Origin: Blepharisma japonicum
Lineage: Eukaryota > Ciliophora > Heterotrichea > Heterotrichida > Blepharismidae
Length of the DNA: 64,000 nucleotides
Reading direction: 5' to 3'
NCBI GenBank assembly: GCA_949751835.1
Contig: CATKHK010000026.1
Span: 124,001 to 188,000 of the forward strand
In this document: positions 1 to 64,000 of the stretch, one piece after another
Position numbering within the stretch: position 1 is the first letter of the stretch
Layout: each line of letters starts with the position of its first letter
Made by a program: the position numbers and the translations under genes
Notes under the pieces: model-generated
The model's database searches: none
What the model saw: the letters and a program-made list of their open reading frames with translations, nothing else
Told to the model about the DNA's origin: nothing

Positions 1-596
1 ACTTTGTGATGAGAAATTTGGCTTTGGAGATTTATTGTTAGACATTTGGAATGAAACATGTGTGAGCAGTTATACATAAGCTGATACTCCTCCTCTGGGA
101 TTTCTTTTCCACATAATTCACATTTAGCAGATGGAGAATCCATATTTCATTCATCATGTAATTGCTTTGCAAGCATTTCAGATTTTTCAAGCTCTTGAAA
201 CTTATCTATTTTTTTGGTAACCACAGGGACTTTTCTTTTGGGGAACTCAATTGATTCACGCTTGTCTAGAAATTTCAGACGAGGCTTAATAGAGCCGATT
301 CTTCCTATCATTATCTGATGTATCAAGTCTAATTTTTCATTATTATCAAGATTATTTTGCCCATACTGAGTTTGTACCTCTGAAATCAGCCTCAGAAATA
401 TTTCTGATTTAAAGTTTAGTCTTGCATATGCGACTCCAGCTGCAAACACATCAAGAGCCGACAAATTGGCACTATAATTTTTCAACGAGTTTTGTATTTC
501 TTCTAAATCATCATTATAATTAGATTCTTGGCTATCACCCTCATTGAATAAATTTTCCATATCTTTTGGTCTTTCATTACAAGTCTTTCTCATCAT
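1..596 (-). CDS. RING-finger protein, C-terminal part runs off the window
   Basis: The frame opens with ATG at 594-596 and reads left through a TGA at 147-149 (taken as Trp) to the window edge, so the C-terminus is missing. About the first 150 residues are charged and helical with no motif I recognise. Beyond the TGA comes a RING-like start: C-x2-C (CELCGK), then CSHMFHSKC, which fits the third Cys, the His and the next Cys of a RING or RING-H2 domain; the last zinc ligands would lie outside the window. The family usually acts as E3 ubiquitin ligases. An internal Met (MENLF) is an alternative start. Confidence 0.65.
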
Positions 597-672
597 TTTA
601 ATATGAATTTTCTATAGAATTCAATATTAAATATCACATTATAATTATGAAACTCAAAGTATTTTACTATTA

Positions 673-2278
<1,606 letters not shown>

Positions 2279-2409
2279 TTTTTTATGTGCAATTTAGCTG
2301 GTTTCGCATTAATTATTACATGTTACTTATCAATAAAAATAAGCGAATTATATCTTTCAATGAAAAAATCTGAGGAGAGCTTTAATTTAATGCTTAAATT
2401 TAATTAAAA

Positions 2410-3018
2410 ATGGGAGCAAGTTGTTCACAAGATTCCAGAGATTCCCAACGAATTTCGAGTCAGCAGCTTGCAAATAGCCGAGGCCGGCAAACATATGACA
2501 CTCAGACTATCAGAGCCTCAGGAAACCCTCGAATTACTATAGAATCCACAAGAGGACCATCTGAAACTGTGAGCACTCATTTCTCACGAAGAACTACTAA
2601 TAGGTCCAGACTTTCCACTCTTAACGATTCTTATTCCTTCGAATACGCCCAGCAGGTGTTATTAGACGCATATAAAGGGAATTTGGATATTGTCAACAAG
2701 CATATAAAAGAGGGATTTGCAGTGGATTTTCCACTTAACCAGTCAGGGTGGACTTTAGCTCATATTGCAGCTCAGATGAAAAATCTTGAGATGCTTGAGA
2801 CACTTATTAAATACAAATGTGATCTTGATATTCAAGAAATAGGAGAAGGGTGGACACCAATTATGGTGGCCGCTATCAATAACTCGATTGAAATTGCAAA
2901 GATGCTTGTTAAATACAATGCTGATCTTTCAATCAAGGATAACAACCAAATGACTGCTATTCAGTTGGCTGAAAAGTACAGAAGCAGAGAAGTTTATGAA
3001 GTGCTTAGGGTGGCATAA
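2410..3018 (+). CDS. Ankyrin-repeat protein with a myristoylation-type N-terminus
   Basis: 202 residues, no intron, TAA stop. The start MGASCSQ has Gly2, a small residue at position 5 or 6 and a nearby Cys, the pattern of N-myristoylated and often palmitoylated proteins. A Ser/Arg/Thr-rich stretch (about 8-75) precedes ankyrin-type repeats over roughly 78-200 (GWTLAHIAAQ, GWTPIMVAAINNS, MTAIQLAEKY). A peripheral membrane adaptor is inferred; partners are unknown. The gene sits between a kinase and a DHHC palmitoyltransferase, which may be chance. Confidence 0.75.
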   Translation: MGASCSQDSRDSQRISSQQLANSRGRQTYDTQTIRASGNPRITIESTRGPSETVSTHFSRRTTNRSRLSTLNDSYSFEYAQQVLLDAYKGNLDIVNKHIKEGFAVDFPLNQSGWTLAHIAAQMKNLEMLETLIKYKCDLDIQEIGEGWTPIMVAAINNSIEIAKMLVKYNADLSIKDNNQMTAIQLAEKYRSREVYEVLRVA

Positions 3019-3133
3019 GAAATCGATAGATTCATTGATAAGATTTAATAAATTTATTTTCTTTCCAAAAATGAATAAAAATACCTTCAAAAGACATTTT
3101 CTAATCTCAATCATTATACTTAAATAAGCGCAG

Positions 3134-4363
3134 ATGAAATTGCTTCACCCTCGTATCCTAATCTCTACCCTACATGTGGTGCTTTTAACCCTTTCTGGCT
3201 TCTTTATTCCTTCTCTTCACAATCCTGAAGAATTCATTTTCTATCTTTTTTGGTACTTTTTACTTAGAATCACCGCAATAACTTCAGTTCTCCTTTATTT
3301 AATCACAAGCTTCAAAGACCCAGGGTTCATTCCTTTGTACTCCGAAGCTCTGACTTCATCTGAAGCAGCTTTAGCAATTAAAGATTCTACTCATCACAAG
3401 CAAACATCGTCAGTGGCAAGTCATCTTACGGCAGCTTCAACAACCCACAGAGTTGAGTACAAGCAGAGTCCTAGTACAAATGCAAGTGCGCTTAACCAAG
3501 GAAGCAATCAAAACCAACTCCAATCATCCCCTAAACAAACTGATATAGTAAACCTTTCTCAAGAAGGGTCTATTAATTTTGAATGCATGAATTCAGATAG
3601 GCTACAAGTAAGTTTAAGCGAAGAGAACTCAATTGTAATTAATATTGACGAGCTGCCTGAGGACGAAATTGTGGTATTTAAAAACCAGTCACATGAAGAA
3701 AACGATGTAATCAATTCTGGAGATAGCTCAATCCCATCAATTTTCAGCAAAAATAGTGAAAACGCTGAACTTGAGGATATTATGGTAATTGTGCAGCCAA
3801 TTGGGGATTCTGACTGTCCAAGCTTCCCATCAAGTGAAAACGAAGTGCACGAAGCTGCGATGAGGTATTGCACAGCTTGCCATATAGATCAGCCAATCCG
3901 AGCTAAACATTGCAGTCAGTGCTCTCGATGTGTAGCTACATTTGACCATCATTGCCCATTTCTAGGTATCTGCATAGGCGAAAAAAACAGATTTTTATTT
4001 TATTGGCTGCTGTTTTTTGTAGCTTCAGAGTGCTGAATAGGAGCTGTTACAGCCTTGGCGTCAATTCATATTGACACTTGGGAAGCTGAAAATATACAAT
4101 TCATAATCCTGGGAATTATAGGGATTATTATTGGTACACTTATTACTATTCTTTGGACTTATCATTCATATCTGGCAAGTACAAATTTAACGACCTGGGA
4201 AACTAAAAGCTGGAAAAAAATCACTTACCTGAATGGCTTGGAAAAATCCAAAGGCTCACCATTCTCTAAAGGCTTTATAGGAAATCTTGCATATTTTTGT
4301 AAAATCCACAAGAGCATCACAAATTGGGCCTTTACCAGCAGAAAAAGTAATGTAAATTTGTAA
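3134..4363 (+). CDS. DHHC-type protein S-palmitoyltransferase
   Basis: 409 residues; TGA at 4034-4036 is read as Trp inside the third membrane segment. Two N-terminal membrane segments (about 8-30 and 35-55) are followed by a long polar Ser/Gln-rich cytosolic loop (about 60-240), unusually long for the family. The Cys-rich domain then follows: [16 protein letters not shown] and DHHC at residues 271-274, whose Cys forms the acyl intermediate. Two more membrane segments follow, then a TTWE sequence matching the family TTxE motif. It transfers long-chain acyl groups to Cys of membrane proteins at endomembranes or the plasma membrane. The 3' end lies 46 bp from the convergent RING gene. Confidence 0.92.
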
Positions 4364-4409
4364 AAAATTGTTTTAACTATTAAATTATATTTTTCAGGCT
4401 TCTAATACA

Positions 4410-5181
4410 TTAGTTTGCTATTCTAGTCAAACTTTGTCTTATATTATTTCTACACACTGGGCATGTTGTGCTGTTTCTCATAAGCCATCGATCTATACAC
4501 GCTGCATGAAAAACGTGCCTACATACTGGTAAAGCTCTCAATACTTCTTCAAGCGAAAAAACTTCATGACATATAGGGCATTGTAAGTTTAAATCACTTG
4601 TCCGAGTAGTAAACGAAGAAATTAGGTTCAGATCTTCATCTGAGAATAAGTTGGTTTCTTCATTAATTGGAGAGTTCATCAATCCATTCATAAAAGAATT
4701 TCTCAAGGTAGCTTGATAATATCTCTAGTTATGAACTTACTATTGATTTATAGATATTACAGCTCCATATAACAGCAAGCACAGCATGGCTGAGTGATAT
4801 TATTAAAAGGACTAAAATGACTCAGCTCTCAACCGTAGTCCCACAGGATTCTCCACTTCCTTTCATCAGGGCATAAAAAGTGATTCCAATTATAGTCCAT
4901 ATTACTACAAAAGGACACAGAAAAGTCAGAAAAAAGAATGCGAGACTTGCAATAATGTAAAAGTTGTGACGTTTTCAAATCACCAGAATAAAGGTAGACC
5001 GGACGAGAAATATACTCAAAGAAAATAAGAGAATCCAATAGTTGAAAGGATAGACACAGCTAAATAGAAATTACTCGAAAGAGTCTCATCTTCAGATAGC
5101 AACTATAGCTAGTAAAAGAAATGCTAAGGCTAAAGGGACTTCGGCTCTGTCTAGAATTTACAATAATCGAGTATTTGCCAT
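4410..5181 (-). CDS. Multi-pass membrane RING-H2 protein, likely E3 ubiquitin ligase
   Basis: Spliced product 241 residues from four exons (introns 5147-5161, 5060-5074 and 4725-4740); the length closes in frame. The start is ATG at 5179-5181 (MANTRLL). About five hydrophobic segments follow, for example PLALAFLLLAIVAI, YWILLFSLSIF, YIIASLAFFFLTFL, FVVIWTIIGITFYAL and WVILVLLIISL, with TGA as Trp at several points. The C-terminal RING-H2 reads CPICHEVF, CRHVFHAACIDRW and TCPVCRN, a full C3H2C3 set. An overlapping open frame at 4829-5038 is a shadow. The architecture suggests a membrane-anchored ubiquitin ligase; the substrate is unknown. Confidence 0.85.
4725..4740 (-). other. 16-nt intron, RING-H2 gene
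   Basis: Reads gtaagttcataactag and ends in an in-frame TAG; its removal joins the last membrane segment to the RING exon. Confidence 0.85.
5060..5074 (-). other. 15-nt intron, RING-H2 gene
   Basis: Reads gtaatttctatttag; it carries an in-frame TAA and its removal keeps the hydrophobic frame open. Confidence 0.8.
5147..5161 (-). other. 15-nt intron, RING-H2 gene
   Basis: Reads gtaaattctagacag after seven codons; removal bypasses an in-frame TAA and joins the start to the first membrane segment. Confidence 0.75.
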
Positions 5182-5389
5182 TTCTACGCCATTTTAAAAT
5201 GACTAAAAATACTTCGACTGAGAAAATGGCTCCGAGTTTCCATATTAAAGTGAGAAGATTTGGGAATACAATAAACAGTGATTATATTATTGACTATTAA
5301 TTAAATTGCAAGCTTATTTGAGAGAAAATATGTCAATAATTTATCAGAGAAGCAGCCATTAATAAGCAAATGCTTATAAATAATTTAAT

Positions 5390-6277
5390 TTATCCGATAT
5401 AGTCTGCAATATCTCGAATATATCTCTCCTTAATAGGAAGTCCAGAATTCTTTAAGCATAAATACACATACAAAAACCCAGCCTTTCTTTTAAAAGCTGA
5501 CTCAGTATTCGGCTTTAAATTTCTAATCCTGCTAGGAATATACCCTTTCTTACAGCATAATGCTGCACAACAATCGCTGCAATAGTCTTTTGCTCTATCC
5601 CATTTAGATTTTTGAAAGCCACCCATCAAGCCAGGAAGAGCGCAGAAAATAATAAATATGCAAGGGATCACTGATAAAAGGCCGAAAGGAATTACCCACA
5701 TCGCATTATAATCGTCGATTGGGTAATTTATTCCGTCATTAAATAATATTTCAATAGTTGTTCCAGACTTCCCTGGATAAGTAAACTCGTCAATTTTAGC
5801 AGGGTCAGTTTCTCCTCCATCACTATTTAAATACCATTTACAGTCGACTTTTTCCCCTACAAGGAATTGCCCAGCCCCTTCCAATGGGGTGCACATCCAG
5901 CGTGGCAAAAATTTTTGGCTTGATCTGCATTTATCGCCGAACTCCCAGTAGTCACCACAATCCGAGTATTTGTAAGCATAGGTGTTCTCTATTTCTAAGG
6001 TGTCAGGCCTGTCGTTGCTTCCGCTTGAACTGCATCCATATCCAGGATAGGATTTTCCATCAACTTCTACAGCAACTTTATATTGGATGTAAGTATGCCA
6101 TCTCAAATAACTTGTTGTATATGAAGTAATGCCCATAATAGTGCAGGTAGAGGAGTGTCACGATTTTACTTCGAGAGGATAGTAAATCCCAAAGTAAACG
6201 CCACATCAAACTGGAAAACCGATTAGGAAAATTATGAGCATGAGGAATAGCACCCCACAATAATCATCTCTATTCAT
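5390..6277 (-). CDS. Two-TM protein with a Cys-rich external domain, function unknown
   Basis: 295 residues, no intron; TGA is Trp at least twice in the N-terminal part. The start ATG at 6275-6277 is followed by a hydrophobic segment (CGVLFLMLIIFLIGFPVW). About 170 mostly polar residues with several Cys and aromatic residues form the likely luminal or external domain. A second hydrophobic segment (MWVIPFGLLSVIPCIFIIF) leads into a Cys- and Lys-rich cytosolic tail (DYCSDCCAALCCKKG), which could be acylated. The layout resembles small two-TM accessory subunits, but I do not recognise a family. Confidence 0.7.
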
Positions 6278-6633
6278 ATTTATTATTAAAATAGTTTTAA
6301 TATTGATTAATTATGCAGTTGCCATCAACTATAAATTTTTAAATTTTGTATAAATATATCTTTCGAATTTTATATTTGACAAAGTTACAAGCTTCTCTTA
6401 TTTTCTTAATATAAAAAGCTTATAGGTTTTTGGTAATTTATAGTTTTGCTTATTTTTTAGCTCAACCTAAATGTTAAAGTTATCCAAGAAAGCAGTCTTA
6501 TTTATGCCTACGATATCTCACATCTTAAGCTGCTTTTGCTTTATGCCGATTAATTATTCTATAAATTCATCTCTCCATATTAAATTCGTTACTCATTTTT
6601 AACTATTTGCCTTAGCTAGACTATATTCGAAAA
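6278..6633. other. Intergenic, nothing recognised
   Basis: AT-rich gap between two leftward genes. No convincing frame or RNA gene seen. Confidence 0.6.
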
Positions 6634-7692
6634 TTAAATTAGCTTTGTATTGGGATTTGCTGCTCTTTCAGTGCGCTTTAAATTTTCTATTTTAGCTTCA
6701 ATACCAGGTTTGAGAGGGACCAAAAGTTTGATTATGACAACGCATCATTCTCTACACATAGGATTTTCCATATCGAATTCAGAGCTTTTCAGTAAATCAT
6801 AGAGATGTGAATCAGCTAAATCTGCAGCTTCCTGACAGTTTTCAAGTGTATTGGCGATTATCTGTAAAATCAGAGCTCTTTGACCTGGAGCATGGCAGCC
6901 AGCTGCAAGAATGTCATAACATTTTAAAATTACCCCAGAGTTTAGTGCCATACTTTTGAATATAGGATATTTTGGAGTTTCTCTTGTTAATAAGTTTAAT
7001 AATTCTAAGTTTAATTGAAAATTTTCATCAGATGAATTCAGAAATTCATTTAAAATAGCTGTATAGTCCTCTGGCCTTAATGAAAACCATTGAGTTTGGC
7101 TTTCAGAAAGAAGTGAATTTTTCTGCTCCCAAGTCTCTTCTAAGCTAGATTTTATAAATTCAAATAAATGAATTTTATGAATCCCATCCAAAGTTTCAGA
7201 AATTCTGCTTAAATTGTTTGGAAGTAATTTTGAAAATAAATAATAGATCCATTCAAATTCATCCTCTTTACATTCTATATTTTCTAAGAAAAATCTTATT
7301 AAATCAATTCTTTCTTTGATGAATTGCTCTTTGAGATCTTCTGATTCTCCTATAATGTTGTGGCAGAGCATAAGCATAAATTTTAGGTTTGAATTTTCAT
7401 ATGGGATTGAGCCTAGCAAGTTAAAACACATTTCAAGATGTTCAGCATTCCCAAGGCTAAAATTCACTAAAAATTGTGTGAACTCTCTTAAACCAGTCTC
7501 AGGCACAACTATAGGCCCAAGAAAATCTTTTATTTTTGCTTGAGCTCTGCTTCCTTCAACACAAAGGTTTCTTAAAATTTTATAAAAAAATACTGGGTCG
7601 GCACCGCTCAAGGAATTTAAATCATCTAAATATTTTTGCCTTGCTTCAGAAGAATTCAGAGTTTCCCCAAGAATCTTCTGAAAATCTACCAT
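6634..7692 (-). CDS. Ataxin-10-like helical repeat protein
   Basis: 352 residues, almost entirely helical with short Leu-rich repeats as in armadillo or HEAT proteins. TGA at 6745-6747 is Trp, and the frame ends at a TAA at 6634. The best family clue is near the C-terminus: NPMCREWCVVIIKLL follows a short helix, matching the pattern NPF-x-x-EWA-x-x-x-I-x-x-L of the ataxin-10 domain. Ataxin-10 relatives act in cytokinesis and ciliary or basal-body complexes. I chose ATG at 7690-7692 (MVDFQK); reading further upstream would need a GTG start. The assignment rests on one conserved stretch, so it is tentative. Confidence 0.6.
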
Positions 7693-7767
7693 TTTCTTGA
7701 TTTTATTGCAATACACTCATTTATATTTTATTAATATATTTATTTTTAACAGCATAAAGGAAATAAT

Positions 7768-9237
7768 TTACCTTTTTGAGCCTAGTCCAAGAGATCCTTC
7801 TGAAACCATATCCTGTGAAAATATAAAATCTGCTTCAGAATTTCCTTTAAATAGCTCTCCCAACGTTTCCATGCCTGAGGTTTTAGCTATGTCCAATTTC
7901 TATATAAAAATTACCAGTAGTTCTCCATAATTTGCACAAAATGGGTCTTGCCTTACCTGATGAGTAGGCTTTAAATTATATTGGACCCATGGTGTTCCTT
8001 CTCTACTCAGTACCCTTATTAAATGGTTCCCATCTTTTACTATACCTTTATTCATCATATTACCTCCCTTAATTGCATTTCCTTTCAACAGTAGCTTAGG
8101 AGGCCTATATTTTTTATTTGGCATTGCCGGGAGTAGTTCTTTATGCTGTTCAAAAAAATTGCAAGGTTTCAAAGACTGTACATAATTTTCATTAATTAAA
8201 AATCTTACTTTCTGTGGCACCCCATATCATTTTTGATAATTTTCAAGAGAGTTTGTTTCTTTAATTACAGGCTTCAAATAAATACTTGGCTGAGGCGAAG
8301 ATTTGCATGAGTTCGAATCATTGAAATCAGTAAAAACTGGTTCACTTTTGATGTCATTCTGGTTTGTGTTTTGCTGGGTGTTTACTGTAGTAATAAATGT
8401 TACATCTTTGCTGTTATTTTCTCCACCCTGCTGGTCTGTAGGAAAGTTTTCTGAGTCAGAAGATTTAAGAATATCTTCATTAGTAGCTTGAATAAAATCA
8501 GACTGAGTTTTATAGGATTCTCTACTTCAAAGTGATCTAATATCTTGGTCGGTTTTGTTTCCACCTGCTGATCTTGTTATTACTGATTTTGAATTCTGCT
8601 CAGTTAAGGTATATACAGAAGGCGGCTCAGAGAGAGTTTTTCATTCTTTTTTTGCAACTTTTCTGACTTGGCCTGGAGAGCCTAAAATAAATGAAGGCTT
8701 TGAACTTTCTTCTGAGGTGTAAACTTGTGAGTAACCTGAACTTTTCCTTGCTGATGAGAAGTAGCCGGCTGATGATGGCTTGATTATTCTTACTTTTTCT
8801 TGTTGGGAAAATGATCGCTTTAATGCAATTTCTTTTAATATGGGAGAAGCTGCTGATTTTGGCTTAAATGGAGAGATTTTGATAGTTTCGGCGACGTTTT
8901 TTCTTGCACTAAAATATACTTTGCCTGATTTTTTTGGTTTTGGGTCTTCTAAATTAGCGTTTTGAGAGGTGTGTTGTTCATTATCAAAATATTTCCCAGA
9001 CATTTGTCCATTGGAAGCTAAGCTGTACTCGCTTTGGTTTCTATTTAGCGGGCCATCAGCTGGAGGAATTATTAAAGAAGATTGATCATTTTGTGCAGGA
9101 ATTGATATGTCATTTATTGAAGAATCCTGAAATGAAGTTTGCTGAATTTTTGCTGTTAAAACTGGTGGTAGATTTTTTCCATATATTTGGAAAGTTGGTT
9201 TTCCTTGTTGTTCTCTTGGGATATCAAGGTGAAACAT
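7768..9237 (-). CDS. Unknown Ser/Pro/Gln-rich protein with a conserved-looking C-terminal domain
   Basis: Spliced product 484 residues with one intron (7900-7914) and TGA-Trp at several points (for example 8641). The N-terminal 350 residues are polar and low in complexity, probably disordered. The C-terminal part is different: KVRFLINENYVQSL, CNFFEQHKELLP, KKYRPPKLLLKGN, then HLIRVLSREGTPWVQYNLKP, which looks like a folded beta-rich module. I do not recognise a family. It starts with ATG at 9235-9237 and ends with TAA at 7768, 75 bp from the next gene's start. Confidence 0.7.
7900..7914 (-). other. 15-nt intron
   Basis: Reads gtaatttttatatag; ends in an in-frame TAG. Removing it continues the protein for 45 residues to a TAA. 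Confidence 0.8.
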
Positions 9238-9870
9238 ATAAGTTATAAATAGTATATTACTTATTATTTAATAAAAGGAATTACTCTGAAAAATTATGTA
9301 AAAGGTGTATCCTTGTTCAGCTCTGTTTTATATTTTATATTACTTTTATCTATTAATCAAGCAGTTAGCATGCATTCAACTATCAAAAAATGATATTTTA
9401 TAAAATCCACATGTTTAACATTTTTATTTAATGATGAGTAGTTCTTATGATAGTAATCACAACAAACATTCTTGAGTGTAAGCTATAAAAAATATTATAA
9501 AGTGATAGAAGTATTAATTGAGCATTTCTCTTTTGGTACTTATAGTCTTAATACTAAATGGCCAGGTCTGCAAATATCAATAACCAGTAATGGCATATTA
9601 TGCACAATTAGCCTTAAAGCAAAACATTTAATATTTAGATTACTGAATTATATAATAAAAAACTCTGCAATCCCTTTTATCACCCCTCCAAAAGCATGCT
9701 AATCATAACTCAATGAATTTCTTCTCCTTATTCTCAACTCGAATCTCTTTGTCCTCCTTTCTTCCTGGCTTCATTCTTAAGTTTCCTCTTCAATTGCTAA
9801 TTAAATCGAATTAGAAATAATATCTTTCTAATGGACCACTTCTTTCATTCTTTTCATATATTTTGTAAAG
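9238..9870. other. Divergent intergenic region upstream of MAP kinase
   Basis: AT-rich; the 140 bp before the kinase ATG is pyrimidine-rich on the plus strand. A 19-codon upstream frame (9831-9887) starts here and overlaps the kinase start in another frame. An open stretch at 9472-9702 has no ATG and looks like chance. Confidence 0.5.
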
Positions 9871-11136
9871 ATGGAGAACACCTCTAATCAAAGAACTCGA
9901 GATGAAGGATTAAACCAATATTCCGTTTCCCAACTCAATGGACCTTCCGCTGTCAACCGTCGAACTGCCAAAGTAATCGGCTCCACTTTTCAGCTTGACA
10001 CTCGCTATGAAATTCTTGACACTCTTGGAAGCGGCGCTTATGGAGTTGTCGTCTCAGCACGTGACACAGTAACAGGCGAGCATGTAGCAATAAAAAAGAT
10101 CGAAAAAGCCTTCGAGCATTCCACATTTACAAAGCGAACTTTAAGAGAACTAATAATCCTGCGGCTTTTGAATCACGAAAACATCATGAGAATCAAAACC
10201 ATTCAGTTGCCATTATCTCGTGAAGATTTTGATGAAATTTATGTCGTCAATGAGCTTATGGAAACTGACTTAAGCTCTATTATCAAATCTCCTCAGCCGC
10301 TATCAGATGAACACTGTCAGTTCTTTTTGTATCAAATTCTTAGAGGACTGAAATTCATGCATAGTGCATGCATCCTTCATAGGGATTTAAAGCCTAGAAA
10401 CTTGTTGGTCAACTCAAACTGTGACTTGAAAATATGCGACTTTGGGCTGGCAAGGCCAAATATGAAGGAGCTGAAAGTAACGTCCACACAAATGACCGAT
10501 TATGTAGCCACAAGGTGGTACAGAGCACCAGAAGTCCTATTGACTTATAAAAAATACACACCTGCCATGGATATGTGGTCTGTGGGCTGCATTTTTGGCG
10601 AGCTTTTGCTTAGAAAACCAATTTTGCCTGGAAATGATGCAAATCATCAGCTGGAGCTGATTTTTAATTTGCTTGGGACTCCTTCTGACAAAGATATAGC
10701 AAGTATCCCACATCCTCGTTCTAGAGAAAAAGTGATGAGGATGGCTAAAAGATCAGGAAAATCATTTGAATCCACTTTCCGCAGTGCAAATCCAGATGCG
10801 TTGGATTTATTGAAAAAGATGCTAACATTTAATCCTGAAGAAAGAATTAAGGTGGAAGACGCGCTGGCACATCCATATCTGGCTGCTTTACATTTCCCTG
10901 ATGATGAGCCTACTTGTGATCCGGTTTCATTATTTGATTTTGAGTTCGAAAGACAGGTTCTGACTATGAATGACTTAAAAAATTTGATTTATGAAGAAAT
11001 CCTACTGTACCATTTTCAAGGGAAAAAAGAGCAATATGAAAAAGCTAAAAAAGATTATGATAGACAGCTGCATTTGCCTGGGAGAAGACTTTCAAGAGAC
11101 AGAGAGGAAAGTGATGAGGAAGATGAGCTAAACTAG
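9871..11136 (+). CDS. MAP kinase (ERK-like, TDY activation motif), copy 1
   Basis: 421 residues, no intron, TAG stop. Motifs: [42 protein letters not shown], activation lip [14 protein letters not shown], and a GN-D-HQLELIF MAPK insert. The dual-phosphorylation site is TDY, the form common in ciliate, apicomplexan and some plant MAPKs. The C-terminal tail is acidic (SDEEDEL). All Trp codons here are TGG, unlike the second copy at 53003, which uses TGA at two conserved Trp positions. The N-terminal extension (VSQLNGPSAVNRRTAKVIG) is shared by both copies. Confidence 0.95.
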   Translation: MENTSNQRTRDEGLNQYSVSQLNGPSAVNRRTAKVIGSTFQLDTRYEILDTLGSGAYGVVVSARDTVTGEHVAIKKIEKAFEHSTFTKRTLRELIILRLLNHENIMRIKTIQLPLSREDFDEIYVVNELMETDLSSIIKSPQPLSDEHCQFFLYQILRGLKFMHSACILHRDLKPRNLLVNSNCDLKICDFGLARPNMKELKVTSTQMTDYVATRWYRAPEVLLTYKKYTPAMDMWSVGCIFGELLLRKPILPGNDANHQLELIFNLLGTPSDKDIASIPHPRSREKVMRMAKRSGKSFESTFRSANPDALDLLKKMLTFNPEERIKVEDALAHPYLAALHFPDDEPTCDPVSLFDFEFERQVLTMNDLKNLIYEEILLYHFQGKKEQYEKAKKDYDRQLHLPGRRLSRDREESDEEDELN

Positions 11137-11451
11137 TTAATGATAAAGCATGTTTAAGTTTGTATTAAATCATTACTTCATTTTAATTTTGTTAAATTGT
11201 ATGCAATGTTGGAAATTTCATTAAAGAACATGCAGAATATTAAATAATGAATTGCCTATTTTATAAAAATCTATATTGAAGAATAGTTATTGGAGATTTG
11301 ACTAAATTCAATGTTTGGCCGTTTCATAAGTATTACATTAAAGGGAAAAATTATTGAAATTATATATTAAAAGGATCTTGCATATTAATGTTAAACTTTT
11401 CATATATTTTAAAGATGAAATAAATAGGGGGACTTAGCAAGCTTTATAGTT
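11137..11451. other. Intergenic, nothing recognised
   Basis: AT-rich gap between two rightward genes; no supported feature. Confidence 0.6.
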
Positions 11452-12333
11452 ATGGATTGGGTAATAAATGAGTGGTTTACTGTGGAAGAGAATAGTGAAA
11501 CAAAAACAAAACCAAAAGAAATCGGCATTAATTATCAATGCATAGTTAAAGGATGCAATCACAAAGTTAAAACATTAAAAAGGTTGTGTCACCACTTAAA
11601 AAAGCATTTTTTTAAATGCCCAGAAGACAATGGAAAGTTTAAATGTTTTTGCAAGCTTGTTCGGCATATACAAAAAGAACATTTAACTCATTATATTCCC
11701 TCAAATCAAGGTCAAATATATAATACAAATAAAGAAGCAATTATTCATGGAAGCTTAACTAGTTTAGAGCCAAAAGATGATAAGGATAAGAATAATAAGA
11801 TGCCAAATATTTCAATTCTTATGAATTTTAATGATGAAATTCCTAAGAAAAGGCAAAATTCAACAGATAGTGATCAGGGATTACCAAATAAGTTTTTCCA
11901 TTCAGCCCTTAAGCCATTCAAAAACTATGAAAATGCTTATAAAGACACTTGAAAATCTTGCACAAATGATTTTAGTTCATCTCCGGGCTATGGAGTTCCA
12001 AATCTAAGCAAATTAGATAGCTCTAATAGTAAAGATACCTTTGAGAAAACTTGCAATGAAGAAATTAAGAAGGAGTCGCCAAGTGAAGGAATTTTATTAA
12101 AGCCCAAGATACCTCGCAAAAAATCAGTAATGCCTGAAAAAGACGACCACAAAGAGCTTGCATCTGCCTCTAAAAAACCAAATAATACTGTGAAGGGTGT
12201 TTCAAACCCTTTTGCAGCTAGAGTAGCTAAAAAAAGTGCAACGAAATTTAAAGATATACCTATAATACCTAGCCATAATTCTCTGCAGAAACGCCAATTT
12301 AATGATGACCATGCAAGAAGAGTATTTAAATAA
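11452..12333 (+). CDS. C2H2-type zinc-finger-like protein
   Basis: 293 residues, TGA-Trp at 11950-11952, TAA stop. Near the N-terminus two finger-like units are seen: C-x4-C followed by HHLKKH (YQCIVKGCNHK), then a looser unit with FKCFCK and RHIQKEH. The rest is Lys/Ser/Asn-rich and probably disordered, with a basic C-terminus (FAARVAKKSATKFK, QKRQF), which could be a nuclear-localisation signal. A DNA- or RNA-binding nuclear role is inferred only from the fingers. The start is the first ATG of the frame. Confidence 0.65.
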
Positions 12334-12504
12334 TTTGTAATAATTATTACTTAAAATTTATAAGTGACTTTATTATTAATATTTATAATTCTTGATTAAA
12401 ATTAATAGCTAAATTTATGCTAAAATTCTTTAATGCAAATAAAGCATCACTTAATATTTCTGTTATCCATAATTAATTTGCTACTCAAAGTAATACACTT
12501 AGTT

Positions 12505-15500
12505 ATGTCAAAAGAAGTAAATACAGATTTTTTAGCAATTCAAGGACTTCTTAAAAGCAAATCGAAGCCAGCCCTTGAGCATGCTACTTTAAGTCGAGAC
12601 AGATATAATGGATGCCGATCTACAAGCACTGGCATCTCCTCTTCAAATCAAGACTTATTTTTTCAAGCCAAGCTTGAGAGAGATTCATTTAACAAGTCAG
12701 CAACTATGAGCTTCCGAGAGCAAAGTCTCAAGCGAAAACCTGTAAAACTCGAAAAAATGCAAAATTCTCAAAACAGCCATTCCAGCCCATCTCCTGATTT
12801 CACAACTCACAGCTTTTTATTGCAACCAAAAACAGTTGATCCAGGAGATCTATACAAAATTAAAATGAGAAAAAGTTCTATTGATCAATTAATTGACCTA
12901 AGTCCTGTTGATGAAATAATTTCAAAAGAAGAAGCCAAAAGCGAATTTTTTAAAAATAGCCCAAAATTTGAGAAAATCAAAAAACTTCTTTCAAACCAAG
13001 ATTTAAGGTATTTTGAAGATTTTATTGCAGGGTTAGAAGCTTCTGGGAAAGTATTTTGTGAATGTGAGTGACTAAATGGAAAAGGAAGGGTTGAAGCTGT
13101 TAATACAGTTTCTCACCTTGTAGTTTTGCTGCTTAAAGCAGTTTCAGATTTAATTGAAAAGAAAAATAAAGATAAAGAAATGATAGAAATTTTGAAAAGA
13201 GAAAATGAAGGCTTGGTAAGTGAAAATAGTCGAATTAAAGACTTGAAAAATAAATTGGAATTTACAAGTTCTAAATTGCAAAAACTCGAGAGCTCAAGGC
13301 ATGAATTTTCCAATTCTATTGGCCATACTCAAAGACTAGCTGAAATAGAAAAAGAAAAATTAGCTGAAAAAAACGATATTTTAGAAAAATATATCGGCGA
13401 GCTGAAAGATGTCACAAAAATTGACTCTCTGAATTCAGAACTAGAAAAATATAGAGAAAATTATCAAAAAATAATAAAGGAATATCAAGCTTTTAAAAGG
13501 GATAAAGAATCAAAATTATATAGAATGCAATTAGAAATAGGAGAGCTCAGAAGTAGTCTGCAAAAAAACTCTTCTTCAATAGATACCTATGACACTCAAA
13601 AAAAACTTCTAGAGGAAAGAGCCTTTGTAGTTGAATTAAAAAATAGAAGCTTAATGGAAAAACTATCAGAATATAGAGAAAGAGTAGCAATGCTATATGA
13701 GGACTGCTTAAGGTTTGTTGTGTATAGAGATCTCTATACAAAACTAGACCAGCAGTTCAACACAATGAGACTAAAATACAACCAACTTGAGCTTAATATT
13801 ATCGCTGGAAACGTTACTTTAGCCACAGATGGCGTCATTTGGGTTTCACTTGAAGATCCCTTATTCAATCCAGTTCGTGGATTTTTAGCACGTGGGGTAG
13901 ATCCAAAAATATTCGAGCCTCCAGCTCCTAGAAAAGATAAGCGAACAAATACAGAAGTTCCAGTCTATGCTCACACAAGGCATGCAAGAACTGTTACTTA
14001 TTCAGAAACCCAGCTGGACCCATCATTTGTTAATTTAGGCAAGCTAAAACTTCAGAAGCCCGGCTATGCCAGTTTATTTGAAATTGGGGACAAGGCTGCT
14101 AATTTTGAGCTACCATTCACTAATTGGCTAGAAATTACTATGAGGGGAATCTATGATTCTAAATACAATGAACATATTTTCTGTTCTTTTGAGTCTGGGA
14201 GAACTCCTTCTAAATTCCCAGAATTCGTATATTGCTGGATAGGCCGATTTACTATTGATCCTGGTGCTCGACAAGTCCGAGAGCTTGAGTGGTGAAAAAG
14301 AGAATTTTCTGACAAGCTCCGTTTAGAGCTCTTATTAGCTCTTAAGCACGAAAAGGCTAAAAAAGTGTGGGAAATTCACACTTTTGTTGAGTTTTTAAAT
14401 GAAGATTTGATGCTAGATGAGCTAGCTTTTTACTTGCACTGCAGATTTCTCTTATTTAAAGGTCCACAACTAATGATCACAGCTGGAAGATTTTCTGCTT
14501 TACATTTTGTCGCTCTAGATCATGTTTTTGAAATTATTGATAGAGTTATGGAAAAAATCAGCCCAAAAGATCGCTCTGAGCTTAAGTCACAGTTGCAGTC
14601 TAAAGCCCGCAACAAAAATGGCTCTTTAACTCTTGATGCTGGTCTTGTAATTGTTATCTAGGCTTTACGAATTATGCTTGAATACTACATTCGTGAGAAA
14701 AAATGCAAATATCTTGTAATAAAAGGACTTTTTAATCTAGCCCCAAAAAAGCAAGATGGAGGCTTGGCGTTTCAAACTTTCCGGATTATCTGCTTAAACC
14801 TGGATCCTGAAGCAAGCGAATCTTTGATAGTAAAAATGTATAGAGATCTCTGGGCATTTGGCAATGGTCAAATAAACCATGATAATTTTTTTGTATATGC
14901 CAATGAAAATGGATTTTTTTTCCACAGTTTAAGACTTAAAGGAAATGAGAATCCTTTGCCATTGACTCCATACAATGAAATTGATGAAAAAGCTTCAGAT
15001 TATGCTAAAAGAATGAAGCAAGCTTTTAGCACTTATATACATTTAAAACAGCCGACTGCGTTAATTAGAGAAGCTTTAAGGTCGCTTGGAGTTATTGATT
15101 TACTAGATAATTTTGTAAAATTAGAAGAATTGGTTAAAAATAAGTACCAAGAACCTTTGGAAAATTATAGGGGAATGAATTTGTTAGATACTTATAAACA
15201 TCTTTGGAATCTTGCAATTCAATTGCAAGTCATTTTTGAGCAGGTTCATTTCTTTAGCCCTTCAATGCAAGTTAATGAAGAAATCAAAGACTTGGAAGTT
15301 ATTGCACTTCCTAGGGCTTGTGAAGGATTTATTGAGAGGCTGCATAAGATTACCTTGCAAAAATTGACAACAATTGTAGCAATAAGAAGAATACAAAGAA
15401 ATTGGAAGGATAAGGCAAGAAAGAGTTTGAGTATAGCTGCAACTGTTTTTAAAGGAATAGCCCTACTAAAGAGAGGACTAAAACACCATAAAAATCAAAG

Positions 15501-15516
15501 CTCAACTCATAGCTAA
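12505..15516 (+). CDS. Large coiled-coil protein, probably cytoskeletal
   Basis: Spliced product 998 residues with one intron (14647-14661) and TGA-Trp at 13069 and 14293. Residues about 200-440 form a heptad-rich coiled coil (KRENEGLVSENSRI, ELEKYRENYQKI). A folded region follows (about 440-620) with many aromatic residues, then a helical C-terminus containing an IQ-like stretch (IVAIRRIQRNWKDKA) that may bind calmodulin or light chains. I set the start at ATG 12505 (MSKEV); an in-frame ATG at 12433 would add 24 hydrophobic residues in what looks like 5' flank. No family name is supported; a ciliary or cortical role is plausible from the architecture. Confidence 0.75.
14647..14661 (+). other. 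15-nt intron, coiled-coil gene
   Basis: Reads gtaattgttatctag, ending in an in-frame TAG; removal joins LTLDAGL to ALRIMLEYYI. Confidence 0.85.
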
Positions 15517-15736
15517 AATTCAACTTAGAAATTTTTCTGACATAAATAATTATCATATCGATTTTTATTAAATAGGAATTTTTCATAATTAAAATTCTAT
15601 GACTCTGATCAACGCTCCATTATTTTTAAATTTTTTGATTGGATGCAAAAAGACTTCTAAACTTATGTCTGTTTACTTAAGAATCAATTAAACAGTTAAT
15701 AGAAAGAGTACTCATATATATTCTGAATAATAAATA

Positions 15737-18700
15737 ATGGAAAATCACTCCAAAATACAAGTAAAAATTTCGTCGCTTCGTGAAAAATTGCAAACTGCTG
15801 CCAAAAGAGGCTCAACGCCTCCATCCCCTTTAACTCGAGCACAAACTGAAAGCTCTTCTAGGCTTCCTCATATATCCAGAAGATCAGCCAGCTCAAATAT
15901 CCTCATCACACAAGATGAAGAAAGCCCTTTGGCTAGAGATGTCTCTCACATTCATGACAATTTAATGAAAAGAGCAAATAATTACACTTTTAGAAAAAGT
16001 TTGCTTAATGAAATTTTAGGAATCAAAGAAAATGAGAAAGGACATATGACGTTACCTATCAACTTACTAGAAGTAGAAAAAGAGATAATAAAAATAAGGG
16101 AAAAGGAAGAAAAAGAAGAAGAAAATAAGGCAAAAACAGACAGAAGCTCGATAGAAAATGCAGTGAGGGAATGCGACATTTTATTTAAAAGCAAGTTTGA
16201 TGATTTAAATATAGAGATAGAAAAGGTGTATGGCAGAAAAATATCTACAAGTTGTTCACCTATAAGAGCAATGATGAGAGCTAATTCAGAAAGGCAATTA
16301 GCTAGACCTGATACAGCCCTTAGGGTGCCATCAGGCAGAAAAGAAGTCGAAATTTTAAATTTCTGGCTTGACTATATGATTGACTCACAAGTTACTCAAG
16401 TGAGCGACATAGAATTTGACAAAAAAATAAAAGTAGCTCAATTAATATACTCTCGCTGCTTCAAAGAAATCATCAGACAAATAAGTGTCCACTGCATAGA
16501 AAGAGGAGAACTCATGGAAAAAGTATGAAGTGGATTGCTAAATCTATTTTCCCAAAATGATATAGAAACTACAGTTAAAATCGAAAAAAAGCAAAAAGTA
16601 CTTGAAGAAGTTTTAACTAAGCATAAAGAAAAGCATGAAGAACTAATTAAAGCTGAAAGAAATGAAATAAAAAAGCTTCACGAGATAATTAAATCCAAAG
16701 ATAAATATATACAGGATATATCAGTGGAGGTTAATGATTTAAAAGAAAAAATCGAGAGTTATAAATCAAGGATAAACGAGCTGAGCGAATCATTATCAAA
16801 AGCAGTGAGGAATAATTCTTTATTATACCAGCAATTCAGAGATATAGAAAATCACGTCACTATAAATGAAGAAGAGTTTTCATTTTATACTGAAGAAGAT
16901 GAAGCAAAAGAAGAAAAGCCTGAGTCAAAAATGATAAAAATTGATAAAGCGAAGCTTTATAGGCCTATGATTTTAGCTGGATATTTTGATTTGTCTGGAA
17001 AATTTCATAGGAAGCAACAGTTCATTAGGGATGATGACAATGTGCTAAAGGCAGCTGATTTTTCATATGAAATAGCTCAAATGATAGAATTGCGCCATAA
17101 AGGTACATCAACTGAAGAAGATATTGAAATTATTGTCATAAACAATGCAACTACTCCAAGAGATATAAAAAACTGAATAAGCCCTGGAATATTGAAGTTT
17201 ATAGTCGGGCTTTATTCTTTGCAGATATCTGGCAAGGTAAAATACAATATGAATAAGTTCACCCAGACTTTTGTTCTAAAAGACATTGCAAAGCAATCAA
17301 AAATTGAAATAAAGCCTCCTTTTAAAAGAAGAGATACTACTCACATTATAGAGCTTCCTGGAGAATTTGCTTCAATTGGCATTCAAACTAATGATATTGA
17401 AGCCAAACCTAGAAAAGGCAGAAGCCCTGCCAAAAGAGCTATGACAATTATAAGAAAAAACCGAGGAAAAATAAAAGCCCTTTACTCCAAAATGGAAGAA
17501 AAAATGATCAATGAGTATCTTGAAAAAGAAGACGTAAAGAGCAATCTAAAGAAAACTGAATCTGTGCCTGTATTAGATAACACTTCTCCTGTCTCATTTA
17601 AGCAAAAATCTAATTCTCCAGAAAGAAATAAAACTAATAATTTGAAAATAAATTCCTCCACAAGAGGAAGATCAAATACTTTATTTGATAAAAAATCAGG
17701 GGAATCAAGCCCAGATAAGCCAGAAATCTCTTGTCCAACTTCAATTAAAGGGTTTTCTTCACCAATAAAAATCGTAGAAGTTGCTGATAAAGAATCATTT
17801 ATAGCAGAAGAAGTCAATGAGATCCTGCCTAAAAAAATGCTTAAGAAAATAGAAAAATTAAAAGACTCTGTCAATGTTATGTTAGTTAAAGAAAATTTCA
17901 ACTCATCAATTGCATGGGATGAAGAAACCAAGGAGAATGCTCACAAGCTGCGTGTTATGCTGGATTCTCTTTATCCACTCCAAGAATCAAATATTACGGC
18001 ATCTATCACTCCCGTGAAAGTATATCACGCTTATGTCCAAACTGATATTTCTGGAGAAAATATATTTATTGATAGAGTCTTCAGCACTGCAAAAACATCA
18101 AGGTTTGAAGAGGAAATGGGAGACGAATCTAGCTATAAATGCATCCCCATTAAAAGTAAGACGAAAATTTCAGATTTTATTATAGAAAGCGATCAGTCCC
18201 CAGAAAAATCATTTGAATCTGTAGAAAGTCCATATAAGCCACCTCAAAATGAAAAGCCCAAGCATACTACAATAGCAAAAGCTTTCGTTTTAGGCCAAAT
18301 TAAGCAAAGAATTGTAGTTTCTCATCCAGGACAAATTTTCCTAAATAAATTTATGACCCATTTGATTAGTAATTATGTAAGGAGAATAATGAACGTCCAA
18401 CAACTTATGAAAATTATTAATAAAGTTTATAGTGAAAAAATCTCATTATCAAGAGAAAGCGTTAACCATAAAAGACATGAAGCAAGCATGGTATTATATG
18501 ATGTCCTTATTAATCAATATGGACTGAAAGATGTTGCCAAAATGAAGTTTCAGCAGACGATTTTAGCATCACTTAGCTTTAAGCAGTACCCAAGAGTCGC
18601 AAACTTTGTAAAATTCTTAGGAATTGAAGGAAATTTCAGTGTAGATGACTGAAATTTGTACCTTTTTGCAATTGAATATATGTACTCTTGCAATATTGGC

Positions 18701-19204
18701 CCTTATATTTACAATAAGGAAACCTCTCCAATTCACTATTGTCCGTATGAGAGAGCCATAAAATGCACATATACGTTTTTTGAGAACAGGCTGGACAATA
18801 ATATCTTCCAAGAGCTTATTGAGCAAGTCCGGTCCCTCAGAATTGAAGAGCCAATTCAAAAATCAAGCAGACTTGTAAGAACCTCCATCTCCTCCATTGA
18901 CAAGGTCGACACTGACAAATTTTTGATCCTCATCTTAGACTATTACCACAAGCTCAAAGATTCATACCTAAAAAGACTGGCTCCTCGGTCTGAAAAATAC
19001 AGCCTTCTAACTCTTCTTGAGTTTCTCCGGCTCTTCAGATCAAAAGCTGACCTAAAGCTGACAGAAGATGAACTAGTGAAGATCTTCCACCAACTTTCAA
19101 TCTCAAAAATTGCTGATGACAAACAACTGGTGAAATATATCACCCTGGATAGCTTTTTAAGCTATGTTGTTGACAATGATATAATAATTTTTGATAATTT
19201 ATAA
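15737..19204 (+). CDS. Large coiled-coil / helical protein, function unknown
   Basis: 1155 residues in one exon; TGA-Trp at 16526, 17174 and 18650, TAA stop at 19202. The N-terminus is Ser/Arg-rich; coiled coil follows at about 265-365 (EVLTKHKEKHEELIKAERN, KEKIESYKSRINELSES). The middle is charged and disordered with repeated SP and TSP sites that could be phosphorylated. The C-terminal 300 residues are helical and more conserved-looking. It lies in tandem after another large coiled-coil gene with a 220-bp gap and a similar plan (disordered N-terminus, coiled coil, helical C-terminus), but I see no clear residue-level repeat between the two. Confidence 0.75.
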
Positions 19205-19222
19205 CTTATTTATAAAATTAAA

Positions 19223-19423
19223 ATGGGAAGCTCACCTAGTTGTTTCCCAAATCGACATCAAAGACCATCGTTCAGATGTTCAAGAAGACTACAAAGAAGT
19301 GACACAAATTCCAGTCCTGGAAGGAGGGATATGGACCGTTTTAAAATACTGAGTTCTGCATTAAATGGGTGCAAGATCCACACAAATTGATCAAGAGAGT
19401 TAGTTAATTGTGCTAACTGCTAA
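19223..19423 (+). CDS. Small basic protein with MGSSPSC start (candidate acylation site)
   Basis: 66 codons with ATG at 19223 and TAA at 19421, visible only if TGA is read as Trp (codon 58). The start MGSSPSC has Gly2, Ser6 and a Cys, the pattern of dual myristoyl/palmitoyl anchoring, similar to the MGASCSQ start at 2410. The rest is Arg/Ser-rich (RPSFRCSRRLQRSD). Start 18 bp after the previous stop. No family recognised; a chance frame cannot be ruled out. Confidence 0.4.
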
Positions 19424-20205
19424 TTTCTTAAATAACGAAGAATGTTTTTTTAAAGAATATTGGCATATAAACAAAATGCAGAAATAACTAAGCCTTGATT
19501 TACCATATTTGACCGTTCATTATTAGCATTGAGTTTTTTAAGAGTTAATGATCAATTTTTAATTAAATTATTTGAATTGAAGGATAATCACTTCAGGTGT
19601 TGAATTTTTCAGGTATAAAAAAATATAATGAATTATTTGGTATTTTAGTCTTAAAATTTCATTAGGTTTGGAATTTCATGCTTCATGTATCATTGCAAAG
19701 ATTAAGGAATTTTTCTTTCTCGAAGGGAGGAGGTGATTAAGCTTGAAGAGAATGAGTGCTAACAAGCCATTTTTAGCCTTCGATTTAGTTGATAAAATGT
19801 TTCACTTGAACTTACTCTCTGTTTATCATGAGAATAATAAAATAATTGATTTATAAGGAATATAAAAAGAGAAAGCTTGCTTCTGGTAGCAAAATAAGCA
19901 GATGATATATTGACTTGACTAAATTTATGATACTTAAAGTTTATAATCTAATGATATGCCTTAATCATACCCTCAAGATTACTTATTGAGTTCTCTTGCT
20001 TGCAGGCTTATAATTCTCAAATTACTGTGTGTTGACATTAAAATTATCATCTGGAGTTAAAACAACAAATAAATTTTTATTGCCAATTTACTCTTTTCGT
20101 GCATTGTAATATTGCATTAATAGCCATCATCAAATGATTTATTATAATAGAATAGATTATGGGGCTATTTATAAGCTATTTGCAAAAGTTGTTAGTTATT
20201 ATATT
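19424..20205. other. Intergenic, no supported gene
   Basis: About 780 bp, AT-rich. A 34-codon ATG frame starts near 19752 (MSANKPFLAFDLVDK) but has no other support. No RNA gene recognised. Confidence 0.5.
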
Positions 20206-21078
20206 TTAAGCCTCTTCCTTTATCTCGCCATTGATTTGGTAAGGGATTCTGACTGATCCGAAAGCTTGCTTGCTCCATTCAATCAAAGATTTTGGATTTC
20301 CAAGGTCAACTAAGTCTTTAACAGTCACGACTCCATCTTGGTCATAATCCAATTTCTTCCACACCCTATCGTCCAAATATACTGTAATTGACTCTCCTCC
20401 AACAGTATTCAGCATTTTATCAAACAAATTCCTGATATCCTGCGGCCACTGCTTCTCCAATAAATCTTCCTTCTTCATCTCTTTTATCTCATCATAGAAA
20501 TCTACAATTGCCTCCAGCTTGTCATGTATCCCCAATGCCTGGTCAATTTTTCCATAAACTTTTGTGTTTGCTATATATTCTCTTTGATTATCCAAAAAGT
20601 CCACAATTCTCAGTCCCATCTCTCTCTGAAAATGCCATATCGAATTTAAAGCCTTGGTGCTTGCATCAATCGGGACTCTATAAATTTGCTCAATATGATA
20701 TTTCTCAAATACGGTTGAGCTCCACAAGTAAAGTTCGTCAGCTCCTGCCAGTATCAAAACGCTTGTGGACTCTGCCATTTGTTTTGCTTTTTTAAGCCAC
20801 CCATCGGGCAAGGATTTTTTTTCGAGGGCTTCTTGAGTAAGGTTTATCAGTGAGTCAACTGTGTAATCAAGTTTATCGACGAGTGGTGAGCCGTATTCAA
20901 CAACCCTGGAGCTAAAAGGTGAAATAATGGGAGAAACCATATCAATTCCTTGCTCAAGCATCGGGAATTTGGATTTTGTTTTGTCGTATAATGAGCTGGC
21001 GCTTTCAACAATTCTGTTGAAATATTTCCTGTGGGAAGCGTCCTGGACTTGCTGCTCTTGATCAGACTCTCCGTGCAT
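20206..21078 (-). CDS. Perilipin-like protein with an EF-hand-like loop
   Basis: 290 residues, no TGA codon, TAA stop. The N-terminal half (about 20-130) has amphipathic helices with the spacing seen in perilipins and insect lipid-droplet proteins (FPMLEQGIDMVSPIISPF, YGSPLVDKLDYTVDSLI). Near residue 240 there is an EF-hand-type loop DYDQDGVVTVKDL, with acidic residues at the metal positions. A lipid-droplet or membrane-surface protein with Ca2+ sensing is inferred. The family call is based on pattern, not on a unique motif, so it is weak; a generic amphipathic-helix protein is the alternative. Confidence 0.5.
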   Translation of the reverse strand: MHGESDQEQQVQDASHRKYFNRIVESASSLYDKTKSKFPMLEQGIDMVSPIISPFSSRVVEYGSPLVDKLDYTVDSLINLTQEALEKKSLPDGWLKKAKQMAESTSVLILAGADELYLWSSTVFEKYHIEQIYRVPIDASTKALNSIWHFQREMGLRIVDFLDNQREYIANTKVYGKIDQALGIHDKLEAIVDFYDEIKEMKKEDLLEKQWPQDIRNLFDKMLNTVGGESITVYLDDRVWKKLDYDQDGVVTVKDLVDLGNPKSLIEWSKQAFGSVRIPYQINGEIKEEA

Positions 21079-21468
21079 TGCTATTTAATAATTATTTTAT
21101 ATTCCTGATGGTTTTCCTTTTATCATTAGTGACGCATTTTTGTGGGTGACGTAAACAATGGTATTTCTTGAAAATTTAAATATATCAGATTTCGATGGTT
21201 TATTTGCACCAATAAAAATATTCATGGTGGGTTTAAGTGTATCTTAATTCATGTGTAAAGTGGAGCATACTACAGAAATTTTTCTATCAAATAGCGTTAC
21301 AATTTAACTTATCGAATTGAAGAGATGGGCTTGGAAAAATGAGGATTTTTATCAATTTAAATTGGTTAGGATGATTTTCATAAAGAAAGACTATCCATGC
21401 TGCATCAGTCTATAGGGATCATAGCTCTTTTTCTTATATAATACTGAAAAGAATATATAGAAATTAAT
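21079..21468. other. Intergenic, nothing recognised
   Basis: AT-rich, between two leftward genes. Confidence 0.6.
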
Positions 21469-21909
21469 TTATAAGTCTATTGAGTGGTCACTCCCTGGCT
21501 CGTTTTCTACCTGATAATCAAGTTCTTCAAAATCAAACTTGCCTGCAGCTTCAACTTTGCCGCCAGCCAAGTTTCGGTTGTTGGGTTTATTGACTTCTCT
21601 TCCAATATTCCCACCCATTCTAGCTCCTTCAACCATATCTCGCAGTTTCGAAACTCTGGACGGTTTAGAGTCTTTGCTTTGCTTATTCTTTATAAGCTCA
21701 ATCAGCTTCAAAACTTGTCCTGCGTCAATTTGTGTCAAATATCCAGGATGGTCTAGATTCAGTTTATGATAAATTTTTTCAGTTGTCAGCGTCAAGTCTT
21801 CTTTTGATATATTGAAATCGTGATATAATTCCTCAGTGCCGTTATTATAAATTAAGCATAGCCGAGGAGGGTTGTATTTTACTGCAAGCTGTTGAGGCTG
21901 AATGTTCAT
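21469..21909 (-). CDS. CEP19: CEP19-like centrosomal/basal-body protein
   Basis: 146 residues, TAA stop. The N-terminus reads KYNPPRLCLIYNN, matching the family start in which a short strand with PP-x-x-x-LIY opens the protein; a helix with HPGYL and a second Leu-rich helix follow at the expected spacing, and the C-terminus is acidic (FDFEELDYQVENEPG). CEP19 sits at the mother centriole or basal body and recruits RABL2 for entry of intraflagellar transport trains. Length is close to the animal protein (about 165). It lies 35 bp downstream of the PP2C stop on the same strand. Confidence 0.7.
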   Translation of the reverse strand: MNIQPQQLAVKYNPPRLCLIYNNGTEELYHDFNISKEDLTLTTEKIYHKLNLDHPGYLTQIDAGQVLKLIELIKNKQSKDSKPSRVSKLRDMVEGARMGGNIGREVNKPNNRNLAGGKVEAAGKFDFEELDYQVENEPGSDHSIDL

Positions 21910-21944
21910 TTATTTAATTATTTAATTTAAACATGGGAGTTTCA

Positions 21945-23180
21945 CTAGATTTCTCTAGAAACTTTTTTGAACCCAGGCAAAGCAATTACTACCACTGTCA
22001 CGTTATCCGTCGTTCGCCTATTAAGTGCCAGTTTTATGACACTGTCCACGACTGCGCCACATTTATGGTGCAGGTCAACTGCTCTTGCATCTGAAATTGA
22101 ATTCCAAGCACAATTTATGATTTCTCTATTGGTCAGCTTGTCATAAATTCCATCAGATGCTAGTAGGATAAAGTCCATATCTTTTGTAATTCGAAATGAT
22201 TTCACTTCTGGGGTCGAAATTACCACTTTTGGATTCCCGCCCAGCTGAGAAAGTTTGGCTTCAGCGTCTCCAAAAGTCCGAGAGACAGATAGTCTTCCTG
22301 GATTCACTCTAAATGGTCCTAAAACAGGGGATTCACCATTATGCCCGAGGAAAATAGGTGTTTGGTAGACTTTTCCTCCAGCTTGAATGATCCTTGACCT
22401 CTCTTCTTCGTCAGAAGGTTTATGATCTTTTGAAAGCTGATGAATTTTGCTCCCTCGCTCAGCGCTCATAATAGCTCTTGAGTCTCCTACATTGGCTACA
22501 TAGCACATATCTCCTATAATTAAAGCAATAATTGCACATGAACCTGATTTTTCTATATATCTTCCTTGACATTGAGCTAAAAAATCCTGCTCAGCAGCCA
22601 TACATCCTTGCTTTATAGCTAGTTTTGGGTTTTCAAGAAAGTTTGGGTCCTTTATGATATATTGGTGCAAATTGTCTCTTAAAAAGTCTGCACAAGCAGA
22701 TCCTCCGTGACCATCATAAACTGCAAAAAACGAGCATTTCGGCCATATTTCTCCAACTCGGTCTTGTGGTTTTAAAATATTGTTAATTATGCTGACTCGG
22801 TCTTCATTATAACCACGGACTAGTCCTGCATTGGTGCTTGCTGCATAAGCTTTTGTGCGTCCATTTTGTTTGACAGAAATACGAGTTGTTTCATTAGAAG
22901 TTTCTAAGCCTTTCAGGAATTTGTAATGATCATCTAAAGTGCGATTTGTGCCTAGATTTCCTCTGGAACGTTGGTCAATTGCTGGGAGCTTTTCTGAAGT
23001 GTGGCGTAACGATTTTCGAAGGACAGCTTGGGTGTTGGCTTTATGAGGAGGGCTGATGCCTGGAGTGAGAGGTTCCATTCTTAACTCTGGAGACTTGGGA
23101 GAAATGATGTCAAAAATTGCTGCACGAGTTCGGCCAGGAATAGATATACGTGGGTGAGTAATAACTTGAGTTTTAGACAT
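21945..23180 (-). CDS. PP2C-family Ser/Thr protein phosphatase
   Basis: 411 residues, TAG stop. The PPM/PP2C motif set is complete: VRGYNEDRVS near the start of the domain, FFAVYDGHGGSACADFL, GSCAIIALI, YVANVGDSRAIM, DHKPSDEEE, LSVSRTFGDAEAK, FILLASDGIYDKL and RRTTDNVTVVVIAL, giving the Asp ligands for the two metal ions. The N-terminal 120 residues are a Ser/Pro/Arg-rich extension with possible phosphosites (ISPKSPELR). It removes phosphate from Ser/Thr and could oppose the kinases encoded nearby; specificity cannot be read. Confidence 0.95.
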   Translation of the reverse strand: MSKTQVITHPRISIPGRTRAAIFDIISPKSPELRMEPLTPGISPPHKANTQAVLRKSLRHTSEKLPAIDQRSRGNLGTNRTLDDHYKFLKGLETSNETTRISVKQNGRTKAYAASTNAGLVRGYNEDRVSIINNILKPQDRVGEIWPKCSFFAVYDGHGGSACADFLRDNLHQYIIKDPNFLENPKLAIKQGCMAAEQDFLAQCQGRYIEKSGSCAIIALIIGDMCYVANVGDSRAIMSAERGSKIHQLSKDHKPSDEEERSRIIQAGGKVYQTPIFLGHNGESPVLGPFRVNPGRLSVSRTFGDAEAKLSQLGGNPKVVISTPEVKSFRITKDMDFILLASDGIYDKLTNREIINCAWNSISDARAVDLHHKCGAVVDSVIKLALNRRTTDNVTVVVIALPGFKKVSREI

Positions 23181-23534
23181 GATTTTTGTTAATATGCATC
23201 AAACTGAAGATTTTAGACCATGAATATTATTGCTTTATTATCAAATAGAATAAATTAGAACTATAATATGGGTGCTGAAATTGAAAAGGATAAAGCTATC
23301 TAAACACAGAATGAATATTTTTGCTTAAATTTTATCAGACAAATATAAAAGAGTTTATTAGACTTTGATATTTTATTAAATATTTCTTCAGTTATTTTTT
23401 AATATCTGCAGTATATTTATAATTAAAAAAACAAAAAATTAATTTTCCAATATAAATATAGTTAGATCTAAATACAATAAAAATTTGCTATCCAAGGTTT
23501 ATTTAAATTAAATTTTCTATTTAAATCTTAACTC
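23181..23534. other. Divergent promoter region, PP2C / kinesin
   Basis: About 350 bp, very AT-rich. No defined motif that I can support. Confidence 0.5.
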
Positions 23535-24929
23535 ATGGTGAAATACCACTTCGAAACTTATGCAAGAATGAAACCCCTAGAAGAGTAATCCCTAAATAGC
23601 CCTGAAAACCCTATTGGTTACAACATTTACGTAGAAGCCAAAGTCCTGGAAATTTTTGTACCAAAAAATGAGTCATTCGGCCATGTAAATAATCAAAAAG
23701 AAGCATTTCAATTCAAATTCACAGAAATTTTAGACCAAGATTCTACCCAAGAAGACGTATTTGAAACAGTTGGCAAATCCTTATCATTAAGTTGTATGGA
23801 TGGCTACAATGGGACAATTTTCGCGTATGGCCAAACTGGAAGTGGCAAAACTTACACAATGTCAGGATCTGACACTTGGCAGCTCCGAGGACTGATTCCT
23901 CGTATTTTCACATCAATTTTTAACGAAGTTGAGCAAAGGACAAACCTTGACTACAATGTCTATGTCACTTTTATGGAAATTTATAATGAATGCGGTTATG
24001 ATTTGCTTGACCCTTCTCACGCTGAGTTACCTATGGAAAACTGGACAAAAATCCAGCTCTATGAAGATTTATATGGAAATCTCCATTTGAAAAACCTTTC
24101 AATCCACCAAGTCCGCAGTGAGCAGGATGGGATTGATTTACTGATGATGGGAAATTTCATAAGACACGTAAGTACAACACCTATGAATATGGCTTCATCA
24201 CGTTCTCATTGCATCTTTACAATTGCTTTTGAAAGCAGAGACCATGAGTCAGAAATCATAAGGACATCAAAACTTCATTTGGTAGATTTGGCTGGAAGTG
24301 AAAGAATCTCTAAGTCTCAGATAGAAGGGAAAATACTCGAAGAAGCCAAACATATAAATTTATCGCTAACGTACTTGGAGCAGGTGATTATAGCGCTTCA
24401 TGACCGGCAAAAAGATATGAGGACGCATATTCCTTATAGAAACTCATTGATGACAACTATATTGAGAGACAGCTTAGGAGGGAACTGCAAAACTGTGCTT
24501 ATAGCTACTATGAACTCAGATGCCAATCAACTAGAGGAAACACTCAGCACAGCAAAATTCGCTAAAAGGTGCTCTAAACTAGTAGCGGATGTCAGTGTTA
24601 ATGAGCAAGTTGATAGTAATTTGCTTATACAAAGACTAAGACAAGAAAATGCACAGCTAAAAAGGCAGCTGGCAAACTCAAGTGAAGACAGCAGGCTTAC
24701 AGATTCTCCTTCTTTGACTTTGTCTGACTCCGAGCTTTGCAAAAAGCAGGTCGCAATGTTTCTTGCAAACAATTCACAGCCAAAACTTATTATATCAACC
24801 CTTCAGCAAACTTATAGATGTTTGCAACTATTTAAAGAGGCGATGCTTATCAAAGAAGAGCATTATCAAGCTGAGATACAACAGCTACAAGACCATATTC
24901 AAGAACTCATGCAAAGACGTATTAGATAA
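23535..24929 (+). CDS. Kinesin-9-family (KIF6-like) motor, short tail
   Basis: Spliced product 459 residues with one intron (23587-23601). The start MVKYHFETYARMKP is the first motor strand; without the intron the first exon stops. P-loop GQTGSGKTYTM, switch I NMASSRSHCIF and switch II LVDLAGSER are intact. The stretch around VNNQKEAFQFKF and ILDQDSTQEDVFE is close to the kinesin-9 (KIF6/KIF9) pattern, motors of the ciliary axoneme. After the neck there are only about 100 residues with short coiled coils, well below the roughly 800 residues of usual KIF6, and the frame ends at a clean TAA. Either the tail is truly lost or it lies beyond the stop. Confidence 0.9.
23587..23601 (+). other. 15-nt intron, kinesin gene
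   Basis: Reads gtaatccctaaatag after 17 codons, with TAA and TAG inside; removal joins MKPLE to DPENPIGYN. Confidence 0.9.
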
Positions 24930-25253
24930 AATGATTAAATTAACACCATATCTAAAATATTGCCAGCATGGTTAATGTAAGCATCATAATAATAAAATCA
25001 AATAATTCGCTTTCTAAATTGAAGTTTATTTGGGTTTCATTGCATATATAAAAAATGGAATTGAAATCCTCTACAACTTTAGATCATATTCTAAAGGAAC
25101 TTTTACTTATTTAGAATAGAAAATTAAGCTATAATATTCATATAAAATAATTAATCATTATTGGCAAAGATAACTTGAAAGATATTAGAATAATTTAGTT
25201 TTAATTAATTGTGTACATATAGCAGCTGGTCTTAGAACTTATTTTAATATAAA
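24930..25253. other. Intergenic, nothing recognised
   Basis: AT-rich spacer between two rightward genes. Confidence 0.6.
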
Positions 25254-25871
25254 ATGGATTATGAACAGGCACTAGACCAAGCTCTAGGTTCTGGAATGAA
25301 TCATTATGTTGAAAAAAACTCCTGAAACCCTGTATTTTTTGATGATAACTTTGGAATTTATACTAAACCTCACAATAGTGGACTAAACGTTTATATGGCC
25401 GAAATAATTATAAAAAGAAGTGCTCATGATATCCAAGACTATCTGTGAAATATAGATAATTGTCGGGAATGACTCACGCAATATAAAAACTCACAACTTC
25501 TATCAGAAATGTCAGACTCATGCAAGGTATTTTATTTATGCACAAAGCATATTAAGCATATCAGAGGCAGAGAACTTGTATTAGCATCCAAAAAAAATGA
25601 TATTGATAGATATAAGACTGTAATTTTTACCAGTGTTGAGCACGATGCAAGACACATTTTCTATAAAGTCAGAGCATGGGTCTATTTTTTTACTTTTATT
25701 ATTGAGCAAGTTGGCTCTGAAGAATCAAGTGTGGCATGGCTGTGCCATTATGACCCCAAAGGAGTTAAAGTAAAAAAATTCTATACAAAAACAACAATTG
25801 ATTTTCTGAAAAACCTACAAAACTTAAAGACAGTCCTTGAAAGAGACAGCTCACGAATCAGTCCTGTGTAA
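25254..25871 (+). CDS. START-domain (StAR-related) lipid-binding protein
   Basis: 205 residues, TGA-Trp in at least three places in the first third (for example NSWNPVF, REWLTQY), TAA stop. The pattern is that of a small single START domain: a strand RGRELVLA, then HIFYKVRAWVYFF, and VAWLCHYDPKGVKVKKF, where DPKG is the family signature before the C-terminal helix. START proteins carry sterols or phospholipids between membranes. The N-terminal third is weakly conserved. The start is the first ATG (MDYEQALDQ). Confidence 0.75.
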
Positions 25872-26187
25872 TATTTCTTAGCTTATTCTATAAACCTTTT
25901 CAAATAAAAATTCTTTTATAATTAATTCATTATATGCTTTTCTTGTATTTAAATTAATTATTCATTTAGCTTTCCTTTCTTCTTTTATGCTCCTGAAGTA
26001 AATGGCTTCACTTAGTTCAATTTCTTTTCCTATTAGCTATCAGCCTCTTATCATAATAAGCTTTTCTCTATTAAAAATCCTTCACAGTTCTTATTTTCTC
26101 TCTTTTCTTAACCTATAATCCTCAATTCTTCATTATCACTCCTCTTTTCTTTTCATAATTCAAAGCAAATTATATTAAATTCAGCAA
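25872..26187. other. Pyrimidine-rich leader upstream of SNF1-type kinase
   Basis: The plus strand from about 25970 to 26160 is strongly T/C-rich with few purine runs. It leads straight into the gene whose start codon is formed by splicing. Confidence 0.5.
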
Positions 26188-27807
26188 ATGTAAAACTTAC
26201 TTAGGTCTAATTTGCTCAACACTTCTACAGAGTCTCACTCCCCCTCCAAATCAAATATCGGCCCCTATCATCTTGGCCGCACCATCGGTGAAGGGACATT
26301 CGGAAAAGTCAAGCTCGGAATCCACACTTTAACGGGCGAAAAGGTCGCAATAAAAATTTTGGAAAAAGACCGCATCTGTGACGTGGCCGATGTCGAGAGG
26401 GTTTCTAGAGAGATCCATATCCTCAAGCTGATTCGGCACCCCAATATCATCCAATTGTATGAGGTAACCCTTACTTAGATCATTGAAACTCCAAAAAAGC
26501 TGTACTTAATCATGGAATACGTAAACAGTGGCGAGCTTTTCGACTACATAGTCAAGCATTCAAGGTTAGAAGAAGCGGAAGCCTGCAAAATCTACCACCA
26601 GATTATTGCTGGGATAGAATACATTCATAAGTTGAATATTGTTCATAGAGATCTGAAACCAGAAAATCTGCTTTTAGATCACAACAAGAATATAAAAATC
26701 GTGGATTTTGGTCTTAGCAACACTTATAAGCCAGATGAGCTCTTAAAAACGGCTTGTGGCAGTCCTTGCTATGCAGCCCCAGAAATGATTGCAGGAAAAA
26801 AATACGCAGGCATTGGAGTCGATATATGAAGCTCAGGCGTCATTTTATTTGCCATGATCTGTGGGTATCTGCCATTTGAAGACCCAAATACTTCGCAGTT
26901 GTATAAAAAAATTTTGGCTGGGGATTACCATTGTCCGAAGTTTATTTCAAATTCAGCTAAAGAGTTTTTGAAAGGGATTTTAAACACTGACCCTGCAACT
27001 CGTTGGAATATCGAACAGATAAGGAAACATGCTTGGTTTACCCAGATTGCTCAAGATGTAAGCTTAGGGATTCTAGTGGGGTATGATAATATTTCAGTCG
27101 ACCAAAGCATTTTAAAGCAGCTTGAAAAGTTTGGGTATGACCTGGAGCACACAAGAAAATGCTTAGAAGCAAACAAGCATAACCATGTGACAAGCGCTTA
27201 TTATTTATTATTGAAAAAACATTTAGATCAAGGTGGCATTTCAGTTGCAGATTATTCTTACATGTCAGAGCATGAGCTAGCTCTTATGTCAATAAAACCA
27301 AATTTAAAGCTAAACAAAACTCTGGCTGTAGCTGCTCCTCATCCTCCACAAGACAAAGGTCAAGTCCTCACTCCTTTTCCAAGACACCGAAAGTACATTG
27401 AAGCATCTGTATCAAGAAGAGCTGAAAGCATAGGGAACAATAAAGATTATGATTTTATCAACCAATTATTTGCAACCCAAAACCTTCATAAGAAAAATGC
27501 TTCGCAGCACGTCGCAAAAAGTTCATCTAAAGGTAAAGAAAGATATTCAGCTTCCCCTAACACGAAAAACTCGAAATCAAAGCAAATGACTTATCGATTT
27601 CCTAATAAAAAAATAGCGACTCCAAGGCCACCAAGTGTTTCTAAAAATTTTGAAGATAAAAGAAGAGGGAGAAGCAGCATAAATGACAGTTTTGGGAAAG
27701 GTCTAGATTTAAATATAACCTATAGGTTTAGTCCAAGAGCATCCTCAGCAATTGATGGGAAAAAAAGATATAGGTCTAAGAGGGAATCTTCCTTGGGAAT
27801 CAAATAG
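26188..27807 (+). CDS. SNF1/AMPK-related kinase whose ATG is created by splicing
   Basis: Spliced product 529 residues with two introns (26190-26204 and 26464-26478). The start codon is A26188, T26189 and G26205: removing the first intron gives ATG TCT AAT, with an in-frame TAA just upstream. Motifs are [53 protein letters not shown] and TGA-Trp at 26827 (VDIWSSGVI). After the kinase lobe a UBA-like autoinhibitory domain follows ([28 protein letters not shown]). The tail is basic and Ser-rich. It belongs to the same family as the gene at 673-2278 but lacks the AMPK-type C-terminal domain. Confidence 0.9.
26190..26204 (+). other. 15-nt intron splitting the start codon
   Basis: Reads gtaaaacttacttag. 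The unspliced RNA reads ATG TAA; the spliced RNA reads ATG TCT. First-codon phase-2 intron. Confidence 0.8.
26464..26478 (+). other. 15-nt intron, kinase gene
   Basis: Reads gtaacccttacttag with an in-frame TAG; removal gives [18 protein letters not shown]. Confidence 0.9.
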
Positions 27808-27971
27808 CATATTGCCATAAATTTTATTTAAGCAAATCTGATTTCTATTATATCTGTAAATAATGACTAATAAATATGAAATTGCTCGCATTTTTGCTCG
27901 CCTCGATTGCATTAGCTGCAATCTACAATATAGATTTAACAACAAACGCCAGAATTAATCCGGGAGGATCA

Positions 27972-27987
27972 TCTATTCTTGAAGTCA
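27972..27987 (+). repeat. 16-bp direct repeat, left copy
   Basis: Sequence tctattcttgaagtca, identical to 28229-28244 and in the same reading phase; starts exactly at codon 33 of the inhibitor. Confidence 0.85.
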
Positions 27988-28011
27988 ATCAATCAATTTT
28001 ATTCAGAGAGT

Positions 28012-28209
28012 TTATTGCTCTCCCCAATCATCTTTTCCTGCAAATTTTGACAGGTAAATCTTCACCGTTTTTTCTAGATGTTCCTTTTCTTCTATAATAG
28101 GCAAGTCTTCACACGGAGTCGAATAGCCAAAAAAAATTCCATATTCGCTTATTCCCAAGTGTTTTTTGGGTCCCTGGGCAGCTCTTATTGGTTTGTTTTC
28201 TTTGGACAT
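28012..28209 (-). CDS. 65-residue reading frame inside the segment that splits the inhibitor gene
   Basis: ATG at 28207-28209, TAA at 28012-28014, complete within the 257-bp segment, with about 20 bp on each side before the direct repeats. The product is charged and looks protein-like (MSKENKPIRAAQGPKKH, YGIFFGYSTPCEDLP, SKFAGKDDWGEQ), with no low complexity. No family recognised. The frame stays open upstream of this ATG, but only as the antisense of the inhibitor, so I start it at the Met inside the segment. Confidence 0.4.
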   Translation of the reverse strand: MSKENKPIRAAQGPKKHLGISEYGIFFGYSTPCEDLPIIEEKEHLEKTVKIYLSKFAGKDDWGEQ

Positions 28210-28228
28210 TTTCGCGCTAAAAATAAGT

Positions 28229-28244
28229 TCTATTCTTGAAGTCA
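28229..28244 (+). repeat. 16-bp direct repeat, right copy
   Basis: Second copy of tctattcttgaagtca, 257 bp from the first. Bases just outside differ, so the identity is limited to 16 bp. Confidence 0.85.
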
Positions 28245-28513
28245 CCTCAAATCCTTCAACAGGATACATGTGGTACTTTATTCCATCAAATTCAGCAAAA
28301 ATCTCAGTCGATGACCCAAGAGGAACCTTTATAGCTCCAGTGACAGAGCTGACAGGAGCACCAGGGAAGCAAAGATTTACGATATCATGCAGTCAACTCT
28401 GTGTAGAAGGTGATATACTTGAAGTTATTTTAGCCTTGCAGCGCCCATGGGAGCAAGCTCCAATTGATATTAAAAAAGTTTCAGTTGAAGTAACTAATGA
28501 TCAGTTAGATTAA

Positions 28514-28898
28514 AATTAATCCGAATTAAAATAATATATATTTCGAGATATTTTGGCTATTTTTACTAATGATTATTTTCAGTGATAAAAATTATATAAA
28601 ATCAGTCAAGCCCAAAATTTGAAACTTATTAGGAAGATCTAATACTAATGAATTTAATTTTGAGCAGAATTATAATTTACAAAATTTATATCACAAAAAA
28701 TATAAGATCTAACTTTATTCTCGATTAAAGGATATCCTGATTGCTCTCTAAATTAAAATTATTTATTTGGCTTAGAGTAATTTTTTAAGATGAGCCGAAT
28801 TTGTCAATATCATTAACTGAATTTTGATATCTAAGGTATGGCAATTATTAAGTTTGCAGTTATTAAAGCCATATATTTTTCATAATTAGATGAACGAG
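28514..28898. other. Convergent intergenic region
   Basis: AT-rich, 385 bp between a rightward and a leftward 3' end. Nothing recognised. Confidence 0.6.
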
Positions 28899-31800
28899 TT
28901 AAGAGTTTAATGAAGTTAAGATTCCTTGAAGTCTCATCTGCTGGTTAGCATGGTTGTCCTTCAGCTTTTGGTCCAGCTCAAGAATCTGCTTTTTAATCTT
29001 ATAAATCTTTTTTAAGCTCTTACTTCTTGTTTCCTCAGAAAATTCATCTTCTTGACAGATCTGCAAATACTCTTTTTTCCCATAATTTCTCCTCCAAAAC
29101 AGCAACGTTTCAGCTTCAATCAACATCTTAATGAGCTCAAACGTATCTGCAGTGATTTTTTGGTCTTCTACCCTGTTAAATGTATCACCCATCAAATTAA
29201 TGATCAAGTTAAGCATGATAATCGGATTTATAACTGTAAACATAAAGAAATAAAGCCAAAAATACATCCCATAATCCTCAATGCCTGGGTAATCTCCTAG
29301 GTTTGTTTGATACGCCTGGGTTACCGCATGGAAGAAGTAATTATCATCGCTCGGTTCCTGCACAAGCACAAAAGCAATCAGCGCCAGAGCAATTGTGGAG
29401 TAAAACAGGATTGATAAGAAAAATACTACATCTTTATAGACTTCTTGGACTAAGTTGACAAGGGTTCTCATTGCCTTAAAAACTCTAAAATAAGTGATTC
29501 CTCTCATCCAGGTCACAAAATTCAAACAAGCTAAAAAGCTTTCCATATAATTTCTATAACCTGTCCATACAAGAATAGTATAAGCATCCATCATCGTCAT
29601 CCTAGCAATATCAAAATAATTCCAGCCACTTTTTCAATAATAGCCTCTTCCATATTTCATGATATAAAACTCATAGACACACAATACCTGGCTGATCACA
29701 AATGGAGCAACAAGAAAATCATTATGATACTGGTACAAAGCTGTATATATCGCCATCAGTATCAAATAGCTCGCATAGACTAAAGCCTGAATATCTATCA
29801 TCCAGCTAAGTTTCATTCATTTATCTTTCAGAATTATCTGAATGAGAGGAGTCTCGAATGTATCTACATCAGTACATTCCTGCAAGCTTTCTAAATACAA
29901 TAGACTCTCTCTCGACCCTGGAGTCAAGTTTAGCTTGACTAGCGTTTGAAGGAAAATAATTGCCTTTCCTTCTAATGTATAATTGTCGTTCAGCATAAAG
30001 TTTTCAGGGTTAGGGATAATGAAATCAGATCTGATCACTATCGGTAGTGATACAGTATCTTTACAAAACTTTGGGAAGTTTTTCCCATTGGCTGGAGTGA
30101 GGATAGTGGTATAAAACTTATCGAGAGATGAAAAACTGCTTTGGTTTAGAGCTTCAATTGATTGCTCAAAGTAGTAAAAGACAAACATGTTGTTCTTAGC
30201 CATTCGGTCTATCACTTTAAAAATTGCCGAAATACAATCTCCGAATTTCTTATCCAGGCAAATTGATAAAGGAGTTTCACCAGTCTTACTGGGGAAGAAA
30301 GACCCATCTTTTGCAAGTCCCAAACGTAAATGTTTGCTGAGGTTGAAATAGGAGTAGAGATGCAAAGTATTGATACGATAAGGCATGATTAGTCATTTAT
30401 CCATATCTGGGTTGTGCTCGACGTTTTCTCCCATAATTACTTTGCTGATATATTTTAAGTAGGCATATCTTTCGTCACTGGGACCATAAATTGCGAAGTT
30501 TAGTTCAGCTTTTAATGGGTTTTTAAGCAGACAAATGTCATTTTCCTCAGACACTGCAATTATCTTCTCGTCTGGAGAAATAGCCATAGCTATCATGGCT
30601 TTTCTTGTTTTGACTGCAGTCAAAAATGAGTAGTTTTTCATGCTCCAAATAGATAGCAAATTGTCCTCTGAGCAAGCCAGAAAATATTCGCCGTCAAGAG
30701 TACAGTAAATTGTTCTTACTATTCCACTATGATAAGTAATGGTATGCATACAGCTCTGTTTTTCTAAATTCCAGATTCTAATTGAGCAATCTCTGCAGCC
30801 TGATATCAATGTGCAGCCGTCTCTTGAAATATCCAAGCATTGAATACGGTTTGTATGCCCCTGAAGCTCAGTTATAAATATCTCATGCTTTAAATTGTGG
30901 ACTAAGATTTTTCCATCATCGTCTCCTGAAAACAATAAATTAGTTCTTTCATATAATGCAAGTGCCCAGACACCAGATTTGTGAGTTCTATATATCTTTC
31001 TCTTGACAAAGGTGTTCATATCTCATATAGAAATTCGAAAGGCTTCATCTCCAGTAATTAAAGTGTTCACATCGCTCATTACTATAGCTCGAATAGAGGC
31101 ATTTTCTTCAATGTCTAATTCTCTTTCTCTTTGGTAGTTAGATAAATTCCAGATAATCATCTTGTGACTGTCTGTGCATGAAATCAGATATTTTTCATCT
31201 TTGGTCAAGGCTAAGGCAAACATGCTATCATAGTGCTGAAGCTCTTGGATTTTTTCGTATGTTTTTACATCCCATAAGATCACTCTTCCATCGTCTGAGT
31301 TAGAAATTAAAATCCCTGTAGAAGTGAAAATAAGCTTATATATTGTTTGTGTATGGTCTTTCAGCAATCGGTTGGTCTCACCTTTTGGCATCTTCCATGA
31401 ACAAAGTCTGCAGTCTTTTCCTAATGAGTAAATAAAGTTCTGGTCATTGCTAACCAGAACAGATCTTACAGTGTCACTGTGACCATTTAAAACAAGTTCG
31501 TCTCTAGGTACGTCGAGGTATCAGACTCTTATGGTTGTATCTTGTGAGCCAGATATCAATGTGTCTTCATTCAAAGTAAAGCACATGTCCCTGATTTTTT
31601 TGGTGTGTCCATATAATTCTTTTGCGATTTCCCAAGTTCCAAAATACCAAAGAGTTATGCTTCCATCGGTTTTTCCAGCTGCTATATATTTTAGCTTTGG
31701 AGAAAATTTTACTGAATACAAGCCAACCTCTAATTCAAATGATTGTTCTTCTTTGTCTTTGCTTGTATTATAAACTTTTACATTTCCATCCTTGCTACAT

Positions 31801-32444
31801 GAAATAAGAAAATTTCCATTATAGCTAATATCAACTGCCATAACACTATCATTGTGAGTGTAGAGAGTTTTTACGTTAAAATTGTCACTTTTTTGTGTTA
31901 TATCCCATTTTCTGACTGTCTTGTCATTGCTTACTGAGTACATATATTTCTCGTCAGGAGAAAGAGTTATGTCATTTACTTGCTCATCATGACCTACAAA
32001 ATTGTCATAACTCTCAAAATTCGAGTAAGTGAATCTTTTAATTGATCCGGTTTTTTTGCAAGCTGTTATGATAAACTCTGATTTACCTTGTAAAATAATA
32101 CTTGTGATTCCCCCTAAGAATCCGACATTTTTGTCTCTCATCACTTCTTTTTGAGTGCAAACTGCGATGCGTCCTTCTTGGCTCCCGAATACAAAATTTC
32201 CATCATCTGGGTTAAAAGTCAAGCTTTTCCCACTAAAAGGTGTCTTCAGCTCATTTGGCAAAAATCCAGCGGTTTTGATAAAGATATCTTGGAGTTGTTC
32301 CCTTATGTCTCCAGTGTGTCTAACAGCAAACATTTCTTTGAGTACATTGCTTTTGAGGTCATCAAATTGCCCTTCTAAGTTATTTTCAGCTGCTTCTCCT
32401 CCTTGAAGCTTGACCACTTCAAGTTTCTGAAAGTTAAGTGCCAT
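28899..32444 (-). CDS. WD40-repeat / ion-channel fusion protein
   Basis: 1181 residues in one exon; TGA-Trp at 31521, 31023, 30393, 29817 and 29634. Residues 1 to about 690 hold at least ten WD40 units (for example VRKWDITQKS, VKVYNTSKDKE, ITLWYFGTWE, IRIWNLEKQS, LSIWSMKNYS). A linker of about 190 helical residues follows. Then comes a six-TM-type channel domain (about 875-1110): DIQALVYASYLILMAIY, an arginine-bearing segment FRVFKAMRTLVNLV, FFLSILFYSTIALALIAFVL, a pore-like YQTNLGDYPG, and IIMLNLIINLMGDTFNRV, which resembles the S6 of TRP or polycystin channels. The tail is a coiled coil. A cation channel regulated by its own propeller is inferred. Confidence 0.88.
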
Positions 32445-32540
32445 TTATAAAGTTTTCGCCAGTTTCATTTCCTAACAGATATGAATTATTTCCCCTTCTA
32501 TCATATCAAATAATTAAATTACTGCTATTTTAATCACTTT

Positions 32541-33461
32541 TTAATAATTAGAAGCGATTTTCTTTGTATCATATGTCACTGACGCCTCGAGGATCTGATT
32601 TCCATAGACGAAATTTGCAAAGAGATAGATAATGTAAGCAACTGGAAGCAGCAAACTTACGTACTGAATCCAAGCAAATTTCATGGTCTCTAAAAACGCT
32701 GGCCTATAAACTACAGGCTGATTTGCTGGGATCCTGACTTTAATTTTTATGTTAATACTCCCTGTCTGTCCTCCATATAAGACGAGAGGCTTTCCATAGT
32801 CATAGCTTGTTGTGACGTTTCTATCATTGTAAGCTGAAATAATTGATGGCAAAAACATTTCAGCACTGCTTGTTGTATCAATCAATGACTGGTTATATGT
32901 AGTCAATACAATTGAAGATGGCCTGATAGACTGAGTCTCTTTAAGATTGAGCCATCCATCAATATATATTGTAGAAGCGCCATTAGGAGTATCAATATCT
33001 GCATACCCCATCGTGATCATGTCCATTCTTACCCTATCTCTCAGCCGGTAGTCATAAAAAGTCATAATTTTGATATTTTGTAGGTAGCTAGGACTTTCGT
33101 ACATAGTGATATTGAATTCGTACAGATCTGGCTTGCTGTCAAAGTTATAATCAATCAGTGAACTTTGAATTAACATTGGCGAGAGATCTTCAAAAAATAA
33201 ATCATTGATGCCAGCTAGTGAGGAGTAAACTAATGTCCCTTGGTCTGCTGTATAAGCCATTATGATAATTTCTTTGCGGTAGAGCACTGTTGGCTGCTCC
33301 TCGTAAACTTCCCGCTTCTTCCAAAACTCATGGGTGGAAAATGCGAGGAAAAAAGGTAGAACTATCACAATTAGAAATAAAATCCAGCAAAAGAAGTAGC
33401 TGCAGCTGAATCTTGATGCTCTGTATTGCTTCTGAATAGGAGTGCCAAAAAGTAATGCCAT
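32541..33461 (-). CDS. TMEM231: TMEM231, transition-zone membrane protein
   Basis: 306 residues, no intron, TAA stop. It matches animal TMEM231 along its length: start MALLFGTPIQKQYRAS, TM1 followed by FWKKREVYEEQPTV, the lumenal segment with FYDYRLRDR and AYNDRNVTT, and KFAWIQYVSLLLPVAYII as the second membrane segment near the C-terminus. TMEM231 belongs to the MKS/B9 module that forms the ciliary gate. An upstream in-frame ATG would add 16 residues; I start at the Met that aligns with the animal proteins. It is divergent from the STPG gene, another cilium protein. Confidence 0.92.
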   Translation of the reverse strand: MALLFGTPIQKQYRASRFSCSYFFCWILFLIVIVLPFFLAFSTHEFWKKREVYEEQPTVLYRKEIIIMAYTADQGTLVYSSLAGINDLFFEDLSPMLIQSSLIDYNFDSKPDLYEFNITMYESPSYLQNIKIMTFYDYRLRDRVRMDMITMGYADIDTPNGASTIYIDGWLNLKETQSIRPSSIVLTTYNQSLIDTTSSAEMFLPSIISAYNDRNVTTSYDYGKPLVLYGGQTGSINIKIKVRIPANQPVVYRPAFLETMKFAWIQYVSLLLPVAYIIYLFANFVYGNQILEASVTYDTKKIASNY

Positions 33462-33832
33462 TTGTATATTATTTAAAGAGGAATAAAAATGATTAAAATA
33501 CAGTGCCATCTGGTTTTTAATCTCTGAGTTTTGATATTAAAACTACAGAAAGATCAGGGCTAAATGATGCGAGCAGATTATCTTGAAACGAAAGTTTGCT
33601 GGACATGAATTAATGTTTATTTAAGAATTTTTTTTTGGATACTGAAAATAAGAGTAGGCTGATCAATATGATTTTAGAGAAATTAAGCAGTTAATAGGAT
33701 TAAATTAGAGAATAAGTTTGATAAAAATTAGAAAAATTGCAAAATTTCAAATGGGTTGAGAATAATAAAGGAATATAATATGATTAGTAAATTTAAATTC
33801 TTAGAAAAAATGGATAACTAATAATTATTATA
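33462..33832. other. Divergent region between TMEM231 and STPG genes
   Basis: 370 bp, AT-rich. A tiny upstream frame (ATG GAT AAC TAA, about 33810) lies before the STPG start. No motif supported. Confidence 0.5.
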
Positions 33833-34765
33833 ATGTCAATAATCGTTTCCACTCCTGGACAAATTGCTAGTGCTCCTACAAACAGATCAACAGCCAAACA
33901 GCAATGGTCTTTTTCTAAAGCTGCTCGTTTTTCAACTATGAAACCTACCGAGTAAATGCTATTCAGAGGCCATTTTTATTCAATTCCTCCAGCTTTTGAC
34001 AGGAGATCAGCTTCAATTGGGTATGGAACAAAATCTGACTTTACCAAAGAGCGAGGCCAAGGAAACCCAGATCCCAGTGCATATAACTTGCCCAGCGATT
34101 TTGATATTAATAAGCCACATGGCCAAGCATATTCTTTTGGGATTTCTCGAGAAGCATGTGAAAAAAGATATGTCGAAGGACACTTTAGAGCTGATCCCTC
34201 AGTTCCAGGTCCCGGAACGTATGCTATTGCTTCAAAGATTGGGCAAGAAGGCAGAAAATTTACCTTCAGACCTCGCACATCTATTCTAGGTAACTGCTAA
34301 TTAGATGAAATGTTTAATAGCAGAAAAAGTCCAGGACCAGGAGCTTATGATCCTAAGTTAGAAGTTGATAAAGGAAGATATACATTAAGCACATTCAAAA
34401 ATGCAGGAATTACAACATTCTCACCTCTTTCTTCTCCAAGATTCCCTAAAAATCAAAAAGTAGGCCTTCCTGGCCCTGGTGCATATTATAACAACGAAGA
34501 CTTTTTAAAGTCAGGGTATTATTTATCAAAATTCCATTCTCCAGGAAATAGGGCCTTTCCGATTTCAGACAGAGATTCATCCCCCACTTCAGGTTTTTGG
34601 GATACACCTGGACCAGGGAGTTATAGGCTTCCAAGTGAGTTCGGGTACTATGAGAGCAAGCATAAGAGTTTAGAAAAAAGACCAAACACTCAATCAATGC
34701 CCAATCTCAAAACCCAAAAGACTCCTGCAATTAATAAAAAGCCAAAGCCTTCCACAAGAAATTAA
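33833..34765 (+). CDS. STPG-repeat (sperm-tail PG-rich) ciliary protein
   Basis: Spliced product 300 residues with two introns (33952-33966 and 34290-34304). It carries repeated Pro-Gly units: VPGPGTYAI, SPGPGAYDP, LPGPGAYYN, TPGPGSYRL and a weaker NPDPSAYNL, the signature of STPG/ODF3-type proteins, which are microtubule-inner or axoneme-associated proteins. The N-terminus (MSIIVSTPG) starts at the first long ATG. The TAA stop follows a Lys-rich tail. The 15-nt second intron alone accounts for an apparent stop in the middle of the gene. Confidence 0.88.
33952..33966 (+). other. 15-nt intron, STPG gene
   Basis: Reads gtaaatgctattcag; begins with an in-frame TAA after the first G. Removal joins MKPTE to GHFYSIPP. 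Confidence 0.9.
34290..34304 (+). other. 15-nt intron, STPG gene
   Basis: Reads gtaactgctaattag; removal joins RTSIL to DEMFNSRKSPGPG. Confidence 0.9.
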
Positions 34766-34921
34766 ATAATAAACAGAATTTAATTAAGGCCAAGCACAGA
34801 TTAAATCTTATATCTAACTAAAAATATAATAGCTTGTTATAGATTATCATTATTAAGTAGCTCTTTATTCCAATTAAAGAATATTCAGAATTTTATATAA
34901 GAAAAATTACTATTATCTTAT

Positions 34922-35524
34922 ATGGTGAGATACTTTAAAGACAGCTTCACCGATGTAAACCCAAGAGGAATTTATTGGGAACTTCAATCAAGAATTTTAA
35001 AAAGAAATAGGCTCTGGGTTTCAATGCCTCGTATCCCTGCAATGTCACGGGGAACTTTCCAAATATTCATGGTCGCAGTAACAAAGCATTGAAATTATCT
35101 ATTTGAAGGAATATCTATGTATGTTCCGAGGTCTTTAAGATATACAGAATTCGGGCCACATAACGTTTTATGGATTGGAATTTTAATTGGCTTCATTTTT
35201 CATCATATAAATACAAAACTTTGGAAAGAAAGAATTTGGGATAAGGAGCCAGGGGCTGTTATTCCTTTCAGAAACGGCACTGCCATAAGAGCCAAAAATT
35301 ATATTGTCAATTACACTATAAGGCCTTTTATTTATTACTTCGGGCTATTTATTAAAGAACTGGATCTTGATAGTACAATTGATTTGGCCCAAGCTCAAGC
35401 GGGGAGGAAGTACCGAAGATATTTATTTATGGAATATGCAAGAAGAAATTCATTAGATAAGTTTAGGGACAAAAATTACGACTTTTTAGAAATCAGCAGA
35501 ATGTATGGAAAAGACTCTCTTTAA
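34922..35524 (+). CDS. Small membrane protein, possibly mitochondrial, unknown
   Basis: 200 residues, TGA-Trp near residue 61, TAA stop. The N-terminus is basic and aromatic, and one clear membrane segment is present (VLWIGILIGFIFHH), followed by a charged stretch rich in Arg, Lys and Tyr (KYRRYLFMEYARRNS). The single TM with conserved-looking flanks resembles subunits of mitochondrial inner-membrane complexes in ciliates, but this is inference; no motif names it. Confidence 0.65.
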
Positions 35525-35564
35525 TCATTAAGTTAAACTGAGAATTAATATATCTTGTATAATG

Positions 35565-36833
35565 TTACTTAGCATTATTAATTTGTTCCCTTAGCTCACG
35601 ATTAAGCCCTTTTGAAGAAGGCCTCAAGGACTTATCAAATGACCAAGTTTCTCTGATGATAGAGCAAATGAAAGGGAATGCATTTTCATATTCAGCTCTT
35701 ATTAAAGGCTTTCACCTTTTCAGAACCAAATTATTCATAAACTCTTGATGTTGTTCGTTAAATCACTCCATACCTTTTTTATAGGCAATTTTTACATTTC
35801 TTTCAAATGGTTTTTCGTTTAAAAAGAGCTCAAACATTGTCATGCCAAATGACCAAATATCAGAGGATTTATCAATTTGTTTTGACTGTAATTGTTCTGG
35901 AGAGGCGTATATCAACGTGCATTTACCTTTGGTTGTTGTCTTGCTACTTTGAAATTCACTAATATTGAAATCACATATTTTTGGAGTGCAAAATTTATCA
36001 ATTAAAATGTTTTGAGGTTTTATGTCAAGATGGCAAATGCCTCTTAAGTGTATTCACATTAAACCATAGCTAGCACCAATTAGAAGCTCCAGTTTGTCCC
36101 TTTCTGTTATTTCTAAGCTAGGTTGTAATGCATATTGTTTTAATGTTCCTCGTTCGCAATATTCAGTAATTATCCCAATTGTATTATTGCCTATGACAAT
36201 ACCTAAAATATCCAAAACATTCTTATGATGAGAAAGCTTTGTCATTTTTATTTCTTTTAACAGTGCTTCTAATCTAGGCTCATTCTTAGGAACTTTTATT
36301 GCAACCTCTTGGCCAAATAAAATATTTTTAAAAATATATGAGTCTCCTCCAATTGCAATCGGCTCTTCATTCGTAAAGTCAGGATTATTTAATTCTTCTT
36401 GAGGAATGAACTCCAGGAATGAACTGTGATCAAATCATGTGTCAAAAAAAATTTTGTTGATAGAGTCTCACATATTCTGAATATAATCACTTAAACATAA
36501 AGAATTTTCATCTCTTGACTTTGCAACTTTTTCAATATATCTTCTATCATAAAGAACTCTTAAAGCCTCTGTCTTGTTAAGTATAATTGTGTAAACTGGA
36601 AGAGTGAAAAACTCTATTCCATTTTCATAAAGTTCGCTAATTGATCTAATTATTTGTTCAAGAACGTCTATCGATATATCTTCTCAAACGAGAGAATAAT
36701 AAAAAGTATTATTTGCAGTGATAAGATCTGAACCTGGAAGGGTAAAATAATTTTTTACAGCTTCATTGTTTTCTATAATTTCATTTATCTCCATATTAAA
36801 ATTATATTTTAAAATTATTTTAGAGTCTTGCAT
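35565..36833 (-). CDS. Divergent protein kinase with HLD and DFN in place of HRD and DFG
   Basis: 422 residues, TGA-Trp at 36054, 36685 and elsewhere, TAA stop. The first 160 residues are helical without a named domain. The kinase lobe follows: IGGDSYIFKN as a weak Gly loop, QEVAIKVPK with the Lys, ITEYCERGTLKQY at the hinge, HLDIKPQNILID in the catalytic loop (HRD Arg replaced by Leu, Asp kept), CDFNIS in place of DFG, and YASPEQL in place of APE. The hinge and catalytic loop resemble tyrosine-kinase-like kinases. Catalysis is possible because Lys, Asp and the metal Asp remain. I start at ATG 36831-36833; the frame is open further up but without ATG. Confidence 0.8.
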
Positions 36834-37156
36834 CTTTAGAAGTTTTAGAAATAAAATGATTAGTTGGCAGAAGACGGAGTAGAGAAAATTACTATGGAGC
36901 TGGCCTGATCCATCCAAGATACTAAAGCGTATTGCTTGTGCCACTAAAATAGGACTTTAAGCTAGAAAAGCAAAAAGGAAAGAGATATTTAGCCATTACT
37001 TAATATGTACCCTGAAGAGTATCTGAAGGCCAATTTCAATGGAGTCGAGACAAGACGACATCATTGTTCACGTACTTATTCCAGACAAGCCAACGATTTA
37101 AGCCAAATTTAGAAGGATAATTTGGATCATTTATTAATCATCAACTTGGGTCTACC
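36834..37156. other. Intergenic between kinase and Kelch-like gene
   Basis: The kinase frame stays open to about 36944 without an ATG. A separate short ATG frame (MAKYLFPFCFSSLK) lies just upstream but cannot be joined by a 15-16-nt intron. Nothing else seen. Confidence 0.5.
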
Positions 37157-38169
37157 TTATAGTTCAATCATCACTTTTTCTTCCAAAGAAAATTTGAAGT
37201 AATGATTATAGGGATATCCTGAACACCCAATGTAGATTCCTCCTTTATTATATAAGCAGCTAGCCTGAGTAAAATAGCTAATTGACGATGCTGCTATTTT
37301 CCATCAAGAATATTCATCTTCACTACTACTTTCATATATTCATCCATGGCCACACTCAATCAAATACAATTTCTCAGCATTTATCAAGAGCTTGGCTTTT
37401 TCCTTTGCAAATTCATAAGGAATAGTTGAAAAAGAGTCAATATCAATTGAGTAAATTAAAATATTTTTATTTTCGTATCCAGAAATCAAAATATTTCCAT
37501 TAAATATTATACTATGACAATGGATATCTACATTTGGCATTGGAGTTAGTTTAATTCAACGATTTCTATCTAAATCAAATCTCTCTGATAAAGCTAAAGA
37601 ATTGCTGTCATTTTCCCCTCCAAAGCAATAAATATTTCTGTTGATATATATACATTTTTGCCAGATGGTAGCTCTTTAGCTTCACTATTTATATCAATTA
37701 TCAAAGTGATCCCAGAAATTTCCCCATTACCAAAACAAAATAATTCACTATTTGGGAGCTGAGCTATGCATGTGCAATAGTCTAATTGCTCAAGAATATC
37801 TAGATTTCATATCTCTTCTTCTTCACACTCAGTATTATAAGTAGTCAATCTAATTCTATTGTTTCTATTCTCAATGAAATAAAGAGATGAAATGTGATTA
37901 TAAGCGTCATATATTTGATTTATTGCTGGAAAAAAAGCAGGACTCTGATTTTCATATAATGAGCAAATTCTCCTGAAATCTTGCTCTCTTTCTGGGCCAT
38001 TAGTAATACTTCGAATTATAGAATCTTTAGTCAACAGATTATGAGAATTTAATAATTTACCATCAAGAGTCTGACTAATTCGGCTTTGGGTGTGATTTAC
38101 TTCATCAATTAGCTCTTCTTCAGCAGAATTAAGCTGCTCATAGAGTATATTTCAAGCTTTGAGTTCCAT
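37157..38169 (-). pseudogene. Kelch-like beta-propeller gene with a 2-bp frameshift in a TA tract
   Basis: ATG at 38167-38169 (MELKAWNIL), TAA at 37157, TGA-Trp at 37807, 37340 and others. The N-terminal 110 residues are helical; then come propeller blades (LPNSELFCFGNGE, RNIYCFGGENDSNS, DLDRNRWIKLTPMP, GGIYIGCSGYP). The total of 1013 bp is 2 bp more than a multiple of three. The two halves meet at the (TA)n run at 37644-37652: with one TA less the frame would read NVYINRNIYCFGG without a break. The 16-nt GT-AG stretch there does not restore the frame. It is an assembly error, a young mutation, or a slippery site. Confidence 0.65.
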
Positions 38170-38246
38170 ATTTTAAACTATTAAAATTTAAGCATTTATT
38201 TTTAATATTCTCTTAGTAAAAATTATTAAAATCTCCATAATAAAAA

Positions 38247-39293
38247 ATGGTTGAGAAAGATACAATGATTTACAGAAATCTCGGAAGCTCAGGCCTTAAA
38301 GTTTCTTCACTATCATTTGGAACTGGGCTCACAAACTACAATGCAGAGACTGAAGAGAACTTATATCAAATCTTTCAGAAATCCATCGATGCTGGAGTCA
38401 ATTTTTTTGACACTGCTGAAAGATATGGCGCTGGAGCAGTAGAAACATTTATTGGAAATATTTTAAAGCGAGGTGATTGGGATCGTGACAATTTAGTTAT
38501 TTCAACTAAATTTCTTCGATGTGGTAGAGGTATTGGATTGTCTCGCAAAAGGCTAGTTCAAGGCATGAGAAATTCGCTTAAACGGCTTCAACTGGGATAT
38601 GTAGATGTTATGTACTTGCATAGATATGATCAGGAAGTCCCGCTAGAAGAAACTATAAGAGCAGTAAATCATTTGATTGAAAAAGGGAAAGCTGATTATT
38701 GGGGAACTTCTGAATTTACAGCTTTCGAAATTCAAGAGTGCCATAAGATCTGCGACAAGTATGGCTTCATCCATCCAGCTGTTGATCAGTGCCAATATAA
38801 TCTGATTATAAGGGATAAAGTTGAAGTGGAATTCCCTCCTTTGTTCGACAAATATGGCATGGGAGCAGTTGCATGAAGTCCTTTAATGGGAGGATTTTTA
38901 TCAGGGAAATATAATGATATGAATATCCCAGAAGGATCGAGATTGGCAGATCCTAATTTGCCTCAAATAGCTAAGGCGCCATATGAAGCATTCTTTTTGC
39001 CTCAAAATCAAGAAAAGACAAAGAAAATGTTTGGTGGCTTATGATCACTGGCTTTGGAGCTAGAATGCTCACAGTCGCAATTAGCGCTTGCTTGGTGTAT
39101 AAAAAATAACGATGTTAGCAGCACTATTTTTGGTGCAACTAAACTTTATCAAGCTGAAGACAATCTTGGAGCTATCGGTGTTTTATCTAAGTTAACCCCT
39201 GAAATCTTAGCGAAAATTGAAGAAATTATTGAAACAAGACCAAAAGCTCCTATCAATTGGAGAAATTGGCAGCCAATGCCTTCAAGAAGATAA
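38247..39293 (+). CDS. Aldo-keto reductase, voltage-gated K+ channel beta-subunit type
   Basis: 348 residues, TGA-Trp at 38874 and 39042, TAA stop. The fold is an AKR barrel: YRNLGSSGLKVSSLSFGTG at the start, FFDTAERYGAG with catalytic Asp and Tyr, VISTKFL with the Lys, VMYLHRYDQ with the His, then the NADPH-binding part (WSPLMGGFLSGKY, STIFGATKLYQAEDNLGA). The sequence pattern is that of the Kv-beta/AKR6 group, which reduces carbonyls and can associate with potassium channels. Its last 15 codons occur again at about 40199-40247 because of a tandem duplication. Confidence 0.92.
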
Positions 39294-40193
39294 AAACTAA
39301 TTATTTTTAAAAATAAACTTCCAAGTCTCTATTAATTTTCATTTTTTTACTAGAATATCATTATTTAATTAATTACAATTACAGAGAGAGCAGCTATGCC
39401 AACTTTATTCTTGTGTACTAAAGAATAAGCTTCCACACAAATTGCATGCTTTTTAAATTTTAACTATCAGAATTTGATCTTACTACATGCCTCTGTTCTT
39501 TTTCCTCTTGTTACTTTATTTTATTTAAATTAATTGCAATTAATTTTATTTTCCATCAAGAAATCCCTATCCTTTTCTCTTACTTCAACTTTCAAATAAA
39601 TCCATCTTTCATTTGATTCGGCAAACGTATAATAAGCATCATTCCCAGCTACTCTTTCTCCACATTCCTCCAAACCTTCATTTTGATCCACTTTTTTACC
39701 TTTAAACCTTCATTTGCAATTAAAAAACCCACAATTTTCTGCTCTATTGACTCTTTTATTGCAAACAGGACATCTCAAACTTGTGATTGTTTCTCCAATA
39801 GAAAAGACTCCAAATCCTTTATTGACTAAAACCCAATCTCCCATACTTCCAGCTTCACAAAAGCGGTTCCTACAACGCGCTTTGAATGAAATTCCCCTTC
39901 TTGCACTCCTCCATCTTGGAGCATTTTCATCAAACATTAACATTACTTGTTTTTGGTAACTGATGTCGGCAGGAGTTATTTTCAATGGTTTGTAATTGAG
40001 CGTTAAATTTAATTTCCCATAGGATTGAAATTCCAACTGCCTATAATTTGGAATATCATTAAGGGATAGTCGCTCACTTAGTTTTTGATCAAATCAAAAA
40101 TCGTATTTTTCTCTGGGTATGGAAATGAAGCATGGCCTACTGTTTTGAGGGAATTGATTTTGAAATGAATACACCAGGTTGGAACTTCTGGAT
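39238..40193. repeat. Tandem duplication, first copy (956-bp unit)
   Basis: Starts inside the reductase C-terminus and runs into the decayed gene copy. The base-by-base match resumes at 40194 with an offset of 956 bp. The junction shares only a few bases. Confidence 0.85.
39530..40193 (-). pseudogene. Truncated copy of the ubiquitin-like / Cys-rich gene
   Basis: Matches 40488-41454 at roughly 90 percent by eye. It lacks the first 75 or so codons, because its 5' end is fused to reductase sequence. It has a 1-bp loss near 40090 and an internal loss of about 300 bp around 39970, where short gca repeats met. The C-terminal Cys-rich part is still open (ARCRNRFCEAGSMGDW, RCPVCNKRVNRAENC) down to a TAA at 39530, with many changes conservative, so it may be young or partly used. 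No ATG of the original frame remains near its 5' end. Confidence 0.75.
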
Positions 40194-41454
40194 GACCAAA
40201 AGCTTCTATCAATTGGAGAAATTGGCAGCCAATGCCTTCAAGAAGATAAAAACTAATTATTTTTAAAAATAAACTACCAAGTTTCTATTTAAATTTTCAC
40301 TTTTTAGTATAATATCATTATTTAATTAATTACAATTACAGAGAGTGCAGCTATTCCATCTTTATTCTTGTGTACTAAAGCATAAGCTTCCACACAAATT
40401 GCATGCTTTTTAAATTTTAACTATCAGAATTTGATCTTATCACATGCCTCTGTTCTTTTTTTCGCTCATTAATTTACTTTATTTAAATTAATTGCAATTA
40501 CTTTTCTTTCTCATCACGAAATCCCTATCCTTTTCTCTTGCTTCAACTTTCAAATAAATCCATCTTTCATTTGATTCCGCAAATGTATAATAAGCATCAT
40601 TCCCAGCGACTCTATCTCCACATTCCTGCAAACCTTCATTTTCATCCTCTTTTTCACCTCTAAACCTTCATTTGCAATCAAAAAACCCACAATTTTCTGC
40701 TCTACTGACTTTTTTATTGCAAACAGGACATTTCAAATTTGTGATTGTTTCTCCAATAGACAAGACTCCAATTCCTTTATTGACTATAACCCAGTCTCCT
40801 ATACTTCCTGCTTCACAAAAGCGGTTCCTACAATGCGCTTTGAATGAAATTCCCCTTCTTACACTCCTTCATCTAGGAGCATTCTCATCAAACATTAATA
40901 TTACTTGTTTTTGGTCACTGATGTCAGCAAAGGTGAATCCTAATCCAGAAGTACCTCCTAAAGCTCCTTTGTGCCCTTCAATGCATGAACGATCGTGAAT
41001 TGGATAGGACCTTATAATTTTATCGTCATCTAAAGCTGCTCCATTCTGTAAGATTAATCGGAGGACTCTTTTACCCTTGCATGCCAAAAGCCACTTTAAC
41101 TTAGAGACTTTTGATGATTTTTTAATATAAAGTGAGATTGGGTCTTCACCGTCTACACGGATATTTACAAGTACATACAGAGATGGGTCGTAAAAATTTT
41201 TTTCTTTTTTTAATATGAGTTTTAGGCAGGAGTTATTTTCAATAGTTTGTAATTGAGCGTCAACATTTAATTTCCCATAGGATTGAAATTCCAACTGCCT
41301 ATAATTTGGAATATCATTAAGGGATAATCTCTCACTTAGTTTTTGGATCAAATCAAAAATCGTATTTTTCTCTGGGTATGGAAATGAAATATGGCCTGCT
41401 GCTTTGAGGGAACTGATTTTGAAATGAATACACCAGGTTGGGACATCTGGATGA
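40194..41454. repeat. Tandem duplication, second copy (about 1.26 kb)
   Basis: Begins with an orphan copy of the last codons of the reductase (INWRNWQPMPSRR and TAA) and extends into the intact ubiquitin-like gene. It is longer than the first copy because that copy lost about 300 bp internally. Confidence 0.85.
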
Positions 41455-41684
41455 AGAATAAATTGAAGTCCACCTCCCCATTTAATATTCTTTATTTTCT
41501 CAGCACGATTCAGTCGTCTGCCATTCGTGTACAAAGTAATATCCATTGAATCTATTGACTTTTTTGCTTCAATTATTCTTGCAAAATCTTCAACAGTTCC
41601 ATTGGGTGGGATTAGCTCAGATTCTATATAAAATCTGTCGTCTAAAGACAAAACTTCGACTGGCTCTGGATTATTGGTTAACAT
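40488..41684 (-). CDS. Ubiquitin-like-domain protein with C-terminal Cys-rich module
   Basis: 398 residues, TGA-Trp at 40869 and in the tail, TAA at 40488. Two or three beta-grasp-like stretches are seen: residues 1-80 (DRFYIESELIPPNGTVEDF, then IKWGGGLQFIL), about 85-150 and 155-230 (IRVDGEDPISLYIKKSSKV followed by LRLILQNGAALDDDKIIRSY, which has the pattern of a ubiquitin fold). The C-terminal 130 residues hold HCRNRFCEAG, KCPVCNKKV, ENCGFFDCKW and LQECGDRV, likely a zinc-binding module. I do not recognise the combination. A role in ubiquitin signalling is inferred. Confidence 0.75.
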
Positions 41685-41816
41685 TCGATTAATTATTTTA
41701 ATAGAAATTTAATTTTCATTTTTATCTAAGTATTTAATATAATTAATTCAATTTCTTTGAATGCTATAATGTTGAAGTCATTTTTCATTTTCTTAACGCA
41801 AATAATTTAAACAACT

Positions 41817-44800
41817 TTAAACAAGGTCAGATTCAAGAGCTGTTTCTTTGATCTTATTCAAAAATTTCAAATAAATTTCTTCAGGCTCTTTAAAAGCACT
41901 TCTTTGGACCTCAATATTTCTAAGAATAACATCATCATTAATTAACGAAACTTTTTTAACTATCTCTTTTTCATCTTTTTTATCTTTTTTAAAGTACAAT
42001 AAATTAATTTTAAAAATCTTTCTAGTTCATACACTCAAAATCGATGCAAACCCTCCATAAAAAGCTTTGAAAATCCATATAAATCAGAAAATAATGTTGG
42101 CAAAAAGCATAAGCATAAAGAAAAATCATTTCGATCCATCATCCAATGAATTTGTGAGATAATATAAGCCGCAATATATAGTTACTGCTGAAACAAAAGA
42201 ACCTTTTAATTCCATTTCATTTAAGTCTTTATATTCAAATGGCCTACTTATATATTGAAGATGAATAAAAACTATGAGCACGGATAAGCATGTCAAGGCT
42301 TGAATATTTGGAGAAATCGCATTAAAAACAGCTGATAATAATATAATGCTCATTTTTCTAGTCATGATTACAAACTCTCAATAAAATCTAGAGTCTTTGT
42401 AGCCTGAATACAAAAAGCCGAATTTTATTTTAAAGTCAATTTGACCAAGCTTAGAGCGATTCCGGCGTAGATGCCACAAAATAGCAAATGGAGTGCATAT
42501 AGACCATATAGCAATAGAAGGAACTGCAATAGAAACTGTATAAAATGCATGAGTGTCATCTCAGCATTTTATGTCTAAATTTTTCATTAAATACTTTTGG
42601 CCATAAATATCCATGCAGCTGAAAGCAGAGAACATATAATTGGTCAGTGATGGATGAATTAAGAAAAATAAAATACAAAGTGTTGCCACAAATTCCTTTT
42701 TCATTATTTGGCAATTCTTTTTAATTGCTGAAACTATGTAGAAAAACCCAAAAACAGCTAGTCCTAATATAATAGGAATTAAAGAAATAATTCAGAGTTT
42801 TGTAAAATAAACAGTTTTGTATGAATCTGGGCTGTCTTCACTTATTAAAAAGCAGTCAATTGAAAATATTTGTGTAGAAACCTCTCCAGCTTTACTTTGA
42901 GTTTCTAGGAAGCTGCTAACCATCTGTGGCCATGATAGTCTTAATTGCGCAGCTAAAGACACCAATTGAATGTAATTTACAAAAATTTTCAAATAAATTG
43001 ATAAAATTGAAGCTGGTTGATACGCACTAACCATGGTTGTATGAACTAAAATTGTCAGTGCTAAGATCATGCCTATGATAATTACAATAATTTTTACAAC
43101 GCTTCAAGAATAATCACAAACAGCACACACATTGGAGCTTGAGTAAGAATATCCTATTTTGCAAGCTTGACATAAATTTCCTCTATACCCTTCAGAGCAG
43201 ATTCCAGTAGTAGATATATAGCCATTATCAGACATGAGCCCGCCTAAGCAGGAGCCTTTGTTCAAGCACTCATATATTACAGCAGAATCATTACTCCCGT
43301 GTCAGTATCCAGGATATGGAGCTATCAAATATCCTCCATAACAGTCAGCATTTGCAGGACAATTAGAGCACTGACTATCAGCATCTAAACTGTATGTTCC
43401 ATTACTGCATTCAATGCATTGATTATTTTGTTTATACTCTCCTTTTATGCATTCTCTGAGAGAAATCGATATATTAATGCTTGTTCCTATTGAAACTCCA
43501 TTAGAGAAAGAAATTATTGGGGTAGAAATCGATAAACTTGCTTGACTTCCTGGAGTTGCAGTTACAGAAAATTTGTCTAGAGTCACTTCTCCTTCAACAG
43601 GATTGACCTGGGTTATTCCACTAACACTAATATTAGTGTTTCCTATAATTGAAACTTGAACATTATCGTATCCGTACTTCACAATCTGAGCTTCATGATC
43701 AATTAGGCCTAGTTTTATTGTATATGGAAATTTTTGGCCACTTGGAACATCGGTAAAATCAGTTAACTGTCTTGAACTGGTTTCAGATAAAACATTGAAT
43801 TTGATAGGAAATGAAGCCATATTGTTCCCATATTTTGCGGTATTGTTTTGGAATTCATTATTATCAAATTTAGGCATGGAGCCTGCTCATCATATTGATC
43901 CTCCAGAATTTTTAGCTGAGTTATTGATAAAACTATTTTTTCTTATATCAGCTGTGCAGCTATTACTAGAGCTGCCTGAAGGACATGAAATAAGGATAGC
44001 TCCTGCATTTTCTGCTATATTAGAAGAAAATTCGTTATCAGTCAGATTTATTTTCATATATGATGAAGAAAGATAAATTCCTCCTCCGCTTCCGCCACTT
44101 TTTTTATATGAAGCCAAGTTATTATCAAATAAACAGTTAGAAACAATGAATTCAGATCCAGTATCTTTAGTAGACTGAACATAAACAGCGCCACCTGAGC
44201 CCATCGATGTATTATTTACAAATGAGGACCCTGAGATTTGTCCATATATTACTTCCTGCAAATAAATGGCGCCTCCATTATCAATATTAATTCCTTCGCT
44301 AAATTTGCAATCTTTGATGACTATATTTTTGATATCATAACCATAAATAGTTCCAGATTTCATTCCTGAAAAATGGGAGTCCTGGACAGTTAAATTTCCT
44401 TGAATTTCAATTATATATGTACTTGTGTCATAATCCTTTTTAGGCCTGTGATCCTCAAATATAGAGTTAGTAATACTAATACTGGAATTGCTAGTTCCTT
44501 CAATCCCTGCTGTATATAAATTATTATCTGAGAAGATTAGTGAGGAGTCTGCGAAACTCAAAGTTCCTCCAGAAAGAGATATAGAGCCTCCATTTTCTGC
44601 TGACCCTCCATAAAAATTTGATTTCGAAATATCTATAATACTTTGAGTATTTGCTGAAATAAAGGCTCCTGAGCCAAGAGCTGATTGATTTTTAAAGGCT
44701 GAGTTAGATATAGTTAAACTAGCAGTATTAAGGAGAATCCCTGGGCTATCATGCTCTGCTCAATTTCCATCAAAAATACAATTGTCTATTGCTACATCAG

Positions 44801-47729
44801 ATTCAATAATATTAATTACTCCACCTTCATGCGCATAATTGCTTTTAAAGGTGCAGCTATAAATGCTGCTTTTTTCTGTCACTGAACTGTAAATTATTGC
44901 TCCCCCTTTATAGGGTGTTAAATTGTCCAAAAATGAGCAATTCTTAAAATTTGTAGCTGAATCTCCTAATATCGACACGCATCTTTTCTCATTCTTCTCA
45001 AAGATGCAGTTTTCACAAGAAAAGCTGCTATAAGAAATTTGGATAATCGAGAATTGGCTGCCTGAATGAGTTTCGAAGCTTGCTTTATTTAAGGAAACCT
45101 GGGAATTACTCTGAGCAAAAAAGCTCATATCACATGAGATAAATTTGCTGTTTTCATCATTCCAGACTACGTAATCAAGGTATATTAAAGTAAGATTTGA
45201 GTGATTTTGAAATAAACATGAAGAGGAAGTAATTATGCAATTCGAAATAATGGATTGAATATTAACTACCATCTTTCCTTTATTGCTATCAAAATGACTG
45301 TCAATCAGTTTTAAAGGCTGATTGGAGTCTTTAAAAAACCCATAAATTGCTGATGACCCTTCTCCTGAGTTTCTGTTAAAGTTAGAATAAGAAATTGTTA
45401 AGGATCCTGTATAAAATAGGGTTAAGGCTCCAGTTTTTTTGGAAAAATTGTCATTAAATGACGATGTTGTTATATAAGAACTTTCATCAAGTGGATATCC
45501 AAAAACAAAAAAAATTGCACTTCCCCCATCATTTGAGTATCCATTTGAAAAAATCGTATTGGTGATTTCCAGTTTTATTTTTGCCTTAATTCTGTAGTCT
45601 AAATACAAGGCTCCTCCATATTCTCCTTTACAGTAATTAAATACAGAATCTTTTATTGTAATCTTAGGAGAGTTATTTGGCTGCTGACTTGGATAAATAT
45701 ACATACAGCCAGCAGCATCTTCAGCAATAGACTTATTAATATTGACTCCAGAAATAGTAAGCGATTCAAAATAATCTATTCAAGCCACAGAAGCCTTTTT
45801 CTGAGAAAGATTATTCATCTGGGAATTTTTTATTTCTATTGACTGCAGGCCATATATATAAATAGTACCAGATGTGTCAGTGCCCTTGATATTTGAAATT
45901 CTCATATCTGTAATTTTCAGTTGGCCGCTTTGAGTATTTACATTATTAGACAAATAAATAAAATTTATTTGTGGGTATTGATTGGTAATGGAGTCAGCTT
46001 CAATATTTGTCAGAGTTACTACCTTAGAAATTGGCATGATATTTATAAACTGATAATAAGTAGTGCCTTCTGGGGCATTTTTTGTATTAATTAATTCTAT
46101 TGAGGTCGAATAAGTAAAAGGACATAATATAAGAGAAAACATGTTTTGGGCTTGCTTGAAAATCCCAAATGTGTATGATAAATAGTTTTTGGCAATAAAT
46201 TGACTGATTATGATATTGTCTATCGATTTGTAAACTGGATTACTCCAAAGAATAGTCATATTATACAAATCTATATTGCGAATATTTTTACCATGAAACA
46301 TAGTCGTTGCAAAGCAGCTATCAATATGAGTATTGCTTAACTTAATGTAATTTGGCTGTGCTTGTACAGCAACGCCACTAACAGTAAGAGATCCACCTTC
46401 ATTAGCCCACGTATTATCATTACTATTATAATTTTCATTCCAAATATTGATTAACTTGTTATTATCTTCATCGACTATATTTTTCAAAAAAATATTATTA
46501 TCAATTTCTACGTTTATGATAGTCCATGTATAAATATCAATTATGCCTCGATTTGAGCCATTTTCTGTGAAATTGTTGTTTTTCATATATACATGTGAGT
46601 AGCTCATGTAATTTCCGTTGCTTACATATTTTTGATTAAAAACAAAATTTGAGTTGTATATAATTTCGATTAGAGGTTCTCCTACATAATTCCAAAGGAA
46701 ATTGTTATTTTCTATAATTATTTGCTCTACACAGTTTACTACAAAGAACAATGATGGACATTTTCCTGGATCTGATGAAGGTGTAAGAGTAGTTTTACCA
46801 CAAAGTCCTAGATTATAAGAAAAATTGATATACGAAATTTTTACAGTTCCAGGAAAATTTGCTAATAGAAAGCTTGATTGGGCAATATTTCCATAATAAT
46901 TATATCCATTGCCCAATAATGAAACAGATCCTCCTGAATAAACTAAGCTGTCAGAGCATAAAGAAGATGAACTACATTCTACAGTAATTACACCGTGCAT
47001 ATTTGCATTACTATCATATACTTTTATGTTGTAAAAATCTGTATTGAATAAAAGAATATGACCACCTGTAGAAAAAATAAGGGATTTCAGATCTTGTCTC
47101 ATGTTCTGAAATTTCGAGTTAACAATAAATACGTATCCTGATGAGCCAATATTTATTAAATTTATAAGTGAATTTTCATCCTGAGCATTACAACTACTTA
47201 TGTAGTTATTTTGTGTAGATGTATCAAGACTATAAGTGCAATAACCGCAGTTTATAGAGGTGCAAGAGTTGTCCAGAGCTTTCTCCCCATCAATAATTAT
47301 GTCCTCAAAATATAGATTGGCAATACTGCTATCAGGAAATATGAAATTCACTGTTTGAAGCTTTAAAATTGCTAGTTCTGTGCAGGGGTTACAATCAGCA
47401 ATAAAAGCTACAGATAGATCTGATATTGTGTTACTTGGAAGTTTATAATCTATAATATGTATTCCAGGCTTCATCAAAATTTCAATATTTTGCTGGGTAT
47501 TGCTATTAAAAACTTCTAGGAGAGATTTATAAGGGTTAGATTGGGTTCCATCTCTTCCAGAATTTGAATTGTTAAAGTCAACATAGATTTTTGTAGCAGT
47601 TCCAGATGTGCATTGCGCTGAAAGACATGAATAGCTGCAATCCCCATCACAAGCTTGAGAAGGCTCACAGAGATATGGATTACAAGCTAGGACTAATCTT
47701 TTGCATAGAAGTAGTATCAGCCAGATCAT
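41817..47729 (-). CDS. Giant beta-helix membrane protein, 1970 residues
   Basis: One uninterrupted frame if TGA is Trp (47729 to a TAA at 41817); about a dozen TGA codons, including two in a row near 43888. It begins with a signal peptide (MIWLILLLCKRLVLA) and a Cys-rich start (CNPYLCEPSQACDGDC). Residues to about 1290 are a right-handed parallel beta-helix of many Asn/Ser-rich rungs (NNFLWNYVGEPLIEI, CLFDNNLASYKKSGGSGG). Then comes a Cys-rich EGF-like or GCC2-type region (about 1420-1550: CIECSNGTYSLDADSQC, GYRGNLCQACKIGYS), and last a domain of seven or so membrane segments. A surface receptor or adhesin is inferred. Confidence 0.88.
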
Positions 47730-48323
47730 GCTATAATAATTTATGAATAATTAAATTACCAGAAAAATGTAACTGAAATGCTATTTTTAGACTTGCTGAG
47801 AAAATTTGTAATTAATTAAAAAATATTTTCCATATATGCTGCAGACAATTTTGATAAAATTGCTAATTCATTTTAGAAAAATAATGATAAGAAATGACCT
47901 AATCTCAAATAAAATAATGGCTCCTTTAAAAGAATATTTAAATTAACTAATATATGTACTCTGACTTAAATTATTAAAATAGGACATTGCGTGGGAATTG
48001 AGCTGCAAGATTTCGCTAAGAAAATATTTTATTTATATATATTCAAATTCTACTTTCATTGCTAATTCTTGCAAAAATTAATCATTTTTATTAGCAATTG
48101 CTTTTTTAAAATTAGCTATTTAGTATCTACTATGGTATAAATTTTTATAATTAATTAAAGCATAGTTTGTAAATATTTGTAAATTCAAGTAATAAATGCT
48201 GATTTATTCGCCAAATTTGGCTTAAATTTATATTTAAAGTTAAAAATTTAACTACAAAGTTAATTTATTTCCAATAAAATACCAAAATTTTATTTAAATT
48301 TTTAAAAAATCTATTAATCTAAA
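47730..48323. other. Divergent intergenic region, very AT-rich
   Basis: About 590 bp with long A and T runs. No frame or RNA gene supported. Confidence 0.6.
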
Positions 48324-49793
48324 ATGGATGAAGCTATGGTTCTTGTTGGAGTTTACTTAGATAAATTAGGATGGGGAAGCTGCCAATCTCAAGTATTTAT
48401 CCAATGCGGACTTGTAAAATTCATCTAGGCTCTTTCTGCAGTTCAAGTTTGGATTCTCTCACAAAGTTTTGTGCTTGTCAGTGCTGGCCATGATTGGGAT
48501 TTGAGCTCGACTGTGAAAGGCTATATTGGAAGCTGCCTTCAGTTCGGAATGCTTATAGGTTCAATGACATTTGGAACATTAGGAGACAAGTTCGGAAGAA
48601 TTTATTCGTTCAGAAAATGCGTCTGGATTAATGTCTTAGCATGCTTTTGTCTTATCTTTTCATTTCATTATTCGATGATGATGTTCTTTTACATAATGCT
48701 TGGAATAGGAGTAGGAGGAGATTTGACGCTTGCTGGGACAGTCTTCAGTGAATTCTGCCCACCTCAGAAAAGATGGCTGCTTGCTGGCTTGTCTGCTTTC
48801 TTTCCACTTGGAGGGACTTTCGCTTCTTTGACCAATTTATTCATATACGGAGTTATTGGAGATGAAGATAATGACTGACGGTTTATCGTTGGGACCTTTT
48901 TCGTGGTAGAATTATGCATAGCTCTCTTAAGATTGAAGCTCTATGAGACGCCTGCTTACTATATTATGATTGGGCATGAGTCAGAAGCTGAAGAAACTTT
49001 AAAAAGAATTGCAAAAGAAAATGGCCAGTCAAACAGCTTTACCTCCTATCATCAAGCAATGATGTCTATCGTCCAAAGAGAAGAATTAGCCCCACATAAA
49101 GAACGACTCCATGGATTCGATAACATCAAGATTTTATTTTCAAAAAAATTCAGAAAAACGACCATTTGTATTACTCTGATTAACTTTTTGACCATCTCTG
49201 GATATATCAGCCTTCTTTTATTTATGCCCACATTCCTGGGTGATTTCTCTCGAATGGAGCGGTATCTCATTATATTGATGCAGGCTTTGGTCGCAATTCC
49301 AGGGAATATTATAGGCTCTTTATTGGTTAGATCCAAGTTTGGGAGAAGAAACACAATTGCAATGGGTCTAGGAGTTTCAGGCACACTATGTGTTTTGTTC
49401 TTCATTGACGTTGGAAGTGCAGCTGTAATTTTTAAATAGACAATTGGATGCGTCACAGCTATAAATGCTTTGGTTTTAATATCAATTGGTGCCTTAACTA
49501 CGATTACAGCTGAATCTTATGATACTGATATTAGAAGTGTCTCAAGTGGCTGGCATACTGCATTTGGAAGGCTAGGAGGGATTGTTTCTCCACTGGTAAT
49601 TGGAAGACTATTAGATACAACTCATGGGAAAAATTTATCAGTCACTATTTTTGCAATTTGTTTCTTCGTAGCCGGAATGTTTGCTAGCATGCTTAAAGAA
49701 ACAAGAAAGGCACAAAAGAAAGGGATTTTGAGGATGACGATGCAAAGATCGATGGCGTTTAAAGCCAGCCAAGCGAAATCCCCACTTCTATAG
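48324..49793 (+). CDS. MFS transporter, SLC22/SV2-like
   Basis: Spliced product 479 residues with introns at 48414-48428 and 49425-49439; TGA-Trp at 48876, TAG stop. The MFS motif after the second TM reads GDKFGRIYSFRK, and a second one at mid-protein is VRSKFGRRNTIAMG. About twelve hydrophobic segments can be counted, with a central cytosolic loop (about 210-270). Early residues WGSCQSQVFIQCGL are typical of the SV2/organic-ion branch. Substrate cannot be read. The ATG at 48324 precedes TM1 directly. Confidence 0.9.
48414..48428 (+). other. 15-nt intron, MFS gene
   Basis: Reads gtaaaattcatctag; removal joins IQCGL to ALSAVQVWIL. Confidence 0.9.
49425..49439 (+). other. 15-nt intron, MFS gene
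   Basis: Reads gtaatttttaaatag with an in-frame TAG; removal joins DVGSAA to TIGCVTAINAL. Confidence 0.9.
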
Positions 49794-49923
49794 GATTAAC
49801 ATAACTTGGTTGATTTGATTTTTTGTGGTCTTGTCTCATGTCAAGCACAGAGAGTAAATGTCTAAATAACCAAGATCACAAATTAACCAATTTTGAATTA
49901 TTTTAGTATTTTTGGAAATTAAT

Positions 49924-50703
49924 TTATTTTATCAACTTCTCAGTTTCATTTTTGTTGTTGCTTGTTTTCCTTTTCAGATCCATAGCGATTTTTAATCTCT
50001 TTCCATCAAACAGCTCCCTACTTAATTCTAATGCAGCTACTGCTTCTTCATCTTTCGAAAACTCAACAAATGCACTTCCTTTAAAGTATCCATTACTGTC
50101 ACTCTTAAGTCTAATATCTTTTATCTTTCCCATTCTTGCGAAAAACTGATTAATTGTCTTTTTTGTAACGTGTCTAGGCAGATTTTCTACAAAAATAACA
50201 TTAGAGTCAAGCTTTTTTTGTTTTTCTATGTGTCTGTCTAAACTTGACATAGTTTTTGGATTATAAGTAGGTTCAGTGATTCGAAGTGGCCGATTCATAA
50301 AAGCCGCACCATTTAAAGCGAGGGCAGCCTTTACTTCCGTGTCATCTTTAAATTGTATGTATGTAAACCCTTCTGTTTTTCCATTAGGCCTCGTTCAACT
50401 TTTGGTTAATGTTGGGGTGCCACATTGCTTGAAAAATTCTAAAATTTCTTCTTCCTTTGCTTTTCATGGTAGATTCCCAACAAAAACTTCATAGGGATTC
50501 TTTACTGTCTCAATCGTTTTAGGCTTCTGGTTAACATTGCTATCTTTGGTATTCTTTGTTGATGAGAAATTCATAAAATTTGTACTTGAAAGAAAATTGG
50601 CTTGATGTGTAGAAACGTAGCTGAATTTAGAATTTGTTAGAAGTCCACGATTGAGAATACGGATAAGAAGGCTGTTTTGCGCTTGTCACAGAACAGCTCT
50701 CAT
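49924..50703 (-). CDS. Two-RRM RNA-binding protein, possibly mitochondrial
   Basis: 259 residues, TGA-Trp at least three times, TAA stop. Two RNA-recognition motifs are seen: residues about 80-155 with YEVFVGNLPW (RNP2) and KTEGFTYIQFKD (RNP1), and about 170-245 with NVIFVENLPR and FKGSAFVEFSKD. The N-terminal 30 residues are basic and Leu/Arg/Asn-rich with no acidic residue (MRAVLWQAQNSLLIRI), which fits a mitochondrial presequence. The order resembles nucleolin-type proteins, but the lead suggests organelle RNA. Target unknown. ATG at 50701-50703. Confidence 0.85.
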
Positions 50704-50877
50704 ATTTTATTATGAAATTTTTATCATAAAATTTGATTAAATATTGAGATTAGAAAGGTTAAAAAGAATTATTCTAAAAATTATCTTTTAGATTGATGAT
50801 CTAAAATTCCATTTGAGATTAATTTCTTGGATTTTTATCTTATAAGTAAAAATCTTTCTCTTCATAGGTAAATAAAT

Positions 50878-51276
50878 ATGAAATGGAAGGATGACTATCA
50901 TCTACTTAAGGCAGTATTGGAATCATATGTTCCCGAAGAAAGCGAGGCTCCGTACATAAATAAAGTTAAGGAAAGCATGGATAGCCTTTTCACAGTATCA
51001 AGATTGATCACTTTAATCACAACCTCTTCAATTTGATACTACCTTTATATTAGAAAAAATATTTGGTATGGGCATCGGCCTCAACTCAATCACTATTCAA
51101 AAGTTTTTTATACAGCAGGAATTATTGTCCTTATATGGCAAATGCCTGAAATATGTTGTGCTATGAAAGGTACTGAAATTTTGCAAGAAATGTCTAAAAC
51201 AAATTTCCCAATCAGCTCATTTATAGCAGCAAAGCAAATAAAAGAGAAAAATCAAAATGAAGAGAAAGTTAAATAA
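50878..51276 (+). CDS. Small two-TM protein, unknown
   Basis: 132 residues, ATG at 50878, TAA at 51274, complete only if TGA (codon 54) is Trp. Basic N-terminus (MKWKDDYHLLK), then a first hydrophobic stretch (VSRLITLITTSSIWYYLYI), a basic loop with KNIWYGHRPQ, a second (FYTAGIIVLIWQMPEI) and a Lys/Glu-rich tail. Together with codon use like its neighbours, this makes a real gene likely. The family is not recognised; the loop and length would suit a small mitochondrial or ER membrane protein. Confidence 0.65.
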
Positions 51277-51421
51277 TAATTCTTAAATAATTAAGTTAAG
51301 CTCAAATAAATAAATTTATTTTATTTACATTTATTTTAAAACATATAATATCATAATATCAAATAAAGTAAACATGTTACCTAATTTAAAAAATTATTTA
51401 AGCAGAATGCTAATAATATAA

Positions 51422-52267
51422 TTAAACGGATTTAACTCCTACTTTCACCTTTGCAACCAATAATCTAACAAGTAGCCTTGTCAGCTTTTCATGAGTAGAA
51501 AGCATTATGGCTGAATTTAGCACTGTCTGCACAGCTTTCGAAGACAATCCTTTATATAAAGCAAAAAATCCTTCGTGTTTTAATAAGTCAGCAAATACCT
51601 CAGCAATGCTCAAGTTCTTCTTTACTTCTAGTTGTGCACGCGTTCTTAAAGTTAGCATTGGATAAGTGACAAAAGTAGCGAGCAGCTTGCTTATTCCAGC
51701 AAAAATAAAGAAAACCAAGGCGCTTGCATTTTTATTTCTCAATAGTTTTTTCTTTGCATACTCATAACCAGCATATTGAATTATTGGGTTCAAGCATAAC
51801 ATTAAGCTTCCAGAAATACCTTTAAAAAGCCCTTGGGGACCTTCCTCGTGTAAGATTTTTTTAAATAAAGAAATGATTCCTCCAGACTGCCCTTTCATTA
51901 GTCTAGTGTTAATTGTTCAAAGAGGAGTGCTTATAAGCACTGAAATTACACTTGAAAATAAGCTAACCATTATATCATCAAGTGTCGTTAGTAAGTGTTT
52001 TCCTTTAATGAGGCTACGTTGAGCTGCACGATAACAGAGAAAATAAATCCCATAGCTTGTGGTTGTACCAATTAAGGATGATAGAAATCCAGAATAAAGT
52101 GAGAGAAGTCCATCTTTTCGATGAAGTTCAGTTAAAAAACTGACTAGATCTACCTTGGAATGAGTAGATTGCATTCTTGTTCTAAGTGCTTCTAGAGGGT
52201 GAAGTAATGCCATGGCTACTAGAGAACTAGTCGCTCCTGAAATGCCATGAATTATATTTTCGTTCAT
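51422..52267 (-). CDS. SLC25 carrier, PMP34/peroxisomal adenine-nucleotide type
   Basis: 281 residues, TGA-Trp at 51917, TAA stop. Three repeats of two membrane helices carry the carrier signatures HPLEALRTRMQ, TPLWTINTRLM and YPMLTLRTRAQ. The second signature with TPLW-x-x-NTR is the form seen in peroxisomal adenine-nucleotide carriers (SLC25A17/PMP34, yeast Ant1) and in related plastid or NAD carriers. Repeat 1 also shows GLLSLYSGFLSSLIG and repeat 3 GFFALYKGLSSKAVQ. It likely exchanges ATP, AMP or CoA-type cofactors. No presequence. Confidence 0.9.
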
Positions 52268-53002
52268 TTATATATAATTTTTAAGAAATGTTTGATGACG
52301 TAAAAATTAAAAATGCATTTTTATTTATATAATTTGTGAGTATGAAAATTATAAAATCATAGTTTGAAATACTGGCTCAGCTTTATAATAATTAAAAATT
52401 AATTTTTATTTAAAAGAAATATTTTGATACAATATAAGAAAATAGAATAATAAAAAATTGGTATACGTAATAGGCTGAGCCAAAACTAGACTTGGGCTAG
52501 CTATCATATTTTAATGTTAGATTATTTAAAATTAATGCACAAATAAATTAAATTAATTATATTGCGTCATGAAACTTTTCATCTGACCATAATTTAGAAT
52601 CTTCTAGCCTTCTAGTTCATCGAAGAAAGTAAAGAACTATTTGTTTCTATTCAGAATTTCATAATTCACCGTTCGAGAAATGAAAAATCTCTTATATATA
52701 AGGGACAAGTGCTTGACTCGGTTAATAAATTTATTTTATTTTTCTCTTACTGTCATAATAAACCCCAAATTTCTTAACATATTAATTCAATCGCTGATAG
52801 ATTTAGCATTTGGATATTTCAATATATGAGACAATTATTAAATTAAAGATTAAAAAATTTCAATTGTTATATACAATTTTCAGATATTTCATATAAAGTG
52901 CTTATGCTACAGATATTGAATTTCAATTACATAGGAGTTTTATAGAATTAATAGAGAAACCGGAGAAATTTGCCTCAAAATTCAAAGTTAATTAAGACTA
53001 AT
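52268..53002. other. Divergent region upstream of MAP kinase copy 2
   Basis: 735 bp, AT-rich. A TATA-like run (cttatatataag) at about 52690 lies some 300 bp upstream of the kinase ATG; whether it is a promoter cannot be told. Confidence 0.4.
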
Positions 53003-54256
53003 ATGGAAACCCGACCTAGGCAAAATTCAAGAGATTCCAGCTCTGTATCGCAGCTTGGCGGTCCTTGCGCTATAAATAAGCGCGTAACAAAAGTAATAGG
53101 AGCTACATTTGCTCTTGACTCTCGTTATGAAATTTTAGACACACTAGGAAGTGGCGCATATGGAGTTGTAGTTTCAGCAAGAGATACTCAAACAGGCGAG
53201 ATGGTTGCAATAAAAAAAATCGAAAAGGCTTTCGAACATACGACTTACGCAAAGAGAACACTTCGAGAACTGATAATTCTCCGTTTGCTGGAGCATGAAA
53301 ACATTATGAGGATTCGAACAATTCAACTCCCAGAATCCCGTGACAATTTCGACGAAATTTATGTAGTAAACGAGCTTTTGCAGACAGACTTAAGCTCCAT
53401 TATAAAATCTCCTCAGCATCTCTCTGATGACCATTGTCAGTTCTTTTTATACCAACTATTAAGAGGTATGAAGTATATGCACAGTGCTGGGATTATTCAC
53501 AGAGACCTTAAACCTCGAAATTTGTTAGTAAATTCTAACTGTGACCTTAAAATCTGTGATTTTGGACTTGCAAGACCTTATATAAAAGAATTGAAAATTA
53601 ACTCAACCCAGATGACTGATTATGTAGCTACCAGATGATATAGAGCACCTGAGCTACTTTTGGCTTTTAAGAAGTATACAACTGCTCTTGATATGTGAAG
53701 CGTTGGATGCATTTTTGGAGAGCTTTTGCATAGAAAGCCAATTCTCCCTGGAAGTGACGCAAACCACCAATTGGAATTGATTTTCAATCTGATTGGGACG
53801 CCTACAGAGTCAGATATAATGTGTATTCCAAACTCGAGAGCCAGGGAGAAGGTTATGAGAATGGCTAGAAGGCCAGCGAGGGCTTTTGAAAGTATATTTA
53901 GAACAGCAAATCACAATGCTATTGATTTGCTTAAAAAGATGTTAATGTTTAACCCAGTTAAAAGAATTACTATTGAAGAAGCATTATCTCATCCTTATCT
54001 CGCTCCTCTTCATTATCCAGAAGATGAACCGACAAGAGAGCCAGTTTCTCTTTTCGACTTTGAATTTGAAAGGCAATTACTAACAATGAGAGACACCAAA
54101 GACTTAATTTATCAAGAAATACTTCTTTACCATTTCCAAGATAAGAGAGACGAATACGAAAAAGCCAAATCTGAGTATTCAAGGCAGCTGCATGTACCTG
54201 GGAGACTCATTATTTCTAGAAGAGAAGATAGTGATGAGGATGGAGAAATTTCTTAA
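53003..54256 (+). CDS. MAP kinase (TDY motif), copy 2
   Basis: 417 residues; close paralogue of 9871-11136 over nearly its whole length. Motifs: [56 protein letters not shown]. Two conserved Trp codons in the kinase core (at 53636 and 53696) are TGA, where copy 1 has TGG. The synonymous positions differ widely while the protein is conserved, so the duplication is not recent. I start at METRPRQ (53003); a longer reading would need TTG. TAA stop. Confidence 0.93.
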
Positions 54257-54540
54257 ATTTGACTCTATATAGTTTAAAAATTAGTAGAAAATAAGGATTG
54301 AGAAAATAAATTTGATAGTAAATTTTATTTTTTTAATATTTTTAATAAGTAGCAAACAAAGAATGCTCAATATTTTGCTTCATGAATATTTGAAATCGAA
54401 ATAATTAAGCTTCACATAATTAAATTTTTGGTTTATTTTTGATAATTTCTCAATAAAAATAAAAGTGCTGATCGAATTCGAAGAAAATGGAATTCTAGAA
54501 TATAGCAGAACTATTTTGGAACAATAATGGAATTAATAAA

Positions 54541-54792
54541 ATGATTGAAATTCTGAATGCCAATTTACTAGAATGCCTGGGTTCTAAAATGCAGGAAATG
54601 GAAGATTTCCTGATAAATAATACAGAATTGCCTGATAGAGATAATTTCTTACAGCTCTTAGAAATTGCGAAGACAAATATGAAAACCATTAATAGCGTTG
54701 TTGAGGAAAATCAAAGAATTTTGGACGAAATACAGGAGTTGCAGCAATATTTAAACGAAATCAAGTCTAAGGGCAGACCTCAGATTTCTTAG
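54541..54792 (+). CDS. Small coiled-coil protein
   Basis: 83 residues, ATG at 54541, TAG stop. Almost wholly helical and acidic, with heptads (NFLQLLEIAKTNMKTINSV, QRILDEIQELQQYLNEI). No family recognised; small helical subunits of complexes such as BLOC or Mediator look alike. The upstream flank stays open for 13 codons back to a TAG but has no ATG. Confidence 0.5.
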   Translation: MIEILNANLLECLGSKMQEMEDFLINNTELPDRDNFLQLLEIAKTNMKTINSVVEENQRILDEIQELQQYLNEIKSKGRPQIS

Positions 54793-54899
54793 ATGTTAAT
54801 TTAATTTATAAAGTTTCGTAAATTAGCATAAAGGAATTTCTCTGATTTTATAAATTCATAAATAGTGTTTGCTTTAATAAGGATAATTTTTCAGCCTGA

Positions 54900-55112
54900 T
54901 TACAATACCCAAAAAGTATGAGCAAAACTGAAAAGTTCAGGACTGTAAAAATTAAACTTGAAAGTTTTGGACAATTGTGATTTCTGATAAGTTTTTGTTG
55001 AATTAAAAGGTTGGATATAAAGTCTAATTCACAAATATATCCTCTCTTTAATGATCCTGAGCAGCTGAGCAAAGCAACTTTTCACAGTGTCCTTGTTTGA
55101 TGTTTTCACCAT
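54900..55112 (-). CDS. Small basic reading frame, uncertain
   Basis: 70 codons, ATG at 55110-55112, TAA at 54900, TGA-Trp at codon 28. Sequence looks protein-like (DTVKSCFAQLLRIIKERIY, FNFYSPELFSFAHTFW) with an aromatic-rich end. Another frame on the same strand is also open over part of this, so only one, or neither, is real. Confidence 0.3.
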
Positions 55113-55555
55113 GAAATTTTTTCGAAATTATTACATTAAAAACATATATATATGTTAAAATGCAAAATCTGCTGATGGTACAAATTATTGAAAATATATC
55201 TCTAGAATACATAAAAAAATATAGACGAGTAAATATTCAGATCGAGAAAATTATGTAATAAATTCATAAATTATAATCCATCAAAATTTTAAAATTAAAA
55301 TATGAAAATAAGGCAAAAATAAATTAGAAATTCCTTGTTTTTAAGAATAAATTTTTTCACCTATTTCAAATCCAATAAATAATTAACAATGTATGAGAGA
55401 GCAATAAAGAAAATTAATATAAATATTTTTAAATCTTAATTTCTTTTAATTGAGGAATTAATTAATTTTTATTTTATTATCTGAACATTTATCAAAATAT
55501 ATTTAAAAAGAAAACTAATAATTCCTTTTTATTAAAACACTATTAAAATAGATCT
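55113..55555. other. Intergenic, nothing recognised
   Basis: 440 bp, very AT-rich with homopolymer runs. Confidence 0.6.
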
Positions 55556-55924
55556 TTATGACTTTATCTCCTCACTTTTAATGAAGCTTTCTGTGTCAAA
55601 TTTAATGACTTTTGTTCGTTTATCTAAAATGCTCTTAAAAGTTGCCGCTATATCGTTATTTTCCTTATTTCTTTGATTTGATATCTTTTGTCTAAATAAA
55701 TTTAATGTCTTGGCAGTCATCACCTTTCGCGACTGGACTCCGCCCTATTTTAGAATTACGTTAAAAACAGAGTGCAATAAATCAGCCGGTTTGGTTGTAA
55801 TATAATCGAGCTTTTTAGAAGAAGAAAGCATTTCTTGGGTGTTTTCTAAGCTTTCAAGTGCAGTTTTGAATCTTTTTCTTGGAATATCTAGATCATTACT
55901 TGGAGGTCTCTTGTTTCCTGACAT
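55556..55924 (-). CDS. Small Lys/Ser-rich protein, unknown, one intron
   Basis: Spliced product 117 residues with one 15-nt intron (55745-55759); total length closes in frame from ATG 55922-55924 to TAA 55556. Composition is basic and helical (IPRKRFKTALESLENTQEM, KTLNLFRQKISNQRNK, ATFKSILDKRTKVIKF). The N-terminal PRKRFK could be a nuclear-localisation signal. No family recognised. The clean exon join with a canonical intron supports it as a real gene. Confidence 0.6.
55745..55759 (-). other. 15-nt intron, small gene
   Basis: Reads gtaattctaaaatag with an in-frame TAG; removal joins LLHSVFN to GGVQSRKVM. Confidence 0.75.
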
Positions 55925-56285
55925 TATTATTTTTAACGACTTTTTTATTAATTAATTTTGGATACTTAAGATTTCAAATTCTGTAATTTTAATAGACCGA
56001 TTTTTATTATGCGTTATATTTTGAGTCTAAATTTGCAAGTAAGGATTTATAAGTTCGCTTTTAAAATATAAAATTGTTCCTGCTTTAAATTAATAATTTT
56101 ATTAAGCCCTTCTAATGATTTATTTATTTATCATAATAGCACCTTTTGCTTATAGAATATTACTAATTATTGATGAGCCATAAGAAGCAAAAAAACCTAC
56201 TTTATATTTCCCTATTTGATTATTTTATAAGTATTTTAACGGGAAGAAATTTTAAATTCAACTTGTCTAATTAACACTTTAATTA
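55925..56285. other. Intergenic, nothing recognised
   Basis: AT-rich spacer between two leftward genes. Confidence 0.6.
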
Positions 56286-57011
56286 CTATATTTCTTTGAG
56301 CTCTCTAATTGGAGGAAGCCCTTGCAAAAATGCTCCTAAACCTTCTATATTTTGGTTGTCTTCTTTTTTGAGCGAAGTTTCTAGATTCAAAATTTCATTG
56401 CGTGTGGAGTGCAAAAGAGTTTCTAATTGGTTAACCTGCTGAAGCAAAGACATCATTTTTACTTCAGGCTCAGAAGGCGCTTCAGATTTAATTTCTTTCG
56501 GAATTTGAGTGGCTTCTTGTGATTTCATCTTTCTCGTGGTCGAGTAGAAGCGATTTTTAATAGAATTTTCTGTTCTCCCTGGCAATGATTTGGCTATCAT
56601 GGTCCATTTAGGCCCATAGAGTTTGTACATTTGGAAGATTTTGCCGTCATCTTCTGCTGTTCAGTTTCCTTTTTTCACTGAAGGGTTCAATATGTTAAAC
56701 CACCTCTCACGGCATTGCTTTCCGCTTCGGCCTGGAATGCGCTGGGCACAATTTGACCAGCCGGTTGGGCCCTCTTTCTCGATTCACTCTCGGAGCTGTT
56801 TGTCTTCTTGAGCTGACCATGGCCCTTTGACAAGGCCAGGCTTCAAAATCTTAGACCATCGATGGAGGCACTGAATTGGAGTTCTTCCTTCGACATGGTC
56901 GGCAATGAGTCTCCATTGCTTCTCCCCATAATAGTTTACCGCAGCCCTGAGTGCTTCATCTTCTTCAGGGCTCCATTTACCATGCTTCATTTCAGACACT
57001 TCTCCTGCCAT
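56286..57011 (-). CDS. Three-repeat (R1R2R3) Myb transcription factor
   Basis: 241 residues, TGA-Trp at 56784 and 56664, TAG stop. Three Myb repeats with the spaced Trp residues: KWSPEEDEALRAAV to CLHRWSKIL, KGPWSAQEDKQLREW to CRERWFNIL, and KGNWTAEDDGKIF to RTENSIKNRFYS. The third helix of repeat 3 matches the DNA-recognition helix of c-Myb-type proteins. After the domain, a coiled coil (SLLQQVNQLETLLHSTRNEI) probably mediates dimerisation. Such factors often control cell-cycle genes. The start MAGEVSEMKHG is directly upstream of repeat 1. Confidence 0.93.
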
Positions 57012-58200
57012 ATTCGTTACTTATATAGCTAGCAAAAAATGATATGCGTTATTTAATACGTTTATGTGCTAACTGATTTTTTTAAGAGCTGCTATTGTAT
57101 TTACATTTTCATGGACATAAAATGATATGATTATTCATAGAATTGGCTAAGTGATGATTTTTATATATTTCTATTGAAAGATTGCTAAGCTTTATTTATT
57201 ACTCTATAAATTTTGATAAAGGTATCTTTAGGCATAGAAGAGTAATTGGAATGATTTTAAATAAGAAATTAAACAATTGAAACTTAAAGCTAATTAATTC
57301 AGATATAATTTAGGAAATCTAATGAACAATTTTAAAATATTTTACTGTATTGCTCATTATTCTGAATTAGCTTCAATAGTTAGCACTGGCTAAAATTCTA
57401 AAATAAGTCGAATTTTAAAAACAAATTATATCATTAATTTTAGTAAATTTAAATTTTGAGTTTTAGCAAAATGAATAAATAGTATTGAAGATCATATAAG
57501 TTGTCTATTCAATACAAGGCAAAAAGGAAGTTTGAATTAAAATATAGCAAAAGCCATGGAAAAAGACTATTCTACTATTTGAATCAAAATTTTTCATTTG
57601 AATCTTTAGCCTAGATTTAGGGCCAAGCAAAAAAACATTGTACTTTATTTAGCAGACATTTTTTACAGAAAATTTATTTCGAATTTCTAAGAGTGAGAAA
57701 AAAAATCAATAGAGTAATAGCACACATATTAAAGAAAAAAAAAGTGCTATTTGAAGGAAAAACACTCAATGGTTCAAAACTAGCAAAAAAGAATATAAAA
57801 AATAATAAAATGCTTAAAATAGCATATAATGCACACAAAGCCAATATTTATCAAATTTTGTATAAAAAACTTTCTTTACATTACATTCTGAAAAATTTTG
57901 TTGGAATAAAACCTATTCTTATCTCTAAAATAGTGCAGATTATTATAAAAAAGCTCAAATAATAATCATAAATCTCTAAATTTTATTGCTATTTCAGAAG
58001 AAGATTTTATCCTCAAAAATATTCTAAAAATCTTCACGCTTACTTAGTAGACAACTCCAAGTTCGAGATGCCAGAATCAATGAAGAAATTCTAAATAATC
58101 TAGAAAGACTTACTCCCTTATCCGTATCAAGGTATTATATCATCTATTTAATAAGCTATTTTTAATTACTGTTCTTAAAACACGAAAATTAATCATATAT
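57012..58200. other. Long gap with an unexplained open frame
   Basis: 1.2 kb, AT-rich. A plus-strand frame stays open for 113 codons (57621-57962), Lys/Ile-rich, without ATG in its first half. A second open stretch at about 58038-58160 (RLLSRQLQVRDARINEEIL) looks coding but has a stop before it and no donor site. These may be a decayed gene or chance. Confidence 0.4.
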
Positions 58201-59163
58201 ATGGAAGAAATCAATTATATCGTCACTCTGAAATACCCAGGAAAGCTTATTATTGTACACCTTGATAGTCTAGAAGTTCGGGTTGAACGCTCTCCCTGCC
58301 CATCAACCAGCTTTTATACCCCTGTCAGCTATCGGCACATTTTCTTTGCATGAAAAAACAAAGCAATTTTATATGATCATTTAAAAGCCAAAATTGAAAT
58401 TGAATACCCTCCTCTTCCCAAAACTCTTCCATCTATGATGCCAATATGCTATGAGGATAAAATTTGGGTTTTTTCAGGAGAAGACACAGCATATGTAATT
58501 AACATGAAAACTCCTGCAAGCTGAGAAGTGGAAAGTGCTGGCTTCCGAACTATTTCTAAGAATTATTGCTTCCTTAAGCCTAATTCTTTAGCTGTCATCA
58601 AAACTTCACTTCTTTCTGACACTTTTGGATGCCGCTTTGGAGGATTACAGAAAGATGTGAATTTAACTGTGCTTAAATTAGATGAGTTAACCCATACGCA
58701 GCATAACATTTCTCTGCCTTTTCTAGGGCCATTTGGATGCGTGTCAGTAAAAGATGGGACTATAATGATCTTTGGAGGGTATGACGTAATTGAAGACTCA
58801 AGTTTTAAACTGCTCTCAGAAAACTTGAAGATTGTACTCCTTAATTATGAAAGAAATACCTATAAACAAGTAGGTAGTTTGCCATATAAACTAGACGAAC
58901 CATGCATCTTTCAACCTCCTCTGCTGTACAAAAATTTTGTGTATTCGATATCAAGTTGGCAATTAGTGAGAATTGAGTTATCCACAAATGAGGCAAACAT
59001 TTTTTCTCTTAGAGAGCTCTCAAAAAAAGTAGCTTTTAACTTTTTGTGGATCTATAAGCAATGCATACTAGGTAAGGCCAAAGGATCGCTGATGCTTGAC
59101 AAGCTCCCCCTCTCAATAATCAGAGCAATAGTAACTGACTATTACCTTCCTATTTTAACCTAA
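58201..59163 (+). CDS. Kelch-like beta-propeller protein
   Basis: 320 residues, two TGA-Trp codons (about 58352 and 58522), TAA stop. Repeating strands with Gly and aromatic residues: MMPICYEDKIWVFSG, DTFGCRFGG, SVKDGTIMIFGGYD, PPLLYKNFVYSISSWQ. This is the pattern of four to five Kelch blades, with MIFGGYD the clearest. It probably acts as a scaffold or adaptor. The other Kelch-like gene here (37157-38169) has a different N-terminus. The start MEEINYIVTL is the first ATG. Confidence 0.7.
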
Positions 59164-59212
59164 TTTTGATACAAATACTTTAAAACTAGTTTAATGATAA
59201 ATATTCCATTAT

Positions 59213-59917
59213 TTATGGCGCTAATTGGTTGGGCATTCTAGATTTTACCTGGATGCCTTCAATTACCAAAGGTGTGATATCACTTCTGCCATCAGCTAAA
59301 ATCAGCATGATTACCTTTTTCCCTGGATAACGGCTTGAGACCTCAGTAAAGCTGACGCGCTTGAATTTTATGCTTTTTGGACTCTCCAAGACTTTAGTTC
59401 TCGCGTTAACCAGAATGGCTTCTCCCTTTGTAGAGAACAGTATTTCCTTTGGCGGCTGCTCATAGGTGTAAACCCTGATTTTCAAAGCAACCTTTCCAAG
59501 CTCACTGCTATTCTGGCTTGAAATTTTTAATTTCAATGAAAACGGCTTGTTCTTATAAAGAACTTGACCTATGGCCGAGGATAATTTTATTGAAAAAGGA
59601 GATTCGGGTGCTGAAATAAAACTAGACCTCAGGGTTTTGACGATTTCTATGTCAGTTTTTGATTCGTCTTGAAGGGTTGAGCCGTGGGGGTTTGCGTTTT
59701 GAAGTTGGGTCATAGTTTCGTCTAAGTCTTCATTGATCTTTTTCCCTTGCTCAAGTATCACTTTTAAGTACTTTTCCAACTGTATTAAATACGACTCAAA
59801 AGTTTTTTCACAAGCTTCATCATTTGTGATAAGCATAGGATGCAGTGGAAGTGAGCTAATTTGCATTACCATCGAATGCTCGGTATGTGAGTTGTGAAGA
59901 TGTCCATTGATTTCCAT
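59213..59917 (-). CDS. Unknown protein, helical N-terminus and beta-rich C-terminus
   Basis: 234 residues, no intron, TAA at 59213-59215. Residues 30-85 are a helix or coiled coil (EKYLKVILEQGKKINEDL). Residues 105-230 look like a beta-sandwich: SPFSIKLSSAIGQVLYKN, VALKIRVYTYEQPP, FTEVSSRYPGKKVIMLIL, ITPLVIEGIQVKSR. The last strand with conserved-looking Pro, Ile and Arg recalls immunoglobulin-like DNA-binding or trafficking domains, but I cannot name one. It ends 49 bp from the convergent Kelch-like gene. Confidence 0.65.
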   Translation of the reverse strand: MEINGHLHNSHTEHSMVMQISSLPLHPMLITNDEACEKTFESYLIQLEKYLKVILEQGKKINEDLDETMTQLQNANPHGSTLQDESKTDIEIVKTLRSSFISAPESPFSIKLSSAIGQVLYKNKPFSLKLKISSQNSSELGKVALKIRVYTYEQPPKEILFSTKGEAILVNARTKVLESPKSIKFKRVSFTEVSSRYPGKKVIMLILADGRSDITPLVIEGIQVKSRMPNQLAP

Positions 59918-61339
59918 TAATTTTTATATAATGGTAATTGTTTTAACTTATGATATGAATAAATATCGGTACGAATATGGCACAGCACTTTGAGACTATA
60001 TGCTATATTCCAAAGGAAATAATAAAAAGCGAAAGGGTCCTAAATATGTATTTTAATTCTTTTTTATTATTCATATTTATCATAAAAGCTTAAATATTAG
60101 TTAGGTTATCAGAAATATTGAAGTGAAAACTATTAATTTTTAATAAAAAATTATTCGGAAAAATCATGCCTAAGCTTGCTTGTTGAAAGCTCCATATCTA
60201 TTTGGATATTAAATTTAGATATAAGATGGCACTGGATATTTTTAGTTGTTTCTGTTCTATTATTCCGAAATTCTGGTCTGAGCTGTGATTGTAAAAATGT
60301 ATGATTTTCCTTTGATAAAAAGAATAAAAATGCTTTTTGAAGTTTTATAGACTCCTTAATGAATTATATAATATCAGTGGTAATTATTCTTTTTAGATAA
60401 TTAGAATCTTATATTTTATTGGTTCTCAAAATCTAAATCAAACATAAAAATTAGTTTTTGTTATCGCTAGTCAAAATACCACGACCTAGGAATAAGGGTG
60501 ATTTAACAGGACACCTTAGTAATGACGAATCTTGTTATTTGCATTATGATAATATGTGAATATTTATGTCAGATAACATCAATTCAATAGGCCAAAATGC
60601 GAGAGCCAAACTGAAAAAACTGAAAAAAACGCTTTTCAATAAATTAAGATTAAAATTTTTAAGAGGGCATTATTAAGTTAATATATTAAACAATAAATAA
60701 TTTAAATTAGGAATTATTATGTTACTTCAATTTTGTACTAAAGCTTCTATTAAATATTTAGTAATTAAAAAAGAAAATCTACAATTGTCTCTATGCTCAG
60801 TAATTGCTTGAAAATATTTTAACTACACCTTAAGAGATGTCACTCTTTATTTTGATATAAAATCTTACCCATCAGACTAAAATATAATTAAATTATTTTA
60901 AAGACTAAATAAGTCAATTCAAAATACCATTTTTTCATCTAAACATTAACAGCTGATTTTGCACTTTTTTCTAGAATCTTAAGTAAAATGTCTATGTCAT
61001 ACTGAATTTGTATCTGTAAAATCTTTTCAGAGAATTTGATTTCATCAATGTTTAAATAGATACTTCTGAGATGAAATATAAAATTTATTCCTTATTTAAA
61101 AGCAAATTCAAATTAAAACCTTAATATTTCCTATTTGATATAGTTTTTGTCTGCTTATTTTGAGCCAGTATACTTAATCTCTAAATGAAGATATCTTTAT
61201 TTTATTAATTTCTATATATCAACCAATTAAGCTAAGCTTGGCTACCCTCCGATAATAATAATTATAAATCCTTAATTCTTAGTCCATATTTTGGAAGTTA
61301 ATTAATTCAATATTTGAAGCAAAAATCTGCATTATAAAA
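59918..61339. other. Longest gene-free stretch, only tiny frames
   Basis: 1.4 kb, AT-rich. Two small ATG frames on the plus strand: 59955-60056 (33 codons, contains TGA-Trp) and 60566-60676 (36 codons, MSDNINSIGQNARAKLKK, Lys/Leu-rich). A patch at 60475-60545 is less AT-rich than its surroundings and has short self-complementary pieces. None is supported well enough to call. Confidence 0.4.
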
Positions 61340-62383
61340 ATGAAAGAAGCAAGCTTAAATAAGCTTCGTCAAGAAATTCTTGAAATGCAAAAAGAAAATG
61401 AAAACCTCCGAAAGATAGCCTACATTAATGCTATAGAAGAGCTTGAGCAAGCAAAAACAGAAAATAAGCGTCTTCGATATGAGCTTCAGCTACTTTCAAG
61501 TCCATCAAAGAAGAAAGTAACTATTAAGCCCCTAGCTGATCTTGATCCTATCGAAGAAAACGAAGGCAGAGTATATGCTGCGTCTTCGTTAGCCTCACCA
61601 ATAGCAAAATCGAAGTCTATAAGAAACGTACCTGGATTAGAAAGAAGCAGCTCAGGGTATAAGCTAGAACTCCCTCCAATAAATCCCAAAGCTGCCAGTA
61701 AAAAGGCTTATTATTTATCTCAGCCAGCTTTATCTCCTATAATGAGAGAAATGCTAATCCAAGAAAACAAACAAGTATTCAAGCCAAAACCAGCCATTAA
61801 ATATAACTCCACATCTAATGAAGAAGCTGAAGTTGCAAGATTAGCCAAAAAACGAAGAGAAACCTTTCAGAAACTTGCAGCTAAAAAATATCACTTAACC
61901 GACCGGCATTATACCAAGCTTGAAGAACACCTAAGACTCATAGAAGAAGACAATTTTGACAGAAATGGGATTCCTAATGAAAATTTTGGGAATTTCCGAG
62001 AAGAAAATATTTATGTTGTGGATAAAGACTCATCAGTAGAGACTGTAAAGCCAAGTATAGTTATTAACAAGAAGGAAATACTCGAAAATGATGAGCCAAT
62101 TAAGGCAGACGAAAAAAAGAAAACGATAAAGAGAATCCCAATTGAAGAAATAGACTCGACAAAGGCAGGGATTGATACGAGAGAGTATGAAGAACGAATG
62201 AAAAAAGATGAAAAAGCGCTTCAGGAAGCAAAAGAACTTATTAAATCTATTGAAGCGAGGCAGAAGCAGCAGCTTCAAGTTATGGAGGAGGAGAAAAAAA
62301 GAAAACAAGAAGCAGATAAAACTCCGAAAATTACTGCGCCAAGCGAGAGAAGGAAGAAAACACATAAAATTGTTTGCTCTTAA
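61340..62383 (+). CDS. Coiled-coil protein with charged tail, unknown
   Basis: 347 residues, no intron, TAA stop. An N-terminal coiled coil (residues 1-55: LNKLRQEILEMQKENENL, AIEELEQAKTENKRLRYEL), a middle disordered region with basic and Ser/Pro patches (SSPSKKKVTIKP, KSIRNVPGLERSSSGYK), then a long Lys/Glu helix to the end (DEKALQEAKELIKSIEARQ). Typical of cytoskeletal linkers; no family recognised. Confidence 0.7.
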   Translation: MKEASLNKLRQEILEMQKENENLRKIAYINAIEELEQAKTENKRLRYELQLLSSPSKKKVTIKPLADLDPIEENEGRVYAASSLASPIAKSKSIRNVPGLERSSSGYKLELPPINPKAASKKAYYLSQPALSPIMREMLIQENKQVFKPKPAIKYNSTSNEEAEVARLAKKRRETFQKLAAKKYHLTDRHYTKLEEHLRLIEEDNFDRNGIPNENFGNFREENIYVVDKDSSVETVKPSIVINKKEILENDEPIKADEKKKTIKRIPIEEIDSTKAGIDTREYEERMKKDEKALQEAKELIKSIEARQKQQLQVMEEEKKRKQEADKTPKITAPSERRKKTHKIVCS

Positions 62384-62502
62384 GTGTAGCAATTTAATTT
62401 CGCATATATTATAATTAACAGCATTCCGTTAATTCTATTTACTGCTAATCTGCAATGATTTAAGCTATTTACTTACAAATATACAAAACTCTCGCAGGCG
62501 TA

Positions 62503-63111
62503 CTAAAAATCTGCATTGCAATTTGGACATTTAGGAGACTGTGACGCCATTACTCATTCGTCAATGCATAAGCCATGAAACACATGTGAGCAGCTTATTG
62601 CTCTTACAAGATCAAATTCCTTTAATTCTACTAAACAAATAGTGCAAATCGGTTCGCCTTTATGCTTAACTCTTGATGAAAAATATTTCATGGGATATTT
62701 TTCTTCAATCCAATGACATCCTATAAGCTTCCTAGCAGAATGCTGAACTAAAAAGCTCGACTCATTAGGCAGAGAAGCCGTAACGACTTCAAAATTGTGC
62801 TCAACTTTATTTTTTTTACATACATAATAGAAAACGCAGCCAAACCTGCATAAAGATTACCAAAACGCCCCAAAAGAAATCCCCATTATGACACTTGTAA
62901 GCAGAACTGTGCTTGTTGTGTTATCCGAAGAAGATGAGGAGCTTGATTGTTTTCTGTGCAAACAATCATTATAGTCTGAAATATCACAACAAGTGTTGTT
63001 TAATATTGAATCACAATCCGTGCTGTTTGTATAATTAATTGGGCAAGAACAATTTTGCGAATGGGAGTATTGCATTAATGTAAAGAATGCAATCAAATGG
63101 AGCTGATTCAT
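62503..63111 (-). CDS. Signal-peptide, single-TM RING-H2 protein
   Basis: Spliced product 197 residues with one intron (62846-62860). It starts with a signal peptide (MNQLHLIAFFTLMQYSHS), then a short Cys-rich luminal part (NCSCPINYTNSTDCD, NNTCCDISDYNDC) and a Ser run. One membrane segment follows (VLLTSVIMGISFGAFWFG), split by the intron. The cytosolic part ends in a full RING-H2: CTICLVEL, CSHVFHGLCIDEW (Trp by TGA) and CPNCNADF. It matches the layout of Golgi/endosomal transmembrane E3 ligases such as the RNF13 or GOLIATH group, with a much shorter luminal domain. TAG stop at 62503. Confidence 0.85.
62846..62860 (-). other. 15-nt intron, RING-H2 gene
   Basis: Reads gtaatctttatgcag with an in-frame TAA; lies inside the TM segment and joins it to the RING exon. 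Confidence 0.9.
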
Positions 63112-63322
63112 TTTATAATGAAATGCGTTTTACTTTAATTTAATTATAAAAATTTATAGTGGTGCCTATTCAACCAGCTTTTATGTCATTTAACTTTATT
63201 TTTAAGGAATATGAGTAATATTTAAGTGTTAGAAGTAGAAATAAAATATCTATAGAGAAGCATTATATTTTATATAAATCATTCACACAATTCTTAGCTA
63301 AAGGGATAACGGAGTCTAATAA

Positions 63323-63484
63323 ATGGTGCATAAAACAATTATTGTGTTAATTTCATCAGCACTTTTTGTTGTAAACTTAGATCATTTTCTCTTAAGAAAA
63401 CAACTAAAAGAAATGATTAGAAGATTTAATCTGATCATAAATATTGGCATAAAAGGCAAAGCTCAAATAGAATGAATTCACTAA
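63323..63484 (+). CDS. Small reading frame with hydrophobic start, uncertain
   Basis: 53 codons, ATG at 63323, TAA at 63482; TGA-Trp at codon 51. Hydrophobic N-terminal stretch (TIIVLISSALFVVNL) followed by a basic helix (LRKQLKEMIRRF). It could be a signal-anchor micropeptide or chance. The surrounding 0.9 kb (63112-64000) is otherwise empty, AT-rich DNA. Confidence 0.3.
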
Positions 63485-64000
63485 AATATAATTATACTTC
63501 TTGAGACTATTTCTTTTGAGGAGAGTATGAAATGGCCGCCAAAATTTCAAAAATCAGATAGTTAACCTTAGGTATGATCCTTTCCAATAAAGTTTAAATC
63601 AAAATTAAATAATAGCTTTATAATTAGCATAAAATTATAACGCATGATTTTAATGCTTTTAATATAAAAGAGAATGTTTTTGCATATTTCAATTTGCTAG
63701 CATTATCATATTTCGTTTTATTTTATATTCTATTATTATCAGTGAACTTCATAAACTCCTGCTTTATATAATCATTTCTTAATAAAATTTTTAAACGGAT
63801 GAAATGTATTTTTGCTTAGATATATTTTATTGGTTTGCTTAGCCATGCATAATTATTTATATCAAAACAGTGCTATTTTAGTATAGCTAAACTTATTGTT
63901 ACTTATCTATACAAATCCTCATTATTATTACAGATAACTTATTTCTTTATAAAATAATATCAGTCTAATGTCAGTAAAACTTGAACACTTAACAATTCAG

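Follow-up and report, generated by a model that had tools for sequence, protein, structure and literature searches.

The chagasin gene located at positions 27876-28513 (plus strand; 638 bp with its interruption) of the 64-kb stretch of Blepharisma japonicum DNA analyzed here (hereinafter, the window) is split by a segment that, with high confidence, can be identified as a non-autonomous, internally deleted copy of a LINE of the AP-endonuclease type, inserted antisense to the gene. With this assignment, an odd interrupted gene turns into an insertion that is readable in mechanistic terms, and copies of LINEs are seen to reach coding DNA in an apparently somatic ciliate genome. An internally deleted LINE copy is an element of a known kind, and it is unusual in such a genome.

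The left part of the gene (27876-27986, plus strand, 37 codons), with the translation MKLLAFLLASIALAAIYNIDLTTNARINPGGSSILEV, comprises the start codon, a segment that by eye resembles a signal peptide and the first strand of the inhibitor. The right part (28229-28513, plus strand, 94 codons and a stop codon), which is translated as SILEVTSNPSTGYMWYF...NDQLD, on its own matches the Chagasin family inhibitor I42 profile (PF09394) with 35.1 bits in the profile search, at a cut-off of 27.2. The hallmark of the I42 chagasins is an NPTTGY-like loop, and the I42 domain of the interrupted gene has such a loop, NPSTGY, as seen in the alignment with the paralogues. Entered as separate pieces, the two halves together line up end to end with four distinct open paralogues, with SILEV as the only shared stretch, which bears out the proposal of the preceding sequence-only reading that the inhibitor is divided between the left and the right side of the segment (the alignment covers four distinct genes; row L044 duplicates the gene of row L041, and the paralogue at C4:733856 was left out). 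Altogether, PF09394 is found in six places of the genome (45.2 Mb, 224 contigs), including the window gene; the fifth paralogue, at C4:733856, also has an open frame, and five open chagasin paralogues thus remain elsewhere in the genome. At C4, positions 733856-734712 accommodate a tandem pair of different open PF09394 genes. The gene in the window is broken as read because the offset between the direct repeats that flank the segment (257) is not divisible by 3, the left half runs into a stop codon at 28097, and the right frame has no ATG before 28268 (in an ORF list that includes ATG starts only). All that can be read of the broken gene is a frame of 73 residues that ends in foreign sequence; judging from its sequence, the gene should yield no secreted inhibitor.

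The direct repeats between which the segment had been noticed are exact 16-bp copies of TCTATTCTTGAAGTCA at 27972-27987 and 28229-28244 (both on the plus strand), which contain a single TA, as that reading had pointed out, start 257 bp apart and enclose 241 bp (27988-28228). Within the 64-kb window, this is the sole exact direct repeat of at least 16 bp at a spacing of 100-599; two others reach 14. No inverted repeats of at least 12 bp were found in 27800-28600.

On the minus strand, the segment consists of the first ~206 nt of the LINE family (5′ leader and the start of ORF1) joined to its last ~39 nt (a stem-loop and a tail of TTGA repeats). The 5′ end (28023-28228) includes a 19-nt leader, ACTTATTTTTAGCGCGAAA, the ATG and the first ~62 codons of ORF1, and is followed, in sense order, directly by the 3′ end (27985-28023), which is composed of the stem-loop GGAGAG-CAATAAA-CTCTCT and GAATAAAATTGATTGATTGA, and matches the tails at C195, C13 and C29; the final three bases of the tail (27985-27987) are common to the tail and the duplication. 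Comparisons with C2 to one side of the junction and with C195 to the other leave one base ambiguous, 28023, at which the pairing of the terminal stem-loop begins. Of the four tails that were folded, three are predicted to form this stem-loop and the tail at C29 is not; taken alone, the fold of the window tail is not unusual (z -1.54). A search of the C2 flank and the insert against Rfam at gathering scores returned 0 matches and hence no known RNA family at this threshold.

The 65-codon minus-strand frame that had been described as complete (28012-28209, stop codon included) indeed starts with an ATG (28209-28207) and ends with a TAA (28014-28012), but it stays open further upstream, up to an ATG at 28269 inside the right part of the chagasin gene (85 aa), so that its upstream boundary is set by no stop codon. 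A search for this frame elsewhere in the genome, the check that had been proposed along with it, reveals the N-terminus of a LINE ORF1 and thereby identifies the segment; at the junction, sequence of the 3′ end supplies the last codons and the stop.

A DNA search of the B. japonicum genome with the 638-bp interrupted gene as the query detects eight places, including the window copy itself (C26). Positions 28018-28228 are identical to C2 in 210 of 211 bases, and all or part of this region is matched at C13 (89%), C14 (90%), C29 (80%) and C45 (72%); the leftmost 39-43 bp of the segment (27985-28027) match the tails at C195, C13 and C29. The 5′ end of the window copy begins within a few bases of the start of the other copies. 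Pattern searches for the tail yielded C195 and C29 only when strict, and C13, C26 and C195 when looser; at C195, the family tail is present and the ORF1 start has no match. Both ends occur together in three places, C26, C29 and C13, with a different breakpoint at each. No full-length intact LINE with both of these ends was found in the genome searches, and accordingly the linkage between the 5′ and 3′ ends rests on the C13 element, which is decayed and about 1 kb long, and on C29. The autonomous partner may no longer exist, may be confined to the germline or may be missing from the assembly.

The segment is assigned to a small LINE (non-LTR retrotransposon) family of the Blepharisma genome; domains located next to homologues of ORF1 and of the 3′ coding part suggest that the family encodes an endonuclease and a reverse transcriptase. 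The ORF1 query (109 residues) produces 17 matches in the genome, including its own source and two overlapping matches at C40. At C6, an ORF1-like frame (633555-633878, minus strand) lies upstream of an Exo_endo_phos_2 domain (PF14529; 632268-632630, minus strand) on the same strand; among the matches listed, this element has no RVT_1 match. At C186 and C144 as well, an ORF1-like frame precedes an RVT_1 (PF00078) match on the same strand; the match at C144 does not reach the curated cut-off. Six places in the genome, its own included, match the 3′ coding part of the C13 element, and the one at C8 is located ~0.9 kb downstream of an RVT_1 match. When the segment ORF was compared with a set of 30 RVT_1 loci with flanks of up to 1.5 kb, supplemented with larger stretches at C176, C6 and C25, only C186 was matched, and weakly (E 0.048). 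No Pfam family matches ORF1 above the cut-off. A CCHC-like motif was noticed, by eye only, at C172.

Direct repeats flank all four tail-bearing copies: they are exact at C26 (16 bp), C195 (16 bp) and C13 (15 bp), and imperfect at C29 (10 bp exact; 17 of 18 by eye). An empty site for one of these insertions is available at C20 (~57.7 kb), where a paralogue of the gene that is hit at C195 carries a single copy of the respective 16-mer, with homology continuing across it at 91% and 97% identity; in the stretch concerned (L078), positions 1045-1504 align to the left flank at C195 and positions 1489-1854 to the right flank. Given the flanked tail-bearing copies and this empty site, the 16-bp repeat in the window is best interpreted as a target-site duplication. 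For the chagasin locus itself, the insert-free comparison consists of the paralogues at the protein level only. C20 includes five similar stretches (88-97%); in the one that was inspected, the empty site is preserved.

At all four tail-bearing copies, the targets end in TGA or TTGA and agree with (TTGA)n over 3, 3, 5 and 4 bases; across the window, 2.2% of the sites agree with (TTGA)n for at least 3 bases, a figure that assumes the phase of the tail. These sequence matches suggest pairing between the tail and the nicked target, by which targets could also be chosen. The insertion would then proceed by target-primed reverse transcription: the LINE endonuclease would nick the chagasin gene at a site that ends in TGA, the UUGA tail of the RNA would pair with the nicked strand, reverse transcription would start at the paired tail, and completion of the second strand would duplicate 16 bp of the target. 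The interior might have been lost when the reverse transcriptase jumped from the terminal stem-loop base to the 5′ part of the RNA or, alternatively, through a deletion either in the donor or after insertion. If the deletion preceded the insertion, the 3′ part that was kept points to a candidate minimal recognition signal of the LINE, namely, one stem-loop and the tail. The near identity to C2 and the otherwise open halves of the gene suggest that the insertion is young.

In a variant of this scenario, which is compatible with the main reading and which we entertain tentatively, the LINE copy was longer at insertion and lost its interior later, through end joining or somatic IES excision. Such events have precedents: Blepharisma LINE genes are reported to contain IESs, with parts of the endonuclease domain excised (PMC9942856), and the bdelloid LINE Hebe of Adineta vaga is described as having only copies that are not 5′-truncated, most of them with microhomology deletions (PMC2861651). 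Hebe is a close parallel also in that the 5′ ends are kept and interior DNA is lost, as in the segment, although according to the same account, Hebe is mainly subtelomeric and its deletions involve microhomology, whereas the window copy is intragenic and its junction includes one ambiguous base (PMC2861651). The difference in breakpoints between C26, C29 and C13 is likewise compatible with later loss. However, the window junction, with its single ambiguous base, contains no TA and is positioned at the foot of the terminal stem-loop, which is what a jump of the reverse transcriptase could leave, and the near identity of C26 to C2 allows little time for subsequent decay.

That the segment is a (nascent) internal eliminated sequence, which is cut out from one TA of the duplication to the other in some macronuclear copies and kept in the consensus, appears unlikely. 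The 16-mer does contain a TA, about three quarters of the IESs of Blepharisma stoltei are bounded by TA-containing repeats and partial excision occurs at some LINE loci of that species (PMC9942856), and excision would leave a seamless chagasin frame; but a TA is expected by chance in 16 bp at about one-third GC, the segment is retained in the assembly, the chagasin flanks occur at no other of the eight places, and other LINE loci of B. stoltei are described as lacking a dip in coverage (PMC9942856). That filler DNA was copied into a double-strand break and that the repair generated the 16-bp duplication is very improbable. Such an origin would fit the mosaic structure and the one-base overlap at the junction, and the fragment at C14, which breaks a gene for an M14 carboxypeptidase and around which no direct repeat of at least 7 bp was found in the 70 bases examined at each end, exemplifies a fragment that lacks a duplication. 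Filler would nevertheless leave unexplained the repeats around the four tail-bearing copies, with exact repeats of 15-16 bp recurring at C13 and C195, and a single element family accounts for both parts of the segment, which are its 5′ and 3′ ends in the correct order and orientation. The least credible possibility is a nested host gene, to which the open frame with ATG and TAA on the opposite strand had given rise, or an assembly chimera: the frame is the N-terminal start of a LINE ORF1 cut off at the junction, and a target duplication at the ends of an element is not expected in a chimera.

An IES as the primary explanation was set aside because the ends, orientation and duplications match those of a LINE, and an IES origin is not needed for the anatomy of the segment. 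With respect to known Blepharisma IESs (PMC9942856), the segment shares a TA-containing direct repeat at the ends and a frame that would be restored by removal, but differs from them in that it is part of the assembled sequence, has LINE ends and lacks an inverted repeat of at least 12 bp in 27800-28600. In the somatic genome of B. stoltei, LINE sequences are present and some loci, but not others, are partly excised; it has been conjectured that foreign DNA without suitable sites for the excisase may stay or be excised only in part (PMC9942856). Given that the duplication contains a TA and that partial excision of LINEs has been published, the segment may be excised in part of the nuclei, and the locus offers a defined place for the published idea of partial excision of LINEs as IESs. 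A more specific and rather doubtful scenario is that this LINE mini-element is becoming an IES: by chance, the duplication would include a TA, the excisase would cleanly remove the element from some macronuclear copies, and chagasin would be expressed from those. If this were true, a retrotransposon, rather than a DNA transposon, would have given birth to an IES.

The window is likely to be macronuclear. TGA encodes an amino acid in the neighboring long frames, GC content along the window is 27-37%, and 168 overlapping exact 24-mers of CCCTAACA repeats are found in the genome, compared with none for the reversed control; among the matches listed, CCCTAACA is present in the first 100 bases of six contigs and in the last bases of C6. 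In these features, the window and the genome agree with the macronuclear genome of B. stoltei, for which UGA coding for Trp, CCCTAACA telomeres and 33.5% GC are reported (PMC9942806, PMC9942856). The somatic genome of B. stoltei also holds LINE/RTE-X and APE-type LINE repeats, and the family described here resembles those LINEs in the APE/LINE-type endonuclease and reverse transcriptase that it probably encodes, its location in somatic contigs and the truncation of some copies, whereas the passages on LINEs in those accounts describe neither internally deleted short copies nor an insertion into a gene (PMC9942856, PMC9942806).

Short elements made of both ends of a LINE are known as SIDEs and include the R2 and R2/R1 SIDEs of Drosophila (PMC3414825), Persaeus, a SIDE derived from CR1/Zenon (PMC6740152), and TbRIME, which is also given as a SIDE (PMC3414825, PMC6740152). 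SIDEs are described as rare, and the hosts listed from earlier work are fruit flies, a mosquito and Trypanosoma brucei (PMC6740152). Like these elements, the segment joins the 5′ end of a LINE directly to the 3′ end without the interior, encodes no reverse transcriptase of its own and is flanked by a target duplication (PMC3414825, PMC6740152), which is 16 bp long in the window copy compared with 14 bp for the R2/R1 SIDEs (PMC3414825, PMC6740152). Unlike SIDEs, it resides in a ciliate host and an apparently somatic assembly, only ~39 nt of its 3′ part are kept, and each copy has its own breakpoint, none common to two loci having been found. The same deletion does not recur at two loci, the breakpoints at C26, C29 and C13 being different; the low copy number (three places with both ends), together with these differences, does not support a propagating SIDE family, and in the absence of a shared deletion form, the careful name is ‘internally deleted LINE copy of SIDE type.’ Among the literature matches listed, there is no report of a SIDE in ciliates by title, which does not prove absence.

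The tail-less LINE fragment at C14 (495801-496326) lies within a gene for a zinc carboxypeptidase (M14), whose right part covers profile positions 125-281, with some of the gene sequence seemingly replaced (by eye); this fragment presents a filler-like contrast to the window copy, and tail-less copies behave differently. At C45, no repeat of at least 10 bp was seen in the surrounding stretch examined. The element at C195 (7771-8944) is ~1.2 kb long, has the same tail combined with a different 5′ part that contains simple repeats, is flanked by the 16-bp duplication and interrupts a gene that by eye resembles those for ARM-repeat proteins. At C2 (879796-880168), where no LINE 3′ end was seen, the stretch directly upstream of the LINE 5′ end (L002, 1230-1498) appears richer in G+C by eye and has one match in the genome, namely, itself. 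At this locus, the beginning of the LINE ORF1 (~118 residues) continues in frame into an ABC transporter (ABC_membrane, 70.3 bits; ABC_tran, 30.7 bits), of which it may be a LINE-derived N-terminal extension.
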